64,000 bases of DNA from Sordariomycetes sp. S80-01Y. Taxonomy: Eukaryota > Ascomycota > Sordariomycetes. Below the pieces are notes generated by a model. It saw only the letters and a program-made list of their open reading frames with translations. It did no database searches and was not told where the DNA came from. The stretch is taken from positions 1,302,001 to 1,366,000 of the forward strand of contig JAXQJY010000033.1 of the NCBI GenBank assembly GCA_037042185.1, given 5' to 3'. Below are positions 1-64,000 of this stretch, piece after piece. Numbering within the stretch: position 1 is the first letter of the stretch; each line of letters opens with the position of its first letter. A program made the translations under genes and the position numbers.

Positions 1-565
1 CCTCGAGGTACGAGAGGATGACTTGAGAACTAGGTCGATCCTACAAAGCGACTGCGCAGATGACGACGCCTGCATTTCTTACACAATGACCACGCGGACG
101 CGTTTCGGGATATATTTGGCACTTCTGAAGGCTTCTCTCGCCCGTGTCTGATCCGAGCCATGCGATCCTCGTCTGGGTTGCCTTGCTTGGGTTACCTCGC
201 CAAGGTTGGACGGCGTAGACACCATCCGCTCGCCGCTCAACAACTCAACGTCCCGCGTTCAACTTTTTGCAAATAGAACGGACCAGTAAATTCAAATCTA
301 GCCGTCGACGCTTAAAGTTCAGGGGTTTCTTTGTCTCGGTAAACTGTCTCTGCTATCCAGACCGTCATTTGAGACCTCCTTCCCCTCATGAAATGACTCT
401 GATCACCGGCATTTGCCATGGAGACAGCTCAAGGGACCAAAGGGATCAAGACAGCTGACGTCGGTCGAGATTCCAATGATACAACCGCACGCCGAAAAGA
501 TTGCATGTTTCAACGGTCACCACGGACAAGCTCCAACCACCAACGCCATTTTGTCAACGGCCGAG
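1..565. other. Left-edge intergenic sequence
   Basis: I see no open frame with coding character here. It lies downstream of the minus-strand sulfoxide reductase gene and probably holds its 3' UTR plus the flank of a gene outside the window. Confidence 0.5.
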
Positions 566-1297
566 TCACCAGTCACAAGCTTTTCCGATCAGAGCAGCCA
601 ATTCCTCCAAGTTCTTCTTGTCGACTTCGTCGAAGCCATTGGTAGTAGCGCAATCTATGTCGATGATGGCGACGACTTGCTCTGTTTCCCCATCGGGCCT
701 TGCGATGACGGGCACGACGATCTCGCTCTGGCTGTCCCCGTCGCAGGCAATATGACCTGGGAAGTCCTCGACATTATTCACTAGTTGGGTTTCTTTGGTC
801 TGTGCGGCTGTTCCACAGACACCTTTGCCAAAGCTGATGGTCTGGCAGGCAACCTTGCCCTGGAAAGGCCCCAAGATCAGCTGCGGTTTTCTCGGCGATC
901 CGTCCCGGTTCGTCTTCGTAAGATCCCACGACTTGTCAAGAACGTAGAAGCCTGCAAATTTCAGCTAAGCTATCTTTCGATGCAGGTACATGACCTACCA
1001 GCCCAGTTCACCTGGTTGCTGGGAGCCGGCATAGACTTGTACGCGTGCCACAGCAGCGAAGCAGCATTGGCAAGGTTGCAAACCTCGCTGATAGTCAGAA
1101 TCTTCGTGATAGAGTTGTGCACCGGGTGTTGTTTCTTACCCAATTGCGCTGACCAGTGAAGAGACCCTCTGCCTGTAGCAACACCTGCTCGTACGCCTCT
1201 TCCTTGGACACGTCCTCAGCGAAGTTGGAGGCGTCTGCGTGCACCTAGATAAATCAATCAGAGGACCGTCGACCCAGATGTCAAGTAGGCTCACCAT
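566..1297 (-). CDS. Free methionine-(R)-sulfoxide reductase (GAF domain, fRMsr)
   Basis: Reduces free methionine-R-sulfoxide in the cytosol, using thioredoxin; it is the counterpart of yeast YKL069W and E. coli YebR. Four exons (1297-1295, 1244-1140, 1083-999, 951-566) join to 192 residues, the usual family length. The protein is a single GAF domain. The three family cysteines are visible at about residues 100, 110 and 134, in CQTISFGKGVCG and HIACDGDSQSEIVVP; the last is expected to be the catalytic one. The first exon is only the ATG, and the next exon continues in frame with VHADASNFAED. The gene diverges from the LETM1-like gene 480 bp away. Family assignment is firm; splice sites are read from GT-AG signals and reading-frame continuity. 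Confidence 0.9.
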
Positions 1298-1780
1298 TTT
1301 GACGACAGAATGCTTGCAGTGTTATGGGTATTGCGCAGTCCCTACTATCAGTAGTCACGGATGAAAGTGAAAGAACCAGGAGTTTTTAGTCATGAAAAGT
1401 CCCATCGTCTCGGTAAAATTCTATATCAACTTTTAATCCGATGGCGCAATCGCACCCGAGAGGTTCCCTTAGCGATGACATGTCCGGCATATCTGCCTTA
1501 TGCTGCCCATTAAGCCGCCGTATGCCGAACAACAGCGGTGCAAATATCAACAAATTCCGAGCCTTGCATCTTTTTTGAGCTTGCAGTCGTCCTGAAGATG
1601 GAAGTCAGCGTCATGCAAGAGGTAGACCGTAGAGGTACTGACCAATGAACACGTCAAGAATGCATATGCGGGTCCAAGACCCTGACATTTGGAGCTCCTC
1701 GAACCCATTCTCAATCCGTCAGAACCGACCACGAGACTTTCTCGCAGCCTGCAAGTCACCTCGCCGGGCCTTTTGAAGTC
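1298..1780. promoter_or_regulatory. Divergent promoter region, fRMsr / LETM1-like gene
   Basis: This 483-bp stretch separates two divergent start codons and must hold both promoters. I saw no clear TATA box and no coding frame with family similarity. Confidence 0.4.
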
Positions 1781-2927
1781 ATGAGTGCTCGTTTGACATG
1801 GCGGCACTACTCGTCGTTGGCTGATCACCGCCTTGCTAGCCCACCATTTCCCATCTACCACGCCGCAGCCTTCACCATCTGTCGCGCCTCGATACCTGCG
1901 ACCTCACGATGCGCCCACAACAAGCCTTCCAAGCAAAGGAAGCATGTACCAGACAATGACCGCCGGTACAAACAGCTCGAGTCGAAGACGCCTGATATGC
2001 TCAATCCAACACGAACGACCCGTCCGCCGAAATTGACTACTCCGAATCGCGAGGCCTACGAATCGTATCCCAAATACCTCTTTGAACTCGGCAAAGCCTA
2101 TGTAAATTTCTACAAAGAGGGCGTCAAGTCCGTTTGGGCCAACCGCAACCTTCTCAAAGAGAAATACTCCCGCACGCCCAAGGACGATCGACCTACGATA
2201 TGGAACCCGTCATACGTGCCTAGAAGCTTCTCGCGTGCGGACTGGGTCCTCATGTGGCGGACGAGGCATGACATGATACGATTACCAGTGTTTGGATTGA
2301 TGTTGATTGTCATTGGGGAGATGACGGTGTTGATCGTCGCGGCTTGTGAGGGATTGGTGCCGTATCCGTGTAGGATACCGAGCCAGATCTTTCATTCCCA
2401 GCAAAGGGCTGAGAAGAGGCGGAGGTTAGCATTCGATCAGCTGGAGGCGAGGTATTCTGATGGTCCGTTGGATGCGAGTCTATCGAAACTATCCGCGCGA
2501 AACCACGTGCTGAGGAGTCTGCACATGTCAGGTGATCCATGGGAGTGGATTGGAGGGTATGTCCCGCCAGGTCTATGGCAGATTAAGGGTAGGCTACGGA
2601 TGGCATTTCTCGAAGGTGACGATAAGAACATGGTTCATGACGGAGGACCCATGGGTCTCAGTAATGAGGAGGTTCGCCTGGCATGTGTGGATAGAGGAAT
2701 CAACATCCTGGACAGGAGCGAGACGGAGTTGAGAGGCTGCTTGGGAGACTGGTTGCGCCTCGTTGCGTCGGAGAACGACTTAGAAAGAAGGCGAAGGATG
2801 ACAGTCCTGCTATTGACAAGGTCTGTTATGTCCTTGGAAGATCAATGACCGTTTCGCTAACACCACATGCAGACCCGAGCACTGGCCTCAGAAAAGAGAC
2901 TTTGCTCTACCAGATTGGACTTTGTAG
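1781..2927 (+). CDS. LETM1-like mitochondrial inner-membrane protein
   Basis: LETM1-type proteins sit in the mitochondrial inner membrane, contact ribosomes and affect K+/H+ balance and protein insertion. Two exons (1781-2820 and 2873-2927) give 364 residues. The N-terminus is basic and rich in Ser, Arg and His, as expected of a mitochondrial presequence. A hydrophobic segment (about residues 170-190, FGLMLIVIGEMTVLIVAA) is followed by the ribosome-binding-like helical region, including GLSNEEVRLACVDRGIN. The second exon adds only RPEHWPQKRDFALPDWTL, the short conserved end of this family; without splicing the frame would run into unrelated residues and stop early. It is much shorter than Mdm38/LETM1, so it is a compact LETM1-domain paralogue and not the main LETM1. 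Confidence 0.8.
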
Positions 2928-3510
2928 AGCGTTGTTAAACGCGATGTTATACTATAAATTACTCATTAGAGGTTGGGCGCTGGGTTTCTTTGGTTTGTGA
3001 TGCTCAGAGGGGTATCCAGCTCGTCGCATTTGGAGAAGCACAATGCCAGTACAATCACCTCCCTCTCGGTCTTGAAGTGTACAGTCAAACGATCCATCAT
3101 TTGTTGAGCTCAACAACATTGAAGCCAGTGTCCTCATAGGCTTTAGACAGGACTCGGACGAACATACACTCCAACGGCATCTGTCCCGATCTCGACCCCG
3201 TAGCTCTAGCTTCCGATCGTCGCAAACCAGGCTCCAAGGCGGAAGTTCCGAGGTCAATCGCGAAGACACAGCAGTGGCATCTGTGGGGTAGCCGGGGGGG
3301 AAGCTAACGATTCACACCAACCACACACATGATGTCAGCCTCCCCCGGCCGAGGTCCGCATCACATGCTGTCGGCCAGCACTTTATCAAACCGCGATCCC
3401 CCCAAGACTCTTGCGGCTATCATTCATTCCCAGATCTCAACCACGAATCTTCCTGCTCCCAAACAGTCTCGAGTCGACTTCAAATCGCACAGTCCCCAAA
3501 TACCGCCAGA
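2928..3510. other. Intergenic, upstream of SCP2 gene
   Basis: No convincing coding frame. It carries the 3' end of the LETM1-like transcript and the promoter of the SCP2-type gene; a C-rich run (3340-3500) precedes the start codon as in many fungal leaders. Confidence 0.4.
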
Positions 3511-4015
3511 ATGTCTCTCAAGAACGGTCAGTAGTGCTCAAAACGTCGCGCTGTCGCACATTATCGGGTCTAACGGACAGCAGACAAATTCCCTTCCTCG
3601 GCCGCCTTCGACGCCATCAACTCCGCTCTCAACGCTACCGATGCCGACCGTAAGGATGCCATCAAGCAGGGCAACGGCATCTACGCCTTCACCCTGAAGA
3701 ACAGCGCCGGAGAGGAGTCCAGCTGGCACATTGACCTTAAGGAGACGGGCAAGGTTGGCACCGGCCTGGGCACAAAGCCCAATGGTGAGTCTCCCTGCCA
3801 CACCCAGCACCTATGAGAAAGCTCCAGCGCAGGATATTGACACATGCACAGTCACGCTTACTCTCTCCGACGCCGATTTTGGAAACCTCGTGACCGGCAA
3901 GGCCAACGCTCAGCGCCTTTTCATGTCCGGCAAGCTCAAGATCAAGGGCGATGTCATGAAGGCGACCAAGATGGAGCCCATCTTCAAGAAGGCTCAGAAC
4001 AATGCCAAGCTGTAA
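3511..4015 (+). CDS. SCP2-family sterol/lipid carrier, peroxisomal
   Basis: A small lipid-transfer protein of the sterol carrier protein 2 fold, which binds fatty acyl-CoAs and sterols and serves peroxisomal lipid oxidation. Three exons (3511-3526, 3584-3784, 3852-4015) give 126 residues, the normal size of a stand-alone SCP2 domain. It opens MSLKNDKFPSSAAFD and keeps the SCP2 core: GIYAFTLKNSAGEESSWHIDLK, then VTLTLSDADFGNLVTGKANAQRLFMSGKLKIKGDVMKATKMEPIF (positions about 45-120). It ends in AKL, which fits the type 1 peroxisomal targeting consensus (S/A/C)(K/R/H)L. The first exon is only 16 bp. The gene converges on the nitronate monooxygenase gene with 149 bp between stop codons. Confidence 0.9.
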
Positions 4016-4164
4016 ATTTGCCCAAGATGGAGGAAAGCCTATAGTGTACTATACGACATCGCAGCCGCTGTAGAGGGCGAAGCTTATACCACGAATGACT
4101 TTTTTTTGGCAGCCATACTGTACCCTTCGTTTCCCGATGGAACGCTCATACATTCTACGTAGCC

Positions 4165-5493
4165 TCAGCTTAGCCGCTGGGCGGATGCATATCGATCAGC
4201 CAGCTTCCGGATGGCTTCATTGGCCTCGCTCCGAACCTCCTTGACAATTTCCGCAGACGGCTGTCGGTTGTTGACAAGCCCCACCCCAGTTCCCCTAACA
4301 ATAGTTAGCTGAATCAGGTAGGATAGGGAAAACCACTCACGCCCATGTGCCGATGAGCTTCCTTGCGTTTTCTTCAGAGCAGTCCTCCTGTAGACTCTTC
4401 TTGCAGTCTTCCAACGAGGCCCCGGCAAGGAACTTCTCATGCACTTCCGTGATGATAGCCCTTCCATCGTAGAGGGGCCCCCATAGAGCACTGTTCACAA
4501 GCTGGTCGTGGAAGGGGGATCTGCTCCGCATTAGCATCGTCCGCTGCTTCTCTTCGATGTTGTATGAACATACTTCAAGGTCTGAGTGCCATCCTTTGTT
4601 GCGAGGACAGCTTGCTTCCGGAATTCGGGGTAGTTTGACTCCTCGGCGACAGTAAACTTTATACGTCAGCAATGTCCGATGCGGCACGATGAACGGATAT
4701 TAGCCTCACCCTTGTGCCCATGACGACCCCATCAACATCCATTGCCATAGCTGCAGCAACACCGTCACCGTTCACTATTCCACCAGCCGCTGCTAGACCG
4801 ACATCAGCGCTTCGGAACTGCTCATCGGTCGCCAGCATGTCCTTGACAGCCGCCACCAGACTAATGAGCCCCTTGCCACGTCGGAATTGATGGCCTCCAG
4901 CGTCTGTGCCTTGGCAGACCAGAACGTCTGCGCCCAAAGACAGAGCGACTCTGGCTGATTCAATGTTTCCAACTTGCACGAAGATAGTAGGCCTAGGTTG
5001 CAGTGCCTTCAAAGATCGAATGACGCTCGGGTGGGGATTGACCTCCTCATCAGGAGCGAACAGCCAGACCGCGGCAGGAGTATGTTTAGCAATGAGGGGC
5101 AAGGCCGTCTGCTCGAAGTGTCCGATGCTAGCTGTTCCGGTTACGAATCCTACGCCGACTGGCATCTGGGGAGTTGTTTTGATGTTCGCCGCCTGGAGGC
5201 GTTGACGCATGCTTTCCATGTCCAGCTCGAATTGTGCTAATTCTGATGAACCGGGCGCAATGTTGATCTGACATCCTAGAAATCCTTGTCTTCCGTTTAG
5301 CTTCATTCAACTATGACGGCAGTGGAGATGCTGTACCAAACCCTCCAGCCATGCTCACCTCGGTGGCCATAGCTGGAGTGGCTGTGCCTGCCATGGGCGC
5401 ATTGATGATGACAGGGAACTGAGCCCTTGAATTGAGGCTTTGGATTCTGGAGAAGGACATTTTTGCTAAAGTTGAACTGGAGGCTTTGAACAT
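4165..5493 (-). CDS. Nitronate monooxygenase (2-nitropropane dioxygenase family)
   Basis: FMN-dependent enzyme that oxidises alkyl nitronates such as propionate-3-nitronate to the aldehyde and nitrite. Five exons (5493-5337, 5284-4710, 4656-4574, 4520-4341, 4294-4165) join to 374 residues, typical of the family. A TIM-barrel start is seen in PVIINAPMAGTATPAMATEVSMAGGFGFLG. The FMN phosphate-binding and catalytic region is in VLVCQGTDAGGHQFRRGKG and GLAAAGGIVNGDGVAAAMAMDVDGVVMGTR. An alternative in-frame ATG at 5460 (MSFSRIQSL) would give 363 residues, which matches the family start better; the extra 11 residues could be a short presequence. It lies on the same strand as the aldo-keto reductase that begins upstream of it, 261 bp apart. 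Introns are 46-53 bp. Confidence 0.9.
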
Positions 5494-5754
5494 GTTGATG
5501 AAGGTAGAGGAGGTGGAGCGGGATGACGGCGGATGTAAGCAAAGCGGTAATAGCACCTGTTATTCATCATTTCACAGTTACGATCTACTCACATGGGAGC
5601 ATCCGAGCGGGTATTGCGGCAACGCCACCCGTCGACGCCAAACGTCTTGTCTACTGACGACAATGATTTTCCTCTCGCCTATATACTTTTCTGCATCTTT
5701 TCCGTGCATTCTCTTGTTACTCGGCTGTTTCCAGGCTACATCAGACCGTCGAAC

Positions 5755-6847
5755 TTAGAACCGGTAAGTGACCTGCTGAGGTCTGTTGTCCAAAATCTGA
5801 TCAATCTCCTTCATGACCTCGGTAGTCAGTTTTTGGACAACGTCCAAAGCGCGGACGTTCTCATAAATCTGCTCCGGGCCACTCGCTCCAATGATGGCCG
5901 AGCTTACGTTCGGGTTTGCCAGAACCCAGCCCAGAGCCAACGTCGACATCTTGACGCCCAGTTTATCGGCAATCGGCTCTAGAGAATTGACCTGCTTGAT
6001 CACAGCGTCCCATTTGTCTCCCTTATTGTCCTTGAGGAAGCTCTTGATAAAGGGCACGTCGGTTTGAGAAAAGCGCGAGTTCTCAGGGATGCCGTTCTTG
6101 TATTTCCCGGTGAGAAGGCCTTTGTTGAGCGGCGAGAAGGTGGTTAACCCGAGACCAGTTTCGCGGTACAGATGAGCGTATTCCCTCTCCACCTTCTCGC
6201 GATTCAGCATATTGTAAGCCGGCTGCTCCATGACAGGACCAATGAGGCCAAGTTTGTCAGCGTAGCGCCAGGCCTGGGCGATCTCGTCGGCATTCCACTC
6301 TGAGGTGCCCCAGTACATGGCCTTGCCAGTGTTTATCAGGTGGTTGAAAGCCCGAACAGTTTCCTCGATAGGAGTGTGGCGGTCAGGGCGGTGAGCGTAG
6401 ATGAGGTCAACGTAGTCCAAGTTCATGCGCTTCAGGGAGGCATCCATGCCTTCCAGCACATGCTTTCGAGATAGGCCTTTGTTATTGACGGGGTTGTCGC
6501 CATGAGCTTGACCCCAGTAAAGCTTCGTTGAAATAACAAGGTCGTTGCGCTTCCAGCCGAATTTCTGAACTGCTTCGCCCATGACAATCTCCGATTCGCC
6601 ATCGGAGTAGCCCTCAGCGCAGTCGAAGAAATTCACGCCACAGTCGTAGGCTGCCTTCATGCAAGTGAAGGTGCCCTCTGTTCTTGAGTTAGCTCTTCAC
6701 TCCATCAAGCGGGCCAGAACTACGCTCACCTCTGTCCACGTGCCCTCCGTATGTGAGCCATCCACCAAGAGATATCGCAGAAACCTGCAGGCCTGATCGC
6801 CCGAGGAAGCGATATTGCATGGGGGGGACATCGGTTGGCTTGGACAT
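5755..6847 (-). CDS. Aldo-keto reductase (K+ channel beta-subunit-like, AKR6 type)
   Basis: NADPH-dependent reductase of aldehydes and ketones, related to the beta subunit of voltage-gated K+ channels. Two exons (6847-6730 and 6677-5755) give 346 residues, the usual length. The catalytic tetrad is visible: Asp58 (NFFDCAEGY), Tyr63, Lys91 (VISTKLYWG) and His135 (DLIYAHRPD). The cofactor end of the barrel is also conserved ([20 protein letters not shown] and [13 protein letters not shown]). The start [20 protein letters not shown] is chosen because it gives the full first beta strand. It sits head to tail with the nitronate monooxygenase, which is compatible with shared detoxification roles but does not prove co-regulation. 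Confidence 0.93.
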
Positions 6848-9336
6848 CTTGGCTGGATCTTAGCTATGGAAAACGATGGTGAAAATTACAAGTTAGGGCG
6901 TAGTTTCCGTTGTTGTTCAACACACAAAGGGGGGGTTCCCAATGCTTAGAAATGGCTCCTGGTGCGGGGCTGTCGATTTAAAAGCGTCATTCACGTTTAC
7001 AGAGACGGCCACGACGTTCAACTTGCCATTGTAGACAAATATGGAACTTCAAAATCCCGTCGGCTCATACGCAAGTTTCTTATCGTATGCCGCCTTTCGC
7101 TAGCCGGGAGCCGCTGGGCATCGCTTTGACAACCCTTGAACTGTGTTGGGGCGTAGGGTAGCTAAGATCAGCCACGTGCCAGCTGGTAGCAACCATGGGT
7201 ATTGTGTGTCAATCGGTTCAGAGCTCGGCAAGGTGAGCCTCAAGGCCCGTACTCTGAAGTCACACACTTGGGGAGCCCTGAGACTCTACTGAGCGCTACC
7301 TGATACAACCAGTTCGGATCGCCTCCGCGAACAGAGAATCGAAAAGTTTCCGGGAACAACGACGCCGAGCTAACGCACTACTCGAGGCTCACCGCCTGTT
7401 GCGTCCAATTTTCTCGGCGAACACCCAAGAGCTCTGCAAATCGTCGCGTCGATACTACTCAGTACCGCGCGACGCTTCATTGACGGGAGCGACAAACACA
7501 CAGTCTGCATATGAAGCCCTTGTTGTTGATGCTCGCTATTCGACATAAGTGGATTTAATTATGCGCTTATCAGACAACTCATAGGTAGGGGTGTCGTCGG
7601 ACCGCAATTACAAAATCCACGGAAAGGTCTCAGATCAAGGCGTCGCTGACCGGGCAATGGATGGGACATTGTAGGACCAATGCTTGGCCACATTGGGACA
7701 TCCTGGAGGATCTGAGGTACAGAACGCACACACCAGTTATTATAGAATCAAGAGAGTCTAGCACGCTTAGGTCGCCGCCGAGGGAGAACGCAGTAGCGAC
7801 GTGTGATGATAGAACTCCAGACCCTGATGCCAAGAACTCTCAGCGGCCTCGAGCGCGGTGGGCAGCCAAGGAAATTATCAGGAGGTACCTCGAAAGGAGT
7901 GGAGCCCGAGGCCATTGCAGAAGTACCTGCCTCAGCGGGTCGTTCTCGGGTGTACCTGCGCCCCGTGCTTAGGTGCTAATAAATCGCGCCAAGGCCAACG
8001 ACAAGCCGCGCAACAAACAGTCGGCGAGTCCATCCTCGCGCTGGCCGAGCAGCAGCAATTCTGTGCTGGTGATAGAGTACATGATTCAAAATTATCTCAG
8101 AGTCAAGCTGCTATAGACTCTGCACATGGAAGCGAGTTTTGGAGACCTGATATTCACGATGAGGAAGTCGCGATTCGAGAAAATAGAGTTGTCAACTGCC
8201 CGGGGTCGCTCACCGTAGGATGGAGCTCCGGTGGGCACATTTCCCCAACTGTAGATTTCGGGCGGGCACGGCCAGCGATGGCACCTGTGTAGTGGGTGCA
8301 GCCAGTGGTTGAGTGGGCGAGCTTCCAGGCTTTCCAGTGGAAGGACGTACCCGCCCCAGCACCTGCCACCTTCCAACTGCCCATCATCTGAAGCCAGCCA
8401 ACCACCGGGCGAGACTGGTTCTGCTCGTACCCTCAGGCTCCCCTTTCCTTCCCGTCCTCGCTCCTTTCCACTCCTCCTCCCTCTCTAGAAACTGTTCATC
8501 ACCAACGTCCTTCCGACACTCCCACTCGAGAAGCCCTCGCGCTTTGCTCCTGTCGACAACTTGACTTGGAGGGCCATCCTTTTCACGGCCTCCCAAGCCC
8601 AGACTGGACCAGCATCGCGACCGATTGCTCGACTGTCTACCATCCCAAGTCCCAAGCCGAGTCGAGCCGACGCCCTATCGCACGAATTCAAACCCATCCG
8701 TTTACGTTATCGCGAAACATCTCCTATACACTTCATAGTAAAGGGTGAGTGGTTTTCCTTGGTTTCGTGGCTCATGGGTTGCTGTCGTGGCCGCGTCAAC
8801 TGTATTACCGCCCTGACCCTGCTCCGGTGTCCTCCCTAAGCCAGCTTCGACGTCCAATTGCCCCCGTTGACGTGGTGCTTCGGGCACGACCCCTACAAGG
8901 GTCGGCTACGAGCGAGGACCTTTGCCATTGATACGTGCATATGCATTGCTTTCGATTTCCTGATTTTGTGCGCTTGGGGCGAAACAGTTGTTGTTGGTCA
9001 TAGACTACCCAGTGGAGTCGATATGCCTCAGCAGCAGCCATCCGCCAGCACAGCCTTTGACCAAGCCGCATATTGTCCAACAACCAAGCAATCCTCGCCA
9101 ACATTTAGGCCCGCGCCGAGGCATACTTTGGGAGCTGGATCTGCACTCGCGAAACTCTGCGCCTACTATGTTGCTGACCATCTTCCTGCCGTTAGGTATC
9201 AACATTCGCCTGCTCTTCCACTCTAGTTCGGTCTCCCAACCTGCGGGATCGGCAACTTGATCTTCGACAATCGACACTCTAGCTTGGTTGACAGCAACGT
9301 ATTTGGTGCTGTCCATCGTCGCTAGCCGCCTTAAAC
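6848..9336. other. Intergenic plus long leader of casein kinase gene
   Basis: About 2.5 kb without a convincing gene. 6848-8300 shows only short frames without family features. From about 8390 to 8560 the plus strand is strongly C+T-rich, as in fungal transcription start regions. A good donor (AAAGGGTGAGTGG near 8740) and a possible acceptor (TTGGTTGACAG near 9284-9294) suggest a leader intron of roughly 550 bp; this is inferred from the sequence alone. Confidence 0.45.
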
Positions 9337-10802
9337 ATGGCCTCCTCATCCTCCAACGTTGTTGGCGTTCATTATCGCGTCGGAAAGAAGATCGGAGAGG
9401 GCTCTTTCGGTGTCATCTTCGAAGGCACGAACCTCTTGAATAACCAGCAGGTTGCCATCAAGTTCGTACGTGCATATGGCCCTTGATTAATCTGGTAATC
9501 TTGCTAAACTCTGCCTAGGAACCACGAAAGAGCGATGCTCCCCAGCTCCGCGATGAGTACCGAACCTACAAAATTCTAGTCGGCTGCCGTAAGGATATTC
9601 TCACCGCTGTCATTTCGATTCGTCACTGACCCAAACCAGCCGGCATCCCTAATGTCTATTATTTTGGCCAGGAAGGTCTGCACAACATCCTCGTGATTGA
9701 CCTTCTTGGACCCTCTCTGGAGGATCTCTTCGATCACTGCGGCCGCCGCTTCTCGATAAAGACGGTCGTCATGGTCGCTAAGCAGATGCTGTCGCGTGTG
9801 CAGACGATCCACGAGAAGAACCTCATCTACCGCGACATCAAGCCCGACAACTTCCTCATCGGCCGACCTGGAACGAAGGCGTCCAACGTTATCCACGTGG
9901 TCGATTTCGGTATGGCCAAACAGTACCGGGATCCCAAGTCCAAGCAGCACATTCCTTACCGCGAGCGCAAGTCCCTCTCTGGAACTGCCAGGTACATGAG
10001 TATCAACACCCATCTTGGTCGCGAGCAGTCTCGACGAGATGACCTCGAGGCTCTTGGCCATGTCTTCATGTACTTCCTCAGAGGTGGCTTACCCTGGCAG
10101 GGTCTGAAGGCTGCTACGAACAAGCAGAAGTACGAGAAGATAGGAGAAAAGAAGCAAACCACCGCTGTCAAGGATCTCTGCGAGGGATTCCCGGAGGAGT
10201 TCTGCAAGTACCTCACGTACGTCCGCAACCTGGGTTTTGAAGACACACCGGACTACGACTACCTCCGGGAGCTCTTCACCCAGGCTCTCAAGAATGCCGG
10301 CGACATTGAAGACGGCGAGTACGACTGGATGAAGATCTCGAAGGATTCGGGAAAGGGGTGGGACAACAAGAACCACAGCAATGCATATCTGCACAACCCA
10401 AACGCCCGCCCCGGACCGTCTCAAATGGAGCTGCACAGCGGGACTCGTCCAGGGAATATGAACTCTCACCAACAAGCACACAACCTTACTGTCGGCCGTT
10501 TAAACGCCGCGCAACCCCCCCCTCCGTCGCCGATCAAGAACATGGGGAAGCAGAGAGATCGGCCAAACGGCCCCGGCGGTATATCAGCGCAAAGGGGCAG
10601 CGGGGTGGGGGGTCTGAGGGGCGACACGGCAACACCCACTGGCTCGACTCAAGCCCAATTCCAGAACAGCACGCAGAACCTGCCCCAGTCGAGAGGCCCT
10701 CAGCAAACCACCGCGACGCCTCCGGCGCAGACTAATGCTCGCCCGGCTGAGCCTCAGCCCAGCGGGTTCCAAAAGTTCATGAAGACCATCTGCTGCGGTT
10801 AG
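9337..10802 (+). CDS. Casein kinase I, Yck type, membrane-anchored
   Basis: Ser/Thr kinase of the CK1 family, plasma-membrane (Yck1/2, fission yeast Cki1) branch, acting in morphogenesis, endocytosis and nutrient sensing. Three exons (9337-9465, 9519-9588, 9640-10802) give 453 residues. The kinase domain (about 13-300) shows the glycine loop [11 protein letters not shown] lysine 42 (VAIKF), catalytic YRDIKPDNF with Asp132, DFG at 155-157 and the CK1 mark [17 protein letters not shown]. The tail is Pro, Gln, Asn and Gly-rich and ends [11 protein letters not shown]; the paired cysteines near the end fit palmitoylation, as in Yck proteins. It is not the Hrr25/CK-1a clock-kinase type, which has a different N-terminus and tail. 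A long leader precedes it. Confidence 0.95.
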
Positions 10803-11605
10803 TGGCGATAAAAGATCCTGGGAGATAATCTGGACACGAATACCTGGGAACTACCCCTACGGTCGTCTCGACGCGACATCAGCGGTTCATAACCATAGAG
10901 CCACTTAGATGCCGTCTGACCTGACTGTCAAAGCCATGGACGACCAAGGAGTTTGTGGGCCAACGGCGCTTCGCTTTTCATCTGTCGACATCACTATCTA
11001 TCACGCAAATTCTATAGAGTTCTACTGCTTTCAGCAGCACAAGTCACGACCCAGAAGGAGAAGAACAGCGATGCGCGTTGGTCCCGGGGTTTGGAATGGG
11101 TTTCTTTTTTTTTTTTTTTACGCCTGGCATTTCATTACGACACAACGCTCAATCACGCCTAGCGTGTAGCGCAGCACGGCGCAAGAGGTCGACAAGGGCA
11201 GCATTCGGGTTGGTCTTGGTGTTAGCACTCTCCTTTTCCTTTTACACTGTCACTCTTGTCTATAATATGTTCTTCCGAGGTTCTTACGTCTAGCGAGAGC
11301 GGCACTGCTGGGGAGGCTGGGAAATTGATGCCAGTGGGCATCGGGAGCTGTTCGGCGACTGATTTGAGATGGAATAGAAACTACGGCGGGAATTATTCAG
11401 TATACTGTAATGACAAAAAGTGTAGAGTCAGTGTTCATTTGTTTCATGATCCGATTGTTTGCTTCGAGCGCCGACATGCCTTCCAGCTAATGTTAAGAAA
11501 CTAGATGGGAGTCCGTTGCTACACAAATGCAACTTCCCCGATTTTGCTACCATGTTCGTCATTGACAACCTTACATCCCAGCCAAACTCCGTGAATGATG
11601 CCAGC
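10803..11605. other. Convergent 3' region between casein kinase and p24 genes
   Basis: No gene seen. It holds the 3' UTRs of the flanking convergent genes. A 15-base T tract lies at 11105-11119. Confidence 0.4.
11105..11119 (+). repeat. Poly(T) tract, 15 bp
   Basis: Uninterrupted T run in the 3' region of the casein kinase gene. On the other strand it is a poly(A), so it could reflect an old retroposed end, but nothing else supports that. Confidence 0.8.
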
Positions 11606-12388
11606 TTAAGTGAGCTTCTGCTTGATGAAGAACGAACGCAGATGGGAGAGCTGCCAGGCGCATGTGCACCCCAGGACAGCCAGCTGGATGAGGATCCAGC
11701 GGACGACTCGGCTGTTGGTCGACTCGGACTGATCTCTGAACTCGGCTTCACGTTCCTACACAATGGTCAGCGCCTTGAAGATAGCTAGCAGCAAGGAGCG
11801 GGCGGAGCTTACACGTTGGAAGACCTGCTCCCTCCTTACGTCCTTCAAACGTGCATTCAAATCCTTCACCCTCGTGGCGATGTCCTCAAGCTTGCCCTTA
11901 TCCGTGCTCTCAATCTGGTTGGTCTCGCCAATGACCAAGTCGAGCATCAGCTTGATCCCGCCGTTCTCCTTGGCGCTGTTGGTCCACCCGCTGCGTCCCG
12001 AGGTCGAGCTTGGGGTGAAGCAGATCTTGTGGTTGCCAGCCTCGGCTGATGAGAATGTGAAGCGGCCTGACGAGGAGCCCTTCTGGGAAACCACGCGGTG
12101 GTCGTTGTCGAAGATTTCCTGTCACGATGTTAGCTCTGGCCCATTCCAAGCTAGCCTGGCAGAGGCAGGGAACGGGGGGCCTACGTCTACGGAGATGTAG
12201 ATACTGATGCCCTGATGCTGCTGCCACGCAGCCGAACGCGGATCCCACTCCTCGGCCGCATAGTGTCCTACCACGAGGGTATCCTTGGGCAGCTCCTCGT
12301 AGAAACACTTGGGGCTCTGGTTGTCAACGAAGAAGTAGAGCGCCTGGGCGGCTGAGGCCAGCGACAGGAGGGGAAGAAAGGCCCTCAT
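11606..12388 (-). CDS. p24/emp24 family cargo receptor (Erp-type)
   Basis: Type I membrane protein of COPI/COPII vesicles that sorts cargo between the ER and Golgi. Three exons (12388-12185, 12118-11813, 11755-11606) give 219 residues, the usual size. A signal peptide ([16 protein letters not shown]) precedes the GOLD domain ([27 protein letters not shown] through [11 protein letters not shown], with its paired cysteines). A coiled coil follows ([22 protein letters not shown]), then one membrane helix ([20 protein letters not shown]). The cytosolic tail ends FFIKQKLT: a diphenylalanine for COPII and a K-x-K-x-x dilysine motif for COPI retrieval. The mature N-terminus LYFF points to the alpha-type p24 group (Erp1/5/6, TMED4/9) and not to Emp24 or Erv25. 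It diverges from the SWC4 gene. Confidence 0.92.
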
Positions 12389-12790
12389 GGTGTATTCGAT
12401 CGATTCGAGTGAGCCGGTCGGAGGGTCAATTGGCGAAAAGGGAGCGTAGCGAGGTGGGCGTGGTGATACGACGGCTCGAAGCTGCCACGTTCGAAATCTG
12501 GCTGGTACTAAGATCAGGGGTGCAGGTGGGGTCACGTGCGCGGCTGCGCGAACCTGTAGGAGTCCTCGGTCGCGTCCTGAGACTTGCAATTTGTGACTGC
12601 TCGAAGCACCATCGTAACGTCAATCGACGGAGAGTTTCCATTTCACTTCTGTCGCAATTGCGCTGTCTAATTACCGTTTTAATCACTAATCAATACGCCT
12701 TCAATTCCCGACGTCCTGAACCCCGCGGTTTCGATCTCAGCCTGCATCCAGTGGATGAAGCGATAACCTTTCAATGCCGCACCCGCAACA
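12389..12790. promoter_or_regulatory. Divergent promoter, p24 / SWC4
   Basis: 402 bp between two divergent start codons. No TATA box or known operator was recognised. Confidence 0.4.
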
Positions 12791-14662
12791 ATGAGCTCTT
12801 CCGACGTCCGCGACGTTCTCAACCTCCCGGACGGCGCGCCACCGACCGGCGGACGACCTTCCAAGAAAGCGCGCCTCTCAGCGCCCCGGCCAAACCTGAA
12901 AGGTCTTGCGCGCGAAGTCTACAGCCTCGGCGGCGACAACCCTATAGCCATCGTACCAGAAGTGTCGAGTTTCAAAAAGAAGAGGCTTGCGAATCGGAAA
13001 CCGGCTGCAAAGTGGGAGCTGACTCCATTTAAGAATTCTGCGAGGGATGATCAGACGCTTGTATTGCGACATTGGCGAAGAAAGAGGGATGGGCTAGGAC
13101 AGGAGCTGGTAAAGGGGCCGCCAGAACAGACGGAGACGCAAGGCGACGAGACGGCAGGGGTGAAAGAGGAGGCACAGACTGCTGAGGCTGAGGCTGAGGC
13201 GCCAGCGGCTGGGGAGATGGAAGATTCGGCTTTCGCAAAGTTCAACGTCAAGGTCAACATTCCGACCTACACCGACGACCAGTACAAGCAGTACCTCGTC
13301 AGTGAAGTTTGGAGCAAGGAGGAAACAGACTATTTGATGGAGGTAGTTACTGACTTCGAGCTCCGATGGCCCCTTATCTGGGATCGCTACGAATGGAACC
13401 CGCCAGCAACCAACGGCGAGGCAAACGCCGACGGCGACGAAAGTAAAGCCATCGTGCCGACAACGCAGGCTCGTACGATGGAGGATCTGAAGGCGCGGTA
13501 TTACGAAGTTGCAGCCAAAGTCATGGCCATCCAAAAGCCTGTGCAGTACATGTCACAACAAGAGTTTGCGCTACACGAGACGATGGCCAAGTTTGACCCG
13601 GAAAGAGAAAAGGCTCGGAAGGACTTCGCTCGCAACGCACTGGCTCGGTCTAAGGAGGAAGCTCGCGAAGAGGAGTCATTGCTGCTCGAGGTGAAGAGGA
13701 TCCTCGCGCGCAGCGAGCGCTTTAACGAGGAGCGCCGAGAACTTTACCATCGGTTGGACTATCCGGGCACTGTCGAGGATATTACTCCCTACAAGAGCTC
13801 TACTGGATTGCAAGCCTTGCTCAACCAGCTGGTTCAGACCGACAAGGCTAAAAAGCGACGGTCGCTCATGGGCACTGAAGGGCAAGGCGCCTCTGTGAAT
13901 CCTGCAGCAGCTCAAGCGGCAGCTCAGGAGAGCAGCAGGCGGGAGAGCATGTCGTCGCAAACTACGGCTCAGCCTCCACCGGCTGCCGGCAACAAGAAGG
14001 GTCAACAGCAACAGCACGAACGCCCAAAGCTTACGGAGAAAGAAGAGGCAATCTACGGTGTCGTGCACTTTGACAGGCTTGGCTCTGGACCTATCTTCCG
14101 ATCGGAGAAGATCAACAAACTGTTTTCGCACAAGTCAAACCAGCAACAGCAGCGTATTTACAATGCCCTCAGCGAGCTTGATGTGCCCCAGAAGCTCGCC
14201 ATGCCGACGGCCAGCACAACTGCGCAGTACGAGCAGCTTATCGCTGCGGTCAATACGCTGATTGACACTCGCAAGGTTGTCGATCGACTGGACGCAGAAC
14301 TCAAGACGGAGGAGGCTAAGCAGGGACTCATCGAAGCCAAGCTGAACCCCCGGCCAGGAGGTGATCAAGGGAATGAACACGCAACTCAAGACAACGCCGT
14401 TGCTTCCACGGAGCAGCCGGGAGCAGGCGGAGAGGAAGCGCTATCGCAGGCTGAGTACGGCGAAGCTAAAGCAACGGCAGAAGACACCGTCAACGATGAT
14501 GGGCCGGAGCCTGACGCAGGGGACGATGATAACACAGAGGCGAAAGGACAGAAGGGAGAGGAGAAGGCAGTCCGTCCGAAGAGCAGTAGTGGCGCGCCCA
14601 AGCGGAGTGCTAGTGTTCTCAGCGCCGCGAGCGACAAAAGCACTAAGCGACAAAAGAAGTAG
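12791..14662 (+). CDS. SWC4: SWR1/NuA4 complex subunit SWC4 (DMAP1 family)
   Basis: Shared subunit of the SWR1 chromatin remodeller (H2A.Z loading) and the NuA4 histone acetyltransferase, in the nucleus. Intronless, 623 residues. The N-terminus MSSSDVRDVLNLPD and the conserved basic stretch FKKKRLANRKPAAKWELTPFKNSAR (about 60-84) are typical of SWC4/DMAP1. The SANT/Myb-like domain follows (about 168-245, SEVWSKEETDYLMEVVTDFELRWPLIWDRYEW). A helical region with RSERFNEERRELYHRLDYPGT precedes the C-terminal DMAP part (YGVVHFDRLGSGPIFRSEKIN). The tail beyond residue 520 is acidic, low complexity and ends in a basic Lys/Arg patch that may serve as nuclear targeting. The start is the first ATG and fits the family start. 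Confidence 0.95.
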   Translation: MSSSDVRDVLNLPDGAPPTGGRPSKKARLSAPRPNLKGLAREVYSLGGDNPIAIVPEVSSFKKKRLANRKPAAKWELTPFKNSARDDQTLVLRHWRRKRDGLGQELVKGPPEQTETQGDETAGVKEEAQTAEAEAEAPAAGEMEDSAFAKFNVKVNIPTYTDDQYKQYLVSEVWSKEETDYLMEVVTDFELRWPLIWDRYEWNPPATNGEANADGDESKAIVPTTQARTMEDLKARYYEVAAKVMAIQKPVQYMSQQEFALHETMAKFDPEREKARKDFARNALARSKEEAREEESLLLEVKRILARSERFNEERRELYHRLDYPGTVEDITPYKSSTGLQALLNQLVQTDKAKKRRSLMGTEGQGASVNPAAAQAAAQESSRRESMSSQTTAQPPPAAGNKKGQQQQHERPKLTEKEEAIYGVVHFDRLGSGPIFRSEKINKLFSHKSNQQQQRIYNALSELDVPQKLAMPTASTTAQYEQLIAAVNTLIDTRKVVDRLDAELKTEEAKQGLIEAKLNPRPGGDQGNEHATQDNAVASTEQPGAGGEEALSQAEYGEAKATAEDTVNDDGPEPDAGDDDNTEAKGQKGEEKAVRPKSSSGAPKRSASVLSAASDKSTKRQKK

Positions 14663-15721
14663 ATGAAGTAGACCAAGTATCATCAATGTACCTTTACTCG
14701 TACCAACGTTACGCGCCTGGTGGCATTTTCCAAGATTCGCGAGCCACGAGAGATGCAGAGCAAGGCAGGCAGTTCACGGCGCCTAAGTCTGATGGGGTGG
14801 AGCGGAAGTCATTGCGACAGTCTCGCAGGCACCTTTGTCTAGTCATTGCTATTTTCGTATCATTCTTCGCCGGGTTCGAGAAGACTAGGGGCTCTGAACA
14901 CCCGGCAGGAACGGAGATAGCTGCAGGCGGGTAGTGTAAGGGATAACGGCTGGGGCAACGGGGCAGCAACGGCGCTGCAGCTGTGAAGGAAACATGAAAC
15001 GGGAGGGTGTATGAGATGAACCAATCCTTCTTCAGGTGGTATACAAACCTCGTTGCATGTGATAGCACTAGCGAGGGCTTTCGATGATGCATGTGGTTTG
15101 GCAAGAGGATTGGATGTTAGGGGGTGTGGTCCTCCAAAGGGGGGGGCGCGAAAGAGGAACCCAACAGCAATTTTGGATTTGGCGCCGAAAGTCGAGCTCA
15201 GGAGAAAGTGCTGTGACGGGGGAACGTTTAGAAGCAGAACTACGATGGCGGCAACGGATGTTTGCGCATTCAGGGGCAAGTGACGGCGCAGGTGGAAGAG
15301 ATGTCGTCCGCTTAAGCTCTACTTTCTGCAGCTCATCAGCGGCTGCAGCGCCTGAAATAGCTCCCGATCTCTAAAAATACCTCCCGAAGCGTGGAGGGGC
15401 GTGTGCAGAACTAAGATCTTGGGAAAGGCCCAGTATCACGGAAACCATGATGTGTTGGTCCTCAGTGACAGGCTAGACAGACACGGGAGGGTGTGCCGTC
15501 TAGGGCACCCGTTCTTCGACAACGACGTCAAGACCCTGAGCGCCAGCCGTGAGGAGACCAATCACAAAATCACAATGCAATGCTTGTGGTTGGGAAAGGT
15601 CTTTTCGCGCCAACAAGATATGAGGCTGATGGTGATGCTACGCCCGGCGTCAAGGCAGTGGCCCAGATTCGACCACCGCGGAGAGCATCCCACACCAAGG
15701 GACGTCCGCGGCTAAACACAT

Positions 15722-15900
15722 GGCGCCACTGGAAGGCGTTGGCGCCCATCATCTCCTTTCGTTCATTGATGTCATACTGGTGCCGAGCACATGGTGTGCC
15801 TTGCAGATTGTGCACACCTGGACCCTTAACATGACAACCGTTGGCGCCAAGGGATAGTATTGGCGATATGACTCGCATGATGCAAATTTAGGTCGGCGCC
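15722..15900. promoter_or_regulatory. Cluster of four GGCGCC palindromes
   Basis: GGCGCC occurs at 15722, 15741, 15843 and 15895, with three more at 16428, 16924 and 17228. A given 6-mer is expected about once in a few kb. It may be a binding-site cluster; no factor is assigned. Confidence 0.25.
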
Positions 15901-18900
15901 TATCCAGAACACTGGTCTCAAGCGGCTAGAAGTACTAAATTTAGATGAAGCATGTCTTTTCCAACGCTCTCCGACAGGTCGTCTGTGGCGGCAATCAGGG
16001 GCTTTGTGGGCGTTCCAGAAACGAAGGCGCGGGGCGCTTACTAGGCGGCGGCTATTCGCACCGGCGGCCGTCATTGGACGATGCGCGGTGCCGAAGCTGT
16101 GGAAAGGCGGTCGCGAAGCTATTATTAGACCCTACGGACAGGAAGGGAGCTTCATATATCTTTTCGATCCTGTTTCATGTCCTCGAAACGCTGTATCATG
16201 CTGTTGAAGCCGCGGAACGGGACCTGAGGTCGTTCTTGATTTGAGGCGACCTGAGCTGTGATTGGCCGAACCCACACGACAACAGGGGTCCGAGGCGTGA
16301 GCAAGTCGACATGACGAAGTGAAACGCTTTCACAGAAGCAAATTGTTACGAAGCTGGCGCGGCTCTGGCAAAGGATTTGCGGTCTCCATTGGCATGCGCC
16401 GCTTCTTGCGAACACGTCTCGAAGCATGGCGCCGCTGCGGCAGGCTCAATCTCGCCTGTATCGCTTGCGGTGTCGTCGCCCAGGCACGATGACGACCCAC
16501 GGGCCACGATCCAGGCAAGACGCCCTGGCTGTCCGAGTCGTCGTAGGGCAGAGGCCGGAATCCTTGATGGATGAGCACATGGCCCCTCACCCCGTTTACT
16601 CCTTTGCCTTACTGATTTTCTTGTTTAGCCCCCAGCTTAGCATCTGCAAGAGGAAGCTGAACCAACCCCCAACGGGTGTTGCGATTCCGCGTGTTGGTGG
16701 CATGGGCTGACGATGGGTGCTGTCATCTGCATTAGCTGGTCTGGTGGGAATCCCGCGTCATACTCAAGGCTTCGGAGCCGTTGAGAGATCAGTCAAAGAG
16801 TTCCCGATGCTTGCGCCTTCTTGTTGCGTCTGCTGTTGGCAGCAACTGCTTGTTGGGGCGTCGCGCCTGGCCCCAGAAGGATACAATACAGTACACCGAT
16901 GCCGATGATGGACACGGGCGTTTGGCGCCGAGGCACGCTGCATTGGACAGGGTGTGACCGGACTCGAGGTGCTACGAGTCGTCGGGCCTGCGGAGCATGG
17001 GGTGTCCCAAAAAAGGGGACCTGGATACTGCCGGCAGACACGTCCTTCTTCCCGCTCCGCCCCTTGTTCGTCTGCGCGGCCCTTCTCGAAGCTGTGGCAA
17101 TGCTCTTCACGATCAGCATACTCCGTAATAGCAAGTGCTATTATGGTCGTCATTTCGGACGCTCGCGGCCCAATCTTCGGTCGCACACCACCCAAAGTCG
17201 TAATCGCATATCGAGGGGCGACCATCAGGCGCCAGCGGACACCGAAGCGGCATACCGTGCGCGCTGTTTCCGCCTGACTGTGCCTTTCAGAGGTCAGTCG
17301 GCGTTAAATCTGCCCGCAGAGTCCAGGTACCAAGGTGCCAGCCGCCGACTCCACAATCTTGGAGCATTAGCTTGCTTGGTCCTCCATGTAAGTCGAAGCC
17401 ACGTTCTGTTGCTTTACCGCCTCCCTCTTTTCACTCGCGACAATCCACAAGGGGTCGACAAGGGCTGGCTGCCCCGATGAGGTATCTCGCGATTACCCAG
17501 CGTCGAATGTCTTTGGCAGCAGTTCAGCCATATTTGAGTGATACTTAGGCGTTCAAGGTAGGTTCCCGATTTGCGGACCGATTGATCAGGACGACATGGC
17601 CCAGATGATAGCCACGAGAATACGTGCGCTAAAGGAGACCATGACTGCCGTGTCATGGTTCCTGGCCGCGTCCCAGTGGTCAGATACGGCGGTCATTTGG
17701 CCCAATCATGGAGAGGCGTCGCGTATCCAGCGTGGTCGAGCCGCGGCGGGTAAAACCGTCGGCTCGGGCTTGTAAGCGGACGAGGCGGCATTGGCCATGT
17801 TTGAAGATCCAATGCTGCGCGTAACGACTGCATTGCAACCTCACGGGGGTCATGTCTGCTGAAAGACTTCTGTAAGAGTTGGTGCATTTCTCGAATCTTG
17901 CCTCCCTCATGCCGATAAATGAGATTGATCCCCGCACGCTTCTATCTTTAGTTCGGTACATGCTGCGTGTTGGTGAGGTCGCAAAAAGTGATGGTGGGGG
18001 TCCCGGTCTTGAAGATTCGCCCTCCTTCCGTAGCATTGGTGTAACACCAGCTCTACAGCAGTCCTACTGCCGAGAAAGGGCTATTACTCGTACTCTACTC
18101 CTGAGCAGTAGGCGTTGTGCACAGGACACCGTACCCTTGGGTCCGACGACGGGATTAGCAGCACAAACGCCAGGCCTGCGGTGCTGCTCTCTATGCCTGC
18201 CTGTTAGAGTGGGAGATTTACTGTGGGCGATTGCGTGGTGCAAACAGCCGCGGACCGCATTTGTGACACGTATGGGGCGAGCTTCTGCAAGCCTTGCTTA
18301 TTAGACGCGGGTTGGCATGGCCATTGCACACAAACCCTGTCCTGGCGATGTCATTGGCCGCTTCTTAGTTGCGCTTTCCAGGCTGTGGCTGAACATGCAC
18401 AGGTTTGCGTACCGTTGTGCAGCCAGCAATGATTTCGCTCGAGACAGTCGTTTACCCTGCCGAGCTGCCACTGCCACGGATTCTGTGAGACCTTTGTTTT
18501 TGTAGCTGGCCGGGGCGGTGATGATGGTGCCGAACCTGGGATTCTGGTTATGTGTCTGGATAAGAGAGATGCCAATGCCTCTCGATGTTGACGGCATGTA
18601 ATATTGGAAAATTGAACCCATCTTTAATGCTGCCGCTTATCGAAATGATCGTTCTTTGATGAAGCACACCGCTCTCAACGTGCGAGCTTGCGTCATCCGT
18701 CTGTAACCCTCGTCGACCACCAAAACCATAGCTGGGTCTGGAGGTATTTGCAGAGAGCTTTCGATCTCTAACACCTTCTTATGAGTCTCTGTAAGCAAAG
18801 TGTTGTTGGGCACGAACGCTCAGATACGCTTCTGTTCTCGGCGAGCACATAAGCCACCGTCGTCGCGCAGGGTCCCAAGGTTTGTTGAAGAAGGAAGAAG

Positions 18901-19207
18901 TGACTGTTGGAACGTGCCGAGCAACGTCTTTGTCAGTACGTATACACAGTAGCTGCAAAGGCCTCGGCAAGTCGATGGCGCAGCCAAGCACCCGGTGTCG
19001 CATCCGCTCTAGGATTAGTAGGATAATAGTTAACTGGTATCAGAGAGGTGCTGTCGAAGCTACGGCGCTTCTCGCAGTACTGGTGCGCGGTTGACCTCGC
19101 CCGGAGCAGGGGGTGTGCAGAGAGTCCTGAACGGGGAAAGAAAGTGTCGCTGAGGGCGCGGCACTTCTTAGCTGCAGAGGCACCCCTAGTCGGTACCGTC
19201 GCTTGCG

Positions 19208-19225
19208 TTTCCTAGGTAGGTAGTG
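19208..19225. promoter_or_regulatory. CCTAGGTAGGTAG-type motif
   Basis: A short CCTAGGTAGGTAG run. Similar ACCTA/TAGGT-rich motifs recur at 32589-32627 in another long intergenic region. The function is unknown; I list it as a shared sequence pattern only. Confidence 0.25.
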
Positions 19226-21278
19226 TTTTGGGGGACGGCCCTCAAAGTCAGGTGAGGAGCTTGGATTCAGCCTCGCACAACAGCGAACAAGGACATGCGA
19301 CGCCATCAGTAAGCTGGGTAAAGAAGCCGCGGCGAAAACGAATCCAAAGAGAAGCGCTCGGGGGCCTGCAACAAACACTGGTCGCTCTTTGGGGGGCTCT
19401 GCTGTTCGAGCTGCCGCGCGAGTATCGCGTCGGATGTTTGCATTTCGGTCGAGGCGAGATGGCGGGCGGAAGTTCGGCCAGCGGCAGATAGTCGCGCGGT
19501 GGGCTGCGGCAAACCGCCAACAATGGGAAACGGGATACGATAGGAAGTCGAGGCGCGTACACAGTCGCGGTGTTGATCCACGCCTGAGGACGCTGGGCTG
19601 AGTTGCAGCTCACTCCCAAAAGGAGTTGCCGAAGTGCGGAGGGCATCACAGGGCAGGCGCAGCATGACAGACACGGAACACCCAACCTTGAAGATAGTAC
19701 GGCAAGGTCAGGTAGCTCTGGCCAGAGATAAAAATAAAGCCATTGAACTGTATTGTTTCGAGAGGAGGAGATGGAGACGGTTGGTTGTAGCTGTTGGTCC
19801 TGCCCCATTGCAGGTGCTCTTTCCGAGTCCACCTCAGGTGGTTTGACGTCGACGGCATGAGGTGGACGGTCAGACCTGCCCGCTGGGAGCCTGAGCCTGC
19901 TAGTGAGCCTGAGGTGAGTCGGCGCGAGGTGAAGGTATCGCACATGTACCGCCGATGCGGCTTCGATGTACCCCGTGCTCGTAAGGCAGGGCGCCTCAAG
20001 CGCCGGCGCGGCAGGCCTCGCGACCTGGCAGCCAGCAGATCTGGCCGGCACTGTACAAGGCGCTTGTCACGCACCAGCCGTCCGCCCGGGACGCACCTCC
20101 CTCCATTCGACGCCCACGCCCCCCCTGGCAGAGGCCCCAGCACCCTTGTCCTCCGCCCCGGTTGGAGGGTCCTCGTCCTCCTCTCACCTGTATCATCACC
20201 AACCAAAAGCACTGCAAGCCCAGCTCACGTCCAACCTCTCAGCTTTCTCTCCTCTCGCCTCTCACCAACCCTCGCTTGTTTCCCTGCTGGTTACGGACCC
20301 TCCGCTCGCTTGACTTGAGTCACATACACGCACTTTACTCGCCTCATCAACTCCGATATCCTGGAGATATTTGCCCTCAGACAGACTCCAGCCCTCACCA
20401 CAAGCGCACTTCCCCTCCCCAGCCGCAACAGACGCAACGCCGGTCGTAATCGCGCGTCAAAAATCTCCTGGCTCTCCTCCAAGCGCGATCGGCGCCCGAC
20501 AGCTTGAATTTGTCTCCAAAAACTAAGAGACCTCGTCCGCGCCTCTTTCCGCCTCAAATTTATTGTTTAACACCAAAATCGACCTTGCAACTGATTTACC
20601 AAGTTTCATCACTTTGTCAAAGAGGCGATCCCGGATCCTGGCGGCTGGCTCGTTGCTGTGCTTTTGTTTGCTGCGGAGTGCAATCCGAATCTCGCGGGCA
20701 GCTCACTCGGACTCGGCAGTGCCGACAGAAATCCAGCGACCACAGGCAGTACGACTGCGACGTCAAACGTCAGAAACAACCGCGTCAACTTGCCTGGATT
20801 TGGAGCGCCGTCACGCGAGGCACTTTGGCTTTTCGGCTGCTCCCGCGCTTGTCACGGCCATCGTCAAACTTCGCCAACTGAGCGCAGCGACTCCACAAGT
20901 CGATCCCGACCTGTGTTGCTTACGTTCGCTTGGTTTTTGGAATTGCGACTTGCAACCCAGTTCCAACCTTCTTCCTCGAGCGCTCTGACCGCGTCCAGCT
21001 CAAGTTCGGCAACGGCGCCATACTCATGCACTGGCAGCTTTGACGGCGAGAACGTCACCCTTTGGTTAGCGCCGATACCCGCCATACGCGCTTGCTCGAC
21101 ATTCGGAACTGATAAGCAACGGCAAAAGTCTGGAATTCCGACACTTCTTTACTAAACTCCGCTATCGTCACTCACTCCTTAATTTTCACTGTGGCCAGGT
21201 GCCGTGCACTTAAGCTGCTTACGCGCGGTCAGGTGAGCGTAACCTCTAGTGACAGCGCTTTGTTCTCTGAACGAGAAC

Positions 21279-23337
21279 ATGTCCGCATTCACAGCTCTCA
21301 ACGGGGGCTCGCCAAGTACAGTGGAAACACCCATAATCAAGGTGGACAGTTCGGCTACCGGCGAGCAAACCGCGGCAACGACGTCGCCACCTCAAGCGTC
21401 GACTCAGAACTCAGATGCCTCCAGGGCAGCTCTAGACCGCCCGAAACTCCAGATGACCGACCACTCAGAAGGCTCACTCAAGAGGAAGCGATCAGCTTCC
21501 GCGGACTTGAGGGATAAGCAGCTGATTCAGGAGAGGACTCCAGATACGGCAACAGCGCCTCCTCATGGCGGACCTCAAGATCCATTCGGGACGCCAAAGC
21601 GAGATCATCAGCAGTTTTCCCCAGATACTCGGGACCGGGAACCGTGGGCTGGGCCACGAAATCACGAACAGCAGTCGCCATACCAGTCTCGACAGGGTTC
21701 GGCTACATCGCCTCCCCGCCAGACTGACGAACAGATTAGTGACGCTCTGCGAAGAGCGACTGACCATACGGACCAGGGCTCGTGCTCCGAGGCCGATGAT
21801 CGATCTGTTTCCTACTATGAGGGGCAGTACAGCTCTTCTCAAAATCCCGATCCTATGCTGCAGCACGATCCGAAGAAGCGAAAGCGCAACTTTAGCAATC
21901 GTACCAAGACTGGTTGCCTGACTTGTCGTAAAAGGAAGAAGAAGTGCGACGAGACAAAACCAGAGTGTAAGATATCTTCGAATTTGGAAGCTGTACCTAC
22001 TTGCTGACAGGTGTTTAGGCCATAATTGTGTCAAGGGCGGATTCGTCTGCGCCGGCTATCCCCAAAACAGTAGGGGAACCAGCTGGCAAAAGCAAGACAA
22101 CAAGTCGCCTACTGTTCCTTTGGAATCCAAGGATCCAAGTTACATCCCCCCTGGGGCTTACGGCATGCCGCAGCAAGGCGCGTTTGTTCACCCACCTGTC
22201 CCAGTCAAGCGAGAGCCCCTCCCCGGCCATCGCGGTCAGCCCCTCCGGATAGACCCGCCGCAGGGCCGCCCCGTGGTCACGGATGACGACCGCCCAACAG
22301 CATCAACAATGCCTAGCGCGTCAGTCGCGAGTCCTGATAACAAACTTTCTGCTTTATATACGCCGGCGAACGCGTTCCCAACTCCCGTCAGCGCAAACAC
22401 TCAACCTCCTTCATTCAACGACAGGATGACCAAAGACTACCAACGCATGCCCCCCTTGCACGACCCGAGCAGGACTGCAGAGCCGGAGACACCCATCCCT
22501 GGGACACCTCATCCCGGCACTCAGCTACCTCAGATCAATATCCTCCATGCTACTGGTCGAGGCAGTCCTGGTTCGTCGAACCAAGCCCAAGGGAACAACC
22601 CCCAGATGGCAGCTCAACTCGCGCTCAATCACTCAAGCTACCCCCATAAGCGCACACAAAAGGAAGAGATGCTCAATGGCCGCCTCTTCTACCCCTTCGA
22701 CAAGGAGCTGTGCCTCGAGCGCGAGCGATGTGCGGGCGCCTGTTGGCGCTTCAACAACCTATCGTCTCCTCCTTACGGAATATCCCCTGAGGAGCGCTCG
22801 CGGTTGTTCCGGGAGATTCTGCAGCCTCGGGATCCAATCCGCATGTCCGCAGCGGAGGCATCTCCTGTCACCAACATTGGGAGAGTTGGCCGCAACGGCA
22901 CAGTAGAGGCCCCATTCCAGTGTGACTATGGCTACAACATTGTCATGGGCAATAACATTTCCATCGGCCGCAACTGCACTATCAATGACGTGTGCGAGGT
23001 TTCGATTGGTGACAACACTGTGTTCGGTCCGAACGTCAGCATCTACACTGCGTCCCTGCCCATTGACCCTAAGAGGCGGCAAGGTGGCCAGGGTCCACAG
23101 TCTGGAAAGAGCGTGACCATCGGCGAGGATGTGTGGGTTGGGGGCGGCGCAACTCTTCTGCCTGGCATCAAGATTGGGAAGGGAAGCACTATTGGAGCTG
23201 GTTCTGTTGTGACCAAGGTACGCCAAGTCTCACCACTGACCACCGCCCGCATAGACTAACTCGCTGGCTAGGATGTTCCCCCATTCACTGTCTTTGCTGG
23301 TAACCCAGCTAAAGTCATCCGCGGTATCGCCGCTTGA
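21279..23337 (+). CDS. Zn2Cys6 regulator fused to maltose-acetyltransferase-like domain
   Basis: Probable nuclear DNA-binding protein with a sugar O-acetyltransferase-like C-terminus. Three exons (21279-21966, 22019-23217, 23272-23337) give 650 residues. Residues 1-200 are disordered. The Zn2Cys6 cluster uses Cys213, 216, 223, 230, 233 and 240 (CLTCRKRKKKCDETKPEC, HNCVKGGFVC), and intron 1 splits the codon of Cys230. A Pro-rich linker (241-440) leads to a Mac domain (about 444-495, KEEMLNGRLFYPFDKEL, WRFNN) and left-handed beta-helix hexapeptides (about 520-645, CDYGYNIVMGNN, VWVGGGATLLPGIKIGKG, VFAGNPAKVIRG). In bacterial Maa/LacA the catalytic His lies in YTATHPIDP; here the aligned segment is YTASLPIDP, with Leu576. 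Catalysis by the usual mechanism is therefore doubtful; trimerisation or ligand sensing are options. The start is the first in-frame ATG. Confidence 0.9.
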
Positions 23338-23987
23338 TTTACCTCTTAGTACAATACTGGCGTCACATCCTATGATACCCCAGCATTCGCGAGCATGTTC
23401 TTCATGAAATGTTAATGTCACTATCCATAATGTCTGTTGGTGCACGAGCGTGTAATTGCATTATAAGGTCGTTACATGAGGAGCTTGCGAGTATGTTTTG
23501 ATTTCCTGGCGATGTGGAAAAAAAGCGATTGTTTTGATTTATTCTCGGTCCTAGCTCTGGTAGCCCACAGGATGGGGAGTAGGTGGGATAGACTGGGTAG
23601 CATTCACGAACCAGATGGTTGGTCACAAGGGGACATTAATTGAGACGCCGTGCTTCGTCATGTTTTGCGCACTATCGCGTCTCGCGTGAAGAACGGTGCT
23701 TTATTTTGATTGATTTCGTAGGATGAGTCGTGTTTACTACGGACGTGGGCCGGTGCATTGGGTCTTGTCTTGTGGCCGCCTGACTCCGCGACCCCCAGGC
23801 GGCCTGTTTGCGGCCATGCGTGTTTCGAGGTCGGGAAACCTTAGGGAGACGCAACGGGCAGAGAATCATCACCGCAGCAACTTGGTGCCGTAGAGAACCA
23901 TGTAACCCGATGCTGTGTGGGTTGGCTGTCCAACCTGTTGCTTACACCTCATAGGACAACATCAGCATCCAGAAAAGGCCTGGCCAG
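23338..23987. other. Convergent intergenic region
   Basis: Holds the 3' ends of the fusion regulator and the MDR oxidoreductase. No gene seen. Confidence 0.4.
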
Positions 23988-25106
23988 TCAAGGCAGGAAC
24001 AAGACCTGCTGCCCCCAAAAGCTATTGGTCTCCGCAACTTCGAGCGCCTCCTCCCATTCCTCGAACCTATAGCCTCCATTCACAACCTCGTGCCCCGCAA
24101 CGTTTCCCAATCTAACCACGCCCGTCTCGATCATCTTGATCAGGTCACTGAGCTGGGAACGCGTATACATCCACTGTCCCTTGACCGTGATGTTGCGCAT
24201 CATTAGACTCATGTAGGGGACCGTCACTTCCAAGAGCGCTCCGAGGAATACGCAGCGTCCGTGGCAGCGGATGCTGTCTAGTGCGGCGGTGAGATGGCCC
24301 GAGCTTCCAGTGGCGGTTGGGGGTGAGGTGTCGATCACAGCATCTGCTGCGCCGTGGGGACAGAGAGCCCGGATGGCGTTGGTGTCGGCTTCGGGATCCC
24401 CCGTGAGCTCAAGAGACACAATGTTCTTGTAACGAGAGGTGAGGGGCTCGAGTTTGGAAGCAGAGCGTGAAAGGGCAATTACGCGGCACCCTATTTGAGC
24501 TGCGAGCTCGGCAACGGCTCCTGAGTATTGTCCTGTGGCAGGGCAGACGACAACCGTTTCGCCCGCTCGGAGTTTCGCGGCGCTGACGCCGCCATTGGCA
24601 ACAGAAAGGCGCTCGATATACTCCAGATCAGCAAAGGAGTAACCCATCTTCGCACATAGGAGGTCCTCGTCGAGGGTTATACAGTTCTCCAAAGGTACAG
24701 TCGTGACGTCCGCCCAGACACCCGGCCAAGCCTTCATGAGCTTCGCTTGTTTAGACATGCCCATGTCGGTCAGCCCAAGCAGGAACTGCGTCTGCTCAGG
24801 ATCGTCCCTAGAGATGACGTAGCCGTTAATCCAAATGAGGCGGCCCGGCTCGAGGGTGACGGCGTCAGAGCCTACGGCCAGGATCCGCGCGACGGCGGAG
24901 TTTCCTCCAGTGAATGGTGTCGAGAAAGGAACCGTGAGCTGCCCCTGAAAGCCCTTGCGGTAGTGCGGCCGGATGGTCGTTGAGAGGATGCGGACGAGGG
25001 CCGTACCATTTGGGATGTCTTTAGGGACGGGCTTGGTTTTGAGAGTTAGGGGCTGTTTGAAGTCGTCCAGCACGAGGGTCTTTGAGGTTGAAGGAAGCGA
25101 GGCCAT
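23988..25106 (-). CDS. Medium-chain dehydrogenase/reductase (alcohol dehydrogenase-like)
   Basis: NAD(P)H-dependent oxidoreductase of the MDR superfamily; substrate unknown. Intronless, 372 residues, starting MASLPSTSKTLVLDDFKQP. The N-terminal GroES-like part reads VRILSTTIRPHYRKGFQGQL and FTGGNSAVARILAVGSDAV. The Rossmann part has the nucleotide-binding turn in ETVVVCPATGQYSGAVAELAAQIGCRVIALSRS, which departs from the usual GxGxxG. The zinc-ligand motifs GHE and the four structural cysteines of classical alcohol dehydrogenases are not seen, so this is a zinc-independent MDR. The following gene on the same strand is a Zn2Cys6 factor, which could be its regulator, but they are 376 bp apart and nothing in the sequence proves the link. 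Confidence 0.85.
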   Translation of the reverse strand: MASLPSTSKTLVLDDFKQPLTLKTKPVPKDIPNGTALVRILSTTIRPHYRKGFQGQLTVPFSTPFTGGNSAVARILAVGSDAVTLEPGRLIWINGYVISRDDPEQTQFLLGLTDMGMSKQAKLMKAWPGVWADVTTVPLENCITLDEDLLCAKMGYSFADLEYIERLSVANGGVSAAKLRAGETVVVCPATGQYSGAVAELAAQIGCRVIALSRSASKLEPLTSRYKNIVSLELTGDPEADTNAIRALCPHGAADAVIDTSPPTATGSSGHLTAALDSIRCHGRCVFLGALLEVTVPYMSLMMRNITVKGQWMYTRSQLSDLIKMIETGVVRLGNVAGHEVVNGGYRFEEWEEALEVAETNSFWGQQVLFLP

Positions 25107-25482
25107 TATTGCTGGATGTTTGATTTTCAAGTATTCGAATAATTAAGAGATGGTTCGAGACTGTCGATGAAGACTTGAGAGGAATTGTGCTTGCCTTCCT
25201 CAGGGCCAGCTCTGGATCGGTCTCATTTATAGACCATCGTCATAACCCATCTTTATTCCGGAGGCCCCAAATAAGCCACATAGGTGCTTCTTCGGACCAA
25301 AGTACACTCCTAACACCGGAAAGCACTTACGGACATCGCAGTTTACGGTCGACAGTCCCGGAAGATCAGCGCTGGCGTTTGTAAGTCGCGGCCGTAGCGG
25401 GCGAGGGCACTTCCCAAAGCGGTAACCATGCAAGCGATATCTCCGGCCTACATCTCCGGTGCCGTGCAAGAACTAAAGGCCT
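25107..25482. promoter_or_regulatory. Promoter of MDR oxidoreductase and 3' end of Zn2Cys6 factor
   Basis: 376 bp between two minus-strand genes. Nothing distinctive was recognised. Confidence 0.35.
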
Positions 25483-27708
25483 CTAGGGGACCATATCAGG
25501 CAGTGGCGGATCTATCATCATGTCATCTAGAGTATCGTCGCGCAAATAGCGGTCAATTGTGTTCTGTGTGCCGTTAGTGACATTGTTACAGCAGCTCCCG
25601 AGCTTGGCAAATACGCACCCAGTCTAGTCCCTCAGTGGTGCTGAAGAAGCTGTCAATCGGGAGGAGATCATCGAAATTGATATGGTCGTCGCCAACATAC
25701 GGCTGGGCCATCATCAAATCTGCTGTTGGCGGTTGCAAGGGGAACGGGGTCGAATTGTTGGGGGTTGCGATCTCAAGCGTTGACTCCGACGCAGCGAGAC
25801 TACTCCCTTTGGAAGAACACTTTGGAGTATCAACCCTGACCAAGATTGCTCGCAGGACCTTGGCCGCATGTCTAGCATCTGAAGAGGCGCTGCTACGCGC
25901 TGACCACATATTCTCAGCGGTGCGGAGGATGTTTATTCGGTGAGCTCTGTCCTCCGGACTGGGCGGCGGGTTAGCATCAGCATCTGTGGGAAGGGGTTCA
26001 AAGCTCACTTCATGGTCGTGCAGTCGTTGAGTTCGAGGCAGATAATCATAGCCGCAACCAGGAATCCATGCAACGTTAGACTCGAAACCATGTATCTGTC
26101 CTCGTAAAGCCTGCCTCCAGGCTGAGTCTCCCGATCAACCTCGATATGCATGTCAAACATCTTCAGCGCAGCATCTCGACATACTTCCAAGGCGTAGGTG
26201 CAAATTTGGCCCTGGCCTCCACCCAGAAGGAAAGACCTGAAGAGCATGCAGCGACTCATCTGGTACATGAGTTCCAGCATAATTCGATGGAAGATGGTGT
26301 GGTTGGCGTCTGTGAAGGATGTGTCCCGGATGGGCCGATATTTGAGGCTCTGCGGTATCGACAAGTACCACTCCTCAAGTGCCGTTGATTGCTTTCTAGC
26401 CCCTTCGACAGAATGGATTAGTATCCCGAGAGCATGTCGCATGATTCGTCTGAATATGGGGAGCATGTGTGACTTCGTCGCATAGGCGAGAATGGGGCTC
26501 GGATCCTTGGGCGGGCGTGGGCTTAGACTGACGCTATCTTCGTCGAAGTCTTCGTCTTCGAGATTGAGCGGATGTCCCGCATCGCACATGTCCTCATGGG
26601 TCATAGGTGGCATGCCGTGTTGCTGTGAAAAGAGTAGGTCGTAAGACTCGATGGCGAACCACACCCGCCGCCTCATCTCCGCTTCGAAGGGCGTCATCTT
26701 CGAGAATACCTTGCTAGCGTCTCTATGATAGCCCTGTCTTTGTGCAAGGCGAATTGCTACGCTGTATAAGGTCCAGATGACGGGATCTCTTTCTTGGTTG
26801 TGGAAGTTCCGAGTATGGGCGTGCATTATGAGCGCCTCGACGGATAGGGGCCTGGACTTTAGATACTGGCCGGAGATCAGACATCGCGCTGCCATTTTCA
26901 TGTACGACAGCGAGTCATAATGTGATGTTGGTTGAGAGAGTGACGTGCCCTTCATTGTAGCCACCAAAGTGCCACAGCTGAGTATTGAGAAGAAGATGCT
27001 GATCCACAACAGACTTGTCGACTCAGGGGCATCCCAAAAAGCTGCATATTTCCTCTGGAACTGGCCCGTATGCAAGATCGGCACGGCGACGAACTTTGCG
27101 GAGAAGTAAGCAGTGATGAGCTTGTCGACGTCTGAGCGGGGTGGCAGAGCTTTCAAGATCTCGTCCATGGTGACATGGGGAAGGTAACCGAAAAGTATAT
27201 CAGGATCATCTGCTACGGTTCTGTCGCACGGGAGTCCGGATTCGTTGTCCTCATCGAGTGCGCTCTGAATATCACGGATGCTCTCCACCAAAGCTGACCA
27301 GGACGTCGCTCCCTCGTAAGTCCAAGTCTCGGGATCCAGCGACCCATGGTCGAGCTGTGATGGGCGACTGTTATTAATGATAGTCGTATCAGATGGAGAA
27401 ACCTTAAAGCCTCGATTCTGATTGCTGGCAAGGCTCCTCACCAGGTCCTCAAGCTTGGTGAGGCGTTGTTGGACCTCGGGCCTGCTGCCCAGCACTCCGC
27501 CGTTCGTCATCGAGGACGCAGGGCCGAAGCGACAGGCGTCCTCTCCCCCTCTCTTCTCGCACGCTCCGCAAGGCTGTCGCCTGTCGCATCTAGATTTGCG
27601 CTTTTGGCACGCAATGCACGAGACTGCTGGCCTATTACGCTTGACCTTCCGTGGCTCGCGACTAGCGGGGAAGACGGTAGTAAATTGTGATGGCGCTGCT
27701 TCAGGCAT
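25483..27708 (-). CDS. Zn2Cys6 transcription factor with fungal-specific TF domain
   Basis: Nuclear regulator of unknown target. Three exons (27708-26009, 25946-25619, 25563-25483) give 702 residues. The zinc cluster lies near the N-terminus with Cys31, 34, 41, 47, 50 and 59 (SCIACQKRKSRCDRRQPCGAC). A linker (LTKLEDLVRSL) follows. The fungal_trans homology region (about 230-480) contains LITAYFSAKFVAVPILHTGQFQRKY, AIRLAQRQGYHRDASKVFSKMTPFEAEMRRRVWFAIESYDLLFSQQHGMP, the hallmark middle of this domain. The last two exons encode an acidic, Pro/Ser-rich end (NTIDRYLRDDTLDDMMIDPPLPDMVP) that could act in activation. The start MPEAAPSQF is the first ATG giving a usual distance to the cluster. Confidence 0.9.
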
Positions 27709-28119
27709 GATTTGGAGTAGGTCAATGGAAATGGGAAGATGCGCGTAATGACACTCTACCGATTGCAGCTGGCAGCCCAAAGTTGGTGGCGATGAGTGAG
27801 GTTGAGGAGGCAGTACGCAGGTGACAAAAAGAGGCAGGTCAAAATCTGTCAATATATGACTGATCATCACCACAGCCCCTTTTCCTCCCGAGGGGCATCC
27901 GTTGTTTGGCGGCTACGGAGATACGTTATGTGTCGGGAATGCTGAACTCACGAAATGACGTGCAGAAACACCAATGGTTAGCCGCGAGGCCAGCTAATTT
28001 GGATCTATAGTTCTTCAATTGACCGGTAATATACAATAAGTACGCAGCTGCTCTAATGCTAAAGCTCTCCTGGAGTTCGTCGAGCTAGGCCTCATTTCTA
28101 TATACAACATTGGTATCTA
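27709..28119. promoter_or_regulatory. Promoter of Zn2Cys6 factor and 3' end of PPR gene
   Basis: 411 bp, relatively A+T-rich around 27990-28110. No gene seen. Confidence 0.35.
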
Positions 28120-30489
28120 CTACTTGTGCTGCTCAAGTCCGCTCTCAAGGAACTTTCGCTGATTCTCATCAATGATGCGTGACATCATCTTGAGTGCCTG
28201 CGCCTGATCCCGCAACTTGGCAAAGCCATTAAATGTGGCCTGGTCAGGCCGATAACCCAGTGTCTCGAGGTCTCGCAGCGCCCCTACCGTCGAACCCACA
28301 TCCTGTCGGGAGGCGTACGTGTTGACGAGAGTGTTGCTCGTAACGAGGTTGGGTGTGACCCCATTTTCCAACATTATCTGTTTAATCTGGTCAAACAGCT
28401 TGCGCTCCTTGTGCCTGCCCAAACCGGCGAGGATGATGGCGAAAGTATAGACACTGGGCGGAGGATGGACGCCACTTTCGGAGTCCCTGAAATTGTCCTT
28501 CAGCATGTCGCCGAAAATCTCGAGACCTGGCCGCACCAAAGCATGGGACTGCATCATGGCCAGGATGAAGGAGTCGTGGATGAGAGTACCCCGTGCCCTC
28601 ACGATGGCATGAGTTCCTTTGCCATCGCCTTCTGGATCTCGGAGACGATCTGTGAAAAAGCTGTACATCGACATCAAGTCGTAAGGTCGCCACAAGCTCT
28701 TGACATATCCTCGTAACACGAGAGCTAGGGTCTCTGCGCAAGGAGTCAAGGGGCTCCTTTCTGGTTCCGGAATGCTCTCATGCAGGAGCGGTAGCAGGGT
28801 CTCTTTGTATCTCCACGATTGTGTGTCGACGCCCTCGGCTTCGTCCCAAATCAGATAAGGTAGGGTCTGCGGAATGAGACTTTGTAGAGGGCCGAGTTCG
28901 AACCGTCTGCCGTAAAACCGGAGCATGGCGATGAAAGCGGCTTGACTTTGCCGAGCCAGGTGAGGCTTGTCAGCGGTTGGCCGCTGCTGCTCGCTACCGA
29001 AAAGCCAAGGCTGAGCGGGGTGCTGCAAGGCAACTCCACGAGCCTCATCCTGGACACGAAGGTAGATCGCATGGATGGCATGCTTTGCCAGAAGGCTTTC
29101 GGGGGCACCGCCGGCCTTGCAGAACTCGAGAGCCTCCCGCAGCCGGTCATCGTTGTAGGTGTGCCGAGCGCCTTTCAGCAAAACATCAAACGCTTTCTCG
29201 TCGAACTTCAAGCCGTTGTCTGTAAACAATTTGGCGAGATGAAAGGCTTCAGAAAACTCATTACGCTCACACAGAGTCTCCATGGCAGCTGTAACTGAGA
29301 TGGCATTTGGGAGGAACCCACTTTCCATCAGCCTTTGCAGCACCTGGGTCGGGGGGAACCTTGACTTTTCACCCATATACTTCTGGTGAAGTACTGAGGT
29401 AATGACCGAAGCAAACTTGGGCCCCATCAAATTCTCACCGCGGCTGGCTAACCCCATCAGGATTCCAATTGCTTCATCTCGATGGTCATCAGAAGCTCTA
29501 AGCCCACCCAGTCTCCGAGCGAATTGAAGGGCGGTATCAGACGGAAGGGCGAGGCCTTTGTCCTCGATTGCTTTGTATAGCTCAAGAGCCTGACTCTGTG
29601 AGAGATGTTTCGGAAACCTCCCCAGCGTCTTCATGAGCCTTTCCAGTGTCGAGGCGCGGACAGCCCCAGCCGTATCAGATCTTATACACTGGAGCATAAC
29701 CCGAAAGGTTTGAGTCGCTAGTTCGCGTTTGCTTTTTCCACGGATCTCTGGCGTTTGAAGAAGGCCGTCGATGATCAGAAAGACATCGTTCAAGACGTAG
29801 ACTGGAGGGAGAGGTGTCGTGGCTGTAGATAGCACCATAGCGACCTTATCGGGGCGCTTTAACAGTGCTGTCAACATGAGTGGTCTCCATATCCGCGTGC
29901 GTCGTTCGACCGATGTTTGAGCCCAAACCTCTCCAAGCCCATCTCCCAGCAACTCCTCCAGCCAAGGGACTTCTCTTGTGAACCACTTCGGCTTTTTACC
30001 AGCTCTGATCATATCAGAAATCGTGCCCCAAAAGTTGCGACGCATCTTCAAAGAGCTAAGGTCTTCCGGAATCGTAGGAAGCTGACGGGAATCTAAGTCC
30101 CATATTGACGGATCTGGATCTGGGCCTTCATTGTGTTTTATAGACTTTTTTCGTCTCTTGCTTTGGCCATCATCGCCGCGCCGATGTGCAAAGGCAGATT
30201 TGAAGGCATCGGGCGCTGGGTTGACCGCATTGCCTTGTGAGGATGGTATAGAATCGGAGTTTCGAGATCGGCGAGGACTCCGAGCAAAGCGACTGTTGCT
30301 GGCACAGTCTGAGGGCGCAGCAGTTGGCTGATCGCCGTCAGCTGGCACTGAGATCGGAGCTGAGGCTTCACTCGCAAAGAAGCGGCTGATTGGTGGTCGC
30401 TGGATCGGACGGGTTTGTCGGCCGGGTTGAGGTGCTTGTGTTGCTTGCAGTCTTCGACTGCAGGCTCGGCAAGTCCACGCTGCCTTCAT
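28120..30489 (-). CDS. Mitochondrial pentatricopeptide repeat (PPR) protein
   Basis: RNA-binding helical-repeat protein, probably acting on mitochondrial transcripts. Intronless, 789 residues. The N-terminus MKAAWTCRACSRRLQATQAPQPG is Arg-rich, free of acids and has the CxxC opening common in fungal mitochondrial presequences (RFFASEAS may be the cleavage area). PPR-like helix pairs are spread over about 270-770; the clearest are MESGFLPNAISVTAAMETLCERNEFSEAFHLAKLFTDNGL, and VTPNLVTSNTLVNTYASRQDVGSTVGALRDLETLGYRPDQATFNGF near the end. It resembles large fungal PPR proteins for mitochondrial mRNA maturation, but I cannot name the orthologue. It diverges from the Cwf18 gene over 359 bp. Confidence 0.85.
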   Translation of the reverse strand: MKAAWTCRACSRRLQATQAPQPGRQTRPIQRPPISRFFASEASAPISVPADGDQPTAAPSDCASNSRFARSPRRSRNSDSIPSSQGNAVNPAPDAFKSAFAHRRGDDGQSKRRKKSIKHNEGPDPDPSIWDLDSRQLPTIPEDLSSLKMRRNFWGTISDMIRAGKKPKWFTREVPWLEELLGDGLGEVWAQTSVERRTRIWRPLMLTALLKRPDKVAMVLSTATTPLPPVYVLNDVFLIIDGLLQTPEIRGKSKRELATQTFRVMLQCIRSDTAGAVRASTLERLMKTLGRFPKHLSQSQALELYKAIEDKGLALPSDTALQFARRLGGLRASDDHRDEAIGILMGLASRGENLMGPKFASVITSVLHQKYMGEKSRFPPTQVLQRLMESGFLPNAISVTAAMETLCERNEFSEAFHLAKLFTDNGLKFDEKAFDVLLKGARHTYNDDRLREALEFCKAGGAPESLLAKHAIHAIYLRVQDEARGVALQHPAQPWLFGSEQQRPTADKPHLARQSQAAFIAMLRFYGRRFELGPLQSLIPQTLPYLIWDEAEGVDTQSWRYKETLLPLLHESIPEPERSPLTPCAETLALVLRGYVKSLWRPYDLMSMYSFFTDRLRDPEGDGKGTHAIVRARGTLIHDSFILAMMQSHALVRPGLEIFGDMLKDNFRDSESGVHPPPSVYTFAIILAGLGRHKERKLFDQIKQIMLENGVTPNLVTSNTLVNTYASRQDVGSTVGALRDLETLGYRPDQATFNGFAKLRDQAQALKMMSRIIDENQRKFLESGLEQHK

Positions 30490-30848
30490 GTCGTTGAGCC
30501 GTCGAGTGATGGTGCAGGTAGAGAGTCATCATGGCGCTATGTTCTTAACATTGTTGCCGAGTTGACACGGGTTTCACGGTTGATGCGGGTTCGGAAGTCG
30601 AGATGTAGGAAAAAGTGAAGAGCGCGAGTTCAAGTTGACGAGGATAGTACCGGCGGGTCCTGTCGCGGTAGCGGAGGCTCCACTCAATTTTCTTGTGTTT
30701 GTAACTTCGACCTTCAAGCCGCATCACTCCCAACAAACCGAGACCTTCACATCCTCCTCGAGGTTTATACTCGCCCACTCCAAACTCGTCGCTGATATTT
30801 CTCGAAACTGTACACTCGGATGCCCCGAAACTTTGACACCCACACGCA
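30490..30848. promoter_or_regulatory. Divergent promoter, PPR / Cwf18
   Basis: 359 bp shared by two divergent start codons, one for a mitochondrial RNA-binding protein and one for a spliceosome protein. Confidence 0.4.
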
Positions 30849-31475
30849 ATGTCGTCACAAACGAACCTGAGCGCAGCGGCGGACGACCGCAAAGCTCGTC
30901 TCGCCAACCTCCGAAACCTCAAGCGCAAGCAGCCAACCGATGAAGTTGTCGCGCCTGAGTCAACAAGATCTCCATCGCCCCCTGTGACTGAAAAGGACGT
31001 CTCATCTTTACACTTATCTGGAAGGAACTACGATGCGGAATTGAAGGGGCCGAAACTTGGATTCGACGCTCCGCCCACCCTTGCTCTCGAGAAGGCCACG
31101 CTGGAGGAACAAGCTGCTGCTTTAGCGGAGGAAACGAAGAAAAGGGCAGAGGAGGATGCCAAAGATGATAAGGGGATCGACCTGTTCAAGCTGCAACCAA
31201 AGAAACCGAATTGGGATCTGAAGAGAGACTTGGAGAAGAAGATGGAGATACTCAACGTCAGGACGGACAACGCTATTGCGAGACTGGTACGCGAGAGGAT
31301 CACGGCGGCACAAAAAACTAAGCAAAAGAGCGACGGTGTGACAGATGCTGGGACGGATGGGGAGGCGGCTGGTGTGGATGGTACAACTCTGGTAGAGGGG
31401 TTGCGGATGCGGGAGAGGGAGGAGAAAGAGGAAGAGAGAAGAGAACGTCAGGAAGAGGATTCACTGGCTTCGTGA
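30849..31475 (+). CDS. cwf18: Pre-mRNA splicing factor Cwf18 (CCDC12 family)
   Basis: Component of the Prp19/NineTeen-associated spliceosome complex in the nucleus. Intronless, 208 residues. The N-terminal helix reads AAADDRKARLANLRNLKRKQP, and the family signature follows as LHLSGRNYDAELKGPKLGF (about 56-74). A helical Glu/Lys-rich coiled coil leads to the most conserved block IDLFKLQPKKPNWDLKRDLEKKMEILNVRTDNAIARLVRERI (about 108-150). The C-terminus is a highly charged EEKEEERRERQEE tail. The stop codon lies 53 bp from that of the zinc-knuckle gene, so the two transcripts must overlap or terminate very close together. Confidence 0.92.
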   Translation: MSSQTNLSAAADDRKARLANLRNLKRKQPTDEVVAPESTRSPSPPVTEKDVSSLHLSGRNYDAELKGPKLGFDAPPTLALEKATLEEQAAALAEETKKRAEEDAKDDKGIDLFKLQPKKPNWDLKRDLEKKMEILNVRTDNAIARLVRERITAAQKTKQKSDGVTDAGTDGEAAGVDGTTLVEGLRMREREEKEEERRERQEEDSLAS

Positions 31476-31528
31476 TTATAATTATCCGTGGCGCAAAAGT
31501 TGCCACGCGACCCAACGCCGCTACCGAC

Positions 31529-32478
31529 CTATCTATCTGCGCTATCCTTCTCTCGAGTCATCGCCAAACGCCTACTAAAGGGACTCAAACTGCGCCCTCG
31601 AGGAGATTCAGCAGTAACTGACGCTTGCCGCCTGCTTCGTCCGGGCCCAAACTGATGGCCTCTATGACCGCTTGTGGAGTCTCTGGATCGAGGCGGCGAG
31701 TCTCTGGGTGCTGGGGACCTCGACGAAAAGTGCCGTGTCCTGCTAGGTGCATTCTCAGTAGTGGGATGCTCGAAGGGCCGAGTGTCGTCTCTCTCTCGGT
31801 ATCGTCTGTCCGAACGGCGAGGCATCGCTCGATTGTCCTCCGAGACGGAGCGTCGACGTCGAACCGGTGGCGAGTGGCTGCGGCCCGCAATTTGTTGACG
31901 GTTGCGAATTTCGCCGTGACCTCCATAGTTGTAATTAGGCGCTCGATCTCTCAGTGAAGGAGAACGGGTCTCCTTCCTGGGGGGAGGAGATCGAGAATCC
32001 CTCGTTGAAATCGTCGAAACAGATTCTGAAGAGGCTGACCTAGATCTCTGTTGCCTCATAACAGAGCGATCACCGTCCTCGTCACTGTCCTCCAGTTCCG
32101 ACTTTCTAGCCCTTTCAGCCTCCAGTTTAGCAATTTCTTGATCTGCGGTGCCCTTTCTGTGACTTGGTCAGCGCGGTCTATGAAACCCACAAGGGGCAAG
32201 ATCCGTACTTCTGCTCTGTAGCAGTAGGCGTAGCCTCAGTGAGCTTGGGCACTAGCTTAGGATTCCGGAGTTGTTGTGACCTGGATGGTCGCGAGACGTA
32301 TGGTCGCTCTTGTGATGAAGCCTTGCATTCATAAGAGTAGTGGCTTGCCCATTCGTTAGTCTTCTAGACTGTCGTGATGGGTTGAATTAGTATACTTATC
32401 TCGCTTCAAACACTTTTGGCATTGCACATTGGCCGGAGTGCCTTTCGAAGGCCCTCCACGACCTCTGAAGGTAAACAT
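31529..32478 (-). CDS. Zinc-knuckle RS-rich protein (ZCCHC10-like)
   Basis: Likely nuclear RNA-associated protein. Three exons (32478-32396, 32343-32209, 32156-31529) give 281 residues. It begins MFTFRGRGGPSKGTPANVQCQKCLKR, and the knuckle is completed across intron 1 as CQKCLKRDNHYSYEC. That spacing, C-x2-C-x5-H-x4-C, has one residue more before His than a canonical CCHC knuckle, so the intron 1 boundary should be checked. ERPYVSRPSRSQQLRNPKLVPKL follows, a conserved block of fungal ZCCHC10-like proteins. From about residue 110 the protein is Arg/Ser/Pro-rich with many SR, RS and SP pairs, as in splicing-related proteins. It diverges from the R3H gene 1.3 kb away. Confidence 0.82.
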
Positions 32479-33766
32479 GGTTTGATGGGTGCAGAACTCT
32501 CTTTTCGTCATGTCGATCAGGGATGATGGTAGTCAAGGCTGGACTTGACTTTGCTGCTGAAATCACGTGACAGAGACACTTCTTGTACTACCTATAGGTA
32601 GTAAGGTAGGCAGCGCATACCTAAGGTGCTGCTGAGTAGGCCATGCACGAAATAATTCGGGACAACGTGGCCTAGTAGGATGGAAAGTGGTCAATTAGAG
32701 CCGGTTGGTTTTCGAGGGTCATTTGTGCCTTTTGTATAAAGATTCAACGCCGCAATTCTCGGGGGTTTTGCGACCTCCCCTGTAGTGCGTCAGGTGCTAT
32801 GGTCCCTATACCACCTTAGTCTTCGAGCATTACATAAGCCGTCTCTTGGCACACGAGCTGAACCTGAAGTCAAGCTCAGCAGCACACGGCGGTCTTTCGG
32901 CTGGCATCAATTCATCGGTTCTCTGATTCTGCTTCAGTGCCTTGCGTTAGGTTCTTCAGGGTTTCCTACCAGCCGATTGTCAACGACAGCAATCGACGTT
33001 CGACTGCGCTGGATACCTGTCGGCAGTCAGCAACGGAAGCCTGATCCGATGGCAACGCCTTGCACTTTCTAATCCGTGGACTGCTCCCCACCAACGGCAC
33101 AAGTCTTTCTGCACGACGCCTCGCATCCTCGGCGCCCTTCGACCTTCGCCGAGTAGCTGCCTGCTTGCCGTATTCGCAGGCTGAATCCGTCCCTTGTCAT
33201 CATCGGACCCAAGAGTTGTGGCTTTGGCTCAGATTTGAGGTTTGTCTCCATTCTGTCCCTGAACCCTGTCATCAACAAATTATGGACTGGCGCCATTGCG
33301 ATTTGGGCTGCGAACCGCCTTCGCAGCGTCAGTCTCCAACTTCTTTTCCTTCCAGTCCTTACCCAGCACTCCATTTCACCGCTGCTTACTTGAAACCAAG
33401 TCGATCAAATTCTCACCGTACTATAGTGGATTACGAGACAAACCAAACAGAAGGACTTGTCGGCGGCAACGACGACGACAGCCGCGCGAAGGGGAGAGGA
33501 GCAACGTTTTTGTCACGACCATGAGCACCGCTACCCTGTTTTCGATTTCCCGGTTCGGACGCATCGACTCTTCGACTTCTTGATTCACTCTTTCGAGTAC
33601 TTTTGCAGATGACAGTCGCGCTGTCACCGACATTGACCGACTTAACCTGCTGCCAATAGAGCTCATTCTGGACTGACCCGAGCCTCCCTTACTACGGGTA
33701 GAACAGAGGGGCGGGTTTGGATATCCCATCATTATATTGTAATTGCCTGTTTTGGTTTGCGTGATA
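32479..33766. promoter_or_regulatory. Long divergent region, zinc-knuckle / R3H genes
   Basis: 1.29 kb without a supported gene. It has a CCTATAGGTAGTAAGGTAGG-like patch at 32589-32627. The right half (33060-33760) is probably the leader of the R3H gene; frames there are not protein-like. Confidence 0.4.
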
Positions 33767-36258
33767 ATGCCAGAGGTACCGAAGTTGTCCTTCGCGAAGG
33801 TAAGTTCACTCCCGGGCTCCATCGACACCAGCCTCTCAGTTGGCCTAGGACTTCGCGCTAACGAGAACTTCCTTTAGGTGGCCGCTACGGGTTCTCCACG
33901 ACATGTGCCCAAGGACCGCTTGCCGCAAACCGCCACGATATCGAGTGATACTCAAGCAATGGGTGCATCGAACCGAATGATGGAGCCCACGGCGATCGAC
34001 AAGGGATTCGAACCGGCACCGAGACAAGACATCTCCTCCGAGAACAACATGGGCACGGCGGACGTCAACAACGCCGCAGAGGAGCTTGATAACTTGCACC
34101 TACAGCCTCAACTCCCAAACGATGCCTCAAGTCTACAACATCAAAGGCCAGCCGTCGTTAGCAGGGAGAGTGGTGCATCGGACGACTCGCAGAGGGCTGA
34201 CTCAAGCTCTGAGCTGGGCACTAAGCCGCCGAGCCTTGACGGGAAGAGCATCACATCTGGAACGACGTTTGCTCTTGACGAGAAAGAGTCCCTACGCCCG
34301 GACGACAGCGCTAGCGTCCAAGCCGCCGCAGAGGATGACGATACTTTCTCGATCCGTGGATCGCACTTCGCTGGCTCTCGAGTCGGATCGGACCTAGCTG
34401 CTCGAGCTAGGGGCATCCAGCTCGGGGACATGCCGGACCGGCGGCTAATGCAGACTGCCTCTGCGAGCTCCGGGCAGGGTTTACTCACTCCCCAGAGCAC
34501 CCCGTCAGAGCAGCAGTTGGGTGCTGGCCCTGATATCCCAGCCCTCGCGATGGGTCAAGATCCGGATGCTCTAAACCTAACATACCGGCACGCACCTGAC
34601 GACAAGCTGATCGAAGCTATGGGTACTATGAAAGATCGAGTGTATCTTCTTCGCTTAGAGAAGGAGTTGATCAATTTCGTCGAGAACTCGAAGGAACCGT
34701 TCATGGACCTGGAACAATCCAACTCTTTCCTGCGCATGCTGGCTCACAAGCTAGCTGATTACTACCACATGACACACTCTTTCGAGCCCAACCTTCAGAA
34801 AGTACGCATTTTCAGGACACCCTTCTGCAGGGTCCCCACGTCACTGGCGCAATTTGACCCAGCACCAAATCCCTCAGCCAGTAGTACACCACCGCCTGTT
34901 ATTCTGCCAAAGAAGATCATGCGGCGAGGCCAGGACGGAGATGGCGGACCTCTCAGTACTAATCCATCGAAGCCGACTTCGGAAGCAGGCAGCGACTCGA
35001 AGGATAAAGACAAGTCTGCAAACAATCAAAAGTAAGGAGAACCCTCATCATTACTGGTAGAAGCTAACAGCGATAGGCTCACGAGGGAAGAGCGAGAAGA
35101 AGCGTACAAACTCGCCAGGGAGAAGATATTCGGAAGCGCCGAAGACGCTGGAAACGGTATATCAAACTTCGTAAAGCCCAAAAGCTCCTGCTGATCAGAT
35201 ACTTAGATGCGGACAAAGACACCGTGCCATCGAGAGCAAGCTCTGTTTCAGGCAACAACAAAACAAGCAATGGCAAAGGCCGTAGGACTGGCCGTCACCG
35301 GCGCGACGATTCAGATGGGTTTGATTCAAGAAACCATTACGCCCCCTGTTGGGGCCCTCAGCAGCAGGCATGGATACCACACCAGTATGGACACCCTCCG
35401 AACGTCCAAGCAATGCCGCCTCAAGCGCCTGTCTACAATACGCAAATGCCGCCCGCACCTGTTTACGGTCAGCAAAATATGCCACCCTACCAAGGCATGC
35501 CTGGGATGGCCGCCAATGCTGGTTATCCCATGTACGCGCCGCCGCCTCAATTCACCCCTCAGCCTTCTCAGCAGCGGTATCACCCCAGCGGCAGCCCAAT
35601 GGCACCGTATGGACAATCCGCCCCTGGCACACCTCAGCAACAAACCTGGCAGACAACTCCCTATTCCCCTGGATACCAAGGCTCCAGTGGTCCACCCGCA
35701 GCACCAGGCATGCGAAGCGCGCAACCAGGAATTCCCTATGCATTTGGTCAGCTGCCAGCAAATGTCAACCCGAACGATCCGAAAAGCCAACATCCTATTC
35801 CCGGCAGCTACAATAGGAACTCTGCCTTCAACCCCATGACGCAATCTTTCGTTCCTGGAAGCAGCAACATGCCCCAAGTCCATGGTTCTCAACCCCCATT
35901 CACGGCACCCTCGTCGCATAATGGCAGCCCTCACGTCGGTTCACCACATCCGAATTTCCAGAGCTACCAGCAAGGGCCATCGCAGCCATATGCTGGCGGC
36001 TACGGCATGGTCCGCCAGGCATCGAACACATCTCTTCCAGGATACCACCCTTCCCAATCAATACCATCCTACCCCCAACACCCGCCTACACAGCACAACC
36101 CTCATCAACCTCCTCTACAGCATATCAACCCTAATCAGGCACAAACCATGCCGAATCGACCACCAATTCCCAATCAAGGATCGAACCATGTCTTTACTCA
36201 TTTACCTACATATGGCAACCCAGCGACACTGCCACAAAAGCCGGCTACTGGAATTTAG
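33767..36258 (+). CDS. R3H-SUZ domain protein with PAM2 motif
   Basis: Probable cytoplasmic RNA-binding regulator of mRNA. Four exons (33767-33799, 33878-35031, 35077-35156, 35207-36258) give 772 residues. Residues 1-230 are disordered. The R3H domain lies about 250-335 (LLRLEKELINFVENSKEPFMDLEQSNSFLRMLAHKLADYYHM, FRTPFCRVPTS); the H of the R-x3-H core falls in YYHMTH. A SUZ motif follows (KKIMRRGQDG, then LTREEREEAYKLAREKIFGS), spread over exons 2 and 3. The Gln/Pro/Tyr-rich tail contains SAFNPMTQSFVPG (residues 628-640), a good match to PAM2, the peptide that binds the MLLE domain of poly(A)-binding protein. The first exon (11 residues) is chosen because it ends in a clean donor in frame with the next exon. 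Confidence 0.88.
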
Positions 36259-36605
36259 AGAGCATAGGGCGGTGTTTTGGGGGTCTGAGAAGAGCCTACG
36301 GGCTCCTTTAGCATTTAAAGCATCTTGGCGTTACAGGTGGAGTGGATGCACTGGTGTGTAGTAGTTTGCGTGAAGCAAGGCCGAGGGTATTTAGGTACGG
36401 AACAAGCTGGGCCGTCAATTAACGAACAAGAATGAACCATCAGAGTTTGCAGATGATGTCTCTTTTACTTTTTCTAAAGTCCCAGCGGCCGGTCTTCCGG
36501 CCTTCCGCAACGCCCGTGTAAGCTGTGTAGGAACTTAATGCCCTGCGTAGTCCCGCCGTACATGCCGTAGCTCCTTTACTCATCCCTCGTGAATCATGAG
36601 AAACC
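36259..36605. other. Convergent 3' region, R3H / eIF3f
   Basis: 347 bp holding the 3' ends of two convergent genes; nothing else seen. Confidence 0.35.
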
Positions 36606-37780
36606 CTATTCCGCCGGCTCACGAGGCTCACGAGGCTCGCGGGGTTCCCGGGGCTCGCGAGGCTCTCCCCTGTTGCCGCCCCCCCGGCCACCTCCGCGAC
36701 CTCCACGCTTTCCTCCTCGTTGGCCACCCTTATCTCCTCCCTCGGTCTTGTTCTCACCCTTGGACTCGCCACTGTCCAGGTTGGCGACGGCTAGGCGCTG
36801 GGAAAGATCGATCTGGGTGCGGATGGTGTTGGCCAAGTAGCTGACCATCAGGACATCCTGGATGTGGTTGTTGAAGTCGTGCTCGATTTGAGCGGCATCC
36901 ACCTTGGGTGCCAGTGACAGAGCGCTCATGAGATACTGCCCCAGCGCATTGTTGGGCTCTTCATCCTCGTCCAGCACGCCATTAACCCACTCGCTAACTC
37001 GGTCCAACAAGCCAATGGTCTGCTCAATCGACCGCCCAAGACTCTCGATATCAGAAACAACAGGTACGGTGCGAGATTCGTCGTCCTTCGCGGATGAGAT
37101 TGCCTCTAGAGCAGAGCGCTCACCATCACCGTACAGCATCTTGTGGGGCACCTGAATAAACAGGCAGCTCTCTGATGCGCGCTCGGCATTCACGGCGACC
37201 GGCGCAGAAATGTAACACCTCGTCTCGATATCGGTCCCGGGGTCGGTCGAGATAGTCAAGTGAACAGCCGGGTGAGGGAACGTCCCTGTGTCGGGGCTGG
37301 CGAAGAAATTTTGGATAAGGGCGCTGAAGGAGTTCAACTCGAGCGAGGTGGTGTACCACCCCAGCAAAACCTCCCGCGGGTTGGCCTTGAGAGTCAAGGC
37401 AAGCATGTTCTTCTGGTACTCGACGTCGACCTCAACCTGGTCCTCCTCCTCGGTGTGCGGGATGGCGAAGCAAGAGCGGACTTCAACCTCGGACCCGTCC
37501 TCGGAACGGGTACCGACGAGGGCGCCGATAACACGGTCAGGCTGGGATGCATCGCGGGCGTCTCGTCGAGTAGCGTGATCAAGCACTGAAAGGATAGCCT
37601 GAGAAAGGAGGGATGTGTCAGCGCAACGAGGTCGATGGTGATGTCCGGGTCAGGAGTCATGGAGGGGCATACCTGGGGCTGGATGTTGACAGTGAGGGGC
37701 GAGTTGCTGGTCTGCAGACCGGCTTGCTGTGGCGCCAAAGGGCGCGAGAGATGAATGAATCTCTCTGTAGCGGCAGCCAT
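36606..37780 (-). CDS. Translation initiation factor eIF3 subunit F
   Basis: MPN-domain subunit of eIF3, which assembles initiation complexes on the 40S ribosome. Two exons (37780-37673 and 37598-36606) give 366 residues. It starts [20 protein letters not shown]; the MPN core runs about 31-170 ([62 protein letters not shown]). The metal-binding JAMM residues of active MPN proteases are not present, as in other eIF3f proteins. The C-terminal helices ([28 protein letters not shown]) hold it in the octameric core. The last 45 residues are an RGG-rich box followed by an E-P-R repeat. It diverges from UTP25 across 388 bp. Confidence 0.95.
36609..36670 (-). repeat. 9-bp tandem repeat encoding E-P-R units
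   Basis: Imperfect copies of a 9-bp unit in the 3' end of the eIF3f coding sequence give five consecutive EPR tripeptides before the stop. Such in-frame repeats tend to vary in length between strains. Confidence 0.7.
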
Positions 37781-38168
37781 GCTGGGCGACGACTGACGTA
37801 TCCTCGAGAGGCTTGAGTTTGGCGAGGGATCGGGCGGATGTAGGAGGTAAAAGGGTTTTGGGCGATGAGGGGTGGATCCCTCGAGCGGTTCTGTCGCGAG
37901 GCACTGGTCTGTGAACAATTGGCGGGCAAAATTTCGCTGCGGATTGTGTGTGGAACGGGCTATACGGACGCTAAGATAAGATTAGATAAGTCAACCGTCG
38001 GGAAAAAGTTACGATAAGCCAGGCGACAGAGCATCCAGCTTCAACTTTTTTGACAGCCGGGGGTGCATAGTTCCGCAACTTTACCTGTAACGCCAGAGCC
38101 GCACTTCCTCAAGCTCAAAACTATCTAATCTGTCTTCTCTCGCGGAAGACTGAGCACCAAGGCTCAAG
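37781..38168. promoter_or_regulatory. Divergent promoter, eIF3f / UTP25
   Basis: 388 bp between the start codons of a translation factor and a ribosome-biogenesis factor. It is A+T-richer than its flanks near 37970-38060 (GATAAGATTAGATAAG). Confidence 0.45.
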
Positions 38169-40319
38169 ATGGGACCAAGAGGGCGAGGTGGAAACTCACG
38201 CGGCAGAGGAGCCCGCGGCCGAGGGGGAAGGGGAGGTCGAGGCCGAGGAGGCAAGGCTACCAGTCAATGGGGGCCGCGCAAGCGTTTCGACAGCAACCGA
38301 CTGGAGGAAAGGGAAGAGACTTCTGAATCTGAGGAAGATCAGTCCCTGGATGGCGCGGAGTCCAGTGAGGAGGACGATGTGTCTGAAGAGGAGGAAGCTC
38401 CTCCGGTGCGACCTTACATGGCGCTTCTTCAAGGATTTACCGATGAGAGTGCCCCGAAAGCAAAGAGGCGCAAACTTGACCACTCTGGATCGGGCCATGC
38501 ACCTCAACCCGGCCCCATTGAAGAGGGAAGCGACAGCGAGGCGGAAGATGAGGACAAAGACATCGACCAAGTCGATGAGCCAGAAGAGCCGGCGAACGAT
38601 CTCGAAGAAGAGCTTGAGGACGATGCATCCGACGATGAGGGGAGTTCCACAGACCCTTTCGATGTTCATTTCGCACATGCCGATGAAGAACGCAGCTCAG
38701 AGGCTGTCCAGTCAGTGAAAGATGGGGCATGGACGACGACCAGAGCGATGGTCAACTCGTTACGAGGGACTTTCATGCAACCCGGTTCGGAGGCTCCTCG
38801 AACTCTACAGCCTGTTGCTAGCCTTGGTGATCTTCATCTTAAGCAAAAGCTGAAGGAGAGTGCTTTGAAGAAGATGAAGACCTTGACGGAGACGGAACAA
38901 CACATTCTGCCTCTCCTGTCCGACTACAAAGACATTCTACATTGCGATCGCACCGTCAAGGAATCAGATTCACTTCGCCGTATGGTCTGCTTGCATGCGC
39001 TAAATCATGTCTTCAAGACAAGAGACCGGGTCATCAAGAACAACCACAAACTAGCAAAGGAGAGCGACAATAACGAGCTAGACCTTCGCGATCAAGGATT
39101 CACACGACCAAAGGTTCTCTTCCTGCTGCCCACGCGGAACTCTTGTGCTCGCATGGTAAACACGATGCGAGATATCTGCCAACCCGATCAACAAGAAAAC
39201 CGCAAGCGATTTGAGGATTCCTACATTGACAAGCAAACCCACTTCGGACAAGACCGACCTGCCGATTTCCGAGATCTGTTTGAAGGCAAAGACGATGATA
39301 ATTTCCGACTGGGCATGAAGTTTACTCGAAAGACCATGAAGTACTTCTCGCAATTCTACAACTCCGACGTCTTATTTGCCAGCCCGCTGGGCCTGCGCAT
39401 GGCGATCGGTTCGGAAGAGGAGAAGAAGAAGCTCGACTATGACTACCTCAGCTCCATCGAGATAGTGATTATGGATCAGGCAGATGCTATGCTCATGCAG
39501 AATTGGGAACATGTGGAGTACATCTTCGAGCACCTGAACCTCCAACCCAAGGACGCCCACGATTGTGACTTTGGTCGCGTGAGAAGCTGGTACTTGGAGG
39601 ACTGGGCGAAGTATTTCCGACAGACCATTATCATGTCAGCCTTCAACACCCCGGAACTGGCCGAACTGTTCAGGTTGCATTGCCAGAACTGGCAGGGTAA
39701 GGTCAGGTTGCAACTCGAATGCCCTGGAGTGCTGCAACAACTTGGCGTGAAGACGAAGCAGACCTTCTCCCGGTTCTCCGTGCCATCGCCGGACCAGGAT
39801 CCAGAAGCAAGATTCAACTACTTCACCAAGGTCATAGTTCCCTCTCTGGTCAAGCGAGCCAAGGCTGCGGATGGGACACTTGTCTTTATCCCTTCGTACC
39901 TGGACTTCGTGAGGGTGCGGAACTACTTTGCCAACTCGCCAGAAGTCAATTCCCTGAGCTTTGGCAACATTTCCGAATACTCAGACGTGCCCGAAGCCTC
40001 GAGGGCAAGGTCACACTTCCTGACAGGCAGACATCGCGTGCTTCTTTACACGGAGCGCGCTCACCACTTCCGCCGGTACCAGCTCAAGGGCGTCAAAAGA
40101 GTCATTTTCTACGGTCTGCCTGACAATCCCATCTTCTACAAGGAAGTTGGCGGGGGGTATCTAGCAAAGAGCGAAGAAGATATGACCCTGGAGCCGGGCA
40201 AGGGCACCATCAGGGTAATGTTTTCAAAATACGACGTCTTGAAGTTGGAAAGGATTGTCGGATCAAAGAGAGTCGGCAAGATGATCCAGGAACGCGGAGA
40301 CACCTTCGACTTTGTCTAG
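38169..40319 (+). CDS. UTP25: U3 snoRNA-associated protein Utp25
   Basis: Nucleolar SSU-processome factor for 18S rRNA maturation, a degenerate DEAD-box-like protein (DUF1253; vertebrate Def/DIEXF). Intronless, 716 residues, normal length. The N-terminus is a Gly/Arg-rich RGG stretch (3-29), unusual for this family, then a long acidic region (45-170). The conserved body begins near 190 ([33 protein letters not shown]) and includes [53 protein letters not shown] and [42 protein letters not shown]. The helicase-like motifs are altered (MDQADA in place of DEAD), so ATPase activity is not expected. Confidence 0.95.
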
Positions 40320-40565
40320 GCAGGGCATTCTTTAGGATATAATTTTTACGTTGTAAAACATACATCAAGGTAGCCCTCGTACGTTCATAGCATGATCATG
40401 CGGCACAAGAGATGTGTGATCAAGGGCGCGTGTGAATAGCAGCAGAAATAACTGTACATTGTTTGTACATGGCAAGTCTAGACGTGCCTGATTTGAATAT
40501 TGATACACATTCGCTGCCCCAGCACGCATCTTACACAGCCCAAAATTTGCCTCTTGACCGTTCCC

Positions 40566-41447
40566 TCATTTCTGCGTCTTCTTTGAACCCTTCTGGACAT
40601 TCTCCGGTACGATCTGTGATCCTAGGTCTGCCGCCGCCGCCGCCTCTGCCTGCGCGGCCTGCTCACTCTCGGTCTCGAAAACAGAACCCTCAGTGTCCAA
40701 CGGCGTCGCATATCGCTTCTGCGCCAGCTTGATCGGCTCCGAGGGTGCGTCTGGGGGGACATTGAAGCCCGCTAACTTAGGTATGAAGCCCATGTTCTCC
40801 CTCTGCACGGGGTACCGGTCATCGTAGGAGGGCATCCCCGCATTGGCCGGCCTGTCCGGCTCGTTGGTACTCATTTTCATGAACCTCCTGACCATCTCCT
40901 CAAACGGCTTCTCACCGCGGAACTGTGTCGCCTTCTTGATGTTGGTCGTTGTGACAAAGGTGGTCGGTCGGCCCAGCAGACGGTCGCGTGCTACGGTTTT
41001 GGCGGCCATCATGAAGCGGGTGTCTTTGGGCCCGTCAACGTACTCGAGAATGGCGGATTCAGCCTGGTCGAGGCCGTTTTTGGGTTCGGTGAGAACAACA
41101 CGTGTGTAGCCTCCTTCGCGGTTCATGAAGCGCTGCTTCAGCTCTCCGAAGAGCTTTGTACTGTGTTGGTGAGGATCCTGAATCTGTCAGCCACCCTGCC
41201 TCCTTTCTCTTCTCAGCGGTACTAAACGTACGTAGAGCATGGCCTGCGCCAGTCTTCTCGTCGTAGGGGTATCCTTCTTCGCCAGTGTAATCAATTTCTC
41301 CGCCATCCGACTCGCCTCCTTCGCCTTGGCCTTGGTGGTCAGGATGTGCTCATGCTGAACGAGCTGCGTAACGAGGCCGCGCAGCAGGGCTTGACGCGCG
41401 GACGAGTCGCGGCTCAGATGCCGGTATTTCTGAGCGCCGCCCGCCAT
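40566..41447 (-). CDS. Mitochondrial large-subunit ribosomal protein bL17m
   Basis: Component of the mitochondrial 54S ribosomal subunit (yeast Mrpl8 group). Two exons (41447-41232 and 41177-40566) give 275 residues. The L17 core fills the first ~130 residues: KYRHLSRDSSARQALLRGLVTQLVQHEHILTTKAKAKEASRMAEKLITLAKK, then QHSTKLFGELKQRFMNREGGYTRVVLTEPKNGLDQAESAILEYV. The remaining ~145 residues are a mitochondria-specific extension with an Ala/Glu-rich end. It diverges from the MIC12 gene over 370 bp; both products are mitochondrial. Confidence 0.95.
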
Positions 41448-41817
41448 AATCGCGAAGGTTTCTGGCTGTCGATTTGGGTGTTTGTCGGCGGGTTGGATGT
41501 AGTTGGAGATTGATGGGAGGTTGCTCGCGACACGGGGTTCGAGGTCCGAAATTTTTGGGCTAGCGCGGCTGATGCCGGGATGTTTTGCCTGCCCTGCTTT
41601 GAGCTTTGGGCCGACGTCAATTGACGAGCACCTTTTCTTACATCCCACAACTTGCGATTGAAATCGCTAGAGGTTACTGGGGCGTCACGGCAGGCGATCC
41701 CATTATGCTGCGATAGGCCAGCGCCTCCTATTCTCTACCCACCAACTCTAATACGCAGACGAGTGAGGAAGCGACAATTACCTCACCTCAGCACCTCGTG
41801 TGCCACATCAACCCATC
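41448..41817. promoter_or_regulatory. Divergent promoter, bL17m / MIC12
   Basis: 370 bp between two divergent start codons of mitochondrial genes; probably a shared regulatory region. Confidence 0.45.
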
Positions 41818-42705
41818 ATGGGCTTCACGACCGGCTTTGTAAGGACTGCTCTCAACAGAAATTAGATGGATATAGCTAATGCCAGTTAGACCGGCGGTGT
41901 TGCCCTCACCCTGTCCATCGCCTATCTCTCTGTCCTAACCCACCAACGCAACCGCGAAGCCCAAGGCGCCGCCCTCCGCGCTCAGGCCCTGCAACTCCAA
42001 TCTTTAATCGACCCAATCCCCGAACCCCTACCGCCGACCCGTTCTGAGGCTGCCGCCGCTCAGCGTCATACCTCTGTCGAGGTCGCTAAGGACCGATGGA
42101 ATCACGAGGTCGAGCACGCCGTGCGATGGGCGCAGACAACGGATTGGGAGGAGGTCAGGGAGAACATTGAGCGCGGCGCCTCAAGGGTGTGGACCAGATT
42201 AACAGGCGAGACGCCGACGGAAGAGTTACAGAAGGCCGAGAGGCAGGCACAGGACAAGGCTGAGGCTGCGGCCGGAGGCGTCGCCGATGCTGCAAGGGCG
42301 GCGTACTCGAAGGCTAAGACGCAGACAAGGAGCGTTGAGGAGGCTGCCGAGAACAAGGCTTTGCAGGCGAGACTGAACTTTAAGAAGGAGGCTCATAAGG
42401 CGGAGGACGTGGCTGAGCAAAAGGCCTCCGAGGCCAAGAGTGCGTTTGCTGGTGCATGGGAGAGCGGAAAGGACAAGGCTAGGGAGCTGGCCTCAAAGGC
42501 GAAGGCTGCCGTCAGCGCTGCTGACTCGATGCTGGAGCCTCCTGCTGACGGAAAGATCACTCCTCCGTTAGATCCCGTCCAACGGGCCCTGCATCAAAGG
42601 TATGAAAGACCCGAGGCCAAGGTAAACAAGACGGTCGCAGAGGCGCTGAGCGAGAGGTACATCCCTATGAGCCAGAGAGACAACACGGTGTTGAGGGGAA
42701 TCTAG
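41818..42705 (+). CDS. MIC12: MICOS complex subunit MIC12 (Aim5)
   Basis: Small inner-membrane component of the MICOS complex at mitochondrial crista junctions. The first exon (41818-41838) encodes only MGFTTGF; intron 41839-41889; the second exon runs to 42705; 278 residues in all. The segment TGGVALTLSIAYLSVLTHQRN (about 8-28) is the membrane anchor with the conserved fungal MIC12 start. After it come HEVEHAVRWAQTTDWEEVRENIERGASRVWTRL (about 105-137), the region by which MIC12 is recognised, and a long Ala/Lys/Glu-rich coiled coil. The short first exon is supported by exact frame continuity and a TTAG acceptor. Confidence 0.88.
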
Positions 42706-43343
42706 ACGGATGGTGAACTTGGACGTGGGCTCTCCTTTGTCGGTATCTTGGATGGCTAGTGTAAATTTACTGTCATAGACGAACGGCTTTGCTAGACCAT
42801 CCTTCTGTGTCCTTATAGTTACTCGAAAAAGGAGTCATATCTGAGCGTCCGAGAGGCAGCCTCGAATATGAAAACTCGAGCCTAGTTAGTTGGTTTGCAC
42901 CCGCCTCCGACTCAGATTCTCACGCGACAGGACCGAAGCCGACCGAAGGCGACATCGCAACGGCACGCCCGCCGGTCCATGTAAGCAACGACTCAAGATT
43001 GGAAAATGGCGGGGTCTAATTGGCCCGACCGCCCTCCTGAACGGAGACGACAGCTTCCGAAACCCTTTAAACCCTCCGAGGCAAAGGCGAAGGCCGAAGC
43101 CGAGACAGGAAAAGAAATCATCATTTACTCCTCTTCTACTCCCATCAACATTCGCCTCCTCGCACTTCCGTCTCTTCCCAACTGTCCTCGCTGCGTTCGT
43201 GTGTTAAAAGTCATGCGATAAGCCCACCCTGACGATTGTGTTTGCCGATTGAACCGCGCGATTACGGTACCGCCACCGCCAATTCGCCTTCTACCCAACA
43301 ACCCGCGAAACCTTCTCCCAACCCAACCCATCGTTCGAAAAGG
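42706..43343. promoter_or_regulatory. Intergenic, promoter and leader of HEM2
   Basis: 638 bp. The stretch 43120-43343 is C+T-rich and probably the transcript leader. No gene seen. Confidence 0.4.
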
Positions 43344-44570
<1,227 letters not shown>

Positions 44571-47309
44571 ATTCGGTGTCACGATGACAAGTACAGGGGG
44601 TCATTGCATGCAGGATGGCGTTTCGGATTTCAAAATGGATCAAGGACATGGGAACCTTCTACTTGACGTTAGCGGTTTTATGACGATCAATGGCAACTTT
44701 TCGCTCTCGAACAGCTTCTTACTTATCACGCTTCTGCAGCCCACAACCCGTTGCGACAACCGAGGTACCTAGGGCTGCGAGGCCAAGCTAGGTCCTTATG
44801 AAACATCGGCATCGGTGCTTAGAGCATGTGACATAACCCGCCAGAACAAAGTACCATTGATGGAGACACGCGGCGTCCGCAGCAGCCAGAACGGGGTTGA
44901 AGAACAACTTTTGTAGGCCAACAACCTACTCCGTTGCGTGAAAGGTGGTCAGTTCTAAGATACCGAGGGCGGTGACAACGCGCAACAGTGTGCGTAGCAA
45001 CACAATAACCCGATGGACCATGGCTTCAGCAGGCTTAGGTGGTCAGGCTTATGTTCGTCAAGCTCGGCTTTGGCGCTCCTTGCCGGCTAATCCGCCTTCC
45101 CAAAGTCCACGGCAAGTAGACGATCCCTCTAGGTTTTGCGTTGGGGAATTTGACTCTCGGTAGCCATAACTGGCCCCTATCATTTCATCACAGCCAGGCA
45201 GGAGAAAGATTTACCGGGTTGAGCATCGCATTGCGATCACATTTTACGTCGTGCTTCATATCACACAATCTCAGAATTTGAACAAGAGCTTGCGCGTCGT
45301 CCTGGATTGTTCGTCTCGGGAATGCGGCAGTGATTGGCTGTCCGGCGAAGACAAGATCGGCAGTTGGTGGAGTGATGAGACTTGGGATCGAGCGATTGTG
45401 GACAGCGGCCAGGGAAGTTTGAGTCCTTTGTGAGGCTGGCTTTCAGTTAGTCTCAAGGGAGGGCTCGTGGTCTGATTCTGCCCGCTGAGGTGTTGGATCC
45501 GGCCTCTCATGTGAGGCCATCCAGAAGATCTTTGACTCGTTGTCGAATCGTGGGGGCAAGATCCGGCAGTCAGGCTTTCGGTGCCCCAGACCGGCATGTG
45601 CGCCTGCTACCACTGGGAGTGCTAGCAGTGGGTGCTGGTGGTGGATTCGGCCGGGCATCCCTATTTCATTTGATACGATTGGCCTCTTTTGCCAGGCACC
45701 CGGTCGGCGCTAGCTTCAGGGGAACCGGGCTCAGCACCTTAATTCATTGCGGCTCTTCGCGTCCTCGATGTCTCCAGTCAATTGGCCGAACCTCAGTGTT
45801 GAGATAGCGGTTCCTGGTTCCAAGATTTGACTCCGCGTATTCGCACGAACACAAACACTGCTGGCTGGGGCAACATCGAGATATTTGCCAACAGCATTGG
45901 CGATGTGGAAGACCATGACGTAACCAGTACCGAGACAATGTCTCGGGCTCAACGAGTTGGACAAGGCTTTAAAGTGAACATTCCGGACAATCGCATTGGT
46001 CCATTCGATCGACGACTCATCTCTCAGGAAACCAACGAGCAGTGCCGAGCCGCTCGAGGCTCAATAGTTGCCAAGCCGGGCCGGGTCAAACAAGCCTTTG
46101 CAGTTATGCACAACTTGCGGCTCCCCTGGAAACCCCTTGTAACGGACGTCATCCGTCTCGAACTTTGGCTGGGACTTCAACCACCTGCTGGTGGAGTGGG
46201 TGTTTGGTGGTCGAACGATGTATGTCTTGAATGTTGGATTGACGTTACGAGCACCGATACGCTCCGGCCAGCGAGCTTCCTAATGCGAAAGGCGGACTTT
46301 TGATGCCGAGTGGAAACATGAAAGCACGACTAATGCATCGACTGGCAGAGGGACATTTATGAAACCCCTGTGTAGCAAGAATCAGCTATTTTGGGTCGGC
46401 CAGATGTTAGAGGCTGATGGTTTGTGGACCGCCCTGTCGATCTGCAGGCGCCAAAGCGTTCCCAGCCCGCACCACATATCAAGGATGGGACCTTTCCCAT
46501 TGAACGACAGCATGTGGCAGTGCGAGTCGTCTGAGGACGGGAAATTGGATGGTGAAGGATGTGAAGAGTGAAAAGTTATGTGATTGACAAACACCTGGAA
46601 GCAAGCGGGAGATCCGTGGCCGCGTAACCGTGGTGTTTTGAGTCGTGAAGCCCACGGTTACCTTTCCGAGGCCACGAACTCTAACGGAAACCGTTTGAGC
46701 CACGAATGGGGTCAGTCGGAAACAAGTGGGAGAGGAGGATCTGCTACAGCCGTTACTTCCATCGGCAACAGTGAATCTGCGAGACAAGGCAGGTACTACC
46801 CACCCACCAAGCTCGAGTCGTTTGGATTCGAGTCACTGGACACTCGGCCCGGGGCAGGGAAATGGCGACCTGCTACCTGAGTGCAAGAGATCATCGCGGC
46901 AACATACTATGCCAGGCAAGTCCTCAGGTAGGGGAGGCAGGAGCCACTCTGGAAGGCTCAACTCCCGACCCCGGGCCATCACCTCTGGCTCACGTTTCAA
47001 CCCACCTCCTCCCGCCTCTGCCCGTCACGGCTGTTTCTCCCTCTTCTCTTGGCCTTCACCTTTCCCCATCTCCTTCATTCCTGTGCACTCTGTGTGCCTG
47101 TCCTCTCCTTTGGTCTTTGTCCCTCCCTCCCACCTCTCTGCACGTCATCTCTCCGGTCTCTGTGTGCCGCGATTCCTTCTTTAGATGCTCGTGCCCTTCC
47201 TAGTTTGTCCCTCGTTGAATCACACACTCTTCGCCATCCTTCCCCTCCGCTCTCCTCATGAGACACCCTTCTGCTTCTGTCTCCGACCGTGACCTCTGAT
47301 TGCTGGACA
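44571..47309. other. Gene-poor region and leader of acyltransferase gene
   Basis: About 2.7 kb without a supported gene. A minus-strand frame around 46060-45731 has weak resemblance to a reductase domain and is discussed as a finding only. 46980-47290 is strongly C+T-rich on the plus strand and likely marks the transcript start. Confidence 0.45.
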
Positions 47310-48914
47310 ATGAACGGCCACGCCATCACCAAGCACTCCCTCTCTTTCGAAGAGAAGATGGGCCTTTTGGAGGACAGGACGGCATCCGACGCCGACAGCG
47401 AGGCCGGCTCCTTCGACATCGATGCCCGCTACAAGATTCCCTCCTGGGTCCCTCTCGTCACAGCGCCTTTCGTCTATCTGAGATCTATTCACTGGCATAC
47501 CCTGATTATCCGCTTCTTCGCCTTCCTCATCCCCAGCTTTCTGCAGGGCCGCCATGCTAGGGAACAGATCCGACCTGCCAAACTGGCCCCGACCGCCTAT
47601 CTCGACGGCATGCGCGGCCTCGCTGCCCTCTTTGTCTTCTTCTGCCACTACTCTTACCAGGCCTTCACCATCGCTGAAGGCTGGGGCTGTGGGGAGACCA
47701 ACTACCATATTCTCAAGCTGCCTTTCCTCCGCCTTTGGTATCAAGGCCCTGCGGCCGTTTGCGTTTTCTTCGTAATCTCGGGGTACGCCCTCACCTACCG
47801 ACCGCTGAAACTCGTTCGAGCCCGAGCCATGGCCGACTTTGCCTCAACAATGGGGTCCCTGGTCTTCCGACGCTGGGCTCGTCTCTTCATCCCGCCGATA
47901 ATCTCGACGTTCATGATTTATTGTCTTCTCCGGATTGGAGCATACGATTTGACGAGGGAATTTGCGTCAGACAGGACTTATCTCAAGAACATCATGGAGC
48001 CTCATCCTGAGAGGTGGGAAAGTGCTCAATTTCAGTTCATCGACTGGTTCTGGAACATGTTCAGGTTTGTCCATGTTTGGGACTGGCTACCTCACGGCGG
48101 CAGCACCAGTAGGTTCACGCCCCATGGATCAAGATATCAATGCTAACATTAAAAAGATTACGATGTTCATCTCTGGACTATTCCCATCGAATACCGCTGC
48201 TCGCTGTATCTATTCCTCGTCACTCTTGGCACTGCCCGCCTACAGACTCGATTCCGTCTTCTGACTGTCGGCACGGTTCTCTGGTTCACCTTCCGCAACT
48301 CACGATGGGAGTTTTCTCTCTTCCTTGCCGGCATGCTAATTGCAGAAATGGATCTGATCCGTGGAGCGCACAATCCTCCACCTGCTTTGCCAATCGAGGA
48401 GAAGACCGCTCCGCCGTCTTTTCCCAAGCTAAAGTCGGCTTTCTGGTCCATAGTCACCATCACCGGGCTATATCTACTGTGTCAACCTGACGGTAGGGGC
48501 GAAATCACCCCTGGATGGGTGTGGTTGACCGAGCAAATCCCTTGGTGGTGGGGTGAGGAACTGTACAGGTATTGGCAAGGTATAGGTGCCGTTGTGTTCA
48601 TTGTTGGCGTCTCACACTGCCCCAACTGGCAAAAGTTCTTCAACACCGCAGTCGTGCAATACTTCGGCAAGATCTCGTACGCGATCTACCTCATGCATGG
48701 ACCTGCTATGCACGTTGCCGGGTATCATTGGGAGAAATGGGCGTACGGTGTCACCGGAGTGGAGGGTTATCAGTACAACGCTGGCTTTTTTCTTGGAGCC
48801 TGCTTCGTTGTTCCTACCGTCATCTGGTGGGCTGATGTTTTCTGGCGGGCAGTCGATATTCCCACTGTCAAGTTTGCGAAGTGGTTCGAGAGCAAAATGG
48901 TTCAGAAGATGTGA
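47310..48914 (+). CDS. Acyltransferase 3 family membrane protein
   Basis: Polytopic membrane protein that probably moves acyl groups onto sugars or lipids at the plasma or ER membrane; the substrate is unknown. Two exons (47310-48108 and 48157-48914) give 518 residues. Key features are YLDGMRGLAALFVFFCHYSY (about 95-115, with the Arg and His expected to be catalytic), GPAAVCVFFVISGYALTYRP, FRRWARLFIPPIISTFMIY, then LWTIPIEYRCSLYLFL after the intron, and VVQYFGKISYAIYLMHGPAMH near the end. About ten membrane helices are visible. The intron is 48 bp with a clear TGCTAAC branch point. Confidence 0.92.
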
Positions 48915-49296
48915 TAAAGGGTCGGAACCTGGGATGGTATAGGTGCCCGTACGGGAAGATACGGGTCGGGTCGCTTGGGCGGAGTTTGGAGTTCGCTTGC
49001 TGGACTTTTTGTTTGGACTCTCTAGTCTTGCCGCCTCAGCCATAGTGGCACAGGCACATATGATGTTACGGCCGTCAGATACCACGTAGAATCAGGTTTT
49101 CGCCGGCCAGATGTACAGCAGCGCTGTCACGGCTGCCGCGGCTGTACGATGCCATAATACAGAGGAGCCTTTCGCTTGTAAAATAACCCTTAAGAAGAGT
49201 CAACGTGTACGGAGGCAATGTTATTGTTGCAAGAATCTTGTCTATTCGTCTATGCTTCGTTACCGTTTGCCTTTTGCCCTGTCTGATATTTGAATT
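48915..49296. other. Convergent 3' region
   Basis: 382 bp between two convergent stop codons. Nothing distinctive seen. Confidence 0.35.
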
Positions 49297-51030
49297 TTAG
49301 GTTGGCCTCGTGTATACCTTGAGCCCCCCAACCCAAGTCTCCTTCACCTTCAGAAACCGTATGTCTTTCACGTGGACCTCGCCGATATTTTCATCCAATA
49401 CTACCCAGTCTGCAAAAGCCCCTTCCCGTATCGACCCTGCTCTGTCATCCATGAAACCTCCATAAGCCGGTCCCGCCGTGAATCCCAGCAAAGCCTCTTC
49501 CAAACTCAACGTCTCATCCTGCAAGAACCCTTCCTCGCCGTCGCCGGGCCCGAGCCCAGTATGAGGGGACTTCCTCGTCATAGCAGCGTACATCCCCTCG
49601 AACGGATTTGGTGGCTCGACGGGAAAGTCAGAGCCTAGAACTGGCCGGGCTGGGAGGAGGGACCTCATCCTGTACGCGGAAGATTCGAGCCTCTGCTTCC
49701 CGAGGCGGTCGAGAGCGTATTTGAAATCCGATGTGGCGTGTGTGGGTTGAATCGATGGCAGGATACCCATTTCCAGGATCCGTCTCTGGTCGTCTGGGTG
49801 GATTATTTGCGAATGCTCGATCCTAAACCGGTGCCTTGTCTGGCACCCGTGCAGCTCCTGCTTGGTCTTCGCGTCAGGACATTCCTGTCTAAGTGCCGCC
49901 TCGAGAGCATCGACAGCATGCCGATTCGCCAAATCCCCAATGGCATGAATATTGACCTGGTAGCCATCTCCGGCCCACTTCTTGCTCACATCAATGAGGT
50001 CAGTCGCGTTGATCAGCAAGGAGCCGCTCGTATCGGGACGATCAGTATAGGGGTCGATCATGGCACTACCCCAGGATCCCAGTGCCCCGTCGGCAAAGAG
50101 CTTTACACTCCGCACCGTGAACTTTGCATCGTCCCTAGCAACCTGAATTGCGTCCTCCGGGCAGTAGTGGTTGCGCTTGTCGCACTCAAGCATGCCATAC
50201 ACCCGGACCGTCCAATCCTCGCTGTCGGCCAAATCAGAATAAAGCACCACGTTACCTGGCGTGGCCCCCGCGTCGTGCATGCCCACCAGTCCAACCTCGT
50301 TCAGCTTTCTCATTGCGGTCTTGACCTGCGCCGCCTTTTTCTCGTCGGAGGGTTTGGGCCAGAGACGTGTGACGATGTCCATTGCGTTGTCGCAGAAGAC
50401 ACCCATGCCGGGGTCGCGGACGATCTCGCCGCCAGGAACAGAGTCTGGCAGGGAGGGGGGCAGCAGGTCGAGGACCGGACGGGAAACCCAGGTGCAATGT
50501 ACATCGATACGGTCGAGCATGATGTACATGTCCTTGAGGGCCGGGTCCGCGGCGATGTCGTCGGCAGTGGGCATGCGGCCGAAGGGGGTCTGGTCCCAGC
50601 CCACGCCACGCACCCAGTTATCTTCGGTGCCGGCACCGGGGTTCTCTTCGACGTACTTCTTAACCCTTTCTCTTACATCGTCCAGCGTCTCCGCTCCAAA
50701 AAGGTCAACGGAATGCAGAAACTCGCCGTATTGCAGCAGGTGACCGTGCCCATCCCACAGTCCGGGGATAACGTGTCCTTCGTGCTCCAAGACCTCGCCT
50801 TCAATTTCCTCGCGTGAGGTGACGGCCGTGAAAACGCCGTCTTGGATGGTAAAACATTGCGCGGAGGGCGAGGAAGGGTTGTGTGTTCTCACGGAGGAAT
50901 AGCAGCGTGTGACGGGATGTGTGACGGCCCCGAGGGGTTGTTGGGGTTGGGTCTGGAGACGGATGGCGAAAGCGAGAGCAAGCAGGGCGGTGAGGAGTGT
51001 GAGCCCCCATCGAATGGACGAGGACGCCAT
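49297..51030 (-). CDS. Amidohydrolase family 3 protein (YtcJ-like), secreted or membrane-anchored
   Basis: Metal-dependent hydrolase of the amidohydrolase superfamily; substrate not predictable. Intronless, 577 residues. An N-terminal hydrophobic stretch (SIRWGLTLLTALLALAFAIRL, cut here at 20-odd residues) acts as signal peptide or anchor. The metal-binding H-x-H is His95 and His97 (IPGLWDGHGHLLQYG). Other family marks are SVKLFADGALGSWGSAMIDPY, NIHAIGDLANRHAVDALE, RIEHSQIIHPDDQRR, LPSIQPTHATSD and VLGSDFPVEPPNPFEGMYAAMTR with the last metal Asp. The composite domain ends IGEVHVKDIRFLKVKETWVGGLKVY. The start is the first ATG and gives the signal segment directly. Confidence 0.93.
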   Translation of the reverse strand: MASSSIRWGLTLLTALLALAFAIRLQTQPQQPLGAVTHPVTRCYSSVRTHNPSSPSAQCFTIQDGVFTAVTSREEIEGEVLEHEGHVIPGLWDGHGHLLQYGEFLHSVDLFGAETLDDVRERVKKYVEENPGAGTEDNWVRGVGWDQTPFGRMPTADDIAADPALKDMYIMLDRIDVHCTWVSRPVLDLLPPSLPDSVPGGEIVRDPGMGVFCDNAMDIVTRLWPKPSDEKKAAQVKTAMRKLNEVGLVGMHDAGATPGNVVLYSDLADSEDWTVRVYGMLECDKRNHYCPEDAIQVARDDAKFTVRSVKLFADGALGSWGSAMIDPYTDRPDTSGSLLINATDLIDVSKKWAGDGYQVNIHAIGDLANRHAVDALEAALRQECPDAKTKQELHGCQTRHRFRIEHSQIIHPDDQRRILEMGILPSIQPTHATSDFKYALDRLGKQRLESSAYRMRSLLPARPVLGSDFPVEPPNPFEGMYAAMTRKSPHTGLGPGDGEEGFLQDETLSLEEALLGFTAGPAYGGFMDDRAGSIREGAFADWVVLDENIGEVHVKDIRFLKVKETWVGGLKVYTRPT

Positions 51031-52193
51031 TGCCGCCTGGGTCGAGTCTAAGTGTCGCTCAGAGAATGATTGAGGAGGAAACGATCGTTGAGGACGGGTG
51101 AAGAAGATCTTGACTCCAGCTGAAGCCGATAACGCTCACCGACTTCATAACTGCGCACCTTCACGACGTTGAACAAACCAGACACCTCATCTAAGATACC
51201 AGAAACATGGACCGCTCTCAGAATCATTATTCAAGCAACACTACCTGGTCTTTTATTTGTTTTTACCTCCATCTGGATACTCGTGGTGCCAAGCTGTTCC
51301 AAGGCCTCTTTCTGGTGTAGGGTAGCCTAGCGTTCCCAACGCCGAGAGACGGAACACTCCAATAGATTCGGCCCCTTGTGAATAGGAGTCGTGACATTGT
51401 TCGTAAGCTGTTTTTTTGCCCAAGCACATGAACTCCTCACAAAAAGAACCCCCAAACCCCCAGCCCTCCATTGGCTGGACGGCAGTGCTCCTCGGTCAGG
51501 TGCCAGCCTTGGTTACTGGCTATCAATTTTAAGGTGGCTCGGATGGGCCACTGATAAGTTGTTGACGAAACTGAACAGTGCCAAAGGTTATTCCATTTGG
51601 TATCGAGGGAGATCCTAACTCCCGAGAAACAGACCGCCCTAAGGATGATTTCAAAGTTCATCACGCAAGCTCAAGCTTGCTGCCCACTGAGGGAATTCAG
51701 ATGCCAAAGTTAGATTTGCCGAGACGGCGGCGCACGTGGCAAAGGCTATTACACCGACACCGACCCTCCACTGGCAGGTGCCGCTTCTAAGCTCACTGGT
51801 ACTTCAGCTGAGCGCGGCAGCGATCCGGTCGAAGAGATCAGATGCTGCATCGAAGGGGCAAAGACGGCGATGGCTCCTTCCCGGAGGAGACGGGCAGATT
51901 GCACACCGAGGGGCAGTGTTTCCCCGCGCCTCCGCTTCCAGGGGTCCAGTTGAGGGGCATCCAAGTCCGCTCCGATCACGAATCCCAGGGCTGACAGCTT
52001 CAATACGACCGCTACGGGCTTTCAAGTTGGTCGCTGTGAGTCTGACGAGCTATACCCTCCCTCCTGGCTAGCAAGACCAATAATAAGTCAGGTCACCGCC
52101 CACATTGTTGTCGGAGATCTCCTGCTTCAAACTGCAAACATTCGACAAAGCTTACTGAAGAGACTTATCAACGCCGGCTTCTTTTCGTTCATC
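51031..52193. promoter_or_regulatory. Divergent region, amidohydrolase / phosphatase
   Basis: 1.16 kb between two divergent start codons. Only short frames without motifs; no gene seen. Confidence 0.4.
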
Positions 52194-53078
52194 ATGACCA
52201 CCCGAGAGGAGATCCTGGCTCTCGCTCAGACTGACGTGCGCACTGCCATCCCCGAGGCGTCTCTCCTGCCGCTCCTCACGACCGCCCCCTTCATCCCTAC
52301 CCGCTCACTTGTCAACATACGCGATGTTGGCGCCGTGCCTGGCAGCGCCCTCCCCTCCGGAAGGATCTACCGCTGCGGCGCGTTAGGTTTCGCCGCTGCG
52401 GACCCTGAGGCCATAGCATGGCTTTCGGGACACGTGAAAAAGGTCTTCGACTTAAGGCGGGAGAAGGAACGCGCCCAGAACCCCGACCCAGAGATCCCCG
52501 GCGTTGAGAACGTGTGGTACAACACCGAGGGTGAGTACCCGGGTCCAGATCTCGCGGATTTTGTCAAGGACGGCGGAGGTCCGGCTTGGGGAGAGCAGCT
52601 GCTGTATGTTGCTAAGATGTACAAGCCAACCATCCGAGCTCTCCTCGAGCATGTTAGGGACCACCCGGAAGAGCCCTTTGTCTTCCATTGCACAGGTGAG
52701 CCCCGTCGAGTCTCGTTGCCTGCGCCCCTGAGCTAACACGTGCTTCAAGCTGGACGCGATAGAACCGGCGTCGTTGGTGGTCTCCTGCAGACGCTGGCCG
52801 GCACGCCACCCGATGACATTGTCTATGACTATCTCCTATCCCGCATTGGCACTGAACCGGCCCGAGACAAGCTCGTCAAGTACGCCATGGCCCACATGGG
52901 CGTCGAGGACATCGAAACACCAGGATTCGTCAGCCTCGTCGACCTCCGGCCCGAGTACTGGCACGCCTTCGTCAAGGCGCTGGAGGGAGAGTATGGCAGC
53001 TTTGATGGATACGTGATTAAAGGGTTGGGCCTCTCGGAGGATGATCTGGCCACGATCAAGAAGAACTTGCGAGGGTGA
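52194..53078 (+). CDS. Tyrosine/dual-specificity phosphatase (Y_phosphatase3 type)
   Basis: Cys-based phosphatase of the fungal/bacterial Y_phosphatase3 group. Two exons (52194-52695 and 52750-53078) give 276 residues. The N-terminal mark is SLVNIRDVGAVPGSALPSGRIYRCGAL (about 38-65), the opening of this family, followed by VKKVFDLRREKE. The active-site loop is HCTAGRDRTG, with Cys166 and Arg172 in the C-x5-R order; the intron falls inside it, splitting the codon after the Thr. The C-terminal helices contain LRPEYWHAFVKALEGEYGSFDGYV, typical of the family. The substrate is unknown: phosphotyrosine protein or phosphoinositide are both possible. Confidence 0.93.
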
Positions 53079-53219
53079 GAGCGCCGTAAAACTTAGAACA
53101 CACGATAAAATGATACCCAGTGACTAGACCTGTGGAGCCAAAGCTGTTCGATTCTGGGGAGAGCGCCATGCTATGCGTCTATAACTTTTGAGTTCCAATG
53201 TTCCGCTGTCCGTGTCCCT

Positions 53220-53627
53220 TTACTGCTGCTGGAGGTTCGCATTCTTATCCGCCGCGCTCTGCAAGTTGGCCGCGGTCGACCCCTTCCCTGGCTGTCCACC
53301 CATAGCTCTCGCCTAAAAGAAAGTCATCAGCAACCTTCTCGACTTCTGGAAACCACCGGAACTTACCTCAGCCTTCTGCACCTCGGCAGCGTCCTCCTTG
53401 GTGATCTCCTCGGTCGGCTTCCTGCTCACGTCGCCGGCCGCCTCGACGTAGTTCTGCTGCTTGGCCTGGACGCTCTGCGCCGTGGCGGCGACGCCACCCT
53501 TGATGGGCCCGCGGCCGGTGAGGTCGCTCTCCTCTTGGGCGATGGCGGAGACCTCAGACTTGGTGACGGGGTGGCCGTCGACGGCGCGCTCCTGGAGCTC
53601 GTCCTTGCGGGGAATCTCGGGTGCCAT
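53220..53627 (-). CDS. Small LEA/SMP-like stress protein
   Basis: Small hydrophilic protein resembling seed-maturation (SMP) type LEA proteins, which fungi make under stress or in spores. Two exons (53627-53367 and 53312-53220) give 117 residues. The sequence is Ala, Glu, Lys and Gln-rich with no Cys or Trp. Visible SMP-like repeats are SEVSAIAQEESDLTGRGPIKGGVAATAQS (about 24-52) and SRKPTEEITKEDAAEVQKAEARAMGGQPGKGSTAANLQSAADKN. Family assignment rests on composition and these repeats, so the role in desiccation or stress is inferred. It converges on the phosphatase gene with 141 bp between stop codons. Confidence 0.8.
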
Positions 53628-55172
53628 ATTTGGGTAGTTGCTTGTGCTTTTGATGTCGTTGATAGAAGTTTTGCGCTGAAAAGTTTGCGGTTTGGTGAAA
53701 GAAGTTATGCGCTGGCGTCGAGGGTTGATATGGACCTGTGCGTGGGATCGTGATCCGTTGATGATGAAGTCATTCTGATCGCACGGACAATGAGCTTGGC
53801 GCCCGAGCGGTGACAGCAGTCAGCTTCCTCGAATAACCAACTTCACCCAAACCTGTGAGTTTTTAAGGCGCCGTGAAAGTAATTTGCTAGGTGAAGTTGT
53901 CGTCGCCGCCACGTTTCTTGCAGCCGCCTGGGCTGATATTGGACGCGGCCGCCGCTTCGCCCATCACGCTTACGTCCTCGCTACTGGGCTTGAGCAGGGT
54001 GCATTTCCTCATTTGAAGATATCTGAAGCCATAGTGTACCATTTATATTCGTGGAATATGATGTGATGAAAAAGCATTATTTAAACGGCCGAGTTCGGCC
54101 ACAATATGAGAGAGCCCTTCAACCTCAAGCTCACCGACGGTGGCTCGACCCAGCAATGCCTCCCACCCGAAAGGGTGTACCAAGCACAAGGGATACATCA
54201 TAGGCAGACGTCTATAACTCAATCCTGAAGTCTCATCTCATAGAAACCTCTAGACACACCCGTTTGGGAGTCGGGATGGCCCTGCGATAGATAGAAGACC
54301 CTCTCGCCAGCTCTGCTCACCTGCGTCGCTCCGGGGTTGCGTGGTTCGCAGGGAATAAGCCAGTTTGACCACTTCCTTGAAGAGCCTGTCGTCCCGAACT
54401 CGTCATTCCCAAAACGGGCGTTCGCTTGCGTCAAACGCCATCTGAAGAATTCGCGCACGCCCGGCCCGACCATCCAGACGTTGCCAACCGAAGTCTTCCA
54501 CCTCAAGAAGCAGACAAGGTTGGGGTAGCGGCCACTGACATCACCGGCAAAGAGCCGCAACCAAAGATGCAAAGCCCTGCCGCTAACACCCCACACTCCC
54601 ACCCACTGCATGGCAGCGCGAACGCCACCCTTACCCCTCCCCACCAACCACGACCCCTGCCGGCGCTAGATATGACGTGCCCCGAATTCAGGGTCTGGCT
54701 CCCACTTCCAAGTTTTGGACCCTTGGAGCCAGTAAATTATCCTTCCCTCCGAGACGACGAACCAGCCGGCGTGCTGTGCTCCGTACGCAGTCACTGGGCG
54801 GGCACGAACATACGCAATCGTGGCCCTCGTGGCTAAATTTGGAACTCGTCACGCGATAAGGGGATCGGCAGCTATGGCATCAGCGTAAGACCTCGAGACC
54901 CTGATATGGCAGCCCTGCCATGCTGTCATGGTTGGGACAGGCAGTGTCATGTTGAACCAGAAACTTGTAATTATGTCGTCCAAGTTGGCTCGAGGAGCAG
55001 CACGATGGAAGGACCTGACTTGAGCTATAAAGACGATGCCTCTCTCTCCTCTCCATACTTTTCCTAATTCACCAAGACATTCTCAAAACATACCCCCTTG
55101 CAGAGCAAAACACTACATACAAACCGCTGCACTACACAACAAATCAAAACCACCACCATAACAAAAACAATC
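53628..55172. other. Intergenic region upstream of His-rich protein gene
   Basis: About 1.5 kb with no supported gene. The right end carries a TATA box at 55026-55031 and an A+C-rich leader before the ATG at 55173; the rest shows nothing recognisable. Confidence 0.4.
55026..55031 (+). promoter_or_regulatory. TATA box of small His/Arg-rich gene
   Basis: TATAAA lies 142 bp before the ATG and about 50 bp before a C/A-rich leader. Clear TATA boxes are rare in this window, which suggests an inducible or highly expressed gene. Confidence 0.55.
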
Positions 55173-55553
55173 ATGCCTTTCGCCTATCGCCGCCGCCACG
55201 CCCGTCCTGTGGCTACCGCCCCAACCCACACCACTGGCACCACCACCCGTCGCGGCCTCTTCTCCCGCCGTCGCGCCCACGCACGCGGCCCAGCCACTGT
55301 GCCTGCCAAGCGTGGTGTCTTCGGCGGCAACAAGACTGAAGTCCACCACCACCACCACCACCACCACAACCACATCGGCAGCGCCTCAGCCCCCGTCAGG
55401 CACCAACGCCGTCGTCCCACGATGAAGGACAAGGTCAGCGGCGCCTTTCTCAAGTTGAAGGGTAGCCTCACCCACAGGAGGGGTCAGAAGGCTGCTGGCA
55501 CCCGTCGCATGCATGGCACCGATGGCCGCACGGCCCATCGTCGCCGCTTCTAA
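55173..55553 (+). CDS. Small basic His/Arg-rich protein, function unknown
   Basis: Not assigned to a named family. Intronless, 126 residues, extremely basic, with His, Arg, Thr and Ala dominating. It begins MPFAYRRRHARPVATAP and has two RRGLFSRR / KRGVFGG modules (about 26-52) before a run of eight histidines (residues 57-64). A conserved-looking MKDKVSGAFLKLKGSLTHRRGQ follows (about 82-103), and the end is RRRF. Small basic proteins with MPF(A/G)YRR starts and RRGLFxRR repeats occur widely in ascomycetes and are often abundant in stress or sporulation; that link is from general memory and not tested. The A-rich leader directly before the ATG and the TATA box agree with strong expression. Confidence 0.7.
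   Translation: MPFAYRRRHARPVATAPTHTTGTTTRRGLFSRRRAHARGPATVPAKRGVFGGNKTEVHHHHHHHHNHIGSASAPVRHQRRRPTMKDKVSGAFLKLKGSLTHRRGQKAAGTRRMHGTDGRTAHRRRF
55341..55366 (+). repeat. (CAC)n run encoding poly-His
   Basis: About eight CAC triplets inside the small basic protein gene; likely to vary in length between strains. Confidence 0.75.
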
Positions 55554-56228
55554 AGGCAGTAGTATGATCACGACTTTACGGTCACACGTGGGCAAGGAGT
55601 TTGATTTTCGAGGGGTTTAATCATTATGTTATACCCTTTCCCCCCAAGCTATGTTTTATGCTGCTCCCGCGAGAGCTTTTGTGAAATAGCGAGATAATTT
55701 TGCAACATTTTACAACTAACTCTCCACGGTTTCCCAACCGTCCGTGCAAGTGTCCGTCAAAGTTTGCTCATATGCAGCCCCTGACATCCAAGGTTCTTAA
55801 ATCGTAGCCAGGGCTCAAGGTTGGTGTGTTCCGTCAATAGTCATCCACATCGTAAGTCGTTAGTCACAAAGTGTGAGGAGGATTGATGGGACCGTAACGC
55901 AAACGCAAAAATTTAAAACAGAAACAGAAGGAAATGCTCGAAAGACTCTGGGGAATGCAGGTCTAAACTTGGATGCTAAAGCAAGATAGATCTGGGTCAG
56001 AGCGAGATCTGCTAGCGTTAGCAAGTTCTCCCCGATAACAAGGATGAGATCCACTGACCCTGAGGGTATAGTGTAAGTCTGGCGCGGAGCCTTTCTCATG
56101 TGACGCATCGGTTGTCTCCGTTTATAGCACACTCTGTCAAAGATTGGCGAGAGGACCTGGTACTAATGTCGAGTGTGTGCCAACAATAGACACGCTGGCG
56201 TGGGGCGAAAAGGTTGCCACCTGGTAAC
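55554..56228. other. Convergent 3' region
   Basis: 675 bp holding the 3' ends of the His-rich gene and the unknown 638-residue gene. Nothing else seen. Confidence 0.35.
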
Positions 56229-58314
56229 TCAAAGCAGCTCGTCAACTTCATCGGCCTGAACATCGCTTGGACGCATTAGGCGGGCGGTCCGCAGCTGGCG
56301 GCTGCTTTCGGACGGCTGTGTTAGGTGTGGGATGCGGGTAAGTCTTCTTCTGTTCGAAGAACTGCGAGATGAGCCTCGAAGACAGGCGGAACGGCCTTGA
56401 GAGTTGGTAGTAGACTTGTTGCTTGTCAGGCGATTGCTATCACTCTCGGTCAGCGAGCCGAGAGCCGACAGATCCTGCGCAAGCTCATCGAGTTGAACTC
56501 TGGAGCCTCCTTCGGCCTGCGTGCGACCGTAGGCCGGCTGCATTAGCTTGTCGATGTTTTCGAACCACTCTCTTCCAGGAGAAGGATGTTTCTTCACGCG
56601 AAGACTGCCATCAGACACACTGAGGACGGGGCGCTCCGTTGCTGCTGGGCTCTCAAGTATCATATCCACCAAAGCATTATAGTCACCTGGAGACGTGCTG
56701 CTGTCAGAATGGGGCTCAGAGGAACTTTCTTCAGTCTTGGCGGACGAAATGTAACTCTTTTCCGGGTCGCTTTGGGCCCTCGAGGCTCTGTAGGCGACGA
56801 CATGGTCGTTACTGAGTACCCGGGGTGTGGAAGCGCCGTCAGGAATGGTCCTGAGTAGCCCATTCTCAAAGTCTTCCTCAAAATCAGACTCTTCGGTAAA
56901 GGGATCATTGGTGATAGGCAAATAAGAGCCTCTATCCGAAGACTCTGACGTTGTTTCGGTGTTCGGCGCAGTGCCTATCAACTTGGACATGGTCTCCTTG
57001 TTGATGTGTGGAGCGCTTCGGGAGCCATACTGGGCCATGTCGGTTTTCTGAGGTGTGGGCACGGGCTTGCGCGGGATCTTGTTTCCTGCAACACGTTGAA
57101 TTTTAGGGCTCTGAAGGTTTTGGCTTTCATTCAGGCGACGCTGAACTGGGCTGGGAGACGACGCGGCGAGAATGGTGCTGAGACGCGTGTGAGCCGTGTC
57201 TGGGGCTGGTCAGTGAAACGCTCCTTTGAAAGATCTCAGGAATAATCACCTTCAGATCTTGATTGGGAGTTCTTCTTGCCGCTGAAGCTTAAAGCTTTCC
57301 GGAACTTGGAAGCCAGTCGAGATCGTCTGGAGGCGGGCACCACAGCTTCGTTGATATCGGACTTGAGGACTCTCGTCGCCATCAACATGTTCTCGACCTT
57401 GGCTTGTACATCTTCGGGGGACATCGGAGCCTGCGTACTTTGCTTCACACCGGAGGCCGGGGTGTTTGATGCGTTAGGGCTCGAAGTTTTGAGAGGGGCC
57501 GAAATGGACGCCTTCAAACCAGTTGAAGGGTGCATCCTCAGTGGATCAGGGAAAGGGGCCGGGGTAGGCATTGGCCTCGTCAACCCACGACTCTTCCGTG
57601 GTCTTCCTTTGTAAGAGGACTTGAACCTAGGGGCCCGCCGGATTACAGAGCTGGGAGCGCTGGAAGGCCTCTTAGTGATTCTGTGAGTCCAGCGACATAG
57701 GTTGGACGGTATGCTAGGTCCGGGAAAAGGTTGATGCTGAGAGGAAACATAAGCATTCGGAGTCGTAGAGGGATTGGGACTTGGCTCGAAGGCGAAGGCT
57801 GACGGGGGAGAAGAGGGGCGAGGCGTGAAGTTGGCATCTGGAGACATGAACGCCACGTGCTGATTGTAGAGCGGCCAGAGGGCCTCTCTGATCGACTAGA
57901 AGCACTATCCAGAGTTGGATTAGCCAAGGCGTGAGCATTCTGAGCTCTATATGCTTCTGACCTGCGCGTGACCGCGAAAGAGGGGGAAGACATAGGCGAG
58001 GTCGGAGACAAAAGAGTGAAGCGCCCTGATCATGGAGGCAAACGAGTAGAAAAGGAGAAGTTTCCATGCCGTTATCGGGCGTCCAAATATGCAGGTTACC
58101 GGCTTGAAGAAGGCTGAGTTGAAATTGCCGTCTGAAGTCGAAGTGGCAGCTGCTTCCACTGATGCAGGGCTCACTTTGAGTCTGGTTGGGGCAGGCACGT
58201 GTTGATCTGGACCCGTTGTGCCTTCCCCGGTAGCTACAGACTTTAAAACTCCTTCCAATGTAGACTTGAAGATATTTAAATGCTTAACTAACCGCAATCC
58301 CTAGGCCCAGCCAT
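56229..58314 (-). CDS. Conserved-looking fungal protein of unknown function
   Basis: No known family recognised. Four exons are proposed (58314-58293, 58233-57962, 57895-57250, 57205-56229), joining in frame to 638 residues. After ~60 disordered residues comes a compact hydrophobic segment (CIFGRPITAWKLLLFYSFASMIRALHSFVSDLAYVFPLF) and then SIREALWPLYNQHVAFMSPD, which looks like a folded or membrane-associated module. The rest, about 130-638, is Ser/Pro/Thr-rich and probably disordered, with basic patches (RRSRLASKFRKALSFSGKK) and acidic patches (TEESDFEEDFENG), and ends VQADEVDELL. The first exon (22 bp) and its 59-bp intron are the least certain part; without them translation could start at an internal ATG at 58033. 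Confidence 0.7.
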
Positions 58315-59322
58315 CGTACTAGTGCCAGGCTGCTGGACTGTTGAGCTGAGTGTTGCCCCTTTTTCTTTTTTGGACGTGCCACTTCAAAATTGTAACCGCC
58401 ACACCTATCGTGACTATGAATCACAAAATCGATTGGAAGGTGATACTCGATTTCTCCAAAGGTTTATGATACTCCACTATTTCCATAGCATTCGGTCCAG
58501 ACTTCTTGTTGCCATTCCATACGTGGTGCTCCTCATCGCGAAGACTCTCGGCCCCGTTACTACCGGGGAGCTGACTGGATGCTTCCTTAACCATCACGTC
58601 TCATATTTTCACAATAGGTTCTATATGTTTGAATCTTCAAAGTCATAGTCGGGTTCTCATCGTTATGAAGCTCGGGTTTGATCCGCTGACGGAAGCCATC
58701 ATGCGTCCCAACCCAACGACGTGGAGAGCAGATCGATAGCCCGGCAGCACCAGAACAGCTGCCCTCAAGACCAATTGATGATCACAGAAACTAAGTTTGA
58801 ACAAATCGAAATTCAAAGCGCCAGGTACTGTTGCCAATCGCGTCGTCCTCAAAAGTCGATGAAGTTAAGGATCCATAAAAACAAGACCCTAGGTTTTGGG
58901 GTCGCGCCGAAGTCGCGTGTGGATCACGGGGTTGAGCCGAGGGGGAGCTCTCGAACCACCGGGAAGTCCAGGGAAATTTTCTGCGACCGTGCCAACAACC
59001 ACCACCACGTCCGCAGCACCACGAAAACACTTTCAAATCCCGTCAAGTCATAGCGCGCGAGCCTCAGGGCGAGCCGGAGGAGCAGCGAGGCTTAGCACAC
59101 AGTGATTGCTTCCTTGCTCAGCTGCGCAGGCGACACCAGGTCGGATTCCGGGAGGTCCGCTATCTCCAGCCGCGTCATTCCGACGACATCGACTATATAT
59201 CTACGAAGCCGTCGGGCGGCATCGACAGCATCTTTACCTCAAGACTCATTCCGAGAGACGATTCGCGACACAATAGAAATAGAAAAATAGCAATATTTCT
59301 TGCCGCAGCGACTACATCGACA
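58315..59322. promoter_or_regulatory. Divergent region, unknown protein / DUF1279 gene
   Basis: 1.0 kb between divergent start codons; no gene seen. Confidence 0.35.
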
Positions 59323-60240
59323 ATGTTTGGGGCTTGGATTGGGGCGCTCCCTCGTTCTCTACGGAGAGCCCGGGCAGGTCAGCTCACAGCGTGGGAGGAA
59401 GCTGCACAGAACATGTTCAGGGCTCAGGCTCGTAGCATGCACGGCCAAGCGTGGAAAGGCAACGCGCCGTCCTCGCGGCTGCTGATGGGCAGCTCGCGCT
59501 ACGGCCACACGCGACCAACATTCGCCACGAGGCACCCGACGGGCCAGACACTTGCAAAGCGCGGCTTCCGCTTCTCGCCATGGAGGAGGAACGCAGGGAG
59601 CGGGGGAAAGGCAGAAGACACACTGAGTCTCGGCCAAAAGTTCAGGAAGCTCTCAAAGGAGTATGGTAAGGCGGCTGTGGTAGTCTACTTTATGCTCAGC
59701 ATCCTCGACTACCCCTTCTTCTTCCTACTGGTGCGGGCAGTCGGTACAGACCGAGTTGGTATGTAATCCTCCGGCAAAAGCGATCTTAGCGCTGGTCAGC
59801 CCTAGCTTGAAACTAACCGGACCAATAGCCAAGGTCGAGCACTTCGTCGTCAGCACCATCACGAGCGTCGTCCCGGAGCCGATTCGAATCCAAATTGGAG
59901 GAATGTGGGAGGCCGCCAAGGACTGGGTCCAGGAGAAGATGGGGAAGAAGACGGAGCAGAAGGTCGAGATGGTTGGATGGGGAGTCGAGGAGGCGCAGGA
60001 GCGACATGATGAGGAAGCCAGTACGGGACCCCACCCCAACGAACCCTTTGCCCTTACAAGATGCCGTGGCTGACCATTTTAGGCTTGGGAACCCAGATGG
60101 CGTTGGCGTATGCCATTCACAAGAGCTTCATCTTTGTCCGGATACCATTGACGGCAGCGGTCACGCCCAGGGTGGTCAAGACCCTCCGGTCGTGGGGTTG
60201 GAATATTGGCAAGCCTGTCCGCAAGTCCAAATCTCCATGA
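59323..60240 (+). CDS. DUF1279 (FAM210/Nat2-like) mitochondrial protein
   Basis: Predicted mitochondrial inner-membrane protein of the FAM210 / yeast Nat2 group. Three exons (59323-59758, 59829-60020, 60083-60240) give 261 residues. The N-terminal ~90 residues are Arg/Ser/Ala-rich with almost no acids (RRARAGQLTAWEEAAQNM apart), fitting a presequence. The DUF1279 domain starts LGQKFRKLSKEYGKAAVVVYFMLSILDYPFFFLLVRAVGTDRVAKVEH (about 103-150). It ends LGTQMALAYAIHKSFIFVRIPLTAAVTPRVVKTLRSWGWNIGKP in exon 3, the domain's conserved second half with the amphipathic TAAVTPxVVKxLRxWGW motif. Exon 2 supplies a linker that is longer than in animals (GWGVEEAQERHDEEAS). Confidence 0.9.
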
Positions 60241-62753
60241 AGGATCGACAACACCCCCCACGGGAGTCTCACGCCAAGGTCGCTGGACTAACTGGCTCAC
60301 GCACCAGACACTCAGCGCTAGGATATCGCTTGTACCAGCACGCGCCGGAAGCGCATGTAAACACCAACATCATACATCTAAAGCATAGAGGAACAACACT
60401 GTACAACAAGAGGCGCGGTAATTCGGAAGTGTAGACTGTAGCATTATCATTATACGCGAACAATATTCATACGATAGTCAAGCTTCTACCCCACAGGAAC
60501 AGCGCGAGCAAAACGCCACCACGAACCGCAATGCTTGTGTATTTATGCTCCAACAAGTGCGGAGATGCATGCACGAAGAATACCTCCCGCGTTGGAAGTG
60601 TCATTGAGACCGGCGTTTAACTCTGCGCAAGAGGCCGCATTGGCAAAGGGTCTTTGAGGCTAGCCCGGTGTTAGTGGTGTGTGATCGCGTTACGGAGCTC
60701 GATGATGATCTCTCGTTCGGCAAAGGCAGGAGCCGAAACCCCTGAGAGGCGTCGCCCTGCCCCTCTGTTCCATTGGTAGAAGATTCTACGGACGGGGATG
60801 AGATAAGGACCCTGGGCGCTTTCCCGTCAGTCTGGTGCCGCTCCCTGTATCCTTGCCAGGCCCGTTCTCGAAGCAAGCCCGTTCTCGAAGCAACCCAGAA
60901 GGGATGAATGGAGAACAGGTCCTATTGTCGATTCTTAAGCGTTCTCGACGCTGTTCAGACCAGGTCAGCGAAAGTTGTCAAATAGCCTTCGCTAGGAGTC
61001 CAGATGCCGTTCGGCACCTCTCTGTTTGGTACGGCAAGCCATGAAATTCATGTGCCGACCAAGCTGCACAGCCGGACTTTGCATCCTTATCCGCAAGCCT
61101 TCGAGTGGACAGCAGGGCGGACCTTGGTGTCCAGGAGATCTAGGACGGAAAGCATGGCGGCACACGGATCAAGATCACGGCATGCATCGAAACATACCAG
61201 GCTCAAGAGTGAGGCGGAGGTGCACAAAGCGCAAAGTCTAAGTTTGATGATGCGACGCATCTCATCTCCCAGCGAACCGCCGAAGCCGCTGCCCGTGTGA
61301 TTTATGCCTCGCTGGTCCTCCGTTGGGACGAGCACTGGGTAACGAGCCATGTGGAAGCCACCCACTAGGACCGAAGGATAGGCCGGCCTTGGCACCATGC
61401 ATCCTATTAAACTCTATTTGGGACACGACACACGGGTAGCGCATGCGTGCAGGATTCCAGCGAATGGCTGCTTGTGACCTCGTGTCGCAGGCTAGTCACT
61501 GTCAGTATTTGTTCATTTCTGTCACTTGGCGGTAAAGCCTCTCGAAGGCCATGATGGTGCATCTCGCTGCGCGAGTTGCTGCTGATGACGGACGACAAGC
61601 CGGAGCAGCTCTTGGCACTGCACGTCGGCAAGCGGAGACGCGACCCAGTTTTCCGGACCGGACGCCGGCGTAAGGGGACCCAAAGACCGAGTTGAGGGTA
61701 AACGCCTCTCTCAAACGGTCGAGCTCGACCTGACCTCTGCCCTCCTGGCTGGCTGCTGGTCTCAAATGTCACTGCCGTCTCGGCTCGGAATAATACCGGA
61801 CTGCCGAGTTCACACGAGACTTTTTTTCTCTCTTCTTCTTCCGTTTTGCTTTGCCTGCAGCGCCAGCCAACCTTGTTTTGATGCATGAACCTCAGACACC
61901 GGCCCGGAGGTTCGAGGTAAGCTTCTGTAGCTCCGCAAGGACCCTCCCAAAGCAGCAAAGGGCGCTCTGGCAGCAAGTCCACCCCGTCGCGTGCTGCATC
62001 GCGTGTCCGCGGCTAGCATCATCGACGGGGGGGCTTGCGCGTATCCACGCGAACCTGCTCTCCGGGATAGACTGGAATGCGAACCACGACACTGGGAAAA
62101 GGGGCCAGGCGAAGGGGGTGAAGGTGAAATGGGCGGCTGATGGCCGCCAAGACCGATCGGCTGGCGTCGACAGGCGCCACGACCGCATTGGCGATGCAGC
62201 TCCAAACCTTATTTCTGGCCTAAGTCTCATGACGGGTTCTGACCGCTCTTTGTACCGTCTCTGGTGACAGGTAACGAAGGGTGCGGAATCCTTGCGAGGT
62301 GGACGGAGTTTCCACGGCCCTCCGGCCCAACAGTCTAGCCTGCCCGTCTGCCGGGTCTGAACAGACAGACATTTCTTCCAGTTGGCCCGGGCATATTACC
62401 CAGCCAGCACCCTCACGCGCGCGGCTAGCGCCAGGCCGAAGGTTAATCCTCCAAATGCTGTCATTGCCGGCGGAATGCCGCAGGTCGCGGGCAGAGTTTC
62501 AAGGGGTTTCAGATGATGAATCCGCCCTCCATTTCGGACCCTTTCGGGCGGCCGCGCTCTGGAATGTGCGACCACATGTCAAATCTCCCTCGACTTTTAC
62601 GGGGTAGAGGAGGCCGTGATGGTGATGAACAAGGTAACACAGCGTGTGATCAGCAGGTCGCGCCGTGGCCGAATAGAGTTTCATGAGGGTTTTTCTTGCC
62701 CCCTTTTGCTCAGGGCTTCTGTGTGTTTTTTCACTGATGACCTCGCATGTGTC

Positions 62754-62770
62754 AGTCAATCAATCAATCA
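62754..62770 (+). repeat. (TCAA)n microsatellite, about four units
   Basis: Short tandem repeat in the right-edge gene-poor region. Confidence 0.7.
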
Positions 62771-63639
62771 CCGGCCCACCCCACTCACCACCAAACCGCC
62801 TCACGCCGCTTCGGGAACGGCACAGCTGTCAATCGTTGGTGTATGGTCTTCTTAGTTCCCTTGAACTCACATGAGCCGGCCGCCACACAGATGGGCTTCT
62901 GGAACCCACCGGTCGAGTCGTGTGCTCAATCAGTGCTCCGTACCGGGGCAAAAGGTGCAGCTGCTTGCACTCGCAGCCAATTCAGGCGTCAATAACGTTC
63001 GACGTGCATCCGTACGTGGCCACCGGATAGAGACATCTGACCCGTTTAGACTTTGATTGCGCCCCTCGTTCACGACACGCCACGACGGACAGCAGCAGCG
63101 TGAGAGCCATCGCGCGGCCCCAGCCTCGGGAGAAGGTCCCGAATAGGCCAAGAGAATCGCGCTTTGCCCCGACCCCCCCGCGTTCATCAAAAGGTTATCA
63201 AAGGTTATAAATAAGATTTTGCCTGATTGTGCGACGGTGCTGGCTGTCTTCGGCACGGAACTCTGCAGGGAACCCGGGCTGAGTCCCAAAGTCTGTCGCG
63301 ATCGGCACGCCGTCCGAGGGCATCCCTCAGAGCTTCTGCGTTCTGGACGGACGTCCGGACTGGAAGCCACTGGGTAAACTGGACTGACTTCGTACTTTGG
63401 AAGCGTCGGGGTGGGTGCTTCGACCGCTGATCGGCCACTGCCCGCTGGGCTAGGGCAGCCACCGAGTCATTTCACGGCTGCGGGGACGCGATATATTCAT
63501 TTGCGTTCACTAACGTTGGCAGCCAGGACCCCCAAAGCCCAAGGGGGTTCGCTTGGCAGCCCAATGCTGGGCTGGACAGGGCGCAAGGCAACGGCAGGAC
63601 GACGCACACCGGTAGCGGTAGCGCGTTTCCCCCACTGAA

Positions 63640-63664
63640 AGGCTGGCTGGGCTGGCTGGCTGAG
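63640..63664 (+). repeat. GGCTG-type short tandem repeat
   Basis: About four or five imperfect GGCTG/GGCTGGCT units. Confidence 0.65.
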
Positions 63665-64000
63665 AAGGATCGTTTGGGCTGTGGGAGACAATACTTAGCA
63701 CCGTACGTACTCCGTTGTGAAGCCCGAGACACCGGGATGCACGACTAACTTTCACTTTGCCGCTCGGATACGCAGGGACACGGTCGCGGCAGGGCCGTGT
63801 ATCTATCAACATTCCATCCCTCCCAGCAGCGTGGCCAACACAAACCTACCTTACTCAGAACGAACAGCCCCCGACTGGAATCCTGCTGCTCACGTTTTTG
63901 CCGGGCCGCCGGCGGCTCCTCTCTTGGTAGCCTCTCCACGAGGAAAATAGGGGACCCAGCGACGTGAAACTGGGCCGCCAGGCGGCCGGCCTGGTGTAAG

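Follow-up and report, generated by a model that had tools for sequence, protein, structure and literature searches.

We find that the gene at 21279-23337 on the forward strand of Sordariomycetes sp. S80-01Y, within a window of 64,000 nucleotides (the whole stretch of DNA analysed), has three exons and encodes a 650-residue protein that, on sequence grounds, is the orthologue of FF-7 in a hypocrealean fungus, as judged by its cluster-before-helix layout, its full-length similarity and a clade support of 100. Orthologues of FF-7 are reported to govern fruiting-body formation, light responses, sporulation and infection by plant pathogens. We propose, with a probability of roughly 60%, that FF-7 is a nuclear, DNA-binding activator whose catalytically dead beta-helix trimerises its subunits and survives as a structural and regulatory module. 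The FF-7 protein and its family were already known, and what is new is a further member together with a correction of the proposed mechanism; within the open-licence PMC papers searched we found no statement of the family's loss of catalytic residues. With those residues lost in all examined members, the module is better approached as a domain for oligomerisation or ligand binding, and the pseudoenzyme view would explain missense loss of function in an enzyme-like domain without invoking enzyme activity.

The open reading frame begins with an ATG at 21279, and the last base of its stop codon is 23337. Its exons, introns and domains are arranged as follows:

21279..21966, + strand: exon 1, encoding the N-terminal region, a basic KKRKRN stretch (residues 199-204) and the start of the zinc cluster as far as base 1 of the C230 codon
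21909..22074, + strand: Zn2Cys6 binuclear cluster, residues 211-248 (Pfam PF00172 Zn_clus, 39.4 bits), with intron 1 inside it
21967..22018, + strand: intron 1 (GT...AG, 52 bp), splitting the codon of C230, the fourth cluster cysteine, within the zinc cluster
22019..23217, + strand: exon 2, encoding in a single frame the remaining zinc cluster, the linker, the Mac domain and most of the beta-helix (to residue 629)
22075..22650, + strand: linker of 192 residues (249-440), 18% proline, with conserved motifs
22669..22824, + strand: Mac capping domain, residues 447-498 (Pfam PF12464, 49.8 bits)
22876..23328, + strand: left-handed beta-helix (hexapeptide), about residues 516-648, from Pfam and structure comparison
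23218..23271, + strand: intron 2 (GT...AG, 54 bp)
23272..23337, + strand: exon 3, encoding the final 21 residues, DVPPFTVFAGNPAKVIRGIAA, and the stop

The initial annotation had described a full Zn2Cys6 cluster, a Mac domain and a hexapeptide beta-helix in one protein, and this description is borne out by the six-cysteine spacing, the Pfam matches and the shared exon. The cluster cysteines C213, C216, C223, C230, C233 and C240 are spaced CX2CX6CX6CX2CX6C, which matches a conventional Gal4-type factor; Hexapep was matched at residues 595-629 with 47.9 bits, and the Zn_clus, Mac and Hexapep scores all exceed the Pfam cut-off. The motifs CDYGYNI (531), VWVGG (601) and AGNPAKVI (638) lie exactly where that annotation had placed them. 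No in-frame stop interrupts exon 2 on its way from within the cluster almost to the end of the helix. Because the zinc cluster and the acetyltransferase-like domain thus lie in one stop-free exon, we regard the fusion as real and two neighbouring genes as very unlikely.

To compare the family, we drew on three protein searches, taking the best 120 of 1675, of 2116 and of 1395 matches, which together gave 246 distinct proteins. Sequences with more than 50% identity to the query across residues 520-644 were designated FF-7-like (182 of the 246 listed), and the remaining 64 are apparently bacterial proteins of 600-601 aa, one of them named as uncultured Megamonas. The organism-named fungal sequences among the matches listed come from Sordariomycetes and Leotiomycetes only, a class assignment that we take from the genus names. 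The sequence of N. crassa FF-7 itself is absent from the matches listed, and comparison with it runs through its relatives and its published description. The zinc-cluster pattern matches 118 of the 182 listed FF-7-like sequences, a lower bound since some longer sequences lacking the pattern carry the Zn_clus Pfam entry; of the 64 FF-7-like sequences that do not match the pattern, 43 are shorter than 510 aa. As a prokaryotic control we used the best 80 of 584 confirmed relatives, which is the better control given how little the 64 proteins of about 600 aa differ from one another at the counted sites. This control set was found partly by a pattern ending in VW, which biases its Trp count (80/80), and the 182 FF-7-like sequences share ancestry, so that counts among them are not independent.

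Alignment with the E. coli enzymes Maa and LacA, together with the published Botrytis alleles, marks the following codons:

22927..22929, + strand: Tyr533, the equivalent of B. cinerea Y633 (allele Y633D); Y in 182/182 listed
22966..22968, + strand: Gly546, at the LacA Asn85 / Maa Asn83 site, by alignment
23056..23058, + strand: Leu576 (codon CTG), at the catalytic His site (LacA His115 / Maa His113), by alignment
23080..23085, + strand: two-residue enlargement of the catalytic loop, approximate place, by alignment
23098..23100, + strand: Gln590, at the Maa Glu125 site, by alignment
23134..23136, + strand: Trp602, the LacA Trp139 equivalent, kept (W 165, F 16, gap 1 of 182 listed)
23194..23196, + strand: Gly622, the equivalent of B. 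cinerea G722 (allele G722R); G in 168/182 listed

Residues 572-580 read YTASLPIDP, whereas the same segment is YTATHPIDP in Maa and SVTGHPVHH in LacA, and Leu576 aligns with Maa His113 and LacA His115 with no local gap. The substitution of leucine for the catalytic histidine, as proposed at the outset, is therefore upheld by the CTG at 23056 and the gap-free alignment. Whether orthologues keep the histidine had been set beforehand as the refuting test, and none of the 182 listed FF-7-like sequences (the named ones from Sordariomycetes and Leotiomycetes) has it: the site holds Leu in 149, Cys in 14, Met in 7, Val in 6, Thr in 2, Ala in 2, Arg in 1 and Phe in 1. The 118 pattern-positive sequences show the same picture (Leu 88, Cys 14, Met 7, Val 3, Thr 2, Ala 2, Arg 1, Phe 1), while the histidine is present in all 80 of the best prokaryotic relatives (of 584 confirmed). 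Three Mac matches occur in the same fungal genome, and both stand-alone paralogues keep His, Asn and Glu. On the aligned sequences, the loss of the histidine is not a local change to the present fungus.

A compensating catalytic histidine elsewhere in the loop was considered and rejected, as 157 of the 182 listed FF-7-like sequences have no His anywhere in residues 568-594 and the other 25 have theirs scattered over 8 positions, of which 590 (11 sequences) and 577 (7) are the commonest, with no common replacement. His577, one residue past the lost site, is carried by P0202, P0205, P0210, P0232, P0173, P0143 and P0215 (7/182), among them Botrytis, Monilinia and Clarireedia, and is probably a chance event in these seven sequences. 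Arg at site 576 is found in P0024 (Purpureocillium lilacinum), whose zinc cluster is more divergent. P0173, P0176, P0178, P0038 (Colletotrichum) and P0024 are more divergent FF-7-like sequences from genera or species that also gave other members, and these divergent Colletotrichum and P. lilacinum sequences may be second copies under relaxed constraint.

The initial annotation had noted that the motifs neighbouring the lost histidine are kept, as indeed they are, but the active site is not otherwise intact, as the residues equivalent to LacA Tyr83, LacA Asn85 and Maa Glu125 are replaced. We take LacA Asn85 and Tyr83 to be active-site residues. At the Asn85 site, Asn is present in 79 of the 80 prokaryotic relatives and in none of the 182 listed FF-7-like sequences, 178 of which have Gly. 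The Maa Glu125 site holds Glu in 78/80 prokaryotic relatives (LacA itself has Met) as opposed to Gln in 113, Asn in 35, Ser in 16, His in 11, others in 7 and Glu in none of the 182 listed, and the LacA Tyr83 site, Tyr or Phe in 78/80 prokaryotic relatives, is aromatic in only 16 of the 182 (Ala 60, Val 54, Ser 30, Phe 15, Tyr 1, others). In addition, the loop following the His site exceeds that of Maa by two residues and has equal length in 180 of the 182 listed. LacA Asp93 also differs, but it varies among working enzymes and was left out of the argument. The suggestion that the domain senses a sugar in the manner of Maa is accordingly disfavoured, as is sensing through an intact acceptor site, with the LacA Tyr83, LacA Asn85 and Maa Glu125 equivalents all replaced and the acceptor side remodelled. 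The earlier proposal of a pseudoenzyme is well supported by these alignments, in which the Asn and Glu losses add to a histidine count of 0/182 listed; the FF-7 family appears to have lost its active site and retained selection on the domain.

The fold itself is retained. In the AlphaFold model of the orthologue P0049, the first row of the alignment that includes the query's exon 2 segment, 129 residues have a pLDDT of at least 90, and the final 25 residues are of low confidence. The best 11 PDB matches of P0049 are maltose O-acetyltransferases, and the top 26, with target-normalised TM-scores of 0.74-0.81, also hold galactoside acetyltransferases, the Vibrio acetyltransferase VCA0836 and designed tetrahedra listed as the putative acetyltransferase SACOL2570. 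A second model, that of P0179, is poorer (mean pLDDT 58.9). From the Pfam matches and the P0049 model with its PDB matches, we consider that the Mac cap and left-handed beta-helix are kept. The query is 42% identical to Maa and 40% identical to LacA over 179 aligned residues, with the same predicted fold, but differs from both in lacking the catalytic His and Asn and the Maa Glu125, in its longer catalytic loop and in carrying a DNA-binding domain. A tree of 121 sequences, computed with the active-site columns removed, joins the query and 36 FF-7-like representatives in one clade with an ultrafast bootstrap of 100 and places both stand-alone fungal paralogues elsewhere. Next to this clade stand, with support 86, four sequences that presumably belong to proteobacterial genera; as the FF-7 branch is long, this sister group is tentative. 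Within the clade the query groups with hypocrealean members and adjoins P0011 from Emericellopsis, and over residues 200-650 it is 72-75% identical to its five best organism-named matches (P0026, P0011, P0003, P0016 and P0031).

The initial annotation had also stated that no worked-out mechanism was known, which needs amending, since for the FF-7 family ChIP-seq data, a partner (SUB1), the phenotypes of knock-outs and missense alleles that lose function are all in print. In N. crassa, FF7 (NCU04001) is described as joining a Gal4-type cluster to a domain like maltose acetyltransferase, and it was reported to co-purify weakly with the GATA factor SUB1 and to have 2756 putative ChIP sites (PMC4378982). 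The same report gives reduced RNA for 192 of 519 light-inducible genes in the absence of FF7, which it describes as needed for transactivation and not for light-induced nucleosome eviction (PMC4378982). By its published description FF7, an activator in light responses and sexual development, has the same domains as the query; it has been labelled a putative O-acetyl transferase in print (PMC4378982, PMC6260400), a label that the alignment of the family contradicts. Links of FF-7 with a 7-hour rhythm and with circadian period have also been reported (PMC6260400, PMC8495738), and neither ff-7 nor NCU04001 is mentioned in PMC5592922. PMC4378982 gives the FF7 binding motif in three forms, AACCGC in its results section, AAGCGC in its discussion and t/c AAGCG c/a under Figure 6, and given these three versions the true motif is uncertain. 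Auto-regulation through this motif was rejected, as AACCGC occurs at background level (31 copies in the window versus a mean of 31.8 in shuffles); a single copy at 20778, some 500 bp upstream of the start codon, carries no evidential weight.

In B. cinerea, Bcin04g03490 was identified through natural non-pathogenic isolates (PMC8079791) and named the ff-7 orthologue (PMC8079791, PMC12027217), and its authors speculate that it acts by acetylating substrates such as chromatin proteins (PMC8079791). Its reported loss-of-function alleles are C330Y, Y633D and G722R, of which G722R and C330Y failed complementation tests, while Y633D was sequenced from a mutant isolate outside the complementation set (PMC8079791). 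We mapped these alleles through the B. sinoallii orthologue P0202, which as a stand-in is similar to the query over its full length and likewise has Leu at 576; with the numbering off by one (second cluster Cys 329 versus 330), C330 corresponds to C216, Y633 to Y533 and G722 to G622. One zinc-cluster residue and two beta-helix residues thereby appear to be indispensable, and since missense changes at the equivalents of Y533 and G622 cost function, the helix domain matters.

FF-7 orthologues have been reported across several Pezizomycotina classes (PMC8079791), and four further proteins can be likened to the query by their published descriptions rather than their sequences. AN1402 of A. nidulans is described with the same domains, and GFP-AN1402 is nuclear (PMC12316961); POX09752 of P. 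oxalicum has the same domains, its deletion leaving 50.1% of raw-starch enzyme activity (PMC6318894), and its counterpart PDE_06843 has been called an FF-7 orthologue (PMC7652724). FGSG_10069 / GzZC087 of F. graminearum is likewise called an orthologue (PMC8079791) and is also tabulated in PMC3197617, and CCG_00181 of T. guangdongense is a C6 zinc protein annotated as maltose O-acetyltransferase (PMC6471507). The last three residues of AN1402 are SYM, reported to work as a non-canonical peroxisome signal, although the GFP fusion was seen only in nuclei (PMC12316961); the query ends in IAA.

How a probably dead enzyme domain might serve an activator is suggested by what the rest of the protein lacks. 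The Fungal_trans middle homology domain was absent from a Pfam scan that detected the same domain in the neighbouring factor at 26005-27912, which served as a positive control. In the P0049 and P0179 models the region after the cluster is predicted, at low pLDDT, to hold no helix or coiled coil, and their equivalent of the linker is predicted to be helix-free save for one helix directly before the Mac domain. Without a Fungal_trans domain or a predicted post-cluster helix (the latter at low confidence), the usual dimerisation elements were not found. Given that neither the middle homology domain nor a coiled coil was found, the beta-helix is the obvious oligomerisation element. Maa and LacA are trimeric, and by analogy with them the maltose-acetyltransferase-like C-terminal helix, probably dead in the classical catalytic sense and retained as a structural and regulatory module, would trimerise FF-7. 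Trimeric assembly of beta-helix enzymes has been shown for NeuO (PMC3046976), a source that also sets out the general roles of His and Trp in left-handed beta-helix (LbH) acetyltransferases. Such a trimer would tether as many as three zinc-cluster domains through long, flexible linkers, so that individually weak contacts, whether to half-sites or to partners such as the GATA factor SUB1, could add up at promoters through avidity. It is trimerisation, avidity and the absence of catalysis that we infer here. Two considerations count against this picture: the CoA-side residues, which a pure scaffold would not need, are largely kept in the alignment, and the classical histidine might be dispensable in some LbH enzymes.

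Several other explanations can be set against a dead, trimerising module. A gene-model artefact joining two neighbouring genes, or a base error at residue 576, is hardly credible: nothing was found in its favour, both domains occur in one predicted protein in at least 118 of the 182 listed relatives, the shared exon is free of stops, and the residue-576 change is common to 182/182 listed, contrary to a sequencing error. It is also very improbable that the beta-helix is the functionless remnant of a decaying enzyme. The loss of catalytic residues would suit such decay, as would the acceptor-side positions, whose conservation is, if anything, below that of random positions in the domain (random sets being as conserved in 92% of draws). 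Against it, Tyr533 is invariant (182/182 listed), changes at the equivalents of Y533 and G622 are reported to give loss of function in Botrytis (PMC8079791), and the replaced active-site stretch is itself conserved (Gly546 in 178, Arg/Lys547 in 181 and Cys549 in 181 of the 182 listed). That the domain acetylates substrates by a route other than the classical active site, as the proposal for Bcin04g03490 and the printed O-acetyl transferase label would have it, we consider quite unlikely. In its favour, the fold survives together with most of the donor side, and some His is present in residues 568-594 in 25 of the 182 listed, such as His577 in Botrytis; however, the active-site His, Asn and Glu are missing from all 182 listed FF-7-like sequences, 157 of them lack any His in that loop, and residue 576 wanders among L, C, M, V, T, A, R and F, unlike a catalytic residue. 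The reported FF7-independent nucleosome eviction does not suggest chromatin acetylation, nor does it exclude such a role. The published acetylation mechanism for FF-7 is probably wrong.

A dead domain could still bind acetyl-CoA or CoA between its subunits, with occupancy altering the oligomer or its partner contacts and coupling metabolism to development and light, a reading that we regard as possible but doubtful. Using a list of CoA-contact residues that we take from the LacA structure, we observed that the donor side is kept across the 182 listed sequences (Trp602 as W in 165 and F in 16, A623 in 180, T628 as T/S in 175, K629 as K/R in 170), and the full donor set (W/F, A, T/S, K/R, K/R) is present in 122 of the 144 listed sequences whose C-terminus is complete, and in 109 of these 122 the aromatic residue is W. 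A conserved Trp that comes from the neighbouring subunit and lies opposite the His is described as marking acetyl-CoA-using LbH enzymes (PMC3046976). On the other hand, K643 is poorly conserved, some groups show W to F and G to A changes, and donor-side residues may be kept for the fold. Donor-side conservation also does not exceed that of random position sets in the same domain (P = 0.26), and a conserved CoA site was rejected as proof of acetyl-CoA binding, random positions being equally conserved in 26% of draws. Of the ways to extend the scaffold picture, acetyl-CoA sensing has the most appeal, being possible but weakly supported. In its widest form, a trimeric FF-7 throughout Pezizomycotina would use its dead acetyltransferase to sense nuclear acetyl-CoA as a measure of carbon state, tuning the drive from FF-7 and SUB1 with no acetyl transfer; we hold this to be rather unlikely, and if it is true, the output of an acetyl-CoA-sensing FF-7 with SUB1 on light-induced and sexual-development genes would follow carbon state. 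Ngs1 of Candida albicans is described as using an enzyme-homology domain as a sensor in transcription control, as this sensing would, but its domains are different ones, it is still an active acetyltransferase, and a separate factor, Rep1, directs it to promoters.

The scaffold reading aside, two further frames were recognised in the window. At 12767-14662 (+) lies a DMAP1-like SANT protein (PF16282, 102 bits), of a kind that we take to be Swc4 subunits of the NuA4/SWR1 complexes, and at 26005-27912 (-), about 2.7 kb downstream of the gene, is a conventional factor frame with Zn_clus and Fungal_trans domains. Among the proteins of 600-601 aa in the search results, P0057 from uncultured Megamonas holds three tandem Mac/beta-helix modules in one chain, with His in each module (segments 111-119, 312-320 and 514-522), and from its sequence it looks like a natural single-chain trimer; 63 further proteins of 600-601 aa match P0057 in length.
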